DNA of 55,641 nt from Vulcanimicrobiota bacterium (GTDB lineage: Bacteria; Vulcanimicrobiota; Vulcanimicrobiia; Vulcanimicrobiales; Vulcanimicrobiaceae), in contig PLED01000108.1 in NCBI GenBank assembly GCA_003136355.1, forward strand, positions 17,365 through 73,005. The letters run 5' to 3'. Below the pieces are notes generated by a model, which was given only the letters and a program-made list of their open reading frames with translations, searched no databases and was not told where the DNA came from. The translations under genes and the position numbers were made by a program. Position 1 is the first letter of the stretch, and every line of letters starts with the position of its first letter. Shown here one piece after another: positions 1-55,641 of this stretch.

Positions 1-56
1 CCGAGCAGGCCGCGGCCGCGAATTCCTGGCAAAACGCGGAACTGCCCCGGCCCTAA
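1..56 (+). CDS. 3' end of an unidentified CDS (partial, ...EQAAAANSWQNAELPRP*)
   Basis: Open frame from window start to TAA at 54-56, immediately followed by the next GTG start at 60. Confidence 0.4.
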   Translation, partial: EQAAAANSWQNAELPRP

Positions 57-59
57 GAA

Positions 60-878
60 GTGCGACGCTCCTGGCTGGTGCCGGCGCTGATCATGTTCGC
101 GGCGTGCGGATCCTTTGCGCGCGCTCAGATGTATCCCCACGCAACCCCGGCTCCCCGCACAACCAGCGTCCCGGAGCTGCGCGCGCTTGCCACCGGCCGT
201 GAGGTCGTCGAACGCTTTCATTTAGGAATCGCCGCCGAGCAGCGCGCCGACTGGCCAGAAGCCGCTGCTGAATTCGAACGCATCATCGCGCTCGATCCCG
301 GCGAGCCGCAGAACTCGACCGCGCGCTACGATTTGGGGATCGCCTATGCGAATATGCGCAGGCTCGACGACGCCGCGCGTCAGTTGCAGTCGGCGATCGC
401 GCGCGATCCCGGTTTTTTGGCCGCCATGGCAAACTTGATCGCGGTCGACTTGAGCCGCGGCGACTTGCGCGACGCGCGCGCGGTGGCGGACCGCTTCGTA
501 GCGGCGGCTCCCGATTCGGCCCGCGCCCTTTACGATCGAGGTCTCGTCGCGCTGCGCTCGGGTGACATGGTGACGGCACGCAACGATTTCGGCCAATTTT
601 TGCAAGCAAATCCGAAGTACGCCTATGCGCACTACAACCTCGGATTGGCGCAAACCAAGACCAGCGACTACGCGTCGGCCGAGCGTGAATTTCAGCTCGC
701 GGTCGATCTCGCGCCCCAGTATTCACGGGCGCGTTTCGCGCTCGGAACGGTGCTGCTGCGTGAGGGCAAACGCGCTCAGGCGCGCGCGGCCTTCGCAACG
801 GTTGCCGGCGACTCTGCGACCGATCCGGCCCTGAGGAATCTGGCCGTCGCGATGCGCGACGCCATCAAATCCCGCTAG
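60..878 (+). CDS. TPR-repeat secreted/periplasmic protein
   Basis: Signal-like N-terminus; repeated TPR-type helices (ARYDLGIAYANMRRLDDAARQLQSAIARDPG, AHYNLGLAQTKTSDYASAEREFQLAVDLAP). Confidence 0.8.
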   Translation: MRRSWLVPALIMFAACGSFARAQMYPHATPAPRTTSVPELRALATGREVVERFHLGIAAEQRADWPEAAAEFERIIALDPGEPQNSTARYDLGIAYANMRRLDDAARQLQSAIARDPGFLAAMANLIAVDLSRGDLRDARAVADRFVAAAPDSARALYDRGLVALRSGDMVTARNDFGQFLQANPKYAYAHYNLGLAQTKTSDYASAEREFQLAVDLAPQYSRARFALGTVLLREGKRAQARAAFATVAGDSATDPALRNLAVAMRDAIKSR

Positions 879-907
879 CTTTCAAACTTTCTTCATTCCT
901 GGGGCTT

Positions 908-1444
908 ATGCTGACCAGAATGGGTTTTAAGCATGTGCGCGCGGCATGCGTTCTGGTGCTCTCTCTGTTAGCACTTCCTGCCGCCGCATTCGAACGTCCG
1001 CCGCAACTGGTCGATCAGACCGGCCGCACATTTTCGTTGACCTCGCTGCGCGGAACGCCGCTGGTCGTAACGTTCGTGGCCGCGCATTGCACCGATGCGT
1101 GTCCGTTAGTGAACGCGCAGTTCTCACGCGCTGCGCGGTGTTTAGCCGCGGAGCATCGCAACGTCCGCCTGGTAACGATCACGCTCGATCCGGAAAACGA
1201 TCCGCCGCGCGTGATGCGCGCGCTGGCGCAGACGTTTGCGGCGGATCCGCGCAGCTGGATCGTAGCGGGCGGAAGCGTCGCGGACGTGCATCGCGTGATG
1301 CGCGAGTTCGGCGTCATGGCGCGCCGCGGGCGCAAAGGCTACGCGGATGCACACACGACCTTCGTCTATTTCGTCGACGCGCGCGGGGTGGTGCGTAAAA
1401 TGATTCTTGCTTCAACGAATCTGGGAGCGCAGCTCGCGCAATGA
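908..1444 (+). CDS. SCO1/SenC-family copper chaperone / thioredoxin-fold protein
   Basis: CTDAC (CxxxC) in Sco context FVAAHCTDACPLVNAQF, later conserved His (DAHTTFVYFVD); signal peptide. Confidence 0.8.
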   Translation: MLTRMGFKHVRAACVLVLSLLALPAAAFERPPQLVDQTGRTFSLTSLRGTPLVVTFVAAHCTDACPLVNAQFSRAARCLAAEHRNVRLVTITLDPENDPPRVMRALAQTFAADPRSWIVAGGSVADVHRVMREFGVMARRGRKGYADAHTTFVYFVDARGVVRKMILASTNLGAQLAQ

Positions 1445-1899
1445 GGACCAAACTATGCATCGCTTTTCTCTTACTCACGGCTTGCACCAACGGCGGAACC
1501 ATGACGCCGGCGGGCGGCGGCGGCGGCGCGCAAATACAAACGATCGACGTGAACCTCACGCTCAATCCGAGCTCGCAAACTCCGGCGGGGAACGCGGGCG
1601 GTTATTCGCCGGCAGTGACCAACGTCGCCGTCGGGACGTTCGTGCGGTTCGTCAACTCCGACGGTTTCGCGCACACCGCAACCGCAATTCCGGGAGCGAC
1701 GACCTTTCCGGCGGGATCGCCTTATTCGTCATCCGCGCAAACGCAAAGCGGGACCGCGATATCGCAAAGCTGGAGCAGCGGAACGCTGCCGGCCGGCGCG
1801 TCTTCGCAGACGCTGCTCGTCGATAAGGCCGGCACATATTTATTCGGCTGTTTCTATCACTACGGCGGCCCGATGAGAGCGGAGATCGTTGCGCACTAG
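1441..1899 (+). CDS. Plastocyanin/cupredoxin-like lipoprotein
   Basis: Lipobox-like LLTACTNGG; blue-copper ligands FAHTATAIPG ... YLFGCFYHYGGPMRAEI; ATGA overlap with upstream gene. Confidence 0.8.
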   Translation: MRTKLCIAFLLLTACTNGGTMTPAGGGGGAQIQTIDVNLTLNPSSQTPAGNAGGYSPAVTNVAVGTFVRFVNSDGFAHTATAIPGATTFPAGSPYSSSAQTQSGTAISQSWSSGTLPAGASSQTLLVDKAGTYLFGCFYHYGGPMRAEIVAH

Positions 1900-3019
1900 C
1901 GTGCGTATCGCCGCGGCGTTCGCGCTTGTGGCCGCTTTGACGCTGGCGCTGCGCGTCCCCGCGCGCGCTATTCCGTTGTTCGCGCAGCGGTATCAGCTGC
2001 AGTGCTCCGCTTGCCACAGCGTGCTGCCCGAGCTGAACTCGTTCGGCAACTCTTTTCGCGCGCGCGGCTACCAGCTGCCGATTCCAAAGCACGGCACGAC
2101 GGGCGTCGCGATGCGTTACCAGCTCGAGTGGGAAGCCGATCCGGCGGCGGGCACGCGCCGATTCTCGCCCGGCGGTGTCTTGCTTTCGAACGCGGACATC
2201 GGCGCGGTGAGCGCATTCATTCATTATAATTTGGGCGCGGGCGGAGGCCCGGCGGGATTGTTTCTGGGGTATCTCGCCACCTACAACGCGCATACGCAAT
2301 CGCTGTATCGTTTAGGCTTATTCGAGCTGCCGCTCGCGCAATCGCCCGGACAGCGGCTCGACGATCTCGCGTCCTACGGCTATTACGGCGCGCATGTCGG
2401 CCTGAACGATCTATCGCTGTCGTCGCCACGCTGGGGCTTGCAAGCCGAACGTGCCATAGGATCGGTCACTGCCGATTTTACGGTCGACTTCGGCGAGTTC
2501 AAAGGCTCCGCGTACGGCGGCAAACCTGTTCCGACCGGCGAGACGACCGCCGCGAACTCACCTGAGTTTGGTATGTTCTTGCGTGCGCCGCTAACATCCA
2601 ATCTCCAGGTGGGCGGTGACTTCATCACCGGTTCGCGGCGAATCGTCCCAGCCGGTCGGAACACCTTTTCCGATGCCTATCAGCGCGAAGGCGTCCTTGC
2701 GAAAATCACCGTGCGCAACGTCGAGCTGCAAGCCGAACAATGGTGGGGCAGCGATCAGAACGCCGACGGGTTCGGCACGCGGACCGGAAGTACGGGCGGC
2801 TATGCCCGTTTAAAATATTACATCACGCCGCACGCGTATCTGGGCGTGCGATACGACGCGCAAGCCGTGCCGTTCATCTCGCGCGACGTGGTCTACTACG
2901 CGGCATTTCATATTTTGCCGCACGCGCGGCTGCTGATCCAGCAGGTTCAGCCGGTCGGTGCGTCAGGCCATCTGGGCGCGGCGCTGACAGTGGGATTTCC
3001 CTGGCCGCCGAACCTCTGA
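1889..3019 (+). CDS. Outer-membrane/porin-like protein with a single N-terminal CXXCH heme motif
   Basis: Signal peptide, then FAQRYQLQCSACHSVLPELNSFGNSFRARGYQLP, then a long beta-rich region; TTG start at 1889 or GTG at 1901. Confidence 0.65.
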   Translation: MRTSVRIAAAFALVAALTLALRVPARAIPLFAQRYQLQCSACHSVLPELNSFGNSFRARGYQLPIPKHGTTGVAMRYQLEWEADPAAGTRRFSPGGVLLSNADIGAVSAFIHYNLGAGGGPAGLFLGYLATYNAHTQSLYRLGLFELPLAQSPGQRLDDLASYGYYGAHVGLNDLSLSSPRWGLQAERAIGSVTADFTVDFGEFKGSAYGGKPVPTGETTAANSPEFGMFLRAPLTSNLQVGGDFITGSRRIVPAGRNTFSDAYQREGVLAKITVRNVELQAEQWWGSDQNADGFGTRTGSTGGYARLKYYITPHAYLGVRYDAQAVPFISRDVVYYAAFHILPHARLLIQQVQPVGASGHLGAALTVGFPWPPNL

Positions 3020-3023
3020 GGTC

Positions 3024-3692
3024 ATGAGAGTCTTGGTGGTCGAGGACAACGCCCCGATCGCCGCTGCCGTCCGCACGATGCTCGAACGCCGCAAATATGC
3101 GGTCGACTTGGCGGCGGACGGGGAAGCGGGCTTGGAATATCTGCTGCGCCAGCGTTACGACGCGGCGATTCTCGACGTCGTGCTTCCCAAGCGCGACGGT
3201 TTCGCGGTCGCCAAGGCCGCCCGCGGGGAAGGCGTACAAACTCCCATCCTGATGCTGACCGCGCTCGACGCGGTCGAAGATCGCGTGCGCGGATTGGACT
3301 GCGGCGCCGACGATTATCTGGTGAAGCCGTTCGTCGAAGAAGAACTCTTCGCGCGCTTGCGCGCGATCACGCGACGAGCCGATCGCCCCGTGCACGACAC
3401 GCTGCGCGCCGGATCGCTCGAAATCGACGCATCGGCGCGCGAGGTGAGCGTCGCGGGAAAGCGGCTGCCGCTGGGCGCGACCGAATTCCGGATGCTCGAA
3501 TTCTTCGCGCGCAATGCCGGCATCGCGTTCTCGCGCGAGCGGCTGCTCGAACATCTCTGGGACTACGACTTTGAGGGATCGACCAATATCGTCGACGTCT
3601 ACGTCAGCCAGCTGCGCCGCAAACTCAAACGCGCAGGCGCCGGCGACGTGATTCATACGGTATGGGGCGTCGGATATAAGTTGGAAGCGTGA
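3024..3692 (+). CDS. OmpR/PhoB-family response regulator
   Basis: Receiver domain (VVEDN, DAAILDVVLPKRDG, DDYLVKPF) plus winged-helix output (STNIVDVYVSQLRRKL). Confidence 0.93.
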   Translation: MRVLVVEDNAPIAAAVRTMLERRKYAVDLAADGEAGLEYLLRQRYDAAILDVVLPKRDGFAVAKAARGEGVQTPILMLTALDAVEDRVRGLDCGADDYLVKPFVEEELFARLRAITRRADRPVHDTLRAGSLEIDASAREVSVAGKRLPLGATEFRMLEFFARNAGIAFSRERLLEHLWDYDFEGSTNIVDVYVSQLRRKLKRAGAGDVIHTVWGVGYKLEA

Positions 3693-4603
3693 TCGCGCGT
3701 CTGGCGCTCCGGTATCTGCTGGTGTTCGCAGTCGTGCTCGCGCTGCTCAGCGCGGGAGCTTACGCATTTATGTCGGGCGAATACCAGTCGCTCATGCAAC
3801 CGCTGATCGGAACGCCCGAAGGCGCGCAAGGCTATCGCACGGCGATGGCACGCGTGCTCGAGACGATTCTGAGCTTCGATATCCCGCTGCTCGCGATCGT
3901 CGGCGGGGCGTCGTGGCTGTTGGCGCGCGCGTCGCTGCAGCCGCTGATCGCCGGCCGTCAGCGCGAGCGCGAATTCGCCGCCGACGCGGCGCACCGGTTG
4001 CGTTCACCGTTGGCCACGATCGCGGCGGTTTCACAAGCCGCCAAGCCGGGTGCGCCCGCGGAGCTCGCGCAAGATTTCGACACCATCACGCAAGCCGCGC
4101 TCGACGCATCCCAAACCGTCGGCGAGCTGCTGACGCTTTCCCGGCCGGCCGATTCGCATCTGCTGCAACTCGAGCCGGTCGATGTCTCCCTGCTCGCGAA
4201 AAATGTTTCGAAAGAATTTGAAGCGCGCGCCGCCGAGCGGGGACTGGCGATCGACAACCGCGCGCAGACGGCGATCGTCAATGGCGACGAACTGCGGCTG
4301 CGCGAACTGCTGCGCAACCTGCTCGAAAACGCGCTGCGTCATGCGCGCGCAACAATCGTGGTCGATTCACACGCCAACGGACGCACGGTCGACGTGATCG
4401 TCTTCAACGACGGCGATGCGGTTGAAAACGCGTATCGCGAGCAGATTTTCGAGCGCGCATTTAGCGGGGATTCGCGCGGCAGCGGATTGGGTTTGGCAAT
4501 GGTGCGATGGATCGCGCGCGCGCACCAAGGCGACGCATTCGTGCGCGACGGCAAAGCGGGCGGCGCCGAATTCGTCGTGCGCCTGCCGCGTTTCGCAGAC
4601 TAA
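3689..4603 (+). CDS. Sensor histidine kinase
   Basis: Two TM segments, H-box FAADAAHRLRSPLATI, N-box LRNLLENALRHA, G-box GSGLGLAMV; 4-bp overlap with regulator. Confidence 0.9.
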   Translation: MIARLALRYLLVFAVVLALLSAGAYAFMSGEYQSLMQPLIGTPEGAQGYRTAMARVLETILSFDIPLLAIVGGASWLLARASLQPLIAGRQREREFAADAAHRLRSPLATIAAVSQAAKPGAPAELAQDFDTITQAALDASQTVGELLTLSRPADSHLLQLEPVDVSLLAKNVSKEFEARAAERGLAIDNRAQTAIVNGDELRLRELLRNLLENALRHARATIVVDSHANGRTVDVIVFNDGDAVENAYREQIFERAFSGDSRGSGLGLAMVRWIARAHQGDAFVRDGKAGGAEFVVRLPRFAD

Positions 4604-4645
4604 GGACGAGGAGACTCCGGCAAAGGCGGGTATTTACGGCCTGGT

Positions 4646-5503
4646 ATGTCCACGCTGTCGCCGCAACGTCTGCTCGAACTCAAACTCCACGCCACCGACG
4701 TGCGCGAGGGAATCATCCGCTCGCTATTGGCCGCGGGGTCAGGACATTCGGCCGGACCGCTGGATATGGCCGACGTTTTTACCGTACTCTACGAACACGT
4801 GCTCAACCACCGGCCGAAAGAGCCGCTGTGGGACGACCGCGACCGGCTGCTGCTTTCATGCGGACATATCGCGCCGGTTCGCTACAGCGCCATGGCCTAT
4901 GGCGGATATTTTCCGGTGGAAGAACTTTTGACGCTGCGCAAGTTCGGAACGCGCCTGCAAGGGCACCCCGAGCGTGTGCGGCTGCCGGCGGTGGAGACAA
5001 CGTCGGGTCCGCTGGGCGAAGGCTTGGCGCAGGGCACGGGCATGGCGCTCTCCGCGAAGATGGACGGCAAAAGCTGGCGCGTCTACGTGGTGACGTCGGA
5101 TGCCGAGCATCAGTGCGGACTGCATTGGGAAGCGGCCATGACCGCGCCTAAATTTAAACTCGACAACCTGATCGCGATCGTCGATCGCAACTTCATTCAA
5201 ATCGACGGAAGTACCGAAGACATCATGCCGCTCGAGCCGTTCGCCGACAAGTACCGCGCCTTCAACTGGGAAGTCTTCGAGTGCGACGGCAACGACATCG
5301 CGCAGTTTACGGAAACGATCGAAAAAGCCAAAGCGGTTAAGGGAAAGCCGAGCGTGATCATCGCCAACACGGTTCCCGGCAAAGGCGTAAGTTATATGGA
5401 AGGCGATTACGCGTGGCACGGTAAGCCGCCCAACAAAGAACAGGCCGAGGTCGCGCTGCGCGAATTGCAAGCCGAGCGCGAACGGTTGACCGCCAATGGC
5501 TAA
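4646..5503 (+). CDS. Transketolase, N-terminal (TPP-binding) subunit
   Basis: GHSAGPLDMADVFTVLYEHVL, TSGPLGEGLAQGTGMA, VYVVTSDAEHQCGLHWEA, GKGVSYMEGDYAWHGKPP. Confidence 0.92.
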   Translation: MSTLSPQRLLELKLHATDVREGIIRSLLAAGSGHSAGPLDMADVFTVLYEHVLNHRPKEPLWDDRDRLLLSCGHIAPVRYSAMAYGGYFPVEELLTLRKFGTRLQGHPERVRLPAVETTSGPLGEGLAQGTGMALSAKMDGKSWRVYVVTSDAEHQCGLHWEAAMTAPKFKLDNLIAIVDRNFIQIDGSTEDIMPLEPFADKYRAFNWEVFECDGNDIAQFTETIEKAKAVKGKPSVIIANTVPGKGVSYMEGDYAWHGKPPNKEQAEVALRELQAERERLTANG

Positions 5504-6509
5504 CGCGCTCGACGGCGTAGCCGCGATGCGGCTGGCCGAACTCCAAGATGCCGCCGGCGTCAAGCAAGTTCCGACGCGCAACGGATTCGGCGAAGGCGTC
5601 ATCGAGGCGGGCAAAGGCAACCGAAACGTGCTCGCGATTTGCGCGGATCTTTCAGAGTCCACGCGTATGCTCGGGTTCAAAGAAGCGCTCCCGGATCAGT
5701 ACATCGAGATCGGCGTTTCGGAACAAATGCTCGTCGCGATGGCCGCCGGTATGGCCAGCACGGGAAAGGTTCCGTTTATCGCGAGCTACGCGATGTTCAA
5801 TCCCGGCCGCTCGTGGGAGCAAGTCCGCACCACCATGGCGCTCAACGAAACCAACGTCAAAATCGCGGGCGCGCATGCCGGCGTTTCGGTCGGACCCGAT
5901 GGCGCAACCCACCAAGCGATAGAAGATATCGCGATCATGCGCTGCATTCCGCACATGACCGTCGTCGTTCCGTGCGATTCCATTCAAACGAAGCGGGCGA
6001 CGCTGGCCGTCGCGGCGATGAACGGCCCGGTCTACTTGCGTTTCGGCCGCGAGAAAACGCCGGTCGTCACCACCGAAGAAACGCCGTTCGAACTTGGAAA
6101 GGCGCAGATTTTTCGCGAAGGTAAAGACGTAGCGATCGTCGTCTGCGGTATCCTCGTCTACAACGCGCTCATCGCCGCGCGGAAGCTCGCGCGCGACGGC
6201 ATCGAGTGCATGGTCGTCAACAATCATACCGTCAAGCCGATGGACGAAAAAACGATCGTCGAAGCCGCCGAACGCTGCGGCGCTGTCGTCACGGTTGAAG
6301 AACACCAAATCTCAGGGGGCATGGGATCGCGCGTTGCGGAGATCCTGGCCCAGCGCCGACCCACGCCGATCGAATTCGTCGGCGTGGCCGATCAGTTCGG
6401 TCAGTCCGGCGATCCCGCCGAGTTGATCGAACACTACGGCATGGGATCGAGCGCGATCGAAGCGGCGGTCCGCCGCGCTATCGCGCGCAAAGAGCTTAGA
6501 CCGTCGTAA
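5496..6509 (+). CDS. Transketolase, C-terminal (pyrimidine-binding) subunit
   Basis: YIEIGVSEQMLVAMAAGMASTGKVPF, GPDGATHQAIEDIAIMRCIPHMTVVVPCD; 8-bp overlap with N subunit. Confidence 0.92.
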   Translation: MANALDGVAAMRLAELQDAAGVKQVPTRNGFGEGVIEAGKGNRNVLAICADLSESTRMLGFKEALPDQYIEIGVSEQMLVAMAAGMASTGKVPFIASYAMFNPGRSWEQVRTTMALNETNVKIAGAHAGVSVGPDGATHQAIEDIAIMRCIPHMTVVVPCDSIQTKRATLAVAAMNGPVYLRFGREKTPVVTTEETPFELGKAQIFREGKDVAIVVCGILVYNALIAARKLARDGIECMVVNNHTVKPMDEKTIVEAAERCGAVVTVEEHQISGGMGSRVAEILAQRRPTPIEFVGVADQFGQSGDPAELIEHYGMGSSAIEAAVRRAIARKELRPS

Positions 6510-6843
6510 TTGCGGACGTCGTAACGGGGGCAACCTGGTCGAGCGTCAACTCGAAACCGCCGGTCCACCGCGCGGCCAGATTATAAAGCGCCGCGTAGAG
6601 TAAGCCGGCGATGAAACCGATGATGCCGTACATAATCGGAAAAAAGATGATCGCGAAAAACCCGATGCCGGTCATTGCGGCCATGCCCGGGGTCGTTATG
6701 CCGCTGTGCTTGATTCCCAGCATCATAATCGGACTGATCACCAGCCACCACGCCAATCCGATGATTATGCCGATCATGGCATAGAGTACCGCAGCGACCA
6801 GCGCGAATTGTACGACGGAAATGTGGCGCAAACGAGTAACCAT
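6496..6843 (-). CDS. Small membrane protein of unknown function
   Basis: Three hydrophobic segments; likely ATG at 6843 (MVTRLRHISVVQF); convergent overlap with transketolase C subunit. Confidence 0.6.
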   Translation of the reverse strand: MVTRLRHISVVQFALVAAVLYAMIGIIIGLAWWLVISPIMMLGIKHSGITTPGMAAMTGIGFFAIIFFPIMYGIIGFIAGLLYAALYNLAARWTGGFELTLDQVAPVTTSAITTV

Positions 6844-6954
6844 GCGAAATTCTCCCATCCTTTTAAGAAGGCGAAGCGAATAAGGAGGGCTTACCGAGCA
6901 TCGTCCCGAGGACCTTCGCAGGTATCGTTCACCGGCCCACCGGAAAAGCGACTT

Positions 6955-8022
6955 ATGCTTAAGAAAAGTCGTCTTTCCGCATTAGCGTGCATCGCGTCGC
7001 TCGCACTTTCGGCATGTTCGGGAACCACGACGACGCCGCCGGGTCCGCCACAGACCACGCTTTCGATCCCGACTCAGCGGAATGCCGCGCAGGCCGCGCT
7101 GGCTGCCGAGTTCGGTGTCGGGCTCCTCACGCTCATTTTCGGCCAGGGCACGACGCAAGCGTTCGGCGGAAGCAATACGCCGCCGGTCTGCAATAATGGC
7201 GTTCGAGTTTCTATTGTTTCAGGCGCGACGACGATCACCACAACGGTCGATGTCTTCTACGATCCCGTTTGCACGACGATCTTGGCGCACGTCATTCTGA
7301 CCCAGACGCAAAACTCTCCAACGGCCTCAACCCTTTCGGGAACGGCCACCTTCACCACGCAAACCGGCGCCATCATCGCTTACAACGCGTTGAGCGGAAC
7401 GGTCACCAAGAGTGCGGGTACGACGTCCTTTAGTGTAACGGGAACCGCGGCGCCGAGTCCGTCCGCACCGGCCGTCGCATCGTTCGGACTCAGCTGCAGC
7501 TCGACCGGAAGCTCCAATACATGTGGTTTCGGCGGCATCCAGAACGTCTCGATACCGGCGTGCTCTCCGCCGGGCCCGAGCTGCGGCACATTACAAGCGA
7601 TCCAAATTGGCAACACATTTACGTTTAACGGAACTCAAACCGGTAACGTGAATACAGGCGGCGCGGCGCTCAAAGCTTACGTATCCGCGCCGAGTGCGAT
7701 GACGCTTTCGCCGTCAGGCGCAACGAGCTGGACGATCACGGGCGGTGGAACCCCCGTAATCAACGATGCCGGAAACTTTTCGGTGACGACGGGGGCGTTT
7801 AACCTTGCAACGGCGATTGGCATAAGCCTCAGCGATGCGACCGCGGACGCGAGCGCAACGGCCAATATGTCCGGCGGTCCGTTCGGGCATACCTCAGGCG
7901 GCGTTACGCAAGTCAGTAACGGCGTGGCGGCGAGTTTCTTGGGCCTCGACGGAATCGGAAATGGAACGGTCCTGTTTTCGGACGGCCACATTGAATCCGT
8001 CGCCGGGTTTATCGTTCAGTAA
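6955..8022 (+). CDS. Secreted lipoprotein of unknown function
   Basis: MLKKSRLSALACIASLALSACSG lipobox; Thr/Ser/Gly-rich beta-type sequence; trimmed from the 438-aa ORF starting at 6706. Confidence 0.65.
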   Translation: MLKKSRLSALACIASLALSACSGTTTTPPGPPQTTLSIPTQRNAAQAALAAEFGVGLLTLIFGQGTTQAFGGSNTPPVCNNGVRVSIVSGATTITTTVDVFYDPVCTTILAHVILTQTQNSPTASTLSGTATFTTQTGAIIAYNALSGTVTKSAGTTSFSVTGTAAPSPSAPAVASFGLSCSSTGSSNTCGFGGIQNVSIPACSPPGPSCGTLQAIQIGNTFTFNGTQTGNVNTGGAALKAYVSAPSAMTLSPSGATSWTITGGGTPVINDAGNFSVTTGAFNLATAIGISLSDATADASATANMSGGPFGHTSGGVTQVSNGVAASFLGLDGIGNGTVLFSDGHIESVAGFIVQ

Positions 8023-9407
8023 TTCGGCCAGAACTGGCCGTGGAAACCTAACGGAAGCATCGCGGGCGCCCATGCGCGTGCGCATTCTTCGAACGTCGCC
8101 GCGTCCACAACGACGAGCGCCGAGCGTTTTTCACGCGCGTTGAACGCGACGAAAAGCACGGCGCCGTCGGTTTCGTTTCCGCCCGGCTTCGGAACAAAGA
8201 TCGCTTCACCGGGAGATTCGTTCGGACGTTCCCAGACGCGCTGTGAGGCCGAGCTCGTGTCGACCTGCAGGACGCCGTCGGTAAACGCATCGCCCTCGCC
8301 GACGCGCGGCGCGTAAACGTAGCGCGGCCGTTCTGCTCGTACGTCGACGCGCGGCAGTTCCATACGCGTATTCGAGAGCGTTTCACGCGTCGCGTCCTGG
8401 CCGTTGCACGGAACGTGGTAGCGCCGCAGCGAGAGGCCCGGTGCGACGGGCGCGCGTTCGCGTACGCGATCCAAATAGAGATCGGAAACGATCGAGGCGT
8501 CGTCGTAACCGACAAGATCGACCACGACGCAATCGCGATCGTCGAACGCGCTGACGTGGTGAAAAGCGAAGAACGGTTCGGCCGCGCAGGTGACGGGCGG
8601 CGCGGAGCCGGTCAGGTCGACGAGGTGAATGAGCGTCTCATCGCCGCCCCAATGAAAATTCTCGATGTACGGCTTTCCGCCCAAGATCATCGCGAGCGGA
8701 TCGAAGCGGTACGGATACTCAACCAGGATCGCATACTTTCGGCTCGCGCCCATGCTGTGTACGTAGGCCGGACGTTTGCTGGGAATGCGCGCGATGGCGT
8801 CGCGCGAACCGTTTTCGGCGAGACGCCATACCGCGAATTCGCTGCGCAGGCCCGGTTTGAGCGTGAAGTTCACCCAACCCCCGGCGGTGCGCACGGGGTG
8901 TGCCGTCGTCGGACCGGTTCCGAGATCATCGGCGAACTTCAGCAGGTTGCCCGTCTCGAGCGTCTGCGGATCGAAGCAGCGCGGCGCGCCGATTTCCGTG
9001 AGCGCAACGCTCGCGTCGCCATAGCGCGCGACGTTGACGTTGGTGTTGTCGGTGATGTTGCTCGACGTTACGCCGGCCAGCCACGATCCGAACGAGCGCG
9101 CCGCCGGGGTCGCGAAGCTTTGGTATTCCGCGCGGCCTTCAGTCGCCGCCGCGTAGCTCTCGCTGCGAATGAACCGCCCGGTGTATTCGAGTTTGCCTTC
9201 GCCGAACTCGAAACGCTGCAAGAAAGCCATGCCGTCGAACCAGTGGCGGAACTGGACAGGCCCGAAACTGTATTGCGCCGGCCCGTTGCGGATGAACGCA
9301 CCGCGCAGCCAATCCGGAAGGGCGCCCTCGATCGCAAGCGCGACCGGCCCGATGTCGTTCGTGACGTCGGAAAAGATCAATTCGCGCGGCGTGTGAGCGG
9401 CGATCAT
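8016..9407 (-). CDS. Carotenoid cleavage oxygenase (RPE65/CCD family)
   Basis: LPDWLRGAFIRNGPAQYSFG, HWFDGMAFLQRFEF, EPFFAFHHVSAFDD, GFHGQFWPNY. Confidence 0.9.
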   Translation of the reverse strand: MIAAHTPRELIFSDVTNDIGPVALAIEGALPDWLRGAFIRNGPAQYSFGPVQFRHWFDGMAFLQRFEFGEGKLEYTGRFIRSESYAAATEGRAEYQSFATPAARSFGSWLAGVTSSNITDNTNVNVARYGDASVALTEIGAPRCFDPQTLETGNLLKFADDLGTGPTTAHPVRTAGGWVNFTLKPGLRSEFAVWRLAENGSRDAIARIPSKRPAYVHSMGASRKYAILVEYPYRFDPLAMILGGKPYIENFHWGGDETLIHLVDLTGSAPPVTCAAEPFFAFHHVSAFDDRDCVVVDLVGYDDASIVSDLYLDRVRERAPVAPGLSLRRYHVPCNGQDATRETLSNTRMELPRVDVRAERPRYVYAPRVGEGDAFTDGVLQVDTSSASQRVWERPNESPGEAIFVPKPGGNETDGAVLFVAFNAREKRSALVVVDAATFEECARAWAPAMLPLGFHGQFWPNY

Positions 9408-9508
9408 AACGTTCGCTTCGTCAGCCGACTCCGGAGTACCGCCGTTTGCCCGGAGGCACGGGCAGGCGGGCCGAGAATGGTCAGGCCTCTAGTTATTAAG
9501 GAGCTGCT

Positions 9509-10150
9509 ATGACAGGTTCGGTTAGCCGCATTGGAGCGGCGGCAATTTCAACGCTTACGCTTTTCGCGCTGAGCTTCGCATCCGCACCGGCTGCGACAGG
9601 CAGCGCCCTCGATCAATTTGCCAAAGCTTGGTCGGGGTTGCACGGATATAACGCGACGATTCAACTCTACGAACTCAAAGGCGGCAGTAACGAACATGCG
9701 GTGTTTGCTTACAGTTACACCAAACCGGCGACGGTGACGATGCACGTCAATCAAGGACCGAATGCGGGCGCGACGGTTAAATGGACGGGCGGCCCGAGCG
9801 TCTACGCTTCAAAGAGCGGCGCGTTCGGTATTACGATGGGCAAGAACGTGAGCTTAAACGATCCAATGGTCAGCTCGCTGCGCGGGTATTCGGTCTCTGA
9901 CTTGAGCTTCGCCGGAATCCTCGCGCACGCGCAACAGACCGGCGGCACGCTCTCGAGCGGCGCGACGAAAATGGACGGCGCGTTGGTGACGGCGGTCACG
10001 CTGAACGTCGCCAACCCGGCGCAAGACAACGGTATGACGCGCGAGGTGCTCTACCTCTCGCAGAGCACGCAGTTGCCGCTTCGTATCGACGGCTTTATGG
10101 GAAATCAGCTCGTGCGGATGTACAGGTTCGGCATCACCAAGAGCTGGTAA
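9509..10150 (+). CDS. Secreted LolA/DUF1571-like protein
   Basis: Signal peptide; LDQFAKAWSGLHGYNATIQLYE fold pattern; good SD (AAGGAG) upstream. Confidence 0.55.
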   Translation: MTGSVSRIGAAAISTLTLFALSFASAPAATGSALDQFAKAWSGLHGYNATIQLYELKGGSNEHAVFAYSYTKPATVTMHVNQGPNAGATVKWTGGPSVYASKSGAFGITMGKNVSLNDPMVSSLRGYSVSDLSFAGILAHAQQTGGTLSSGATKMDGALVTAVTLNVANPAQDNGMTREVLYLSQSTQLPLRIDGFMGNQLVRMYRFGITKSW

Positions 10151-10153
10151 CGC

Positions 10154-10423
10154 TTAGCGGCGCAGGCCGAGTTCGCTGATCAGTTTGCGGTAGCGGTCGA
10201 GATCTTTGTGCTGCAAGTAATTGAGCAAGCGGCGGCGCTGCCCGATCTGCAGGTAGAGTCCGCGGCGGCTGTGGTGATCTTTCTTGTGATCCTTTAGATG
10301 CTCGTTCAGTTTATTGATCGAGGCAGTGAGGATCGCGACTTGGACGTCGGCTGAACCGGTGTCGCCCTGGGAGCGGCCGTATTTGGCCGCCAGCTCGGAT
10401 TTCTGATCTTTGGTAATTGGCAC
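10154..10423 (-). CDS. rpsO: 30S ribosomal protein S15
   Basis: Full S15: [48 protein letters not shown]. Confidence 0.98.
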
Positions 10424-10562
10424 GAATAGAACTCCTCGTTCAAGGATAGGCTCGCTTCAGTGCAGGCCGTGGGTCCGCCTGAGCGACCGGGGAATCATAC
10501 CACCGCTGCGGCCGGGGGCGCAACCCGGGTTTGGGCGGGGCGGCGTCTAAAGCGCCGCTCCT

Positions 10563-11327
10563 ATGGAACTTGCAAAGAAAACCTTCGTTATAACGGGCGG
10601 AGCGTCGGGGCTCGGCGCGGCCTGCGTGCGCGAGTTTACCGGCGCCGGCGCTAACGTCGTGATTTGCGACGTCAACGAACACGGAGCTCAGGTCGCCAAG
10701 GAAGCGGGCGCTAACGCGCGCTTCAACCGCACCGACGTAACGGCCGAAAAAGACGTGCGCGCTGCAGTCGAGCTTGCGCTCAAGGAATTCGGCGCGTTAC
10801 ACGGCGCGATCAACTGCGCGGGCATCGCGACGGCAGAGCGCGTCGTCGGACGCGAAGGACCGCAGCCGCTCGAGCATTTTACGAAGGTTGTGACGATCAA
10901 TCTGATCGGTACGTTCAACGTTATCCGGATCGCGGCCGCCGAGATGATCAAACGCGCGATCGCACCGGGCGAAGATCGCGGCGTCTTTATTTGCACGGCG
11001 TCGGTCGCGGCGTTCGACGGCCAGATCGGTCAGGCGGCCTATTCGGCGTCCAAAGGCGGCATCGCCGGCATGACGCTGCCGATCGCCCGCGAGTTCGCGC
11101 AGCACCAGATTCGCGTCATGAGCATTGCACCGGGAATTTTCGATACGCCGATGCTGGCCGGACTGCCGGAAGCTGCGCGCGAGTCGCTCGGGAAACAGAC
11201 GCCGTTTCCACCGCGGTTAGGAAGTCCAAACGAGTACGCGCGATTGGCGCACCACATCGTCGAGAACCAATACCTCAATGGTGAGGTGATTCGTTTGGAC
11301 GGCGCGATTCGTCTGGCGCCTAAGTAG
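10563..11327 (+). CDS. SDR, 3-hydroxyacyl-CoA dehydrogenase type 2-like
   Basis: [70 protein letters not shown]. Confidence 0.88.
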
Positions 11328-11338
11328 GACATCCACTC

Positions 11339-11385
11339 TGTCATCCTGAGTAGAGTTCGCATTGCGAACTCGTCGTCGAAGGATG
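11339..11385 (+). repeat. Dispersed palindromic repeat, short form
   Basis: TGTCATCCTGAG + perfect hairpin GAGTTCGCA-T-TGCGAACTC + CGAAGGATG. Confidence 0.7.
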
Positions 11386-11388
11386 CGC

Positions 11389-11769
11389 CTAACTAGGACG
11401 AACGGGCGTTGGCTTGCCGTCGCGGTCGATCGCGACCATCACGAATTTTCCTACGGTCGACAGAACGCGTTCGCCGCTTTCCGCCAACACGCGCCAAAGT
11501 TCCACCTCAACCGTAATCGACGTGCGTCCGATGGCGACGACGCGCGCGATCGTCTCGACCAGATTGCCTTGGCGGATCGGTTCTTTGAAATCGATCCGAT
11601 CGATCGACGCGGTCACGACCGGTTTGTGCGCCGCGCGCATGGCGGCAATTGAAGCCACCACGTCCATCATCGCGACGGCTTTTCCGCCGAAAAGCGTGCC
11701 GTAATGGTTGACGTCGGTCGGAAATACGATTTCGGTGCGTTTTTCGACGATCGGTTCGGAGTCTGCCAT
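11389..11769 (-). CDS. Acyl-CoA thioesterase (hotdog fold)
   Basis: FPTDVNHYGTLFGGKAVAMMDVVASIAA, KEPIRQGNLVETIARV. Confidence 0.88.
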   Translation of the reverse strand: MADSEPIVEKRTEIVFPTDVNHYGTLFGGKAVAMMDVVASIAAMRAAHKPVVTASIDRIDFKEPIRQGNLVETIARVVAIGRTSITVEVELWRVLAESGERVLSTVGKFVMVAIDRDGKPTPVRPS

Positions 11770-11826
11770 CGTGCATCAGGTTCCAGCTAAAAGCGACGGA
11801 GCCTCGCGGGGCGAACTCGACCGGAG

Positions 11827-12594
11827 ATGGATTTAGGATTACGCGGACGCGCCGCGCTCGTAACGGGCGCCAGTTCGGGGCTTGGCCGAGCCTGCGCGAT
11901 GGCGTTGGCCCGCGAAGGGGCGCGCGTGGCTTTGGCCGCGCGTCGCGAAGGTGAGCTCGAAGCTGCCGCTACAGAAGCGCGCGCGCAAGGTTCGCCCGAC
12001 GCACGGCCTTACCGCGTCGACCTTGCCGACGAAGCCTCGGTCGCGAATCTGCTCGAACGTGTGAACGCAGATTTCGGATCGATCGACGTGCTGGTCGCTA
12101 ATGGCGGTGGACCTAAGGCAGGCGCGTTTTCGCAACTCAACGCCGCCGACTGGGATGCGGCCTACAAAAACACATTGCGGAGTATGCTCCAACTCGTGCA
12201 CGGCGTCTTGCCCGGTATGCGCGAACGGCGCTGGGGGCGGATCGTTGCGCTGACCTCGAGCTCGGTGAAACAACCGATTCCTTCGCTCGCGCTTTCCAAC
12301 ATTTTTCGCACTGCGTTGATTGCGGCGCTGAAGACCGCATCGAGCGAAGTTGCGCGTGACGGCGTCACCATCAATGCGATTGCAACCGGCCGCGTGCGCA
12401 CCGCGCGCTTACGCGAATTGTACAAAGACGATGAGGCGATGGAGCGCGCCGGCCAGGATGTACCGATTGGCCGCATCTCAACTCCGGATGAATTCGCACC
12501 ACTGGTTGCGTTCTTGTGCGGCGAACCCGCGAGCTACATTACCGGCCAAACGATCGCGATCGACGGCGGCCTGATCGGCGGGCTCTTCGGATGA
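11827..12594 (+). CDS. SDR-family oxidoreductase
   Basis: TGASSGLGRACAMALAREGARV; IDGGLIGGLFG C-terminus. Confidence 0.85.
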   Translation: MDLGLRGRAALVTGASSGLGRACAMALAREGARVALAARREGELEAAATEARAQGSPDARPYRVDLADEASVANLLERVNADFGSIDVLVANGGGPKAGAFSQLNAADWDAAYKNTLRSMLQLVHGVLPGMRERRWGRIVALTSSSVKQPIPSLALSNIFRTALIAALKTASSEVARDGVTINAIATGRVRTARLRELYKDDEAMERAGQDVPIGRISTPDEFAPLVAFLCGEPASYITGQTIAIDGGLIGGLFG

Positions 12595-13082
12595 ACTGGG
12601 ATCCCGTCGTCGGCACCGCCGGCGGTTCCGAATTCGGAGCCGGCTTAAAGGCGTATGCGGCTGAGCGCGAGCTCTCCGACGAGCGTCTGGCCGAAGCGTG
12701 CGGCCTTTCAGTTTCAGAGTTGCAAGAAGTCTACGCAGGCACGCGGCGCCTCGCGCCTTCCGCGATGACGCGCGCGATCATCGCGCTGCGAACCAAACCG
12801 ATTGAGTTCATGCAGCATACGCATTTACTCTCGCTCGAGCTCTACGCGTTCGGGTTGGATCCGCTTTACTTTCTGCCGGAGGGCCAAGTGCGGTACGACG
12901 CGCGCATCTACATGCGCGAGATCAATCCGCGCCACCGCGTTCCCGAAGGCGACATGACGAAGCGCAATCCGACGCTGAAAGCGCTGGGCGAAGACCCTAT
13001 TTTGGACGCGCAGGGCAAAGTCGAGCTGGAGTTGGCCTACTTGCTTCGCGCAGCCGCGCAGCAGGTCGAACCTGCTTCGTAG
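12591..13082 (+). CDS. XRE-like helix-turn-helix protein
   Basis: ATGA overlap with the SDR; LSDERLAEACGLSVSELQEVYAGTRRLAPSAMTRAI HTH-like. Confidence 0.55.
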   Translation: MNWDPVVGTAGGSEFGAGLKAYAAERELSDERLAEACGLSVSELQEVYAGTRRLAPSAMTRAIIALRTKPIEFMQHTHLLSLELYAFGLDPLYFLPEGQVRYDARIYMREINPRHRVPEGDMTKRNPTLKALGEDPILDAQGKVELELAYLLRAAAQQVEPAS

Positions 13083-13115
13083 GCACGAGTGGCCTCGCCA
13101 GAGAACCGAACGCGC

Positions 13116-13679
13116 ATGCAATCAGTAGAGGGAAAACGTATCGCCGCGCTTGTGGGCGACGGCTTCGAGGAATCTGAACTCACCGAACCCCGCCGCGCCT
13201 TGGAAGAGGCCGGCGCGATCGTGACCATCGTCGGGATCGACGAGAAGTCGCGCCAGAAAATCCGCGGCAAGCGCGGACTGGACGAGGGGCAAACCGCCAA
13301 AGCCGAGGAGTTGGTGGCCGACGTCACGGCCGAGGACTTCGACGCTCTGCTCATTCCGGGCGGCACGTCCCCGGATCACATCCGGACGAACAAAGACGTG
13401 CAGCGCCTCGTGCGCGAGTTCGACGCAGTCAAGAAACCGATGTTCGTGATCTGCCACGGTCCGCAAGTGTTGATCTCGGCGCAAATCGTGCGCGGCCGTC
13501 AGCTGACCGGCGTCGCCGCAATCGCCGACGACATTCGCAACGCCGGCGGGTTATATCGCGATCAACCGGTCGTGCAAGACGGCAACTGGGTGACGTCGCG
13601 CACTCCTGACGATCTGCCGCAATTTAATCGCGCGATCGTCGAGAAGCTCGCGATGGCGATTCCTGCGCCCGTCGTTTAG
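13116..13679 (+). CDS. DJ-1/PfpI-family protein
   Basis: RIAALVGDGFEESELTEPRRALEEAGA, DALLIPGGTSPD, PMFVICHGPQVLISA; ATG at 13116 within ORF 13089..13679. Confidence 0.9.
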   Translation: MQSVEGKRIAALVGDGFEESELTEPRRALEEAGAIVTIVGIDEKSRQKIRGKRGLDEGQTAKAEELVADVTAEDFDALLIPGGTSPDHIRTNKDVQRLVREFDAVKKPMFVICHGPQVLISAQIVRGRQLTGVAAIADDIRNAGGLYRDQPVVQDGNWVTSRTPDDLPQFNRAIVEKLAMAIPAPVV

Positions 13680-13683
13680 GGTC

Positions 13684-14052
13684 TCATTCGCGCCGCAATC
13701 GCATCCACTTGATCTGACCAAGTGGGCCAAGACGCTTTTGTAAGTTAAGGTCTATGAAGTCGTTGCGCGCAAGACCCTCTACGAATTCCACTTCCGCAAG
13801 CGAACGCACGTTATCGTCACCGTTCGCCATAACGTATTCCATGAAGTCAAAAGTACGATGCAGTAACGAAGAAGGGTGGGCCGAGCTCAGCTCACCCTTC
13901 GATTGAGCGGAGACCTCTTCTAGAATTGCTGCAATCAACAGAGCATTCATGTTTCCGCGGCCCCACTCTGCGACATGGGCATCGAGGAGACCGGAGAACT
14001 CGGGCAACCGTTCGCGAACCAGGTCTTGGAACTCGGTAGGTCCGATGCTCAC
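13684..14052 (-). CDS. DUF7674-like hypothetical protein
   Basis: FDFMEYVMANGDDNVRSLAEVEFVEGLARND...LGPLGQ resembles the DUF7674 pattern (from memory); ends the pncB operon. Confidence 0.45.
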   Translation of the reverse strand: MSIGPTEFQDLVRERLPEFSGLLDAHVAEWGRGNMNALLIAAILEEVSAQSKGELSSAHPSSLLHRTFDFMEYVMANGDDNVRSLAEVEFVEGLARNDFIDLNLQKRLGPLGQIKWMRLRRE

Positions 14053-14055
14053 GCG

Positions 14056-14655
14056 TCAGCCGATCACAGCGTCCCAGCGCGCGAGCGCCTCGCCATATTG
14101 GCGTAACCCGATGAAGCCGGCGATTCCGCAGAAGAGAAACGCTGCGGGCAACTGCGGATATTCCAGCAGCACGATGATCGCTGCGACAACGCCGGCTAGC
14201 AGAATGTAAACGGCTTGCCAAAGGCCGGTGCGAACCGTCGCACAGAGCGCGACAATCGAAACCGCACAGGCGCACGCGAAGGACAGAAGGACTGGCGCAC
14301 CTGCCAAGTCGCGCGGTCCCGATGAGATGCCGGCGACGATCCAATACGCGGCTAGCGCAATCACAACTCCAAGGCTGGGCACAAGCGCGATGGCGCGCGC
14401 GACTTCGCGTGCGTACATCGGGGCGGCTTGTTCGCAAAGTTCTAGTTCCCGCATCCGCCCGCCGCGTTGTGCAAGCGCGAAATAGATTCCGGCAAGCGAG
14501 CCGAACAGCGCCGCTCCGAGGGCATGTGCGCCTAGGTCCGAATGCATTTGCAACGCGGCAAATAGTGCGGCTGCGGCGGCGACGTAAAGAACCTGCCCGC
14601 CGAACCGCTGCAAACGAGTGAACGCGATCGCGGAAGCTACCGAGCGATAAATCAT
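14056..14655 (-). CDS. Multi-pass membrane protein (putative partner of the adjacent ABC-like NBD)
   Basis: Five to six hydrophobic segments; ATG at 14655 overlaps the upstream stop as ATGA. Confidence 0.6.
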   Translation of the reverse strand: MIYRSVASAIAFTRLQRFGGQVLYVAAAAALFAALQMHSDLGAHALGAALFGSLAGIYFALAQRGGRMRELELCEQAAPMYAREVARAIALVPSLGVVIALAAYWIVAGISSGPRDLAGAPVLLSFACACAVSIVALCATVRTGLWQAVYILLAGVVAAIIVLLEYPQLPAAFLFCGIAGFIGLRQYGEALARWDAVIG

Positions 14656-15221
14656 GCCGGCACCGCGCATGCTCGGGAAAATCGAGCGGCTTCGTTTTCC
14701 GAGCCGTGCGTTGAGAAGATCGCGCACGTCTTGGCTGCATCAACGATCTGAGGACCGTAAACGGCCTGTGGGCGATCTAGCACCAGCAAACGTGGCTGCG
14801 CAATCAGCGCGCCGGCCAGCGGATAGGCGAACGATTCGTGTATGCCGTCGAGTCCGGCGATAATATGCCGCGCGCGCACGACACTTTCGGCTTGCGGCAA
14901 TTGCCATAGCGCCGCGCGGTATTCGATGTACTGCTCGAAGCTTGGGAATTCGTACGGGAGCGCGTCGTGCGGAACATACCCTGCGAGCCGTTTCACATGA
15001 ACCGGCTGAATGCGCGGATCGAAGGCGCCGACGTATACGGCGCCGCCGGATGTACGGACCAGTCCCGCGGCCATCATTGCAACAATTGCCGCCGCGCGAT
15101 TACCGGCGCACGCGTGCGCGAGCCGGTTGCCCTCCTCGAGTGCGACGTTTTGCGCTGATACGAGTTCTTCGCCGCCGCGCCGGAAGGTCGCGTCGCGCAT
15201 CTCGAGCAGCATGTTACTCAA
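14652..15221 (-). CDS. Degenerate ABC transporter ATP-binding-like protein
   Basis: ABC NBD layout (LEMRDATFRRGGEELVSAQNVALEEGNRLAHACAGNRAAAIVAMMAAGLVRTSGGAVYVG ... QPRLLVLDRPQAVYGPQI) but Walker A, signature and catalytic Glu lost. Confidence 0.6.
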   Translation of the reverse strand: MSNMLLEMRDATFRRGGEELVSAQNVALEEGNRLAHACAGNRAAAIVAMMAAGLVRTSGGAVYVGAFDPRIQPVHVKRLAGYVPHDALPYEFPSFEQYIEYRAALWQLPQAESVVRARHIIAGLDGIHESFAYPLAGALIAQPRLLVLDRPQAVYGPQIVDAAKTCAIFSTHGSENEAARFSRACAVPA

Positions 15222-16320
15222 CCAGTTTTAGACGTGGGTTCGGACGTTCGGGACGACCGACTTTGTGGCACTCGCGCCACTCGCCGCCGGTTTCGAGCGC
15301 GACGACGTCGGCAGTATATTCGGTGCGCCCGCTGCCTGCGCCCAAGAAGAACGCGCCGCCGACGGCATACGCGTCGACCGGAACTTTATCGTGCTCGAAT
15401 TCGCGTATGCGCTGCGCAGTGAAACCGCCGCTGGCGACGATGCGCACGTGTTTGAAACCCTCGGCGTCGAGCGCGCGTCGCACGTTGAAGACGAGCTGCG
15501 GTATGACCCCGGTCGGTTTGAACGTGCCCATAATATTCCAGATCGATTTGTCGACAAGCGTTTGCGACGTGTCCAAACGCACGCCCCACAGTCGGTCACC
15601 GAGCGCGCGCGCTACTGCCAAACTCGTGGCGACACAGTCGTTATCGAAATCGACAAGTGAAATGAGGTTGACGTCACGATCGATGTACTCGGCAAATTTT
15701 TGCGTCGCAAGCACGGTGTCGCCGCCGTACGCTGCGATCAGCGCGTGCGGGACGGTTCCCATTCCGCCTGCGCCCCACCACTCGGCGTTAGCGTCGGTGG
15801 AAACACCGAGCGCGCCGGAGATATACGCAGCATAACCGTCGCCCGTCTGCACCAAGTGGTGATCGAAGCGCGCCGGGAAAAACAAAACTTGCTTGCCGTT
15901 GGCAGCGGTCACGATTTCGCGCGCATTGGTCGCGATGCGCGTCCGCCGCGAAAGCACGCCGAGATAACACGTTTCCAGGTGAGCGAATATCTCGTAATCG
16001 CCTTCGATCATGAGCGCGGTTTCGTATGGCGCGATACGGTCGCCGTCATAGAGCGCGTGCACGCGCAATTGTTTCCAGCCGTCTTCCCAATCGCCTGAGG
16101 GAAGACGCTTCCCCGAGCACAACCGCAGAATCGCGATGGCCTCGTCGATGCCGCAGAGCACCGCGTCACTGCGCTGAAAGACTTGCATGCGGACCGTCGG
16201 ATGGTAGTCGTCGCGCTCGAGAATCTGCCGGGCGCGGTTGAAGTACGTGTCGGAGTAATAGCCGTCACGCATCTTCTCGACGGGCAAATTAAAGATTTCC
16301 GGCGGCAGCCTGGTAGGCAC
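15214..16320 (-). CDS. pncB: Nicotinate phosphoribosyltransferase
   Basis: MRDGYYSDTYFNRARQIL, SLVDFDNDCVATSLAVARALGDRLWGVRLDTSQTL, VRIVASGGFTAQRI. Confidence 0.88.
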   Translation of the reverse strand: MPTRLPPEIFNLPVEKMRDGYYSDTYFNRARQILERDDYHPTVRMQVFQRSDAVLCGIDEAIAILRLCSGKRLPSGDWEDGWKQLRVHALYDGDRIAPYETALMIEGDYEIFAHLETCYLGVLSRRTRIATNAREIVTAANGKQVLFFPARFDHHLVQTGDGYAAYISGALGVSTDANAEWWGAGGMGTVPHALIAAYGGDTVLATQKFAEYIDRDVNLISLVDFDNDCVATSLAVARALGDRLWGVRLDTSQTLVDKSIWNIMGTFKPTGVIPQLVFNVRRALDAEGFKHVRIVASGGFTAQRIREFEHDKVPVDAYAVGGAFFLGAGSGRTEYTADVVALETGGEWRECHKVGRPERPNPRLKLVE

Positions 16321-16349
16321 GTTAGTGCCTATACGTTGAAAATCGCGGA

Positions 16350-18080
16350 GTGCCCTCGAATACCGAGATTGCCGAGACCCTGCTGCGCATCCGGAAGCTC
16401 ATGGAGCTCGCCGGCGAGACGTTTTACAAGTTCACGGCCTACGAGCGGGCCGCGGCGACGCTCGAAAATGCGCCGCCCGTCACCGACCTGCTGGCCGCGG
16501 GCGAACTCACCACGCTGCCCGGCATCGGTAAGTCCCTGGCCGCCACGATTGAGGAGATCGTGCGCACGGGCACCTGCGGGCAACTCGAACTGCTTCAGCA
16601 ACGCTATCCGCCGACGATTTTCGAAGTCCTCGGCGTTTCGGGCATCGGCATCAAGACCGCCGCGATGCTTTTCGAAACGTACGGCATTGGGTCGCTTGAA
16701 GATTTGGAACGCGCGATCGATTCGGGAGTACTGGCCGAAGCGCCGCGCATGGGTCAGAAGACCGTTGAGAACATCCGGCGCGGAATCTTGGCCTACCGCG
16801 GACGGCTGCGGCGCACGCCACTCCCGCGCGCGATGACTATCGCGCTCGAAGCCGTGACGTATCTCGAAGCTGGTCCGGCGGTTCACAGGATAAGTTTTGC
16901 GGGCAGTTTGCGGCGCGCGGAGGTTACCGTCGGCGACATCGACATCGTTTGCACGTCGGACTCCGCTGCGGCCGTGATCGATCATTTCGTGCGATGGGAG
17001 CGCGCGCGCGCCGTTCTTTCCGAAGGGCCGACCAAAGGCAGCATCTGGCTCGACGACGGGCTGCAAATCGACCTACGCGTCTTACCGGATAACGTCTACG
17101 GTAATCTGCTGCAGCACTTCACCGGCAGCCGCGAACACAACATTCAAGTGCGCGAGCACGCCGCGCGCAAGAACCTGCGCGTCAGTGAAAACGGTATCTT
17201 AAATTTGGAAAACGGTGACGTTTTTACGAGCCGTGACGAGCAAGGCGTCTACGCAGCGCTCGGCATGCAGTACGTTCCGCCGGAGCTGCGCAGCGGTATC
17301 GATGAGGTCGAGCTCGCGCTGCGCAACCAGCTTCCGGAATTGCTCGAAGCGTGCGACGTGCGCGGCGATTTCCACATGCACACGACATTCAGCGACGGCC
17401 GGCAGACGCTCGAGGAGATGATCGCTGCGGTAGCCGCGCGTGGCTACGAATATCACGCGATCACCGATCATTCGCCTGCGCGCGGCGTCATCGGCTGCAG
17501 CGCAGACGAGCTGCGGACGCAACGCGAAACGATTCGCGAGCTCGGCGACAAGTACGGCGTGCGGACCCTGTGGGGGAGCGAGGTCGACATTCTGCCCGAC
17601 GGCTCGATGGATTTTCCCGACGACGTGCTGCAAAGCATGGACATCGTGATCGCCAGCGTGCACTCGTCATTCCGGCAAACGCGCGAGGAGATGACGGCGC
17701 GGTTGATTCGCGTCTGCGAAAATCCGTACGTGACGATCATCGGCCACCCCACCGGGCGGAAGGTCGATGGATTCGAGGGATACGACTACGACTATGACGC
17801 GGTCTTTGCGGCCGCCGCGCGCACCGGTACTGCCCTCGAAATCGACGGCCAGCCCAAGCGGTTCGATCTGCCCGCGAATCTCGCGCGCCGCGCGAAAAGC
17901 CTCGGTGTTACACTGACCGTCGACAGCGACGCGCACGATGCCGGCCAGCTCGGCAACATCGACTTAGCCATCGTTCAGGCCAGGAGAGCGGGCTTAACGC
18001 GCGACGATGTCCTGAACGCGCGGCCGCTTGAGGGCGTGCTCGAGTTCGTGCGTTCGAAGCGCGAACGGCTTAAGCGATGA
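16350..18080 (+). CDS. polX: DNA polymerase/3'-5' exonuclease PolX
   Basis: N-terminal HhH/Pol-beta-like region (GSLRRAEVTVGDIDIVCTS) plus PHP domain (DFHMHTTFSDGRQTLEEM, VTVDSDAHDAGQLGN); GTG start. Confidence 0.93.
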   Translation: MPSNTEIAETLLRIRKLMELAGETFYKFTAYERAAATLENAPPVTDLLAAGELTTLPGIGKSLAATIEEIVRTGTCGQLELLQQRYPPTIFEVLGVSGIGIKTAAMLFETYGIGSLEDLERAIDSGVLAEAPRMGQKTVENIRRGILAYRGRLRRTPLPRAMTIALEAVTYLEAGPAVHRISFAGSLRRAEVTVGDIDIVCTSDSAAAVIDHFVRWERARAVLSEGPTKGSIWLDDGLQIDLRVLPDNVYGNLLQHFTGSREHNIQVREHAARKNLRVSENGILNLENGDVFTSRDEQGVYAALGMQYVPPELRSGIDEVELALRNQLPELLEACDVRGDFHMHTTFSDGRQTLEEMIAAVAARGYEYHAITDHSPARGVIGCSADELRTQRETIRELGDKYGVRTLWGSEVDILPDGSMDFPDDVLQSMDIVIASVHSSFRQTREEMTARLIRVCENPYVTIIGHPTGRKVDGFEGYDYDYDAVFAAAARTGTALEIDGQPKRFDLPANLARRAKSLGVTLTVDSDAHDAGQLGNIDLAIVQARRAGLTRDDVLNARPLEGVLEFVRSKRERLKR

Positions 18081-18921
18081 TGCGATCGGGCGTTGTATAA
18101 ACATTGCAGCGCGTCCCGCGCACAAACCCGCAGAGTGTCACATTAAATGCGCGCGCGGTTTCGACCGCAAGACTGCTCGGTGCGGAAACGGCGCAGACGA
18201 TGGGAATGCCCGCGGTGATGCTTTTTTGCAGTAATTCGTAACTTGCGCGTCCGCTGACCAGCAGAACGGATTCGCGTAACGGCAGACGGTCATTCAGGAG
18301 CGCCCAGCCGACAATTTTGTCGAGCGCGTTGTGACGGCCGACGTCTTCCCGTAACGCGACGAGGTTGCCATCCTTATCGAAGAGCGCACTCGCGTGTAGG
18401 CCTCCGGTAGAGGCGAAGATGCGCTGCGCGCTTCGCATCTTGTCCGGGAGTTCCGCAATGAAATCGTACGAGATTTGGAATTGGTCCGCGATCGGCTGCG
18501 CGCGAACTTGCAGCGCTTCTATACTGGATTTGCCGCAGACGCCGCACGAACTGTTGACTGTGAAGTGCCGCTCGAGCCGTTCTAACACCGGCATAGCGCC
18601 GGCGAGCTCTACGGTGACGATGTTGTAATGCTGCTCTTCGCCCACCGCCGGATCGACGCAATAGGAAATGCCCGCGATATCATAGCGCTGCGAAACGACG
18701 CCTTCGGAAAACAAGAAGCCCGCCGCTAGTTCGAAATCGTTGCCGGGCGTGCGCATCGTCACTGCGAGGCTTTGCGTCGCGCCTTGCGCCGCGAGCCGGA
18801 TCTCCAGCGGCTCCTCGGTCGCGAGATCGTCGATCAAGTCACGGCGGTAGTGCGCCTCGAGCGCAACCATCGCGGCCGGCGTCGTCAGTCCCGGGCGCTC
18901 CGCGGAGCGCAGGTCGTTCAC
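18070..18921 (-). CDS. fdhD: Formate dehydrogenase accessory sulfurtransferase FdhD
   Basis: TPGNDFELAAGFLFSEGVV, FTVNSSCGVCGKSSIEAL, LVALREDVGRHNALDKIVGWAL. Confidence 0.93.
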   Translation of the reverse strand: MNDLRSAERPGLTTPAAMVALEAHYRRDLIDDLATEEPLEIRLAAQGATQSLAVTMRTPGNDFELAAGFLFSEGVVSQRYDIAGISYCVDPAVGEEQHYNIVTVELAGAMPVLERLERHFTVNSSCGVCGKSSIEALQVRAQPIADQFQISYDFIAELPDKMRSAQRIFASTGGLHASALFDKDGNLVALREDVGRHNALDKIVGWALLNDRLPLRESVLLVSGRASYELLQKSITAGIPIVCAVSAPSSLAVETARAFNVTLCGFVRGTRCNVYTTPDRIIA

Positions 18922-21221
18922 CGCCGCCGGACCGCGTGTTTCAGAATGTCGTTGAGCACGCGCGGATCGACCGCATCGGGCTTGCTGAAGTCCAAATGTG
19001 CGCTGACGGCTGAGCCGTACGCGGCGCGCGTGTTGACCGCATTCATGTCGATGCCTGGTTTGATTGCATCATACGGTGCGGCGTTGACCGGATTGAGCGC
19101 AAAGAGTTTGTAGAGCGGCTGCGTCGTTGTGTCCGCGACCGACAGCGGTAACATTCCCAGCAGCAACTCGATCGTGCGCACGAAGCTCACGGTCGAATAG
19201 TGCGAGTGATCGACGCCGCCCCGGGCATACGGGTTAGCGACATAAAATGTGGAGCGTTGGTCGCTCACGTGATCGGGACCGTTCTGCGCGTCATCTTCCA
19301 GTACGAAAATTGCGGTAGACTTCCAGTAAGGGGAATGAGAAACGGCGTCAACGAGTTGCCCGACGACCCAGTCGTTCGTTGCGACGAATGCTTCGGGAGT
19401 GGGCATGTTCGCCTGGGTCCCTGAGGTATGGTCGTTAGGAAAGTACACGATCTCGAGTTGCGGCAGGTTCCGTTGCGCCACGAATTTCTCGAATTCACGC
19501 CGCCATTCGTTGAAGCGATCTTGATCGCTGTACTTTAAATTCCAGCCGACAAACGCCGGATCGTAATGGCCCTGCAGTGCGGGGTGGTCGGTCGCTGCAA
19601 TCGGAGGCCCGGCGCTGAGCATCATGTCCTCGCCGTAATCGCGATAAGTGATGCCGGCGCGCTTAGCGTCATCCCACAGATATCCCGAGTGTGGGACGGG
19701 TGCGCCGACGCCGTTTTGCGAGTCAAAGCCCGCGCGCCGGTTGCCGTAGTTTACCGGCCAAGTGCGCTCGACATAATCGCTGGCGGTCGCGGCGTCGGTC
19801 CAATTGTGGCCATCCGCGCTCACTTGCGCGTCGGCATACGCGTTATCGAGCAAGCCGAAACGTTCCGCAAGCGCGTGTTGATTGGGCGTGACGACGCGTC
19901 CGAAATTCACGAGCGATGGGTCGCCGTTGCCGGTTTTAATATCGCCCAGAACCTGATCGTACGACCGATTTTCTTTGATAATGTAAATCACGTGCGAGAT
20001 CGGCCCGTGCGCGCGAAGCACGGTTTGCGTCGAAGCGCGAGGCGCCCACGTCGGCATGAGATCGCTTAGCGCCTGCGCGGTCATCGTGTGAATCTGGTCG
20101 TATGCGCTGCGCGGGATGGCGCGGACGGATCCGACGGTGATCGCCCCGACGTACCCGCCGGTGCTTCGCTTGCGTATGTTAAATTGCGCATTCGACGGCG
20201 CGCTTTCGCCTTTGCCATTGCTGACGTATAGCGTGCCGTCCGCTCCCATCGCGAGCCCGGTCGGATACCAGCCCGCCGGAATGTACCCGATGACGCGGCC
20301 ATTGCGCAGGTGCGCAACCGCGTTCTCTCCGCCCAAACTTACGAAAAGATCGCTTCCGTGTACCAGGAGTGCGTTCGGATTGGCGCCGTAACCATGGACC
20401 CGTCCCGCATGCATGCCGACCGGAATGCTCGCGACGCGCCTGTTCGTACGTGTATCGATCACCGCTACCGCATCGTCGTCGCAGACGGCGACGTAAAGTT
20501 TGCCGTTGTATAGCGCCAAGTCACATGGATGCTTACCGACGGCAATATCCTTGATAACGTTGCCGCTAGCGACGTCGACGACCGCAACGGAACTCTGTCC
20601 GCGCAGCGCGACGTAAATGGACTTGCCATCTGCCGTTCCGAGCGCCGCCGCAGGATGCGATCCCACGACGATCGCTCGTCCCGCAAACGTTATGCCTCCA
20701 TTATTAATTTGTCCGATCGTGATAGTGCCGCCGCTTGCGCTGTTATGATCGTCGGCCGTCACCGCGAATGGAATTGTTTGTCCACTTTGACGAGAGAAAA
20801 AAAGTGCGACGGAGACCGGCCACGCGCCTTTGGCGAGCGAAGCGGGTTCGATCTCGCCGCTTACGATATCAACGACTTGTACGGCGTCGGTCGCTGCGCC
20901 CGGAACGCAAACCGTGCCCGCGCCGCACCACATCGGCTTACCGAAGGCTCCATTCAGCGTTACGACTTTGATCGTCGCGAGCGTTTTTGCGTCGAGCAGA
21001 CGAAGCGCCGCCGGATTGACACCCGACTCGACGACCGCGAGCGTCTTGCCGTCCGGTGAAAGTGCGATGCCCTGGGGCATGGTGCCGACCGTTGCAAGCG
21101 GCCCGGCCGGGGCCGTCAGATGCCATCCGCCGGGCAGCAAGGACTGAAGATGCGGAGCTGCTATGGCCAGCGTGAAAGCGCCGGCAACCGCGGCCGCCGC
21201 GAGAAGGATGGTTCGAAGCAT
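18918..21221 (-). CDS. Secreted beta-propeller (YncE-like) plus C-terminal phosphoesterase
   Basis: PQGIALSPDGKTLAVVESG..., VAVVDVASGNVIKDIAVGKHPCDLAL, then ISHVIYIIKENRSYDQVLGD; ATG at 21221 (MLRTILLAAAAVAG). Confidence 0.8.
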   Translation of the reverse strand: MLRTILLAAAAVAGAFTLAIAAPHLQSLLPGGWHLTAPAGPLATVGTMPQGIALSPDGKTLAVVESGVNPAALRLLDAKTLATIKVVTLNGAFGKPMWCGAGTVCVPGAATDAVQVVDIVSGEIEPASLAKGAWPVSVALFFSRQSGQTIPFAVTADDHNSASGGTITIGQINNGGITFAGRAIVVGSHPAAALGTADGKSIYVALRGQSSVAVVDVASGNVIKDIAVGKHPCDLALYNGKLYVAVCDDDAVAVIDTRTNRRVASIPVGMHAGRVHGYGANPNALLVHGSDLFVSLGGENAVAHLRNGRVIGYIPAGWYPTGLAMGADGTLYVSNGKGESAPSNAQFNIRKRSTGGYVGAITVGSVRAIPRSAYDQIHTMTAQALSDLMPTWAPRASTQTVLRAHGPISHVIYIIKENRSYDQVLGDIKTGNGDPSLVNFGRVVTPNQHALAERFGLLDNAYADAQVSADGHNWTDAATASDYVERTWPVNYGNRRAGFDSQNGVGAPVPHSGYLWDDAKRAGITYRDYGEDMMLSAGPPIAATDHPALQGHYDPAFVGWNLKYSDQDRFNEWRREFEKFVAQRNLPQLEIVYFPNDHTSGTQANMPTPEAFVATNDWVVGQLVDAVSHSPYWKSTAIFVLEDDAQNGPDHVSDQRSTFYVANPYARGGVDHSHYSTVSFVRTIELLLGMLPLSVADTTTQPLYKLFALNPVNAAPYDAIKPGIDMNAVNTRAAYGSAVSAHLDFSKPDAVDPRVLNDILKHAVRRR

Positions 21222-21340
21222 GCGGTTCGGTTTCTCCCTATGGCGGACACCCGCCCCTCTGGGCCAAGGCGGGTTGGCCCGGTGGCCGGAGGACGCGGCG
21301 GGGCTCGGCGGAACCCGCCCAGCCATAAGGAGTCGCTATT

Positions 21341-22288
21341 GTGAAACTAGGCGAGCTCACGGTCTACGCCGGCGGCGAATTTCAGAAATACGATGACGCC
21401 AAAGTCGGCCTTCTCACGCACGGACTACAGTACGGAACCGGATGCTTCGAAGGCATTCGCGGCTATTGGGTCTCCGAAGATAGCGAACTCTACCTGGTGC
21501 AGCTGCGCGAGCATTTCGAACGGCTGGCGATCAGCGCGAAGATTCTGTTGATGCGCCCTCCGCACACGGTCGATGAAATGATCGAGATTACCACCGAGCT
21601 CTGCGCGCGCAATCGTTTTGAGACCGCGACCTATATTCGGCCGTTCATGTATAAATGCGCCGAAGACGTCGGCGTCCGTTTGCACAACGTCCCCGACGCG
21701 TTCGCGATCGCCGCGATTCCGTTCACGCACTATCTCGACATCTCCGGCGGCGTAGCGGCGGGTACGAGCTCGTGGCGCCGGGCCGACGATTCGGCCGCAC
21801 CACCACGCGCAAAAATAACAGGACTCTACGTAAATAGCGCGCTCGCCAAGAGCGAAGCGATTTCAAACGGTTTCGACGAGGCGATTATGCTTTCGCACGA
21901 CGGACACGTCGCCGAAGGTTCGGCTGAAAATATTTTCATGGTGAAGAACGGCGTGCTGCTTACGCCGGATCCGTCGCAGAACGTGCTCGAGGGATGCACG
22001 CGTCGCGCGGTCATTGAAATCGCGCGAAAAGAGTTTGGCGTTGAGGTTGTCGAGCGAGCGATCGACCGCAGCGAGCTGTATGGCGCGGAAGAGATTTTTT
22101 TCAGCGGTACCGCGGTCGGCGTTGTCTACGTGCGTTCGGTTGACCGGCGCGACGTTGCGGACGGAAAGATCGGACCCGTCACGCAAAAAATCGCGAGCTT
22201 TTACGAACGGCTGGTCAATGGCCGCGAGCCGAAATACCGGAAGTGGCTGACGCCGGTGTACGCCGGAAGAGCGGTCGCTACGGTGTAG
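21341..22288 (+). CDS. ilvE: Branched-chain amino acid aminotransferase
   Basis: LTHGLQYGTGCFEGIRGYW, RPFMYKC, GHVAEGSAENIFMVKNGVLLTP; AAGGAG SD and GTG start. Confidence 0.9.
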   Translation: MKLGELTVYAGGEFQKYDDAKVGLLTHGLQYGTGCFEGIRGYWVSEDSELYLVQLREHFERLAISAKILLMRPPHTVDEMIEITTELCARNRFETATYIRPFMYKCAEDVGVRLHNVPDAFAIAAIPFTHYLDISGGVAAGTSSWRRADDSAAPPRAKITGLYVNSALAKSEAISNGFDEAIMLSHDGHVAEGSAENIFMVKNGVLLTPDPSQNVLEGCTRRAVIEIARKEFGVEVVERAIDRSELYGAEEIFFSGTAVGVVYVRSVDRRDVADGKIGPVTQKIASFYERLVNGREPKYRKWLTPVYAGRAVATV

Positions 22289-23267
22289 ATTCGGGGTTGG
22301 GCGTGGCCGGGACGGGCGTCTGCGGCGCCCAGACCGGAACGTCTTGTTCGGGGTCCGGCGCAACATCAGCCGGCGCACCGAGCGTGTCGAGCGCGCGCAG
22401 ATGGCCGAGCTGTTGCAAATCTTTGTATGCCATGCTCGAAACGCGGCGGATGAATCGCCGGCCGGCCGAGAGCGTCGGGAGCTGCGTCGTCATCACCGCG
22501 ATGACGTATGCGCCGTTTGATGCATAGACGATGCCGACGTCATTGAGCGTGTCGTCGAGCGATCCGGTCTTGTGCGCGATCGGAATTTGCGGCAGCGGTT
22601 CGGGAATAAGCGTATTGATTTCTTGCCGTTCCAAGATGTCGATCATGGATTGCGACGACCATTCATCGACCAAGTGTTTTTGCGCCATATCGCTTAACAG
22701 CCGGACCATGTCGGCTGGGCTCGTGCGCAGCGTGTTACGGATGCTCCAGCCTGCGGTGTGAATGTAATCGGTGAGGCGAGTGTGCCGTAAGCCGAGATCG
22801 CGCATCGTCGCGTTGATGTTCGAGCGTCCGACAAGACGGATCAGCATATTTGCGGCCGTGTTGTCGCTTACGGCGATCATTTGCGTCAGCAACTCTGATA
22901 CCGGAAATGTCATTCCGACCGGCGCATCGGCGATCACGCCCGAACCCCAGTCGCGGTCGTGCGGCATGAGCGTGACGCGATGGTTCAAATCAAACTTGCC
23001 CGCCTGCATTTGCTGGAAGACCTCGACCATAACGGGGATCTTGATCGTCGAAGCTGCGGGCATCACTTCGTTGGCGTTGATAGAGGAGATCATGCCCGAT
23101 CCTAAATCTTTGACTTCCATGGCAACCCGGCCGGGGGCTCGCTGAGCTGCGCGCGTCAGCGTGGCCTGCAAATCCCGCAGTGGCCCGGGCAGTGAAAGCG
23201 CGTTCGCAGGTGCGATCGACGAGCCGGTAATCGCAGCTGCGGTAAGGAGAGCTAAAATATACCGCAT
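22278..23267 (-). CDS. Secreted class-A beta-lactamase-fold serine hydrolase
   Basis: STIK (SxxK), SDN, KTG motifs; signal peptide; omega-loop Glu166 equivalent absent; ATG at 23267. Confidence 0.82.
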   Translation of the reverse strand: MRYILALLTAAAITGSSIAPANALSLPGPLRDLQATLTRAAQRAPGRVAMEVKDLGSGMISSINANEVMPAASTIKIPVMVEVFQQMQAGKFDLNHRVTLMPHDRDWGSGVIADAPVGMTFPVSELLTQMIAVSDNTAANMLIRLVGRSNINATMRDLGLRHTRLTDYIHTAGWSIRNTLRTSPADMVRLLSDMAQKHLVDEWSSQSMIDILERQEINTLIPEPLPQIPIAHKTGSLDDTLNDVGIVYASNGAYVIAVMTTQLPTLSAGRRFIRRVSSMAYKDLQQLGHLRALDTLGAPADVAPDPEQDVPVWAPQTPVPATPNPESTP

Positions 23268-23323
23268 ACAGCTCCTAGGCTTGTTGTCGGCTAACTTCGG
23301 GTCTGGGTTGAGGGTTTCCGCCC

Positions 23324-23932
23324 TTACGGTTCTAGCGTTTGGCGGATGCCGGCTTCGTAAAACCAACTACTGAAGCCGGTTTGCTCGAACGCCCGGGGCG
23401 ATACCTGAACCCATTGCTGGCTGAGGATTTGAGCCTGCAGCCGTTGCAGTAGCACGCTCCACTGGGTATGGGGCGCATCATCAATGTTGCCAGCACTTTT
23501 AATAATTCTAATAACGCCGCATTGGCGTACAGCCAACGCATTATTTGCGCCATCTATGAGGGGGTGATCGGGGGGAATTTGCATCTTCAGGAAACCGGCA
23601 TCATACAGCTCGTAAAGAAGCGAATGCCCCGCGTCCGAGCCAGCGGAAGACAACGTAAACGTTCCTTTAAGGCCGACGCCATTGTACGCGTTTAGTTCAC
23701 CGTTCACTAACTGTTGGTTCTTGACGACGAGCACGGCGCGAAAGCAAGGATAGGAGCTGGTTATGGGTTGGCAGCGCGCCAAGAATATTCGGTCGACGTC
23801 TTCGTAAGCTGGAGTTGCCCCATGCACGCACGTTGCGTGTGCGAAACCATTGCACGCCGCGAAGACGAGACTGAGAGCTATCCAGAACACCCTCTTGCTG
23901 AGGAACAAAGGGGCGAATCCATTAGCGGTCAT
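23324..23932 (-). CDS. Secreted hypothetical protein
   Basis: Hydrophobic signal region then Cys-containing mature region; ATG at 23932. Confidence 0.45.
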   Translation of the reverse strand: MTANGFAPLFLSKRVFWIALSLVFAACNGFAHATCVHGATPAYEDVDRIFLARCQPITSSYPCFRAVLVVKNQQLVNGELNAYNGVGLKGTFTLSSAGSDAGHSLLYELYDAGFLKMQIPPDHPLIDGANNALAVRQCGVIRIIKSAGNIDDAPHTQWSVLLQRLQAQILSQQWVQVSPRAFEQTGFSSWFYEAGIRQTLEP

Positions 23933-23973
23933 TTCGGTGAAACATGCGGTTCCATAGTGTTGTGACCGACGCC

Positions 23974-24870
23974 TTAATAAGGCACTCCATCTGCTGCAGG
24001 TGCCCGCACGCGGCCAACGAGACCCGCGATGGCAAAGAGTGCTGCAAGATATGGAAGCGCTTGCATCGCGTCGCTCGGCAGCCAAGAGATGCGGCCTTGC
24101 AATACATATTGCAGCGCTTCGAAGAAACCGAAGAAGACCGCGGCGCCGGTGGCGCCCCACGGCGTCCAGCGTCCGAAGATAACCGCGGCCAGCGCGATGA
24201 ATCCGCGTCCTGCAGTCATGCCGTCGGAATACAGATTGACTTCACAGATTGAAAGAAATGCGCCGCCCAAGCCGGCGAGCGCGCCGCTTGCGACAACGGC
24301 ATATAAACGAAGGCGCAACGGATTGAGGCCCGCATCGGTAACGGCGCGCGGGTTTTCTCCGCACGCTTGTATGCGCAAACCCCACGGCGTGCGATAGATG
24401 AACCAACTCAAACCGAACGCGCAGAGCAGACCGAGCACGATCATGGCGGTTTCGGCGACCGTAATCTGCGGCAGCAATTGTTCGGGAGCGAGCTGCGTAA
24501 CTTGCGGGCTCGCGCCGGGCTGATTGAAGATCAGCACTAAGCCGTATGCGGCGCCGCCGAGCGCGACCAAGTTGATGCCGACGCCGGCAACTATTTGATC
24601 GACTTTGAAGAACGTCGCGGCAAAACCGAGCACGAATCCGAGCACCGCGCCAAAGAACAGGCCCGCGATCAATCCGATAATCGGACTTCCGGTAAGATTC
24701 GTAAAAACGACCGCGCTGAACGCGCCCGCGGTCATCATGCCTTCGAGTCCGATGTTGACCACGCCGGCGCGTTCTGAAATCACGCCGCCAAGTGCGGCAT
24801 ACACGATGGGAACCGATTTGATCAGCGTTAAGAACAGCAGCGTCAGCATCAGCGATACGCCCGTACTCAT
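23974..24870 (-). CDS. ABC transporter permease (nucleoside/BmpA-type, second permease)
   Basis: GVISERAGVVNIGLEGMMTAGAFSAV, VGINLVALGGAAYG; ATGA-type overlap with next permease. Confidence 0.9.
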   Translation of the reverse strand: MSTGVSLMLTLLFLTLIKSVPIVYAALGGVISERAGVVNIGLEGMMTAGAFSAVVFTNLTGSPIIGLIAGLFFGAVLGFVLGFAATFFKVDQIVAGVGINLVALGGAAYGLVLIFNQPGASPQVTQLAPEQLLPQITVAETAMIVLGLLCAFGLSWFIYRTPWGLRIQACGENPRAVTDAGLNPLRLRLYAVVASGALAGLGGAFLSICEVNLYSDGMTAGRGFIALAAVIFGRWTPWGATGAAVFFGFFEALQYVLQGRISWLPSDAMQALPYLAALFAIAGLVGRVRAPAADGVPY

Positions 24871-25913
24871 ACCGGCGCACCCGTCGCGCGCGTCGCGAAG
24901 TAGCGGCGCGCGGCCAACACGAGGACGATCAAGCCTTCGATGACGTGGATGGCGTCTTTAGGTACGCCCGCGTTGGCCTGCATCGCCAGGCCGCCCGCTT
25001 CCAGAATGCCGAAACCGAATGCCGCGACGCAAACCCAGAGCGGATTGAGATCGCCGACCAGCGCCACCGCGATCGCGGTATATCCATAGCCGGGAGAGAG
25101 CGCGGTGTTGAAGCGATGCAGCACACCCGTAACGATTGCGGCTCCGCCCAATCCCGCGACGGCGCCGGAGAGTGCCAGCGCGATCAGCGTCATGCGCGGC
25201 ATGTTGATGCCGCTGCGGCGCGCTGCTTCGGGCGCTTCGCCGGCCGCGCGCAACTCGTAACCGAAAACCGTGCGCGTAAAAATGAAGCTCAATACCGCCG
25301 CGGTTGCGATCGCGATTAAGATCGAAATTGTCAGGCGCGTGTCCCCGAAACTGAGGCTGCCGATCGTCGGGAACGCGGGGAGCCAGCCGCTGGGAAGCAG
25401 CGGCGCCGTTTCCGCGCCCGACGCGAGCGGACTCTTCAACGGACCCGCGACCAGATAACCCGCGAGCGAAAGCGCGATGAAGTTCAGCATGAGCGTCGAG
25501 ATGATTTCACTTGCGTTGAAGCGCGCGCGCAACCAGCCTGCGATGCCGCCCCAAATACCGCCGCCGACCATACCCAGCAGCAAAAGCACCGGTATGACGA
25601 GCCAGCCCGGGCCCGCAAAATGCGCGCCGACGGCACCGGCAAAGAGCCCGCCCATCAGCAGTTGGCCCTCGGCGCCAATGTTGAACAGTCCCGCGCGAAA
25701 CGCGAGCGAGACGCCGAGCGCGGGGAAGAGGAGCGCGGTTGTTTGCACGAGCGTTTCCGCAATTGGACGGCGGCCACCGAGCGAACCGGAGAAGAGCGCG
25801 CCGAACCCGTCGAGGGGACTCACGCCTGCGATGAGCATCGCGACGGCTGCGAGCACGAACGCGAGCAGGAGCGCGCCGGCAGGCCCGGCGAGCACGCGCA
25901 ACACGACCTTCAC
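24867..25913 (-). CDS. ABC transporter permease (nucleoside/BmpA-type, first permease)
   Basis: AFRAGLFNIGAEGQLLMGGLFAGAVG, FNASEIISTLMLNFIAL. Confidence 0.9.
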   Translation of the reverse strand: MKVVLRVLAGPAGALLLAFVLAAVAMLIAGVSPLDGFGALFSGSLGGRRPIAETLVQTTALLFPALGVSLAFRAGLFNIGAEGQLLMGGLFAGAVGAHFAGPGWLVIPVLLLLGMVGGGIWGGIAGWLRARFNASEIISTLMLNFIALSLAGYLVAGPLKSPLASGAETAPLLPSGWLPAFPTIGSLSFGDTRLTISILIAIATAAVLSFIFTRTVFGYELRAAGEAPEAARRSGINMPRMTLIALALSGAVAGLGGAAIVTGVLHRFNTALSPGYGYTAIAVALVGDLNPLWVCVAAFGFGILEAGGLAMQANAGVPKDAIHVIEGLIVLVLAARRYFATRATGAPV

Positions 25914-27373
25914 GTTAAACCCGCCATCAAGCGGCCGATCTTCCCGCGATCGATATCCGCTCCGCTGAACGATCCGGTGATCTTTCCGCGGAACATCACG
26001 AGCACCCGATCGGCGAGCGCCAAAATCTCGTCGAGTTCGAACGAGATCAAAAGTATCGCGGATCCGCGGTTGCGGGCTTCGATCAGTCGCGACTGCACGA
26101 GCGCGGCCGCGCCGACGTCGATGCCGCGGGTCGGCTGGTAGGCGAGCACGAAGCGCGGATCGCCGAGCAATGCGCGTCCAACCAGCAGTTTCTGCTGGTT
26201 GCCGCCGGAAAGCGTTCGCACGGCGACGTCGGCCGAAGCCGCGCGCACGTCGAACCGTTCGATGATCGCCTCGGCATCGGCTCGCGCAGCGGCCCAGTTG
26301 GTGAGCGCCCCTTTACGAATGCCCGGTAAGTTTTGCCGTCCGAGAATCGCGTTTTCGACGATCGACCAGTTGAGCACCAACCCTTCGTGATGCCGGTCCT
26401 GCGGAACGATACCGATGTTCTCGCGATGCTTCAGCGCATCCGCACTGCCGTCGAGTTCGATTGCGCCCGTGTACGGGATCATTCCGGCGATCGCGTCGGC
26501 CAGCGCGGTTTGTCCGTTGCCTTCAACGCCCGCGATGCCGACGATCTCGCCGGCGCTCACTTCAAAAGAAAGATCGGATACCGTCGTCGTGTCGACACCC
26601 GCGCTCAGATCGCGCACGCTCAAACATGGCTGCGTGCCCGTGGCTTCGCGTTGCGCGACCTGCGGCAATTCGCCGCCGACCATGGCGCGCGCGATCTCGT
26701 CGGTGCTCGTTTCAGTCGTAAGATAGCGCGCGACGATCTTGCCGTGACGCATGACGCTCACGCGCGTCGTGTAATCGATGACTTCTTGCAGTTTGTGCGT
26801 GACGACCAGGATCGCGGTGCCGCGTTTGGCGAGCTGAACCACGGTCGCGAAGAGCGTCGCGATTTCTGCCGGAGCGAGCGCTGCCGTCGGTTCGTCGAGC
26901 AGCAGCACCGACGGTTCGCGTTCGAGTTCGCGCAAGAGTTCGACGCGCTGTTGAACGCCGATCGGCAGTTCTTCAACGAGCGCATCCGGATCGATCGCCA
27001 GCCCGTTGCGCTCGGCGAGCTCCGCCACGCGCGAGCGCGCGCCGTCGACGTCAACCAGCATGCCTTTGCGCGGCTCGCGGCCGAGCATGATGTTCTGCCA
27101 GACGCGCAGGCGCCTCACGAGTTCGAAGTGCTGGTGCACCAAACCGACGGTGCCGTTGGTTTCGATGGTGCCGTCGTCAGGCTTGACGGCGCCGAAGGCG
27201 ATATTGGCGAGCGTCGATTTGCCCGCGCCGTTTTCGCCGACGAGCGCGTGAATTTCACCAGGGAGCAGATCGAGATCGACGCCGTCGACCGCGATGACGC
27301 CGGGATAGACCTTGCGAATGCCGCGCAGTCTTAGCGCGGCACCGGCGAGATCTAGAGCTTGACCGGTTTCCAG
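25910..27373 (-). CDS. ABC transporter ATP-binding protein with two NBDs (nucleoside/BmpA-type); start codon probably CTG
   Basis: ORF track begins at TTG 27142, but the same open frame upstream encodes LRLRGIRKVYPGVIAVDGVDLDLLPGEIHALVGENGAGKSTLANIAFGAVKPDDGTIETNGTVG, i.e. Walker A of NBD1. Confidence 0.85.
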   Translation of the reverse strand: METGQALDLAGAALRLRGIRKVYPGVIAVDGVDLDLLPGEIHALVGENGAGKSTLANIAFGAVKPDDGTIETNGTVGLVHQHFELVRRLRVWQNIMLGREPRKGMLVDVDGARSRVAELAERNGLAIDPDALVEELPIGVQQRVELLRELEREPSVLLLDEPTAALAPAEIATLFATVVQLAKRGTAILVVTHKLQEVIDYTTRVSVMRHGKIVARYLTTETSTDEIARAMVGGELPQVAQREATGTQPCLSVRDLSAGVDTTTVSDLSFEVSAGEIVGIAGVEGNGQTALADAIAGMIPYTGAIELDGSADALKHRENIGIVPQDRHHEGLVLNWSIVENAILGRQNLPGIRKGALTNWAAARADAEAIIERFDVRAASADVAVRTLSGGNQQKLLVGRALLGDPRFVLAYQPTRGIDVGAAALVQSRLIEARNRGSAILLISFELDEILALADRVLVMFRGKITGSFSGADIDRGKIGRLMAGLT

Positions 27374-28380
27374 GTCGCCAGGTCCTGCGGAGTCGACGGC
27401 GGCGTAATCTTGCCGCTTACGATGTCATCCCGGATGCTATCGACCCGCTCGATGTTGGCTCTGCCGATGATCGCGCGTGTGTATTCGAAGTCGGTCAGCC
27501 CGACGCCGTTGTCTTTCAAACCGAAGATCAAGTGGCCTTTGAGGCCTTTTTTCTGCTGAATCGCTTGCGCGATCTTGAAGACGGCGACGTCGACGTGTTT
27601 GACCATCGAGGTGAGAACTTTGCCGGGCGCGAGGCTATCCTGATCCGAGTCGACGCCGATCACGAACGCATTCGCGCGCGTCTTCACGGCGTCGATCGCA
27701 CCGATGCCGGCTTTGCCCGCGGCCGCGTAAACAATGTCCGCGCCGCCGTTGAAAAGCACGTTGGCTAATTCTTGTCCGCCCGCCACATCTTCGAACGATC
27801 CGACCCACTTCACGTCGACCTTCGTCGAAGGATCGATCTGATGGGCGCCGGCGATGTAGCCGGCTTCGAACTTGCGCAGCAGCGGGATATCTTGGCCGCC
27901 CAGAAACGCGATGTGGTGCGTCTTGCTCACCAGCGCGGCGAGCGCGCCGGCTAAGAACGATCCGTCTTCCTCTTTAAAAGTGGCCGAGACGACGTTTGGA
28001 TCGTCCACTACCGCGTCGATAATGGCATAATGCTGCTTCGGATACTGCTTCGAAATCTGATCGAGGTCTTTGTTCATCAAGAACCCGATCGCGTAGATCA
28101 TGTCCAGATGTTTCTCGGAAAGCGCCGTCAGGTTCGGCTGATAGTCCGATGCCGAACGCGACTGCAGCACTTGGATGTTGGCGCCGAGCGATTTTTGCGC
28201 ATTCAGCAATCCCCTGTACGCCGAATCGTTGAACGACTTGTCTCCCAGTCCACCGACATCGGTCACCATGCCGAGCGTCAATTGCCCGGGCCGGGCCACG
28301 CCCGCACTATGTCTGCCGCATCCGGCCATCGTAAGGAACGCGGCAGCCGCGGCGCAGATAAAGATCGCCTTGTGCTTCAT
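27352..28380 (-). CDS. BMP-family ABC transporter substrate-binding lipoprotein
   Basis: AAFLTMAGCGRH lipobox; LTLGMVTDVGGLGDKSFNDSAYRGL. Confidence 0.93.
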   Translation of the reverse strand: MKHKAIFICAAAAAFLTMAGCGRHSAGVARPGQLTLGMVTDVGGLGDKSFNDSAYRGLLNAQKSLGANIQVLQSRSASDYQPNLTALSEKHLDMIYAIGFLMNKDLDQISKQYPKQHYAIIDAVVDDPNVVSATFKEEDGSFLAGALAALVSKTHHIAFLGGQDIPLLRKFEAGYIAGAHQIDPSTKVDVKWVGSFEDVAGGQELANVLFNGGADIVYAAAGKAGIGAIDAVKTRANAFVIGVDSDQDSLAPGKVLTSMVKHVDVAVFKIAQAIQQKKGLKGHLIFGLKDNGVGLTDFEYTRAIIGRANIERVDSIRDDIVSGKITPPSTPQDLATWKPVKL

Positions 28381-28460
28381 CGCGGTATCGTTAGCACAGC
28401 CGCGCCCCGAAGCCTCCGGGCCGAGCCGGGAGGCGTGGGAGCCTTCCCGAACGTGAGGGC

Positions 28461-30131
28461 GTGATGCAGGCAAAAGACCTGTCCGAAACGCCCCCGCGGC
28501 GCTGGTCGGAGGAGTTGGGCGGCATTCGCTGGCTGCCGCGTTTGATCGACAAGTCTCGCGCCGCAATCGCCGGAAGCCTCAGCGACTATTGGTACGGCCA
28601 AAGCCCGATCGATCGCAGTTTTCTGAACGCGCTGGGCTTATCGTACCGCGACTTCACCGGAATCGTGCGTGCAGCCGGCAGCGTCGACGAAGCCGTGCTC
28701 GCCGCGCTGCAGAAAAAAGTTCCGCAAGGCGTCGAGCGCGCCCGCGTATGGAGCGAGCGGCTTCCACGGCGACAACGTTGGGTTCTTTTCCTGATCGATC
28801 TCGACGACGGATATCATCCGGCACTACGACCGGTGCGCGGCGTCGTGCGCGGATTTACGTCGCTGGCGACGCGGTACGTCCGCTACCGCTGGCCCGCCAA
28901 AGCTTCACTCATCGGGCTGGAGCTCGAAGTCCAGAAAACGGCCGAACGAGCTGCCGCGGCAAGCGGAACCGACGAAGAACCGTACCGCTGGCTGACGCCG
29001 GGCAACGTGGACATGGCCTGGAAGATCTTGCTTTCCGTCGTGCTCATCGGCGTGATGCTCTTTTATGCGGTCCATTTCGTCGAACGGATCGGTCTCGTTG
29101 CCATCGTGATCGTCGGCGCGATTTTCTTTGCCTACTTGGTCTATCCGATCGTGCGGTGGCTCAACCGCAAACTGCATCTCATCCTCGCGATTCTCGTCGT
29201 CTATGCCGTGCTTGCGGCGCTCGTCGCTATCGGGCTTTCCTATCTCATTCCGTCGATCTCCAACGAAGTCGCGACCCTCTCGCACGAAGGGCCGTCGATC
29301 ATCGCGAAGGTCCAAGATTTTCTCACCAGTCCGAACACCCCCGTGCTCGGCCACGCGCCCGACGTAGTCCGTAAAGAGCTGGCGCAACTGCCCACGCAGA
29401 CGGTGGTGTGGTTCCGGCAGCACGGCGGAGGCGCTGCGACCAGCGCGATCACGGTGCTGGTGGGTACGGCGGCGTTCTTGGGAGCGCTGATCGTCATTCC
29501 GATTCTGGGCGCCTATTTGCTTTATGATTCCGAGATCATCAAACGGTTTTTCATGGGCTTCATTCCGGAGAAACGGCGCCAGGCGACGCTCGGCCTGCTC
29601 GGTGAGCTCGAAGAAGTGCTGGGCGGGTTTATTCGCGGGCAGCTGCTGGTCGGCGCTACAATCGGCATCATCATAGCGGTCGGCTTGATGCTGGCTCACG
29701 TGCCGTACGCAATTTTGATCGGCGCCGTCGCAGGCGCTCTGGACTTGATTCCGTACATCGGTCCGGTCATCGCGTTCGTTCCCGCTTTCGCGATCGGCTT
29801 TTCCGCCGGCGGCATCGGCATGGCCGGATGGGTCACAGTGATCTTCATCGCTGCCAACCAACTCGAAGGACACGTGATAGCGCCCAACATCGTGAGCCGC
29901 ACGATCAAACTCTCCCCGAGCGCCATCGTGCTGTCGGTGCTGATCGGCGGCGAGTTGTACGGCGTCCCAGGTATGTTCGTCGCCGTACCGCTTGCTGGCA
30001 TCGTGCGCGTATTGCTCCTGCACGTTATTCCGGGATCGGTCAGCCGCGAAGAAGCCAAACCCGTGCTCACCAAAGATCCGCAAGAAGTCGTCGAAGCCGA
30101 TGCTCAGGCCGGCATCGAGGCAAAAGCGTGA
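28461..30131 (+). CDS. DUF5069 domain fused to AI-2E-family transporter
   Basis: N-terminus KDLSETPPRRWSEELGGIRWLPRLIDKSRAAIAGSLSDYWYGQSPIDRSFLNALGLSYRDF (DUF5069 pattern) followed by AI-2E permease (PILGAYLLYDSEIIKRFF, ALDLIPYIGPVIAFVPA, GHVIAPNIVSRTIKLSP). Confidence 0.85.
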   Translation: MMQAKDLSETPPRRWSEELGGIRWLPRLIDKSRAAIAGSLSDYWYGQSPIDRSFLNALGLSYRDFTGIVRAAGSVDEAVLAALQKKVPQGVERARVWSERLPRRQRWVLFLIDLDDGYHPALRPVRGVVRGFTSLATRYVRYRWPAKASLIGLELEVQKTAERAAAASGTDEEPYRWLTPGNVDMAWKILLSVVLIGVMLFYAVHFVERIGLVAIVIVGAIFFAYLVYPIVRWLNRKLHLILAILVVYAVLAALVAIGLSYLIPSISNEVATLSHEGPSIIAKVQDFLTSPNTPVLGHAPDVVRKELAQLPTQTVVWFRQHGGGAATSAITVLVGTAAFLGALIVIPILGAYLLYDSEIIKRFFMGFIPEKRRQATLGLLGELEEVLGGFIRGQLLVGATIGIIIAVGLMLAHVPYAILIGAVAGALDLIPYIGPVIAFVPAFAIGFSAGGIGMAGWVTVIFIAANQLEGHVIAPNIVSRTIKLSPSAIVLSVLIGGELYGVPGMFVAVPLAGIVRVLLLHVIPGSVSREEAKPVLTKDPQEVVEADAQAGIEAKA

Positions 30132-31000
30132 GCAGCCCGCGCGTCGATATCATCGGCGTGCCGATGGATTTGGGCGCTAGCCGCCGCGGCGTCGATATGG
30201 GTCCGTCCGCAGTACGCTACGCGCAATTGCACGAGCAGCTGCGCGCGCTCGGCATCGCCCGCATCGACGATCACGGCAACTTGCACGTGCCGATTCGGGA
30301 AGCGGTCGACGAGCACGATAAGCACGCGAAATATCTCGACGTGATCGATCGCGTCTGCGCCGAGTTGTCGGCGGTCGTTGAAGAAGCGGTGCGCGCCGGC
30401 GGCTTTCCGATCGTCCTCGGCGGCGATCATTCCATTGCGATCGGGACGCTCGACGGCCTCAAGCGCGCGCGCGGCAAGGCCGCCGGACTCGTGTGGGTGG
30501 ATGCGCATAGCGACATCAATAGCCCCAAGAGCTCGCCCTCGGGAAACGTGCACGGCATGCCGCTGTGGTTCGCGCTCGAGCGCGGCTACGCCGATCCAAA
30601 ACGCACCGTGCAGATTGGATTGCGCGACGTGGAGCCGGAAGAAAAAGAAAACCTACGCAATTCGGGCGTCAAAGCCTTCACCATGAGCGACGTGGACCGG
30701 CTGACGATGACGCGCATTATGGAAGAGGCGATCGCAATCGCGGGATCGGGAGATACGCCGATTCACGTCTCGTTCGATCTGGACGCAATCGATCCGCGTG
30801 AAGCGCCGGGCACGGGCACACCCGTCAAAGGCGGCTTGAGCTTTCGCGAAGCGCATCTCGCGATGGAGATGCTGGCCGAATCGCGCAAGCTCGGATCGAT
30901 CGAAATGGTCGAGATCAATCCGATTCTCGACACGCGCAATCACACGGCGACGCTGGCCGTCGGCTTGATTTGCTCCGGTTTAGGAAAAGCGATCCTATAG
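30128..31000 (+). CDS. rocF: Arginase
   Basis: [60 protein letters not shown] at 30128 overlapping upstream TGA. Confidence 0.93.
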
Positions 31001-31723
31001 CTTTATTGTGGCGACGCCTTCGCAGCTGACGCCGCCGCCGCAAACCGCCGCATCCCACGTCGCGTTTGCAAGCAGCGTTTGTATTTGATGCTGCGTCGCA
31101 TCATCGATGGGCGGATGAAATTCGATCTTCTTGGTTTTGCCGTCTTCACCGACCGTGATGATCAGCACGACGTGTACGTTGAAACGCTGCAGCAGCGCGG
31201 TCTTAACGCGCGGATCGAGAATAGGCGGTTGCTCCGCGCCGAACGGTGAAACGCCGCCGCGATCGTTCGTGCCCGACCCGGACATGGCAACGTCCGAGGT
31301 GCCTTGCGGGTTTGGTGAAGGCCCCGGAGCGCGTTGCAGCGTTTGATCTTTCGGCGGAGCGATGCCCGGCGCGCGCGCGATAAGCGGAACCGGCTGTTTC
31401 TCCGGAACGTCGCGGGGAGCTGCGGCGACATGTCCTTGAGGGCCGTTCACCGGCGTCGGACGCGAATGTGGATTGTGATTCTTGGCCGTTAGCTCGCTGT
31501 GGATGCGTTCGAACGAGACCACCGGCGCGCGCCGTTTCGTTCTCGGCATCGCGACCGGAAGCGGACGCGGATCGGCGCGCTTTTCGATGTGAATGTGGGT
31601 GATGTGCGCAAAGGAAAGCGTTTCGACCGCCTCGGGTCCCGATGATAGCTGCGCGGGCATCAGGGGAATGATCAAGGCCACGGCCATATGGATGCCGAGC
31701 GAGATGGCAAACGCGCGTCGCAT
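30995..31723 (-). CDS. TonB-like energy transducer protein
   Basis: N-terminal TM, Pro-rich middle, C-terminal TonB-like domain (VVLIITVGEDGKTKKIEFHPPID). Confidence 0.6.
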   Translation of the reverse strand: MRRAFAISLGIHMAVALIIPLMPAQLSSGPEAVETLSFAHITHIHIEKRADPRPLPVAMPRTKRRAPVVSFERIHSELTAKNHNPHSRPTPVNGPQGHVAAAPRDVPEKQPVPLIARAPGIAPPKDQTLQRAPGPSPNPQGTSDVAMSGSGTNDRGGVSPFGAEQPPILDPRVKTALLQRFNVHVVLIITVGEDGKTKKIEFHPPIDDATQHQIQTLLANATWDAAVCGGGVSCEGVATIKL

Positions 31724-31775
31724 GTGGGATACTACTACGACCCCCCTTGAGAGGGGCCCCTTTTAGGGAGAGAAA

Positions 31776-32033
31776 GTGCGGCCGACAAACATCGTTCTTT
31801 ACCAAGCCGAGTGGTGCGGGTACTGCGCGCGCGTGCGCGCCAAACTTACCGATCTCTTGCTCGACTACAAAGTCGTCAATGTTCCGCCCAGCCACGCGCT
31901 GCGCACGGTGGTGCGAGAAGTTTCAGGCCAGACGAGCATTCCGGTCATGGTCGACGGCGACGTTGTGCTGGACGATGATGACGACATCATTCCTTATCTC
32001 GAAAAAACGTACGGTCAGAAAGCGGCGGTATAA
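31776..32033 (+). CDS. Glutaredoxin-like protein
   Basis: VLYQAEWCGYCARVRAKL, TSIPVMVDGD; GTG start. Confidence 0.88.
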   Translation: MRPTNIVLYQAEWCGYCARVRAKLTDLLLDYKVVNVPPSHALRTVVREVSGQTSIPVMVDGDVVLDDDDDIIPYLEKTYGQKAAV

Positions 32034-32806
32034 AGCGCAGCGATCCAGCCGGCTGCAACCGCGCCGGTGATCGTTGCGAGTGCGTTGACCACGTCGTTGT
32101 CGATCGCTCCCCATCCACGCACGACCGGTGTTGCGCTTCCGCAGAGATGCGGATCGGTTTCGCAGAGCCGCTGACAGCGGCTGCAATAACGCAGCGCCTG
32201 CAGCGTTGCCCCGAAAAGCGAATCGGCCAGCGCGCCGGCAAATCCGGCGACACCGACGATCCACCACGGCGCTATACCGACCGCCCATGCGATAAGGCCG
32301 ACTACAAGCGCGCCACCGATCTCGGCAAGCGTTCCCGCAATGGTGACGCCGCCGGACAACCCGCGCGCAACCGCGCGGAAATTTACGATCGACCGCGGCG
32401 TACTGCGCGCGAGCGTTCCCAGCTCGGTTCCCCACGTGTCCGCCGCCGCTGCCGCCAAGGTGCCCGCGAAAGCTGCGGCGAGCAGAGGCGAGCGCGTCAA
32501 AACGTACGCGACGGCGCACGCCGCCGCAACCCCGCCGTTCGCGAAGACTTGCCGCGCGGTGCGCGCTTTACGTTTGTCGGTGTCAGTTATCGCCGCCTTG
32601 CGTTTCGATCCGAAACGCGAGAGTGCGATGGCGGGCAGAAAAAAGGCGAAGAGCACCGCCGCGAAACTCCAGGCACCCGCCGAAAAAATTGCCGTCCCGA
32701 CGATCGCGGCGGCTACCGCTCCGCTTGCGGTCAGCGCGCGCGCGCGCCAGGCGCCGAAAGCAACGATTGCCGCGAGCGCGGCGGCAGCGGCGATACGAAC
32801 TAGAAT
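32015..32806 (-). CDS. DUF92-family integral membrane protein (start codon unresolved)
   Basis: LTASGAVAAAIVGTAIFSAGAWSFAAVLFAFFLPAIALSRF, ADTWGTELGTL, GGVTIAGTLAEIGGALVVG; no ATG/GTG/TTG at the expected N-terminus. Confidence 0.75.
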   Translation of the reverse strand: MLVRIAAAAALAAIVAFGAWRARALTASGAVAAAIVGTAIFSAGAWSFAAVLFAFFLPAIALSRFGSKRKAAITDTDKRKARTARQVFANGGVAAACAVAYVLTRSPLLAAAFAGTLAAAAADTWGTELGTLARSTPRSIVNFRAVARGLSGGVTIAGTLAEIGGALVVGLIAWAVGIAPWWIVGVAGFAGALADSLFGATLQALRYCSRCQRLCETDPHLCGSATPVVRGWGAIDNDVVNALATITGAVAAGWIAALYTAAF

Positions 32807-34296
32807 AGCGCTTCCACGAGGCCTTCCACGGTATGCTCGGGAGCAACGGCGTGCACGGGAAGTCCCGCATCCTTTGCGGCCTGCGCGGTGATGGGGCCGA
32901 TGCACGCGACGATCTTTCCGGCGCATGCTTCGCGAGCTGCTTCCGCCGATCCGAGATTGTGTACGAACCCATTGACCGTGCTCGCGCTCGTGAACGTTAC
33001 GATGTCGCTGTCCGCGACGCGCTCCGCGAACTGCGGATCGCCGGTAAACACCGTTTTGTATGCGGCGACGACGGTCACGTGCCGCCCGGCCGCGGTAAGC
33101 CGTGCCGGCAACACGTCGCGCGCTTCCTGAGCGCGGTACAGCAATATCCGATCGCCCTCGCGCGATGATGCAACCAGCAGGTCGGCGAGGTCTTCGGCGA
33201 TATAGTGCTGCGGAACGGCGTCCGCGCGAACGCTGCGCTGCAGCAGCGCTTGCGACGTTTTCAAACCGATTGCGGCAATTTTCGCGGCGCCGAAAATGCG
33301 CGCATCGTCGCGGCGCGCTTCGAGGTAGTCGAAGAAGACGCGCACGCCGTTGGCGCTTGTGAAGACCACCCAACTGTATTGCGACGGGTCGTGCGTCGCG
33401 CGCTCCGCGGCCGCGGCGTCGTCGGGAGGCACGATCGCAATCGCCGGCGCCGCGATCGGCTCAGCGCCGGCGCGCAGCAGTGCGCGCGAGAGATCGTCCT
33501 GCGTGTCGGCTGGGCGCGTCATCAATACGCGTTTGCCGAAGAGCGGTAATTTCTCGAACCACGCGACGGCGTCGCGCAAAGCGACGACCGTGCCGACGAT
33601 CACGATCGCCGGGGCGCTCAATCCTTCGCGTTCGGCGTTACCGGCAATAGTGGCGAGCGTGCCTGTCACCGTACGCTGCGAAGGGCGCGTGCCGTTTTCG
33701 ACGACCGCCGCGGGATGATCCGCCGGCAACCCGTGCTGCATCAGATTGGCGGCGATGTCGCGCAGATTGCGCATCGCCATCAGGAAGACCAGCGTTTGCT
33801 TGGAATCGCTCAAGCGCTCCCAATCGATCGCCGACCGGTCCTTCGCGGGATCTTCGTGCCCCGATACGATCGTGAGCACGGTGTTGTGATCGCGATGCGT
33901 CACCGGAATGCCGGCATACGCCGGAGCCGCGAGCGCGGAGCTCACGCCGGGAACGATTTCGAAGTCGATGCCGGCTGCATGCAGCGCTTGCGCCTCTTCG
34001 CCGCCCCGGCCGAAGAGAAACGGATCGCCGCCTTTCAAGCGCACGACGGTTTTACCGGCGCGCGCCTTTTCGATCATCAGCGTTTCGATCTCGTCTTGCG
34101 CGATGCTCTCCGCGCCGCCGCGCTTGCCCGCGTAGACGCGCTCGCAGGCCGGGGAAACGAGATTTACGATCGTATCCGACGCAAGGGCGTCATAGAGCAG
34201 AACGTCGGCACGCCGCAGCGCTTCGAGCGCGCGCAGCGTCAGCAGCCCAGGGTCTCCCGGCCCCGCTCCGGTGAGAAAGACCTTACCGCTCGGCAA
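32800..34296 (-). CDS. Uroporphyrinogen-III C-methyltransferase fused to uroporphyrinogen-III synthase
   Basis: SUMT: VFLTGAGPGDPGLLTLRALEALRRADVLLYD, GDPFLFGRGGEEA; HemD: WVVFTSANGVRVFFDYL, VTFTSASTVNGFV, ACIGPITAQAAKDAGLPVHAVAPEHTVEGLVEAL. Confidence 0.93.
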   Translation of the reverse strand: MPSGKVFLTGAGPGDPGLLTLRALEALRRADVLLYDALASDTIVNLVSPACERVYAGKRGGAESIAQDEIETLMIEKARAGKTVVRLKGGDPFLFGRGGEEAQALHAAGIDFEIVPGVSSALAAPAYAGIPVTHRDHNTVLTIVSGHEDPAKDRSAIDWERLSDSKQTLVFLMAMRNLRDIAANLMQHGLPADHPAAVVENGTRPSQRTVTGTLATIAGNAEREGLSAPAIVIVGTVVALRDAVAWFEKLPLFGKRVLMTRPADTQDDLSRALLRAGAEPIAAPAIAIVPPDDAAAAERATHDPSQYSWVVFTSANGVRVFFDYLEARRDDARIFGAAKIAAIGLKTSQALLQRSVRADAVPQHYIAEDLADLLVASSREGDRILLYRAQEARDVLPARLTAAGRHVTVVAAYKTVFTGDPQFAERVADSDIVTFTSASTVNGFVHNLGSAEAAREACAGKIVACIGPITAQAAKDAGLPVHAVAPEHTVEGLVEALF

Positions 34297-35569
34297 CGTC
34301 GAGTTCGAAGAGCTCCTGAAGCAGTTTGGCGTGCGTGATCGCCTCGGAGCTTTCTTCCGAAGCTTTTTCGCGCAGCTTCGTAATGACCGTGTGTAAGAGT
34401 TTCGAGATGATGGTCAATGACGCTCCGGTCACCAGCATCTTGTCGCGCTCGCCCAGATCCGGAAGGCGTGCGAACAGGCGTTCCAACTCGGCAGCTCTGA
34501 TGGCTTCGGCTTTTTGCGTCAGCGATGCAATCACGGGAACCGTGGCGCGCGCTTTGTACCATTGCCGGAAGCGGTCGACGTATTCGCTCACGATCTCTTC
34601 CACTTGCGGAATAGCTTCGCGGCGAACTTCGAGCTTTGCGTCGACGTGCATCTTCAGCCCGTCGATGTCCACCAGCGTTACGTTGGACAACTCATCCACT
34701 GCGGGATGCGCGTCGCGCGGAACCGCGATATCGATAATGAAGAGCGGACGCTCCACGCGGTTCTCCAACGCTTGGGCGACGATTTCCGGCGTCAAAACGA
34801 AATGGGTGGCGCCGGTCGAGGTGATGACGATGTCGGCCGCGGTCAGCGCGTTCACCAGCTCGCCGGGCTCGAGCGCTTCGCCCGCACCGATCTGCGCGAT
34901 CACTTCGCGCGTGCGGGCGAGGGTGCGGCTCAGAACGGCGACGTTGCGCGCGCCTTCGCGCCGAAAACGTTTTGCGGCCGCCCCGCCCATTTTGCCCGCG
35001 CCGATGACCAGAACGCTGCGGCCTTCGAGCGATCCGAAGCGCCGCTTCGCCAAATCGATGGCCGCGGTTGCGACCGACGGCGACTCTTCGCCGATGCGCG
35101 TTTGCGAGCGCGCGGCTTTTCCGGCGCTCATCGCTTCGCGCAGCAGTTTGTGCAAGACTTCGCCGGCGGAGTTCGCTTCACGCGCCGCGGCGTACGCTTC
35201 TTTGACTTGCCCCAGAATCTCGGCTTCGCCGATCAGCATCGAGTCGAGGCCGGTGCTGACGCGGAAGAGATGTTCGACGGCTTCGCGTCCTAACAGCGTA
35301 TACAAGTACGACTCAAGATCGTAGGCGACCGAGCCATGCCGGAAATGCTGGAGAAAAGACTTGAGCTGCGCAACGCCGGCTTCGTAGTCGGCGACCTCGG
35401 CATAAATTTCGAGCCGTCCGCACGTTTGCAGCATCAGCGCTTCGCGCACCGCTTCGTAGTCGCGCAGCGCGACGAGCGCTTCGCTCATGCGCTCGGCCGG
35501 AAAGACGTGCCGCTCGCGAACCTCGACGGGCGCGGTATTGTGTGAAAGACCCAGACAAACCAGCGGCAT
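34283..35569 (-). CDS. hemA: Glutamyl-tRNA reductase
   Basis: LGLSHNTAPVEVRER, LMLQTCGRLEIYA, VSTGLDSMLIGEAEILGQVKEAY. Confidence 0.95.
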   Translation of the reverse strand: MPLVCLGLSHNTAPVEVRERHVFPAERMSEALVALRDYEAVREALMLQTCGRLEIYAEVADYEAGVAQLKSFLQHFRHGSVAYDLESYLYTLLGREAVEHLFRVSTGLDSMLIGEAEILGQVKEAYAAAREANSAGEVLHKLLREAMSAGKAARSQTRIGEESPSVATAAIDLAKRRFGSLEGRSVLVIGAGKMGGAAAKRFRREGARNVAVLSRTLARTREVIAQIGAGEALEPGELVNALTAADIVITSTGATHFVLTPEIVAQALENRVERPLFIIDIAVPRDAHPAVDELSNVTLVDIDGLKMHVDAKLEVRREAIPQVEEIVSEYVDRFRQWYKARATVPVIASLTQKAEAIRAAELERLFARLPDLGERDKMLVTGASLTIISKLLHTVITKLREKASEESSEAITHAKLLQELFELDVAER

Positions 35570-35572
35570 GAC

Positions 35573-36259
35573 TTAGTTGGTATACCCTTGCGCGAAGCTC
35601 AAGCGATGCGTGAGGATGGAAAGTTCACCCGCGAGATCGATGTTGCGAACGATGACGGGCTGGCGCACGCGCAGCGAGACCGGCGCGAAGTTCAGCAAGG
35701 CGCGGACCCCGCTTTGTGCCAGACGGCCGGCAATCGCTTGAGCTGCCGCGGCAGGCACGGCGATAACGCCGATCTGCGCGTCGACGCGCGCAAGCGCAGC
35801 TTCGAGCGAAGCTGCATCCTCCACGCGAACGCCCTGCCACTCTTGTCCGATGACCGACGGCGAGTTGTCGAAAATCGCCGCCACCTTGAAGCGTTCCTCG
35901 CGCGCCGCCAAAAACGTCGCAAAGGCGTGTCCGAGAAACCCGAAGCCGGCAATGGCGATGCGCCAGTCACGCTCTAATCCTAAGACCAGCGCGAGCTGAT
36001 CGATCAACGGTTTTATCGCATAGCCCTGTCCGCGGCGTCCGAGCGGACCGAGTGCCGAGAGATCTTTGCGGATCTGGGTCGAGGAGATCGTGTGGCCGAG
36101 CAGGTCGGCCAGCCCGATAGAGGTGACGACCGTCTTTCCCGCCGCCTCGGCCTGCGCGAGCGCGCGGTGATAGGCGAAGAGCCGCGGAATTGCGACGTCG
36201 CTCTGCGCGATCCGCAAAGCGCCGGGTTTGAGCAGTGCCGCTGCGATCGGTTCGATCAT
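35573..36259 (-). CDS. rex: Redox-sensing transcriptional repressor Rex
   Basis: IPRLFAYHRAL, SSTQIRKDLSALGPLGRRGQGY, IAGFGFLGHAFATF. Confidence 0.93.
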   Translation of the reverse strand: MIEPIAAALLKPGALRIAQSDVAIPRLFAYHRALAQAEAAGKTVVTSIGLADLLGHTISSTQIRKDLSALGPLGRRGQGYAIKPLIDQLALVLGLERDWRIAIAGFGFLGHAFATFLAAREERFKVAAIFDNSPSVIGQEWQGVRVEDAASLEAALARVDAQIGVIAVPAAAAQAIAGRLAQSGVRALLNFAPVSLRVRQPVIVRNIDLAGELSILTHRLSFAQGYTN

Positions 36260-37560
36260 CGCGCGGCGACCGCTTCGAGTTGCGCGAGCGAATCGTCAGC
36301 TGCCGAGATCGTGCGCTCGATTTCGCGCGTGGTGTGCGCCGAGGAGACGAAGAGCGATTCGAATTGCGAGGGCGGCAGGTACACACCGCGGTCGAGCATG
36401 GCGTGAAAGTATCGCGCGTACGCCGCGGTGTCGGAACGAAGCGCCCCGTCGAGATCGCGCACGGGATCGCCCGTGAAAAACACGCAGAGCATCGAACCCG
36501 CGTGCGCCGTTGAGAGCGGAACCTCGTGTTTGGCAAAAACTTCGGAGAGACCGTCGCAGAGCAGTTTCGAGAGCACTTCGAGCCGCTCGTAAAACGTCGG
36601 ATCGTTCGCGATCGCGCGCAACGCGGCGATGCCAGCCGCCATCGCGAGCGGATTTCCGGAGAGCGTACCGGCCTGATAGACCGCGCCGTCGGGCGCGAGT
36701 TCGCACATGATCTGCGTGCGGCCGCCAAAAGCGCCGACCGGCAGTCCGCCGCCGATCACTTTGCCAAGCGTGGTGAGATCGGGCGTCACGCCTTCACGCT
36801 GTTGCGCTCCGCCGCGCGCGACGCGAAATCCGGTCATTACTTCGTCGAAAATGAGCACGGCGCCGTGCCGGTCGCACAGCGTGCGCAGCGTCGGCAAGAA
36901 TCCGGGCGCAGGCGGAATCAATCCCATGTTGCCGGCGTAGGGCTCCACAACGATCGCGGCGATTCTGCCGGCGTGCTGCTCGAAAGCGGCGGCGACCGCC
37001 GCGGCATTATTGAAGGGCAGCACGATCGTGTCAGCGGCGACGCTCGCCGGTACGCCGGGCGAATTCGGAATACCGTTGGTGATCGCGCCGCTGCCCGCGG
37101 CGATCAAGAATGCGTCGCCGTGCCCGTGATAGCAGCCGGCGAATTTAACGATCGCGTCGCGCCCGGTGAATCCGCGCGCCAGCCTGACCGCGCTCATGGC
37201 GGCTTCGGTTCCGCTCGAAGTGAAGCGTATGCGTTCGATCGACGGCATCATCGACGCGATGAGCTCGCCGAGCTCCGACTCGGCTTCGGTTGGCGTTCCA
37301 AACGACGTCCCGCGTCCCGCGGCTTGCACGATCGCCTTCACTATGCCTGAGTTGGCATGTCCCAAGAGTGCCGCGCCCCACGACAAAACGTAATCGACGT
37401 ATTCGTGTCCGTCGAGATCGTAAAGAAACGGACCGGATCCGCGCTGCATGAAGACGGGCGAACCGCCGACGGCGCGAAACGCGCGCACCGGTGAATTGAC
37501 GCCTCCCGCAATAATTTCGCGCGCGCGCGCAAACGCGGAAATCGAGCGTTCTAATCTCAA
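36256..37560 (-). CDS. hemL: Glutamate-1-semialdehyde 2,1-aminomutase
   Basis: GGVNSPVRAFRAVGGSPVFMQRG, YHGHGDAFLIAAGSG, LIFDEVMTGFRVARGG, TTLGKVIGGGLPVGAFGG; TTG start at 37560 overlapping the upstream TGA. Confidence 0.95.
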   Translation of the reverse strand: MRLERSISAFARAREIIAGGVNSPVRAFRAVGGSPVFMQRGSGPFLYDLDGHEYVDYVLSWGAALLGHANSGIVKAIVQAAGRGTSFGTPTEAESELGELIASMMPSIERIRFTSSGTEAAMSAVRLARGFTGRDAIVKFAGCYHGHGDAFLIAAGSGAITNGIPNSPGVPASVAADTIVLPFNNAAAVAAAFEQHAGRIAAIVVEPYAGNMGLIPPAPGFLPTLRTLCDRHGAVLIFDEVMTGFRVARGGAQQREGVTPDLTTLGKVIGGGLPVGAFGGRTQIMCELAPDGAVYQAGTLSGNPLAMAAGIAALRAIANDPTFYERLEVLSKLLCDGLSEVFAKHEVPLSTAHAGSMLCVFFTGDPVRDLDGALRSDTAAYARYFHAMLDRGVYLPPSQFESLFVSSAHTTREIERTISAADDSLAQLEAVAAR

Positions 37561-38144
37561 AGCTGAAGTCCTAACAATGCATCGCGCTCCGCGATCGTGT
37601 TGATGCCGGCCAGCGCGCGTTCGTCTGGAAAGCCGACCCGCCGGTGAACGAGCCTTTCGACGACCGTACGGACCGCTCCCGACCCGGCCGCCAGCTCGGA
37701 ACGCCCTTCCCGCAAGAATGCTTCGCGCGAGTAGATCGCGCAGAGCGGCTCGAGCCGCCCGTTGCGCTCGGCGGCGACGGCCTCCAGTTGCGGCTCCCAG
37801 GCCGCCAGCAGGCGCTCGAAAACGCCGCGGTCGACGAACGGCGCGTCCCCGGCGATCGTGAAGCACAGCGGCTGCGAGACGCTTTCAAAGGTAGAGACGA
37901 TTCCGCCCAGCGGTCCGCGGCCGGCCTGGAGGTCGGGCACGATCGTGCAGTCGAGCTCCCTCGCGATCGCTTCGCCGAACGGCGCGTTGGCCGAGACGTA
38001 CACCGGGCCGATCGATCGCACGTTGCGGTACACGCGCAGCAGCAGCGGTACGCCGCCGGCGTCGCTCTCGAGCTTTCCCGGGAAGCGTGTCGCCCCTCCG
38101 CCGGCTAGAATAACGACGGCGACGTCAGCGGCTGCGGGCTGCAT
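37557..38144 (-). CDS. MobA-like NTP transferase (molybdenum cofactor guanylyltransferase family)
   Basis: VVILAGGGATRFPGKL, GPLGGIVSTFESVSQPLCFTIAGDAPFVD. Confidence 0.8.
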   Translation of the reverse strand: MQPAAADVAVVILAGGGATRFPGKLESDAGGVPLLLRVYRNVRSIGPVYVSANAPFGEAIARELDCTIVPDLQAGRGPLGGIVSTFESVSQPLCFTIAGDAPFVDRGVFERLLAAWEPQLEAVAAERNGRLEPLCAIYSREAFLREGRSELAAGSGAVRTVVERLVHRRVGFPDERALAGINTIAERDALLGLQL

Positions 38145-39114
38145 ACTCTTTGGCGAAATAGGTGATGACGATGTTCGCGCCGGCGCGCGCGAAGCTGACG
38201 AGCATCTCGTGCACCGCGCGCTCCTCGTCGATCCATCCGTTGAGCGCCGCGGCCTTGATCATCGAATATTCGCCGCTGACGTTGTAGACGGCAATCGGCA
38301 GATCGAAACGGTCGCGCGCAGCTCGCACCACGTCGAGGTACGCGAGCGCCGGCTTCACCATCAGGATGTCGGCGCCTTCTTGCACGTCGAGCGTCATTTC
38401 GCGCAGCGCTTCACGGACGTTCGACGGATCCATCTGGTAGGTGCGGCGGTCGCCGAACTGCGGCGTCGATCCCGCCGCCTCGCGGAACGGACCGTAAAAT
38501 GCCGATGCGTATTTCGCGCTATACGCCATGATCGCGATCTCTTCGAAATCTTCGCCGTCGAGTGCTTCACGAATCGCACCGACGCGGCCGTCCATCATGT
38601 CGGACGGCGCAACGACGTCCACGCCGGCGCGCGCATATGTTAAAGCCGTGCGCGCTAATATTTCGACCGTCGCATCGTTGTCCACGTCGCCGCGCTCGTT
38701 CAGGATCCCACAGTGTCCGTGGTCGGTATATTCGCAGTTGCAGAGATCGGCGATCACGATCATGTGCGGCAGAGCGCTCTTTATCTCGCGCGCGGTTTGC
38801 TGCACGACACCGTCGGGATCGAAGTTCTTGCTGCCGCGCGCATCTTTCGTTTTTGGAATGCCGAAGAGCAGGACGGAACCCAATCCGAGCGCGTCGAGCG
38901 TGCGCGCTTCGCGTACGGCGCTCTCAACCGTGTACCGCTCGATGCCGGGCATCGATGCGATCGGTCCGGCTTGGCCGGGATTCTCGACCACGAAGAGCGG
39001 CTGGACGAGCTGCGCCGGATCGGTGCGGTGCTCGCGCACGAGCTCGCGCATGGCGCTGTTCCGGCGCAGCCGCCGCGGACGGATAGTTTGGCGGAGTTTC
39101 GGGAGTGTTTTCAG
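38125..39114 (-). CDS. hemB: Delta-aminolevulinic acid dehydratase (porphobilinogen synthase); probable CTG start at 39114
   Basis: AMRELVREHRTDPAQLVQPLFVVEN, VIADLCNCEYTDHGHCGIL, VAPSDMMDGRVGAIREAL, YSAKYASAFYGPFREA. Conserved RPRRLRRN lies upstream of the first ATG (39051) and is reached only from CTG 39114 preceded by AAGGAG. Confidence 0.9.
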   Translation of the reverse strand: MKTLPKLRQTIRPRRLRRNSAMRELVREHRTDPAQLVQPLFVVENPGQAGPIASMPGIERYTVESAVREARTLDALGLGSVLLFGIPKTKDARGSKNFDPDGVVQQTAREIKSALPHMIVIADLCNCEYTDHGHCGILNERGDVDNDATVEILARTALTYARAGVDVVAPSDMMDGRVGAIREALDGEDFEEIAIMAYSAKYASAFYGPFREAAGSTPQFGDRRTYQMDPSNVREALREMTLDVQEGADILMVKPALAYLDVVRAARDRFDLPIAVYNVSGEYSMIKAAALNGWIDEERAVHEMLVSFARAGANIVITYFAKEYAARSR

Positions 39115-40955
39115 CTGGAGCGCTCCTTGGAAGCAAGATGATCGCGGATCGCGCCGACCAGCGCGTCAATGGCCGCTTCGGGCGCCACCAGATCCGGCGT
39201 AAATCCGGCCGCGTGCGCCGCCGCCGAACTGGCCGGACCCATTGCGGCGATGGCCGGACGCCGCTCGAACCGGTGCACGCGCGCCAAATACTCTGACGCT
39301 GCCCCAACCGACCCGCTGGACGGAAAGACGATAAGGTCCGGCACGCGCTGGCCCAGGCCCGGCGGTTCGGCTTCACCGGAGCGCATCTCGAGCACCTCCG
39401 CTCCGTCGGCCCGCAGCGCCGAGGCGATGCGGCTGGCGCGCTCCTGCGTCCGTGGGAGCAGCACGAGCCTGCCGTCCAGCGGGCGTCCTTTCTGCGCGTT
39501 CAGCGCGGCCGCCAGCTCTGCACCGAGGGCTTCGGCTTGCGCCGGCGTCTCGACGGGCCGGCTCAACCGCGCGCGCACGATCTCCGCACCCTCGGCTTGC
39601 GCAAGGGCGCCGAACGCCTCGAGTTCGCCACCGGAAAAGCGTGCGTGAATGCCGATCGGCGCCTGACATCCGCCGCGCAGCTCGCGCAACGCCGCGCGTT
39701 CGCACAACACGGCAAGTTCCGCCGGACGATCGTTCACCGCTTCGCGAATCTGGGTCTCGAACTCGCCGCCGGCGAGAATCTCGACTGCGAGCGCGCCTTG
39801 CCCGGCCGCCGGCACCATCTCGGTCAGTTCGAACGGGCGCATGTGTGCCGCGGTTGCGCGCAAGCGCTCTAAGCCGGCTGCCGCTAATACGATTGCATCG
39901 TATTCGCCTTCGCGCAGTTTTCTTAAGCGCGTGTCGACGTTGCCGCGCACGTCTGCATATTCCAGGTCTTTGCGAAGCGCGAACAGCTGCGCGCGCCGCC
40001 TGGCGCTCGACGTGCCGACCCGCGCACCCGGCGGAAGCGCGGCCAGATTCTCGAACCGTTCGCTGCAGAAGACGTCGCGCGGATCCGCGCGTGCGGAGAT
40101 CGCGGCGATGCGCATATCGGCAGGCAATTCGCTTGGAAGGTCTTTGCACGAATGCACCGCGTATTGCGCGCGGCCTTCGCGAATCGCGACCTCCAGCTCT
40201 TTCACGAATAAACTTTCGGATCCGATCGCTGCGATCGACCGGTCCACAATACGATCGCCCGTCGTCGTCACGTTCAAAAACGTTGTCGCGATCCCGCGCA
40301 GCGCCAGTTGGGCCGCAACCGTGCGCGCTTGGATCATCGCCAGCGCGCTCGCGCGCGTTGCGCAGACCGCCGCTCTCACGTTCATCGTCGCGAGACGGTC
40401 GATCGGAAGCTGCGCCAGGTCGCGCAGCGTTCCGCTTCTTTCCCGTTCGGAGAGCTCGCTCTTGGCGTAGTCGCGCATTTGTTCGAGCGTTTTTAGCGCT
40501 GCCGCATACGAATCGTCGAAATGCTCCCGCAATTCAGTGGCGAGCCGTTTTGCAAAAGCCGGCGCCGCGCCGCCCGTATCGATCGCAAACGTCAGATCGC
40601 CGATCTGCACGGTCGCCGATGTGGCGAAATCTCCGCGCTCGGCCTTCGAAGCATCGCAGACCAGAACGTGTGCTGCACGCGCGTCGGCGCAGACGGCTTC
40701 ATTCACCTTGTCGTCGGAGGTCGCGGCGATCGCGAGAAACGCTCCGTCGAGGTCGGCCGATTCGTAACCGCGTTCGCGCAATTCGAAGCCGTGCCGACGG
40801 GCCGCTTCGCGCAGAGCCGGTGCGATTTCGGGCGCGACGACGCGGACGCTCGCTCCGGCGGCCTGCAGGGTCGCGGCTTTCTTGCGTGCGACTTCACCGC
40901 CGCCGGCCACCACCGCCAGGCGGCCGCGAACGTAGAGCGTCACGGGAAACGACAT
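39111..40955 (-). CDS. hemC: Fusion: precorrin-2 dehydrogenase (SirC/CysG-N) - porphobilinogen deaminase (HemC) - half HemD-like tail
   Basis: SirC: AVVAGGGEVARKKAATLQAAGASVRVVAPE; HemC: SCKDLPSELP, RGNVDTRLRKLREGEYDAIVLAAAGLERL, RELRGGCQAPIGIHA; tail: GRLVLLPRTQERASRIASALRADGAEVLEM...AAMGPASSAAAHAAGF. Confidence 0.9.
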   Translation of the reverse strand: MSFPVTLYVRGRLAVVAGGGEVARKKAATLQAAGASVRVVAPEIAPALREAARRHGFELRERGYESADLDGAFLAIAATSDDKVNEAVCADARAAHVLVCDASKAERGDFATSATVQIGDLTFAIDTGGAAPAFAKRLATELREHFDDSYAAALKTLEQMRDYAKSELSERERSGTLRDLAQLPIDRLATMNVRAAVCATRASALAMIQARTVAAQLALRGIATTFLNVTTTGDRIVDRSIAAIGSESLFVKELEVAIREGRAQYAVHSCKDLPSELPADMRIAAISARADPRDVFCSERFENLAALPPGARVGTSSARRRAQLFALRKDLEYADVRGNVDTRLRKLREGEYDAIVLAAAGLERLRATAAHMRPFELTEMVPAAGQGALAVEILAGGEFETQIREAVNDRPAELAVLCERAALRELRGGCQAPIGIHARFSGGELEAFGALAQAEGAEIVRARLSRPVETPAQAEALGAELAAALNAQKGRPLDGRLVLLPRTQERASRIASALRADGAEVLEMRSGEAEPPGLGQRVPDLIVFPSSGSVGAASEYLARVHRFERRPAIAAMGPASSAAAHAAGFTPDLVAPEAAIDALVGAIRDHLASKERSS

Positions 40956-40999
40956 CGGTGCGCATGACTTCGCTGCACGACTGCCCAAAACTGCACCGG

Positions 41000-42655
41000 A
41001 TGCGTATTCCTTGGCGCGCCGCACTCATCGGAGCGGCGGTTGCCGCGCTGGTCACGCTGCCGGGCCTGGGCAGCGGCACGCTGTGGGATAACAGCGAGAC
41101 CGCCTACGGCGAAGTCGCTCGCGAGATTCTTCTGGCTCGCGACTGGATCGTTTTGCATTTCAACGGCGATCCGTGGTTTGTTCAGCCGCCGCTCTATTTT
41201 TGGATCGCGGCCATCTGCGCGAAAATCTTCGGCGTGACGACCTTGGCGCTCCGGCTGCCGGCCGCGCTCGCGACGATCGCGATGGGAGCGATGACCGCAT
41301 ACGCCGTCGCGCGGCAAGCGGGAACGCGCGCGGGGATCTATGCGGGCGTCATTCTTTCGACGTGCCTGATGCAGGCGATCGTCGGCCGGCTCGCCATCAT
41401 GGATGCGCTGCTCGATCTTTCCGTGGCCGCGGCGATCTTCGCATGGTTCCGCGCGGTGCAAACGGGCGAAGATTCGTACTTCATCTACGGTTGGATCGCG
41501 GCCGGCTTCGGATTTTTGGCCAAAGGCCCCGTTGCGCCGGTCGTGGCGCTGCTGGTGATCGTACCGTACTACCTGTGGGAGAGGCGCGCGACGCACGCGC
41601 GGCCACCCGGTTGGCGCGCATGGGCGGGCGGCCTGGCGCTCTTTCTGGTGATCGTGCTTCCGTGGCTCGCGGCGCTTTGGCAGCGCGCGGGCACCGCTTC
41701 GATCGCGGAACTCCTCGGACACTACACCGTCGGCCGCTACACCGGAACGATCGAGAGTCAGAGCGGCCCCGTATGGTATTACTTGCCGGTTATCATTTTG
41801 GGATTCTTTCCGTGGATCGCGTTTTTGCCGTCCGCAATCGTGTCGGCGGCGCGCCGGCTGCGCGATCCCGCGGCCACGACGCAGGAACGGCGCTTGCACC
41901 AGCTCGTGCGCCTGGCGATCGTGTGGATTATTCTTCCGCTGGCGTTTTTTAGCTTTGCGCGCACGAAACTGCCGAACTACATCGCGCTTGAATTGCCGGC
42001 CCCGGCGCTGTTGGTTGCATTGTATTTCGAAACGGCGCTCGAACGCGTGCGCAGCCGTTCGGCGCTGATCTCGACCGGCGCGGTGCCGCTGACGATTCTG
42101 CTGGTCGCGATCGCGATCGTCATCTTTTCGCGCGACAACCGCCTGAACATCGAGCTGGCCGTCGCCGCCCGAAGTCTGATTTGGGTCGGCGGCGCGATCT
42201 TTGCCGGCTCGATTCTCAGTTTCGCGCTGCTCTTCAATCGCTCGCGTGCATTCGCCGCGCCGTACGTGCTCGCGTTCTCGATGGCGGCCGCGATCGGCTT
42301 GCTGGCGTTACTGGTGCTGCCGCAGGGCGAACAATTCAAACCCGTCCCGCACTTGGCGACTCTGATCGACAGCCGCCGGCTTCCGGGCGACGCCGTCGCA
42401 ATCCAAAACCTCGCGGGCGGCAACGCGCTGATCTTTTACACGCGTCCGGTCGTTTATGTCTTTGCGCGGCCCGGCGAGCCAATCGCCAACGGCACGGCCA
42501 ACCCGCGCAACATTATCTGCGGCGCGCAACGGCTCTGGCTGATCGCTCCGCGTCACAAGCCGTTCACGCAAGACACGTTCGGACGCAAACGCACGCTCGT
42601 CACCACTTGGGGAGAAGCGAATCTCTTTCTGTATACCGGGCCGACGTGCGCGTAG
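41000..42655 (+). CDS. ArnT/GT83-like membrane glycosyltransferase
   Basis: DNSETAYGEVAREILLARDWIVLHFNGDPWFVQPPLYFWIAAICAKIFG; multiple TMs. Confidence 0.85.
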   Translation: MRIPWRAALIGAAVAALVTLPGLGSGTLWDNSETAYGEVAREILLARDWIVLHFNGDPWFVQPPLYFWIAAICAKIFGVTTLALRLPAALATIAMGAMTAYAVARQAGTRAGIYAGVILSTCLMQAIVGRLAIMDALLDLSVAAAIFAWFRAVQTGEDSYFIYGWIAAGFGFLAKGPVAPVVALLVIVPYYLWERRATHARPPGWRAWAGGLALFLVIVLPWLAALWQRAGTASIAELLGHYTVGRYTGTIESQSGPVWYYLPVIILGFFPWIAFLPSAIVSAARRLRDPAATTQERRLHQLVRLAIVWIILPLAFFSFARTKLPNYIALELPAPALLVALYFETALERVRSRSALISTGAVPLTILLVAIAIVIFSRDNRLNIELAVAARSLIWVGGAIFAGSILSFALLFNRSRAFAAPYVLAFSMAAAIGLLALLVLPQGEQFKPVPHLATLIDSRRLPGDAVAIQNLAGGNALIFYTRPVVYVFARPGEPIANGTANPRNIICGAQRLWLIAPRHKPFTQDTFGRKRTLVTTWGEANLFLYTGPTCA

Positions 42656-42659
42656 TGAT

Positions 42660-42802
42660 ATGAGCTAGCGGGTCCCATTTCGCTTGGCCACGCGCTCGCT
42701 GCGGCATCCGGCCTCCCCCTTCGACAATGCTCAGGACTCGGCGCTACGCGCCTCGGCTGACGAGTCAGACGACCTGCGCCGAAACGGGACCCGCTAGCCC
42801 AT
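42660..42802. repeat. 143-bp inverted-repeat element with 22-bp near-perfect termini
   Basis: ATGAGCTAGCGGGTCCCATTTC (42660-42681) versus reverse complement of 42781-42802 ATGGGCTAGCGGGTCCCGTTTC (20/22); lies between convergent genes. Confidence 0.7.
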
Positions 42803-42826
42803 AACCACGCGCATTCCCTTAACGAT

Positions 42827-43561
42827 TTAAAGAAAGAGAAATGCGGCGTCGCCGACGCGTTCGAGCGTGGCGTTTTCGATCCGGCCGGTTCCCGTGATCG
42901 GCGCGGTGCGCCGGGCGAACGTGATCTGCAGCGCGTGGCGCGTTTCTTGCGACGCGTTGCGCGTGCCCGAATGCAGCAGGTGTCCGTTGAAGGCGATAGC
43001 CGAGCCCGCGCTGCAGGTGACAAACCGCTGCGACGGATGCGGAGTATCCGCATCGGACGGGACGGCGATATCGCCCGGCAGGTGCGATCCTGAGATGAGG
43101 CGCGTCGCGCCGTTGGTTGCCGTGAAATCCACCAGTGCGATGATCGCGGTCGCGACCTGGTATTCGCCGCGATAACCTTGCCTGAAATCGGAATGCAGCG
43201 TCTGCGCGCCATACCCGGGCTGCGGAGCGCGATAGGCAACCGAACCGATGCGCAGATCGTACCCGGTGACGTGCACCATGGCCGAGAGCAGCCGCTCCGA
43301 TTTCCACACGGGATCGAAAGCCGGCTCGTTGACGAGATCGTTGAGATGCAGCGTGCCGCCGGCGTGCCAGGTCGGATCGAGGCGCGCTTGCGCGATCAGT
43401 TTGTCGAGCGCTTTTCGCACATCGGCGATTTGTTCCGCGCTCAGGAGTTGGGGCAATACGACGTAGCCGTCGCGGTCGAGTACCGCCGTTTCGGTTTGGG
43501 TTAGCTTCTCTTCGCTCGCGCCCAGCGAGCGAAGGAGCTCTTCACGCTCGGCGCTTTCCAT
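42827..43561 (-). CDS. Phytanoyl-CoA dioxygenase family protein
   Basis: DRDGYVVLPQLLSAEQI; Fe-binding HSD (QTLHSDFRQGY) and distal His (GHLLHSGTRNAS). Confidence 0.85.
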   Translation of the reverse strand: MESAEREELLRSLGASEEKLTQTETAVLDRDGYVVLPQLLSAEQIADVRKALDKLIAQARLDPTWHAGGTLHLNDLVNEPAFDPVWKSERLLSAMVHVTGYDLRIGSVAYRAPQPGYGAQTLHSDFRQGYRGEYQVATAIIALVDFTATNGATRLISGSHLPGDIAVPSDADTPHPSQRFVTCSAGSAIAFNGHLLHSGTRNASQETRHALQITFARRTAPITGTGRIENATLERVGDAAFLFL

Positions 43562-43567
43562 CGCACG

Positions 43568-45049
43568 CTATTTTTTAAGTTTGGTGACGTCGGCCGTCGT
43601 GACCGCACTTGCGCGGTTTGTTCCCAGCGCCGAACGGATGTAGGTGACCACGTTGGCGATGTCTTTGGTCGAGAGCGACGACTTCCACGGCGGCATTTGC
43701 CCGTTGTAGGTCGCGCCGTTGACTTGAATCGCGCCGGTCTTTCCGTTGAGCACGGTGAGAATCACTTGCTTCGGATCGCCGGTGACGAACGAGTTCCCCG
43801 CCAGCGGCGGGAAGTTCGGCGGCGCGCCGGCGCCGGCTGCGCCGTGGCACGAGCTGCAGTTTTGCGAATAGACCGCTTGGCCGGCTTTCGCAGCCGGGCT
43901 GACCACGGCGGTCGTGCTCGGCGGCGATTGATCGCTGCTGCCGGCTTCGGTTTGATGCGCCTGTTCTTTGGCCGCGACGGCGGGCGGCCCGCTTGAAGTT
44001 GCCGCGGCCTGTTTTTGCATGATCGAGAGCTGGCTCCAGATTGTCAGCCACCAGATGATCGCGAGCGAGACGCCCAAGAGCCACAGAATGAACTTCCGCG
44101 AGCCCAGGACGCGCGTCGTGCTGCGATCGATCCACGGCAGCAGGAGCAATAACGTTGTCGCCGCTCCGGGGATGACGATCGCGCCGATGATTTCCAAATT
44201 ACCCGGAACGATATTGAGCAAGCCGAACAGATCGAGAAAATACCAGGCCGGATACGGTGTGAACTGAACCGTCGGATCGGCTTTCATGTCGAGGAACGGC
44301 GGCCAGAATGTGGCCAGCGCGACGATACCGATCAGGACGAGCAGCGATGCGACCGTGTCCATGAACAGCTGGTCGGGCCAGAAACGGCCTTTGCGCAGCG
44401 GGCGCGGATCCTCGACGGGCGGCCCGGCCGATCCGTTCCAGCGGAAGATCGCCAAGTGCGCACCGACGAGCGCGACAAGCGCCGCGGGCATCAACCAGAC
44501 GTGCAATCCGAAGAAGCGGTTGATTGTGAGCGTGCCCATCGTCGTGCCGTCTTGCGCGAATTGCTGGATCCAGCCGCCGATGAACGGGACGTTGAGCGTG
44601 AGATTGATTGCGACTTGCGATGCAAAATATGCATCCATGTCCCACGGAAGCAGATAACCGGTGAGGCCGAGCACCATGGTGACGAGCAGCAATAAGACGC
44701 CGACGATCCACTGGATCTCGCGCGGGGATTTGTAAGCGCCCCAGATCACGACCTGCAGCAAATGCAGAAAGACGAGCGCAATCATCGCCGACGCGCCCCA
44801 ATAGTGAATGCTTAATACGGCATGCTGGAACGGGTGATCGTAGATATATTTGGTGGATTCCCACGCCGTCAGCGCAGACGGAGCGTAGAAGAACGTCAAG
44901 AAGATGCCGGTGACGATCTGCACGATCATCGCAAAGAGCGTCGCGCTGCCGAAAACATACCAATAGCTCGCGCCGCCGGGGACATCCTCGGTCAGGAAAT
45001 CCTTCGCCATCGTGACGAAGCCGGTCCGGCGATCGATCCAGTTCAGCAT
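43568..45049 (-). CDS. Cytochrome b (b6/subunit-IV type) fused to C-terminal cytochrome c domain
   Basis: HYWGASAMIALVFLHLLQVV, LTGYLLPWDMDAYFA, GLHVWLMPAALVALVGAHL; C-terminal CSSCHGAAGAGAPPNFPPLAG with MPPW. Confidence 0.93.
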   Translation of the reverse strand: MLNWIDRRTGFVTMAKDFLTEDVPGGASYWYVFGSATLFAMIVQIVTGIFLTFFYAPSALTAWESTKYIYDHPFQHAVLSIHYWGASAMIALVFLHLLQVVIWGAYKSPREIQWIVGVLLLLVTMVLGLTGYLLPWDMDAYFASQVAINLTLNVPFIGGWIQQFAQDGTTMGTLTINRFFGLHVWLMPAALVALVGAHLAIFRWNGSAGPPVEDPRPLRKGRFWPDQLFMDTVASLLVLIGIVALATFWPPFLDMKADPTVQFTPYPAWYFLDLFGLLNIVPGNLEIIGAIVIPGAATTLLLLLPWIDRSTTRVLGSRKFILWLLGVSLAIIWWLTIWSQLSIMQKQAAATSSGPPAVAAKEQAHQTEAGSSDQSPPSTTAVVSPAAKAGQAVYSQNCSSCHGAAGAGAPPNFPPLAGNSFVTGDPKQVILTVLNGKTGAIQVNGATYNGQMPPWKSSLSTKDIANVVTYIRSALGTNRASAVTTADVTKLKK

Positions 45050-45699
45050 TACGCGGTGTACGACACGACGAGGCGGTTAGGAATCGTGGGCGCGTAGCGG
45101 ATCCATTCACACTGTGCGACTCCGCTCTGCTCGCGCAGCGGCAGCGGATCTAATCCGCGAACGGCCGGTCCGTGAGTAAGCGCGCCGTTCGGATCGTACA
45201 TCGAGCCATGGCACGGGCAAAAGAACCTGTTCTGCGATCCCTGCCACTGGTAGTAGCAACCTAAGTGCGGACAGATCGGACTAAACAACACAAAGCCCAT
45301 GTTAACGATGGGGTAAGGAAGCGTATCTTTACCGCCCGGTCCGAAAAGGTCGCTCCGGTCGCGCATGAATTTCTGCGGATCCTTGACCTTGATGCCCCAC
45401 GCGGACTGCGGGGAGCTCTGCTCCGGGAGGTAGGCGTCCTTACTCTTGAGGTTGATGTCGATATGGACCGGAGTGTCGGTCGCATTCTGCAGCTGTTTCC
45501 AGCCGTTCTCGTCGAGGGGCGTCCAGGTCGCTCCGCCCGCGCCGACATCGGGCAGAAGCGAGCCGACGATCGGGATAGCAAGCGTCAGGCCGATAACGCC
45601 GCTGATGGTGATGGTCGCATTGGCCATCCATTGCCGCCGTGAGATGACCTCGGGCGTTTCGGGCTCGTCGTTGGCGCCGGGGTGGGCGTGACTGGACAA
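45049..45699 (-). CDS. Rieske iron-sulfur protein
   Basis: SRRQWMANATITISGVIGL N-terminus; CPHLGCYYQWQGSQNRFFCPCHGSMYD. Confidence 0.95.
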   Translation of the reverse strand: MSSHAHPGANDEPETPEVISRRQWMANATITISGVIGLTLAIPIVGSLLPDVGAGGATWTPLDENGWKQLQNATDTPVHIDINLKSKDAYLPEQSSPQSAWGIKVKDPQKFMRDRSDLFGPGGKDTLPYPIVNMGFVLFSPICPHLGCYYQWQGSQNRFFCPCHGSMYDPNGALTHGPAVRGLDPLPLREQSGVAQCEWIRYAPTIPNRLVVSYTA

Positions 45700-45786
45700 A
45701 TTCGCGTCTCCTCTTGCTCCGGTTGTAGGGCGGCTTTTCCGCCGCCGCCACGACCAACCTCTTAGTCCGCAGGAAGCCGGCGCTCC

Positions 45787-46668
45787 CTAGACTTTGTAGC
45801 TGTGGAGTCCGCTAATCCAGAGATTGACGCCGAAGTAGCAGAACATGATCGAGAGAAATCCGATCACGCTCACCCAGGCCGTCCGGACTCCCCGCCACGC
45901 GTTGCGCGTGTGCAGATGCATGTAGATGGCGTAGACGATCCACGAAAAGAGTGCCGCGGTTTCTTTGGGGTCCCACTGCCAGTAATGTCCCCACGACTCG
46001 TGCGCCCACATTGCGCCGGTGATAATCCCGAGCGTCAGCAGCGGCAGCCCGACCGCAACGATCCGGTAGATCAGGACATCGAGCTGGGCCAAACTCGGCA
46101 TCGTATCCAGCCATTGCAAACCGGGGCTGTCCGCAGCGGAAACATTCCGCCGTGCCAGCGATCGTTCGAGATAATATTTGACCAGAAAGAGAACCGATAT
46201 GACAAACGAGACCATGAAAGCCGCGTACGACGACACGACCAACGGAACGTGGATCTTCGCCCAATACGATTGCAGCGAAGGTACGGCGGGCATCGTTCCT
46301 TCGTTCCAGGTGATCGCGTAGGCCAGAAACAGCGCCGCGAGGCCGAGAACGAAACCGCCTGCGAACCAGAGATCGTAGCGGAACGCGAAGATGATAAAAA
46401 TCAGCACGGCGACCGCGGCGAAAAGCGAAAGCGATCCATATAAGTTCAGCAACGGCCAGATGTGCGTGATCTCGTAGCGCGCAAATAGTTGTCCGAATTG
46501 CGCGATGCAGCCGGCGATGGCGAGCGGAATAGCCAGATGACGCAGCCATGCAGAGCGCGAGAAAAAATAGACGAGCAGCGCGAGCGCGCCGACGACGTAG
46601 GCGCCAATCGCGATAATCATGAGCACTTCGTCTAAGGGCGTATGTCCGTTAGCCACTCGAATCTCCAA
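45787..46668 (-). CDS. Cytochrome c biogenesis protein CcsA/CcsB family (system II)
   Basis: WAHESWGHYWQWDPKETAALFSWIVYAIYMH; multiple TMs. Confidence 0.9.
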   Translation of the reverse strand: MEIRVANGHTPLDEVLMIIAIGAYVVGALALLVYFFSRSAWLRHLAIPLAIAGCIAQFGQLFARYEITHIWPLLNLYGSLSLFAAVAVLIFIIFAFRYDLWFAGGFVLGLAALFLAYAITWNEGTMPAVPSLQSYWAKIHVPLVVSSYAAFMVSFVISVLFLVKYYLERSLARRNVSAADSPGLQWLDTMPSLAQLDVLIYRIVAVGLPLLTLGIITGAMWAHESWGHYWQWDPKETAALFSWIVYAIYMHLHTRNAWRGVRTAWVSVIGFLSIMFCYFGVNLWISGLHSYKV

Positions 46669-48004
46669 TCAGTTTTGTACCGAGCGCCGCCGCCAAATCG
46701 TTGAATTGCCGCTCGAAAATGTCGTACCCTTTGACCGTCGTGGCGGCCAGCCCGATGCGCGACCCGCCCGGTGCCGGATCGATCCGCACGAACATGCGCG
46801 CGGGCAGCAGATAAAACGAGATCATCAGACCCGCAAGCAACACGAATGCGCCGATGCCGACGAGCGCGACCCCCGGGTCGTGCGTGTATTGAATGCCGCT
46901 CACCAGTAAGTACCGTTCGGGCGTGACGCGCCAGCCGCCGCCGACGTCGATGGAAGATTTCATCGGCACAAGCCCGGCGCCCGAGGCTTGGCCGCTATCG
47001 AAAATTTGCAGAAAGACGGCCGGATTATTGACGCGCGGATCGGCCGAAGGCACTCCGTTCAAGCGATCGACGGTGGGCACGAATTGCGCGAACGCGACGG
47101 TGCGCTGCGTCCCGGGCAGGTCGATTGCGTCGCCGGTGAGATAGTCGCGATTCATCAGCGCCGGAACGCGCACTCCGTCGTGCGTGACGCGAAACCGCAT
47201 CGCGAATCCATAACTCGACTGGTAGTAGAGCACGCCGTCGACATCGAGCGGGTGATTCACGCGAATGGTTGCGGTGCGCGCGACGCCGTCATTCCCCGTG
47301 GCCGTGACCCGCGACACATAGTCGATGGGTTGGTAGACCATGCCGCTTTTCGTGATGATTGGCGTGATTTTATACGAGAAGCCGTCGAGTTTGATCGACG
47401 TTTGCGTATGCGGCACAGAAACCGTTTGTCCGGTGACGATGGCCTCGTCGCCGGAAAAACCTTTGGCCCAGTAGATCGTGGTGCCCGCGGCGATGATCAC
47501 GAAACCTGCGTGCGCCACCAGCACGCCGCGCCGCGCCCAATTGTGTTTGTCGGCGAACGTCCATTCAACGCCACCGAGCTCGCGCTTGCGCACGTTCCAG
47601 CCGCGCGCCCGAAAGAACGCCGCGATGCGCTCGCGGATAGTTTCAGGATCGCCGGCCGCGTCGAAGGACGCGTGCAGCGGAATCTTGTCGATCGCGACCG
47701 CGCGCAGCGGAGGCAGCCGCGCGGGAATGACGCGTTTGAACGTGCAGACCGCCAGCGAAAGCAGAATCAGTCCGATGATGCCGACATAATACGGCGTGTG
47801 GTAGATATTGTTAAAATCGAGACGCAGGATCAGCCGCGCGATCGGCGCCGCATACGAATCGAAGTATGTGGCCGGATCCTTGCCCTGCGCGATGATGACG
47901 CCGACAAGTGTCAGCAATCCCCAGACGATAAAAAGCAGCACCGCAAACAGTACGTTTCCGAACGTTCGGATAAAGTCGCCGTAGAGGTCCCGGACTGCCT
48001 GCAT
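46649..48004 (-). CDS. resB: ResB/Ccs1-family cytochrome c biogenesis protein
   Basis: CTFKRVIPARLPP, RRGVLVAHAGFVIIAAGTTIYW, VNHPLDVDGVLYYQSSYG. Confidence 0.9.
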   Translation of the reverse strand: MQAVRDLYGDFIRTFGNVLFAVLLFIVWGLLTLVGVIIAQGKDPATYFDSYAAPIARLILRLDFNNIYHTPYYVGIIGLILLSLAVCTFKRVIPARLPPLRAVAIDKIPLHASFDAAGDPETIRERIAAFFRARGWNVRKRELGGVEWTFADKHNWARRGVLVAHAGFVIIAAGTTIYWAKGFSGDEAIVTGQTVSVPHTQTSIKLDGFSYKITPIITKSGMVYQPIDYVSRVTATGNDGVARTATIRVNHPLDVDGVLYYQSSYGFAMRFRVTHDGVRVPALMNRDYLTGDAIDLPGTQRTVAFAQFVPTVDRLNGVPSADPRVNNPAVFLQIFDSGQASGAGLVPMKSSIDVGGGWRVTPERYLLVSGIQYTHDPGVALVGIGAFVLLAGLMISFYLLPARMFVRIDPAPGGSRIGLAATTVKGYDIFERQFNDLAAALGTKLIGDSSG

Positions 48005-48010
48005 ATCCTT

Positions 48011-48757
48011 TTAGTCTACTCGGGCGGCCTCCGCGCGCCACGACTTCTCGAGCAGGACGATGATCCACAGGCTGCCTTCGTAGAGAATATACATCGGTAG
48101 CGCCATCATCGCCATCGTGAGCGGACTTCCGTCCGGCGCGGCGATGGCGCCGAAGACGAAGAATCCGAACAGGAAATACCGGCGGTTTTTCTTCAGGAAG
48201 GTCGAGTTGATGATGCCGATGCGCGCGAGCGCAATCATGATGATCGGCGTCTGAAAGATGAGCGCGAACGCCAAGAAGATCATCAGGATGAAATTGATGG
48301 TCGATTCGATGCCGAACGTTGGTGTGGCGATGTGGCTCGTTATCCGGAGAAGCGCATGGACGACCCGCGGCAGCACGATGAAGTGCGCAAAGGCAATGCC
48401 GACAAACGCAAGCAGTACCGACGGAGCGACGTAGACATAAACGAGTTTGCGCGTGCGCGGATGGAATGCCGGCACCACGAACATCCACAACTGATACAAC
48501 AGGACGGGTAAGCCGAGCACGATGGCCGCGTAGATCGAAAACTTGAATTCGGCCAAGATCGCATCGGCCGGCCCAAACGCGTGCAGCTGCACGTCTTGAA
48601 AATAGGCGCTCTTGAGAAACTCGATGACGTAGGGCGACGGGATGAAGAGAACGACTCCGAGTGCGAAAACGGTGACCAGCGAGATCAAGAGACGTTTACG
48701 GAGCTCCCGAAGGTGCTCCGTAAAACTCATTTCCTTTTGGTCCCAGGCGTCGGACAC
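48011..48757 (-). CDS. tatC: Sec-independent translocase TatC
   Basis: MSFTEHLRELRKRLLISLVTV, PLLLYQ-like LPVLLYQLWMFVVPAFHPRTRK, FGFFVFGAIAAPDGSPLTMAMMALPMYILYE. Confidence 0.95.
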   Translation of the reverse strand: MSDAWDQKEMSFTEHLRELRKRLLISLVTVFALGVVLFIPSPYVIEFLKSAYFQDVQLHAFGPADAILAEFKFSIYAAIVLGLPVLLYQLWMFVVPAFHPRTRKLVYVYVAPSVLLAFVGIAFAHFIVLPRVVHALLRITSHIATPTFGIESTINFILMIFLAFALIFQTPIIMIALARIGIINSTFLKKNRRYFLFGFFVFGAIAAPDGSPLTMAMMALPMYILYEGSLWIIVLLEKSWRAEAARVD

Positions 48758-48759
48758 GC

Positions 48760-49062
48760 TCAGCTGCTCAATGTCCCTTTGTCCGGCGTGGGCGGCGGAA
48801 CGTTTACGCCCGTGCCGTCCGCGTTGTTTTGCGAGACGTTGTTCATGACGTCGGCGCGCGCCATTTCGGCCCGCACGCGCGCGTCTTCGCGCGCCGTGGC
48901 GGCGGCCGCATCAGCCTCTGCCTGTCCGACCATGAACTCTTTCTTGGCCGCGCCGGCGCTGCGCGCTAACTTCGGCAGCTTCTCCGCTCCGAAGAGCAAG
49001 AGCCCCAGGCCTATTAAGATCATGATGATTTCCGGGCTACCCAGGGCGAGCGTGACATGCAT
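48760..49062 (-). CDS. tatA: TatA/TatE-family translocase subunit
   Basis: GSPEIIMILIGLGLLLFGAEKLPKLARSAG; AAAGGAG SD. Confidence 0.9.
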   Translation of the reverse strand: MHVTLALGSPEIIMILIGLGLLLFGAEKLPKLARSAGAAKKEFMVGQAEADAAAATAREDARVRAEMARADVMNNVSQNNADGTGVNVPPPTPDKGTLSS

Positions 49063-49073
49063 ACTTCTCTCCT

Positions 49074-50027
49074 TTAAGAGGCTTCTTCGAGCAATTCGCC
49101 GGCAAGCCGCTGCAGTTCGGCTTTCGCCGCGGTATTTTCGAGTCCGTCGATTGCATCTTCCGCGCGCCGGGCGTACTCGGCAATCTTCGCGCGCGTCTGC
49201 TCGATCGCGCCCGACTGCCGTATGCCCGCGATAACCGCGGCGACGTCCGGCTCTCTTCCCGCATACAAACGCTCGACCATGCCCCTAAATTCTTGACTTC
49301 CGCTCCGCAGGGCCAGAATTAACGGAATCGTCATCTTGCGCTCCGCGAGATCGTTTCCGACCGGCTTTCCGAGCGCGGCGGCGTCGGCGGTCACGTCGAG
49401 CAAGTCGTCGCGCATCTGAAATGCGATGCCGTAGGCCAGACCGAAACCGCGCAGCGCCTCCACCGCGTGCGGCGGGGCGCCGCCCGCAATCGCTCCGCAC
49501 TGCGCGGACGCCGCGAAGAGCGAAGCGGTTTTTCTTTCCGCTGTATCTATGTACGACTTCAGCGAAACGTTCAGATCGCCGAGCGCCCGGAGCTGCAACA
49601 CCTCGCCGTCACAGATTTCCGCCAGCGTCGCGGAGAGGATGTTCGGAATCGGCGGCGCGTAAAATTGTGTGACATTTTTGAAAATCCAGGCGAAGAGATA
49701 ATCTCCCGCCAGCACGCTGATGCGGTTTCCGTAATCGATCGCCGTAGCGTTCACGCCGCGCCGCGTCTGCGCGTTGTCTACGACGTCGTCGTGTATGAGC
49801 GTGGCGACATGAATCAGTTCCATGTACGCGGCCAGTTGCATGTGGCGCTCGGCGTCGGCATCGTGCGTCTGCGCGGCCAACAGCGTAATGCGCGGACGCA
49901 GCCGCTTTCCGCCGGCCGCGAGCATCCGTTTCACCGCTTCGGTTATCAGCGGATTGTCGGTCGTGAAACGTTCCCGGAAGAACGTTTCGATCTCGTCGTG
50001 TCTCCCGGCGCGCTCGCTTTGAATCAC
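49074..50027 (-). CDS. Polyprenyl (trans-prenyl) diphosphate synthase
   Basis: GGKRLRPRITLLAA, TLIHDDVVDNAQTRRG (first DDxxD-like), AFQMRDDLLDVTAD (second). Confidence 0.93.
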   Translation of the reverse strand: MIQSERAGRHDEIETFFRERFTTDNPLITEAVKRMLAAGGKRLRPRITLLAAQTHDADAERHMQLAAYMELIHVATLIHDDVVDNAQTRRGVNATAIDYGNRISVLAGDYLFAWIFKNVTQFYAPPIPNILSATLAEICDGEVLQLRALGDLNVSLKSYIDTAERKTASLFAASAQCGAIAGGAPPHAVEALRGFGLAYGIAFQMRDDLLDVTADAAALGKPVGNDLAERKMTIPLILALRSGSQEFRGMVERLYAGREPDVAAVIAGIRQSGAIEQTRAKIAEYARRAEDAIDGLENTAAKAELQRLAGELLEEAS

Positions 50028-50755
50028 GTCGTGTCTCCATAATGAATCGCAACCGCGCCGCCCATCAGGCGCACGAATGCCGCATTCTCAAAGCCGGCGT
50101 CCGTAAAACGGTCGCGTAAAGCTTCAGCATCCGGATGATGCGTGAGCGAGTTCGGCAGATACGTATAGGCCGCGCGCGAGCCGCTGACGATTCCGCCAAT
50201 CAGCGGAACGATTCCATAAAAGTAGAGATCGAAGCAGGCCTTCCACGCGGCGTTGGGCGCCTTGCTCATGTCGAGGTTCACGAAGCGCGATCCGGGTTTG
50301 AGCACGCGGCGGATCTCGCGCAGCGTCGCATCGATGCCCGCGACGTTGCGCATCGCAAAGCCCATGATCGCACCATCAAACGAGTTATCGGCAAACGGGA
50401 GCGCCATCACGTCGCCTTCGAGAAACTCGGTGCTGTTGGAGACTTCCCGCGCCGAACGCGCACGTGCCCGATCGAGCATCGGTTCGCAAAAATCGACGCC
50501 CGTGACGCGCAGCGTCGGGTCGGTTCGGAGCAGATGAAAGACGATGTCGCCGGTGCCGCAGCACAAATCGGCGATCCGTCCGCCGTGGGGAGCGCGCAGG
50601 AGCGCGATCGCGCGCTTACGCCAGCCCTCGTCCATTCCGGCGCTAATGATGCGGTTGGTGCGATCGTAATGCGGCGCGATCGTCGCGAACATATCGCGGA
50701 CGTAGGCGCTCTTGTCGTTCTTCGGCGGCGGTGCCGCCGCCGGGCTTGCATTCAT
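50024..50755 (-). CDS. ubiE: UbiE/MenG-family methyltransferase
   Basis: IAPHYDRTNRIISAGMDEGWRKRAI, DLCCGTGDIVFHLL, GFAMRNVAGIDATLREIRRVLKPG. Confidence 0.93.
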   Translation of the reverse strand: MNASPAAAPPPKNDKSAYVRDMFATIAPHYDRTNRIISAGMDEGWRKRAIALLRAPHGGRIADLCCGTGDIVFHLLRTDPTLRVTGVDFCEPMLDRARARSAREVSNSTEFLEGDVMALPFADNSFDGAIMGFAMRNVAGIDATLREIRRVLKPGSRFVNLDMSKAPNAAWKACFDLYFYGIVPLIGGIVSGSRAAYTYLPNSLTHHPDAEALRDRFTDAGFENAAFVRLMGGAVAIHYGDTT

Positions 50756-50829
50756 GCGGATGAGTACGCTTCCAAGCGGCGGTCGGCGTTCCTGTGGCCA
50801 CCCCTGGGCAAACGGCGTCTCCGTCGTGA

Positions 50830-51705
50830 ATGCGTCAGGTGATTTCCCTGAGCTCGGAAAAAGAGGCCGCGCGCGCGATGCAAACCGCGCGCCGCATATT
50901 GCTTACCGCCTACACGCTCCGTCCCGGCTCCATGCTCGACGCGGTCGAAAATGCGGCCCGCCGCGGTGCGCGCGTTACCGTGCGCTTGGAAGGCCACCCT
51001 TATGCGGACCCGTCGGGTGAGCTCGCAGCCGCCAACAAACGCGTGGTTCGTGAACTGCGCGGCCTAGGCGCCGACGCGAAACTGAGAGACACCAACGAGC
51101 GCAACGGACCCGCGCTTCATATGAAGGCCGCGGTCTGCGACGGCGTCGCCTATCTCGACGACCGCAACTGGCCCGACGGCGGCGACACGATCGTGCGCGA
51201 CGACTTTCGGGGGGACGTGTCCGCGATTCGGTCGGCCGCGCGGTTCGGCCGTGCGGAGCGCACGCCGGAATTTTGGACGAGCAAACGCGACGCGCTGTGG
51301 GCCGAACGCCGTCTGCTCGACGGCGCGCGCAATGCGAAGCGCGTCGACGTCGAGAGCGAGTCGTTCGGATCCGGTAGCGGCGTCTACGGCGCGCTCAAGC
51401 AGCTCGCGGCGTCCGGCATCCAGTGCCGGCTGATCGTTTCGCGGCGAGACGTCAACGACAAGTCGAAACGGGCCCTGGCGGTGCTAGCGCAGTCTGGCGT
51501 CGCCATTCGCGTCAGCGATTCGGATGAAAAGATGGCGATCGTCGACGGCGCGCGCGCGTGGATCGGATCCGCGAACGCGACCTCGTCTTACGCCAACGGC
51601 GATCAGATCGATTGGGGATTGCGAACCGACGCGCCGGACGTGTTGCGCCATCTGTCGCGCCGCTTCGCAGCGACGTGGCAAGCTGCGACACCTTTTGCGG
51701 CATGA
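50830..51705 (+). CDS. Phospholipase D-like protein with asymmetric HKD motifs
   Basis: LHMKAAVCDGVAYLDDRNW (HxKx4D) and DEKMAIVDGARAWIGSANAT (DxKx4D). Confidence 0.7.
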   Translation: MRQVISLSSEKEAARAMQTARRILLTAYTLRPGSMLDAVENAARRGARVTVRLEGHPYADPSGELAAANKRVVRELRGLGADAKLRDTNERNGPALHMKAAVCDGVAYLDDRNWPDGGDTIVRDDFRGDVSAIRSAARFGRAERTPEFWTSKRDALWAERRLLDGARNAKRVDVESESFGSGSGVYGALKQLAASGIQCRLIVSRRDVNDKSKRALAVLAQSGVAIRVSDSDEKMAIVDGARAWIGSANATSSYANGDQIDWGLRTDAPDVLRHLSRRFAATWQAATPFAA

Positions 51706-51747
51706 TGGCGAGCGAGGCTGTTCACGCTAGTGAAGCGCACTAAATTA

Positions 51748-51825
51748 GTGTCCTCCTGAGCGAGCGTTTCGCCTTCAGCGAAACGCGCAGTCGAAGGACG
51801 GCCGAGCGGAGACGAGGCCCGCGGG
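51748..51825 (+). repeat. Dispersed palindromic repeat, long form (left copy)
   Basis: GTGTCCTCCTGAG + hairpin GCGTTTCGC-cttca-GCGAAACGC + TCGAAGGACGGCCGAGCGG + GACGAGGCCCGCGGG. Confidence 0.8.
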
Positions 51826-51858
51826 TAGGATCCGTAGAGCCTCGCTCGTGAGTCAGGG

Positions 51859-52137
51859 CTATGGCCAGATGCACTCGTTCGGGAGTCCAGAAGCCGTTGT
51901 GGACGCTTCAAGAATAAACAAAGCAATTGCAAACACCAGAGTTAGCGAGAGTGCAACTCTTGCGCGTGGCAACGGGACGAGGCCGCCCGCAAAGAACACA
52001 GCGGTCGGTATAATCCAAACCCAGGGCTCGAAAAGCGGGACACCGATCACCAGCGCTAATCCCCAATTGAGGCCCTCCAGGATTGAAGCCCTTACCGTTG
52101 TCGCATGCCATCGAAGACCATCCGGACCCGCCGGCAA
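51859..52137 (-). CDS. Small hydrophobic ORF of unknown function between two inverted repeat copies
   Basis: Two to three hydrophobic segments (GLALVIGVPLFEPWVWIIPTAVFFAGGL, VALSLTLVFAIALFIL); no family recognised. Confidence 0.35.
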   Translation of the reverse strand: MPAGPDGLRWHATTVRASILEGLNWGLALVIGVPLFEPWVWIIPTAVFFAGGLVPLPRARVALSLTLVFAIALFILEASTTASGLPNECIWP

Positions 52138-52251
52138 TACACAGTAATACGAAAACTGCCAGTGCCAGAAGGCCGCAGCGTAGACTGGACCGTTCCCTTA
52201 ATGCCTGCAGCATGCTAATGCCGCTAAAATTCGCCAAGCGATGGTACGCAG

Positions 52252-52350
52252 CCCGCGGGCCTCGTCACGCGCGCCTAAAGGGCGCGCCGCTCGGCCATCC
52301 TTCGACGACGCGTTCATCCTTATCGGATGAACGGCTGCTCAGGATGACAC
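52252..52350 (-). repeat. Dispersed palindromic repeat, long form (right copy, inverted)
   Basis: Reverse complement GTGTCATCCTGAG + hairpin CGTTCATCC/GGATGAACG + TCGAAGGATGGCCGAGCGG + second hairpin GCGCGCC/GGCGCGC + GACGAGGCCCGCGGG. Confidence 0.8.
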
Positions 52351-53121
52351 AGCTAGGCCGAAAAGCTGCTTCGCGTTCTCCGTCGTGCGCGAAACGATGT
52401 CGTCGAACGGCAGCTGCAGCAATCCGGCGACATATTTCGCGGTGTCCACAATGAACGACGGCTCGTTGCGCTCGCCGCGATGCGGTATCGGCGCCAAATA
52501 CGGACAGTCCGTCTCTAGGATGACATGTTCGATCCCGGTCGCGACGACCGCGTCGCGGATCGGCTGCGCGGTCTTGAACGTGACGATGCCGCCGATACCG
52601 AGGTACAGCCCGAACTCGTCGACGTAGGTTCTCGCTTGCGCGGTGTCGCCCGTAAAGCAGTGCACGACGCCGCGCATACCTGGCCGCCACTCCTCGCGCA
52701 GGATCGCCGTGAAGTCCTCGAAGGCGTCGCGGTGATGAAAGACAAGCGGCAGATCCGCGTCGCGCGCGATTGCGATCTGCTCGCGCAGAACGCGCTGCTG
52801 CGCATCGCGCGGGCTGTTGTCGTAGTAGTAGTCGAGTCCGGTCTCGCCGATCGCGACGATGCGTTCGTTCTTTAGAAACGGAGCGAAGGCCGCGCGTATG
52901 TCGGCCGGCGCGCTTTTAGCTTCATGCGGATGGATGCCGGCGGTGGCGCGCAGATCGTAGCGTTCGCCGGTTTCGAAGGCGCGTTCCGTGTCGGCGAGAT
53001 CGCAGCCGACCGTAATTGCGGCGGTCACGCCGGCCGATCGCATGCGTTCGACGACCGCGTCGCGATCGGGATCGAAGGCTTTGTCGTGGATGTGCGCGTG
53101 CGTGTCGATCAGGGCCGGCAC
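52339..53121 (-). CDS. tatD: TatD-family deoxyribonuclease/hydrolase
   Basis: LIDTHAHIHDKAFDPDRD, AIGETGLDYYYDNS, HHRDAFEDF, LETDCPYLAPIPHRGERNEP. Confidence 0.95.
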   Translation of the reverse strand: MPALIDTHAHIHDKAFDPDRDAVVERMRSAGVTAAITVGCDLADTERAFETGERYDLRATAGIHPHEAKSAPADIRAAFAPFLKNERIVAIGETGLDYYYDNSPRDAQQRVLREQIAIARDADLPLVFHHRDAFEDFTAILREEWRPGMRGVVHCFTGDTAQARTYVDEFGLYLGIGGIVTFKTAQPIRDAVVATGIEHVILETDCPYLAPIPHRGERNEPSFIVDTAKYVAGLLQLPFDDIVSRTTENAKQLFGLAVSS

Positions 53122-54797
53122 TACTGAACGGTTTCGACGACCCGGTTGCGGCCCTGGCGTTTCGCTTGGTAGAGCGCATGGTCGGCGCGCGCGAGCAGAG
53201 ATTCGATCGTATCGCTGATCGACGCGACGGCGACGCCGATGCTGGCAGTGACCTGGTCGCCATTGGCGTGCCGGATCTCGGCGTTCGCGATCGCGCCGCG
53301 CAGGCGTTCGCCGACGGCGACGGCGGTTTCGCTGTTCGTTTCAGGCATTAGCACGAGGAATTCTTCGCCGCCGATGCGGCCGGCGCGGTCGTGGCTACGG
53401 ATCGATCGCGCGATCGTGCCGGCGACGACGCGCAAAGCGCGATCGCCGGCCGGGTGGCCGAGCATGTCGTTGATCATTTTGAAGCGGTCGATGTCGAGCA
53501 GCAGAACGGCGCACGGATTGCCGAACGCGACGTTGTCGACGCGGTCGCGCAGCAGCTGCATGATCGTGCGGCGGTTCGGAAGGCCGGTCAGTGCGTCGAG
53601 CGCGGCGGCACTTTGGGTAGCGGCGATCGATCGGAAGTCGCGCAGCAGCGGCGCCAAATCGGCGGCGGCTTGCGCGAAACGTTTGCGCTGGAGCAGCTGT
53701 GAAGTCGTGAGCGGCCGGTGCGCGATCAGCACGCCGAGCAGTTCGTCGTCGGAACTGCGCGCGGCGTCGGCGAAGACCACGTAGCTGGAGTTACGCACGG
53801 TGACGGCGGGACTGTCGGAACGGCTCAACTCCGCCAGCGCGCGGCTGCAGAGTTCGACTTGTTCGACGGTTGGCTGATGGCCGATCGTGGCCAGCGGCGC
53901 GAGCCGCGTTTCGTCGGGCGTGATCGCCGCGAAGATTTGCAGCGTCTCGCGCGCGGTCGGCGTATGCAGACTCGCCAGCAGCGAATTCATTTGCGGAATC
54001 GGATCGCCCGCGCCGAGCATCGCTTGGACCGCGTCGCGCGCCAGTCGAAGGCGGTGCAATTCGACCTGCGCCTCGTGCAGCCCGCGCAGAGTGTACGCTA
54101 AGAACGGCAGCGGCGCGAGGCTGGCAAGTCCGATCGCGATGCCGGCGTGCAGCCAAATCACCGTGCACACGTAGCCCCATGACGTCAGCAGCAGCAAAAA
54201 ACCGAGCAGCCGCGTGTCGCGCGAAAGGTTGTGCCAGAAACGGCGCAGGCGGACGTGCGTCGCGATCATGCGCAGCGGCGTCCAGATTCCGTACAGGAAC
54301 ATGTAGATCGCCAGCGTGTAAAACGCAAGGAACGCGAGATACGACGGAATGGAAAGCGTGACGGGTCCGCGATAGAGCTCGGCGTGCAGCGTGCCGGCGA
54401 AAAGCCAGAGGATGGCTTGCGGCGCACCTTCGAAAACGCGCCGTAGAAAACGCGAGCCGCCTTCGGGGGTCAGCGCGAACGGATACGCGACCAATGTTAG
54501 CGCCGCGGCCACGAAGGGTCCGTAGATGCTGACGACGGTGAGAATCAGCGGCAATTCCAGCGTGATCCGTCCGGGTTCGGCGCTGCGCCGCCGGTAGAAC
54601 GATCCGCGCGCCGTCAGCGGAACGTTGATTCGCGCGAGCAGCGTGAAGAGCACGAGCGCTATGGCCAGTGCAAATCCGTCGGCGGGGTGCAGGCGCGAAA
54701 AGACTCTTGGCGCACCAGCGGCGGTCGCACCGATTGCAAGCAGAAGCACTGCGAAGCGAATCGCGGGGTAAAGCAACCGCCGGCGGCGATCGCGCAC
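53121..54797 (-). CDS. Membrane-anchored GGDEF diguanylate cyclase
   Basis: About eight N-terminal TMs; ALDALTGLPNRRTIMQLLRDR, RIGGEEFLVLMPET; GTG at 54797 just after the metG stop. Confidence 0.88.
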   Translation of the reverse strand: MRDRRRRLLYPAIRFAVLLLAIGATAAGAPRVFSRLHPADGFALAIALVLFTLLARINVPLTARGSFYRRRSAEPGRITLELPLILTVVSIYGPFVAAALTLVAYPFALTPEGGSRFLRRVFEGAPQAILWLFAGTLHAELYRGPVTLSIPSYLAFLAFYTLAIYMFLYGIWTPLRMIATHVRLRRFWHNLSRDTRLLGFLLLLTSWGYVCTVIWLHAGIAIGLASLAPLPFLAYTLRGLHEAQVELHRLRLARDAVQAMLGAGDPIPQMNSLLASLHTPTARETLQIFAAITPDETRLAPLATIGHQPTVEQVELCSRALAELSRSDSPAVTVRNSSYVVFADAARSSDDELLGVLIAHRPLTTSQLLQRKRFAQAAADLAPLLRDFRSIAATQSAAALDALTGLPNRRTIMQLLRDRVDNVAFGNPCAVLLLDIDRFKMINDMLGHPAGDRALRVVAGTIARSIRSHDRAGRIGGEEFLVLMPETNSETAVAVGERLRGAIANAEIRHANGDQVTASIGVAVASISDTIESLLARADHALYQAKRQGRNRVVETVQ

Positions 54798-54799
54798 GG

Positions 54800-55641
54800 T
54801 TACCTCACCGGTTCCTTGCGCGGAAAGAGTGCGTCGCCGGGAACCGTCAGCGTACCGGCCGCCAACCCGCCCCAGCGTAAAGACGTATCCCAGGCGGCAT
54901 CGATCGGTTCGCCGGCACCAAGCTGCACCCACATTTCGCGCGCCCGGTTGGGCATGAAGGGCGCCAGAAGAATCGCGAGCCAGCGAAGCCCTTCGCAGAG
55001 CTCGTACAAGAGCGCGTCCAGGTCCGCGCCTCGTCCTTCCTTATATAAGACCCACGGCTTGCGTTCGTCGATGGCGCGGTTGAGGGCGGTGACGAGCTCC
55101 CAGATCGCTTCGAGCGCCTCGCGGAACTGCAGACGCAAGATCAGTTCGCGCACGCGCGGGCCTAAATCGGCGAAGCGCTCGGCAAGTTCGCCGGAGACGG
55201 CCTGCGGCACCAAACTCTCGCGGTACTGCGCGAGCATCGAAAGCGACCGCCGAAGCAAGTTGCCCAGATCGTTTCCCAAATCGCTGTTGAAGCGCTGCAC
55301 GATTTTTTCTTCGGAGTACGAGAAGTCGCTGCCGAAGGGCGCTTCACGAAGGAGAAAATACCGTAGCGCGTCGGCGCCGAACCGTTCCGCGAGCGCGAAC
55401 GGATCGACCGCATTGCCGCGGCTCTTGCCGATCTTCTCGCCTTCGAGCGTGATCCAGCCGTGCGCGAAGACGAGCTCGGGCGCGGGCGCGCCGATGCTCC
55501 ACAGCATCGCGGGCCATATCAGCGTGTGAAAGCGCGCAATTTCTTTGCCGACGAGCTGCACGCTCGCGGGCCAAAACGTTTTCATCTCCGGGCCGTCGGG
55601 CCAGCCGAGCGCCGAGATGTAGTTCAGCAGCGCGTCGAACC
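54800..55641 (-). CDS. metG: Methionyl-tRNA synthetase (5' end outside the window)
   Basis: FWPASVQLVGKEIARFHTLIWPAML, FAHGWITLEGEKIGKSRGNAVDPF, ALRYFLLREAPFGSDFSYS; frame continues to the window edge. Confidence 0.93.
   Translation of the reverse strand, partial: FDALLNYISALGWPDGPEMKTFWPASVQLVGKEIARFHTLIWPAMLWSIGAPAPELVFAHGWITLEGEKIGKSRGNAVDPFALAERFGADALRYFLLREAPFGSDFSYSEEKIVQRFNSDLGNDLGNLLRRSLSMLAQYRESLVPQAVSGELAERFADLGPRVRELILRLQFREALEAIWELVTALNRAIDERKPWVLYKEGRGADLDALLYELCEGLRWLAILLAPFMPNRAREMWVQLGAGEPIDAAWDTSLRWGGLAAGTLTVPGDALFPRKEPVR

Follow-up and report, generated by a model that had tools for sequence, protein, structure and literature searches.

NosF and NosY, of the ABC-2-type NosDFY system, are encoded by a pair of genes, one for a nucleotide-binding domain (NBD) and one for a transmembrane domain (TMD) with six transmembrane (TM) helices. 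In heterodimeric ABC exporters with a degenerate site, the altered NBD is functionally retained and one site is still catalytic (PMC7756269). One catalytic site remains in TM287/288, TmrAB, TAP and CFTR. SbmA, one of the SbmA/BacA-like peptide transporters (SLiPT), has an ABC-like TMD, is driven by protons and works without ATP (PMC13316013); it has no NBD, and its relative among ABC transporters is the TMD of YddA. In FtsEX and similar non-transporting ABC complexes, the ABC architecture serves signalling rather than transport, and FtsE is an active ATPase (PMC11627006). We found no bacterial precedent for an ABC system with both sites dead; our coverage of the literature was incomplete, so this absence is not proof.

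We analyzed a pair of genes in a 55,641-nucleotide stretch of DNA (the window) from a draft genome of the Vulcanimicrobiota (2.52 Mb in 111 contigs). One gene encodes a pseudo-NBD (NBD') and the other a membrane protein. Our results are best explained if an ABC-2 exporter lost ATP hydrolysis and its pseudo-NBD was kept as a scaffold or gate without catalytic function, and we consider this probable. The pair lies among four open reading frames that we confirmed on the minus strand of the window sequence (13684-16320). Their coordinates, and those of the flanking genes and conserved segments, are in Table 1.

Table 1. Genes and conserved segments of the locus, in positions of the window.
Feature	Position	Strand	Remarks
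DJ-1/PfpI protein	13089..13679	+	right-hand flank, conserved
DUF7674 protein	13684..14052	-	low-GC gene; outside the module
Membrane protein, ABC-2-like six-TM transmembrane domain, partner of NBD'	14056..14655	-	199 aa; 4-bp ATGA overlap
C-terminal tail of membrane protein, LRQYGEALARWDA	14068..14106	-	conserved; family consensus ALRQYGEALARYDP
Coupling-helix motif of membrane protein, EQAAPMYAREVARAIA	14386..14433	-	cytoplasmic, conserved; family consensus E.SAPLFGRELARAKA
Pseudo-NBD (NBD'), ABC ATPase fold without nucleotide-site motifs	14652..15212	-	186 aa
H-loop remnant STH	14706..14714	-	His in 39/54 family members
Walker B remnant LLVLDRP	14769..14789	-	catalytic Glu replaced by Arg; Arg in 44/54
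HESFAYPLAGAL segment	14805..14840	-	aligns with the helix after the LSGGQ signature; signature itself missing
FDPRIQPVHVKRLAGYVPH segment	14967..15023	-	strongly conserved; runs up to the former Q-loop, where His stands in place of Gln; Q69 and K74 invariant in the window's family and the sister family
Former Walker A segment CAGNRAAAI	15084..15110	-	canonical GxxGxGK[ST]; never Lys at the Lys column in 54 family members
pncB-like nicotinate phosphoribosyltransferase	15214..16320	-	neighbour, probably cotranscribed here; functionally separate from the pair
PolX-type DNA polymerase with PHP domain	16350..18080	+	left-hand flank, conserved

We found that the four genes are tightly coupled, as had been stated in the preliminary description, with one junction corrected. 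NBD' starts more likely at the ATG at 15212 than at the TTG at 15221, because relatives in the genus have ATG or GTG at the former position. With this start, pncB and the NBD' gene are probably separated by a 1-nt gap, in place of the 8-bp overlap first described. The ATG of the membrane gene (14655) lies within the stop of the NBD' gene (ATGA), and a 3-nt gap precedes the DUF7674 gene. Beyond the window, such coupling is conserved for the NBD' and membrane genes only; adjacency to pncB is partly conserved, and the DUF7674 gene is private to the species. A scan for promoters and terminators gave signals no better than those in shuffled sequences. PADLOC had no match for any of the four proteins, and on this basis a role in anti-phage defence was rejected. 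Normal ABC ATPases are present on the same contig: a 504-aa frame at 26129-27286 (minus strand) has two intact ABC NBD matches and is probably a sugar-type tandem ABC ATPase.

By its predicted fold and by sequence homology, NBD' belongs to the ABC ATPase (NBD) superfamily. As a single sequence, it had no Pfam match. The best curated models were those of two ABC-2 ATPases, GldA (TIGR03522, 2.5e-5) and DrrA (TIGR01188, 1e-4), and both NCBIfam matches were weak and far below the curated cut-offs. In contrast to the single sequence, a profile of the NBD' family matched LptB and other ABC NBDs of the PDB (E 1.6e-13). The AlphaFold model was a confident ABC fold (pLDDT 93.5, pTM 0.90), and Foldseek against the PDB placed the ABC NBDs 1vpl and TM_1403 first, with NosF among the matches. 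The NBD layout first read from the 14652-15221 product was thus confirmed. None of the members of the window's family, scanned singly, was recognized by Pfam ABC models, and its proteins therefore probably carry a hypothetical annotation.

We scored the catalytic motif columns over 54 NBD' sequences of the window's family. The Walker A motif GxxGxGK[ST] was found in none (0/54); the Lys column was Ala in 53 of the 54, and the former P-loop segment occurred in 51 distinct versions. No sequence had the SGG of the LSGGQ signature, Gln at the Q-loop column, or Glu at the catalytic column. The Walker B Asp was kept in 46/54, and the H-loop His was lost in one deep subclade and in the sister family. 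The departures from the motifs reported earlier for the window (CAGNRAAAI at Walker A, no LSGGQ, LLVLDRP without the catalytic Glu) could all be read in its sequence, and the accompanying suggestion that NBD' probably does not hydrolyse ATP is strengthened by the missing site motifs in all 54 homologues. Judged from these motifs, ATP hydrolysis by NBD' is very unlikely.

Other parts of the protein were conserved in the family: FDPRxQPxxxKR before the Q-loop, YRAALW after it, LLVLDRP, and mostly STH. With the H-loop His in 39/54 sequences and the Walker B Asp retained as above, NBD' could still have an atypical mode of binding nucleotide or another ligand. One explanation of the pair builds on this: NBD' would be a ligand sensor that binds nucleotide or another metabolite non-canonically and gates the membrane protein. 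Conservation of STH, LDRP and the FDPRxQP..KR segment is consistent with such a sensor. However, the former P-loop segment belongs to the more variable stretches of the alignment (2.06 bits, compared with 1.04 bits for the pre-Q segment), and a deep subclade does without the H-loop His. We regard a ligand sensor as rather unlikely.

A second (sister) family of the same order has a half-degenerate NBD'. In the members that we read, GPPGSGKST, GYVPQE and LLLIDEP are kept (Walker A, Q-loop and catalytic Glu), and the signature motif and the H-loop His are both missing. DrrA was again the best curated model, at 7e-24. The simplest reading of these sequences is that the signature was lost before the two families split and that the rest of the site was lost later, within the window's family. 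In the sister family, a three-gene operon for an amino-acid-type ABC importer, with a GlnQ/EhuA-like NBD, lies between pncB and the NBD' gene. At three such loci (L170, L171 and L172), the inserted operon encodes a substrate-binding protein, a permease and the GlnQ-like protein, and the half-degenerate NBD' gene overlaps the end of the GlnQ-like gene.

We found that the pair is under purifying selection. Median dN/dS values within the genus were 0.124 (NBD'), 0.112 (membrane protein) and 0.051 (pncB), and there were no internal stops in the six compared sequences. An intact NBD in close relatives had been named as the mark of a recent pseudogene; all of the close relatives are degenerate likewise. 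A recent pseudogene is ruled out by the dN/dS values, the lack of stops and the confident fold. An older decaying pseudogene operon might be argued from the disappearance of every catalytic motif and from loss of the pair in particular lineages. We consider this highly improbable, given dN/dS values of 0.11-0.12, intact frames, the confident fold, and a 4-bp overlap of the two genes (ATGA or GTGA) in 28 of 29 named loci; in the 29th, the start was not located by our script.

The two genes of the pair are inherited together. Strong profile matches to NBD' and matches to the membrane protein were found in the same 59 (59/59) of 103 genomes of the order; in two of the 59 (G024 and G102), a broken contig left one gene cut or counted by way of its partner. 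The pair is kept intact in some 28 genera. In a GTDB-wide scan, all true relatives of NBD' were in metagenome-assembled genomes (MAGs) of Candidatus Eremiobacterota / Vulcanimicrobiota or in bins matching the same genomes, and the only NBD' homologue outside the phylum was at one Verrucomicrobia locus (L154). We rejected that locus as a relative: its ABC-2 ATPase is a normal one, accompanied by a large permease. The membrane protein was found nowhere else in the phylum beyond the one order. The pair is therefore confined to one order of Ca. Eremiobacterota, a phylum whose main order has been named Baltobacterales (PMC9758169); the genome of the window probably falls in that order. Nearly all of the compared sequences come from MAGs.

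The locus is conserved far beyond the strain of the window, against the earlier caution that its neighbourhood might be peculiar to that strain. Its order is polX (opposite strand), pncB if present, the NBD' gene, the membrane gene, and then DJ-1, XRE-like and SDR genes (opposite strand). Presence of the pair required at least four changes on a quick tree built from two flanking genes of this one locus, polX and DJ-1. Several lineages have lost the pair, indicating that it is dispensable. One MAG with 5% contamination (G071) has two full polX-pncB-NBD'-membrane-DJ-1 loci (L089 and L090, on contigs C2 and C3) with NBD' about 88% alike, probably from two strains in one bin.

The membrane protein resembles the TMDs of ABC-2 exporters such as NosY. 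Its AlphaFold model (pLDDT 86.9) comprises six TM helices and an elbow helix, and a short helix on the cytoplasmic side separates TM2 from TM3. This predicted secondary structure has the layout of ABC-2 (type V TMD) exporters, with elbow helix, six TM helices and coupling helix, and agrees with the roughly six-TM partner first described, which proves to be obligately paired with NBD'. The top six Foldseek matches were all NosY chains (probability 0.96-1.00, TMq 0.55-0.64, with weak E-values of 0.09-0.45), followed by PmtCD and ABCG transporters. By sequence there was one match only, to ABC2_membrane_5, and it was weak (0.077). Because the Foldseek E-values are weak, the ABC-2 assignment relies on the consistency of the matches, the helix layout and the pairing with an NBD.

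Conservation of the membrane protein is concentrated in two blocks that would be expected to face the NBD. The coupling segment had 1.20 bits and the C-terminal tail 0.64 bits, compared with 1.8-2.3 bits for the TM helices. The mean of the two blocks was 0.98 bits, versus 1.92 bits for all columns, and only 0.3% of random two-block placements were as low. Selection thus appears to act mainly where an NBD would dock.

We propose that the pair descends from a NosFY/DrrAB-like ABC-2-type exporter whose ATPase subunit would have lost its nucleotide chemistry stepwise in one order of Ca. Eremiobacterota. By analogy, a dimer of NBD' would dock on a dimer of the TMD, at its coupling helices and C-terminal tails. 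There it may act as a non-catalytic scaffold or gate, in a complex that works without ATP hydrolysis and might be a facilitator, a gradient-driven transporter (compare SbmA) or a sensor. This proposal retains from the preliminary description the idea of a repurposed NBD, since NBD' is degenerate, not recently so, selected, and accompanied by a six-TM partner.

Alternatively, the pair could be half of a heteromeric ABC transporter with the active NBD encoded elsewhere. Heterodimeric exporters commonly include a degenerate NBD (PMC7756269), and NBD' of the sister family still has Walker A and Glu, so that a partner with LSGGQ could complete one competent site. NBD' of the window, however, has neither Walker A nor signature, so that, with the site architecture reviewed in PMC7756269, each composite site would be expected to miss one half. 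A complete site would then be missing from a homodimer and also from a heterodimer with a normal NBD, which favours a non-hydrolysing complex with NBD' holding or gating an ABC-2-like TMD. In addition, no second NBD or TMD gene is conserved at the locus in the window's family, and there is always one NBD' for each TMD. A heteromer is therefore unlikely, somewhat more so than the ligand sensor.

We found that the presence of the pair is statistically independent of that of pncB. In the 103 genomes, 27 had both, 32 the pair only, 24 pncB only and 20 neither (Fisher p=0.43). At eight loci without the pair, polX, pncB and DJ-1 are all retained in this order, and the pair is missing from the interval between the last two. 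Presence of pncB required at least eight changes on the quick flank-gene tree, with many losses in which the pair was retained. These results indicate that the pair is neither needed by nor dependent on pncB. The activity of the window's pncB product as a nicotinate phosphoribosyltransferase is itself predicted from sequence, its score being 339.9 against a curated cut-off of 378 for its best equivalog model. Loss of this type of pncB is repeated in the order, notably in a large genus (g5), and raises the question of niacin salvage there, if any.

It had been suggested that the locus is a niacin/NAD-linked membrane module, in which PncB and the membrane pair would act together, for example in niacin uptake coupled to phosphoribosylation. 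This fits the position of pncB directly upstream of the pair, with the 1-nt gap in the window and upstream also in many relatives, and the adjacency of pncB and pair wherever both occur in the family loci examined. It does not fit the lack of consistent co-occurrence, the genomes that retain polX-pncB-DJ-1 without the pair, the separate histories of the two on the flank-gene tree (at least eight changes versus at least four), or the amino-acid-type ABC operon that separates pncB from NBD' in the sister family. We therefore consider a niacin module very improbable and reject it as a functional unit. Adjacency of pncB to the pair reflects synteny that has been inherited, and the genes are probably cotranscribed.

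The DUF7674 gene is a local insertion. At this locus it was found in the window's species only, and in every genus relative examined the site is occupied by other ORFs. Related proteins were found in two other genomes of the order, elsewhere in the genome and with 22-25% identity. The gene has a GC content of 53.7%, compared with 62.4% for the window. We therefore rejected it as a fourth component; with the gene missing at the locus in every relative examined and pncB distributed independently, the four-gene unit originally described is not supported. The spot just downstream of the membrane gene varies across the genus (L089-L093), with different ORFs in each species examined: for example, L090 has an opposite-strand ORF that is hydrolase-like, and L093 has a membrane protein and a small HTH protein.

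If our interpretation is correct, these loci would document, in nature, how an ABC exporter became a non-ATPase transporter, a channel or a sensor. The broader claim, that complexes derived from ABC transporters run without ATP across the order, with a dead NBD as structural or gating subunit, while a half-inactivated sister form persists, has in our judgment about even chances. Retention of a dead NBD' in an inseparable pair, together with the half-way stage in the sister family, makes it testable whether an NBD has a role in a transporter besides burning ATP.

Among the closest known systems, NosFY shares its gene organization with the pair and provides structural matches: NosY leads those of the membrane protein and NosF is among those of NBD'. 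The pair differs in having no NosD, NosL or NosZ neighbours and a shorter TMD (199 aa). The ATPase site of NosF is intact, unlike that of NBD'. DrrA and GldA differ from NBD' in their signature motif, absent from both families, and in the other catalytic motifs, absent from the window's family. FtsEX, with its active ATPase, also differs in this respect. SbmA is a precedent for ATP-free function of an ABC-like TMD; it has dispensed with an NBD, whereas here a pseudo-NBD is kept with an ABC-2-like TMD. In contrast to the reviewed degenerate ABC transporters, which keep one catalytic site (PMC7756269), the sole NBD gene of this locus lacks both site halves, and the pair is still selected.
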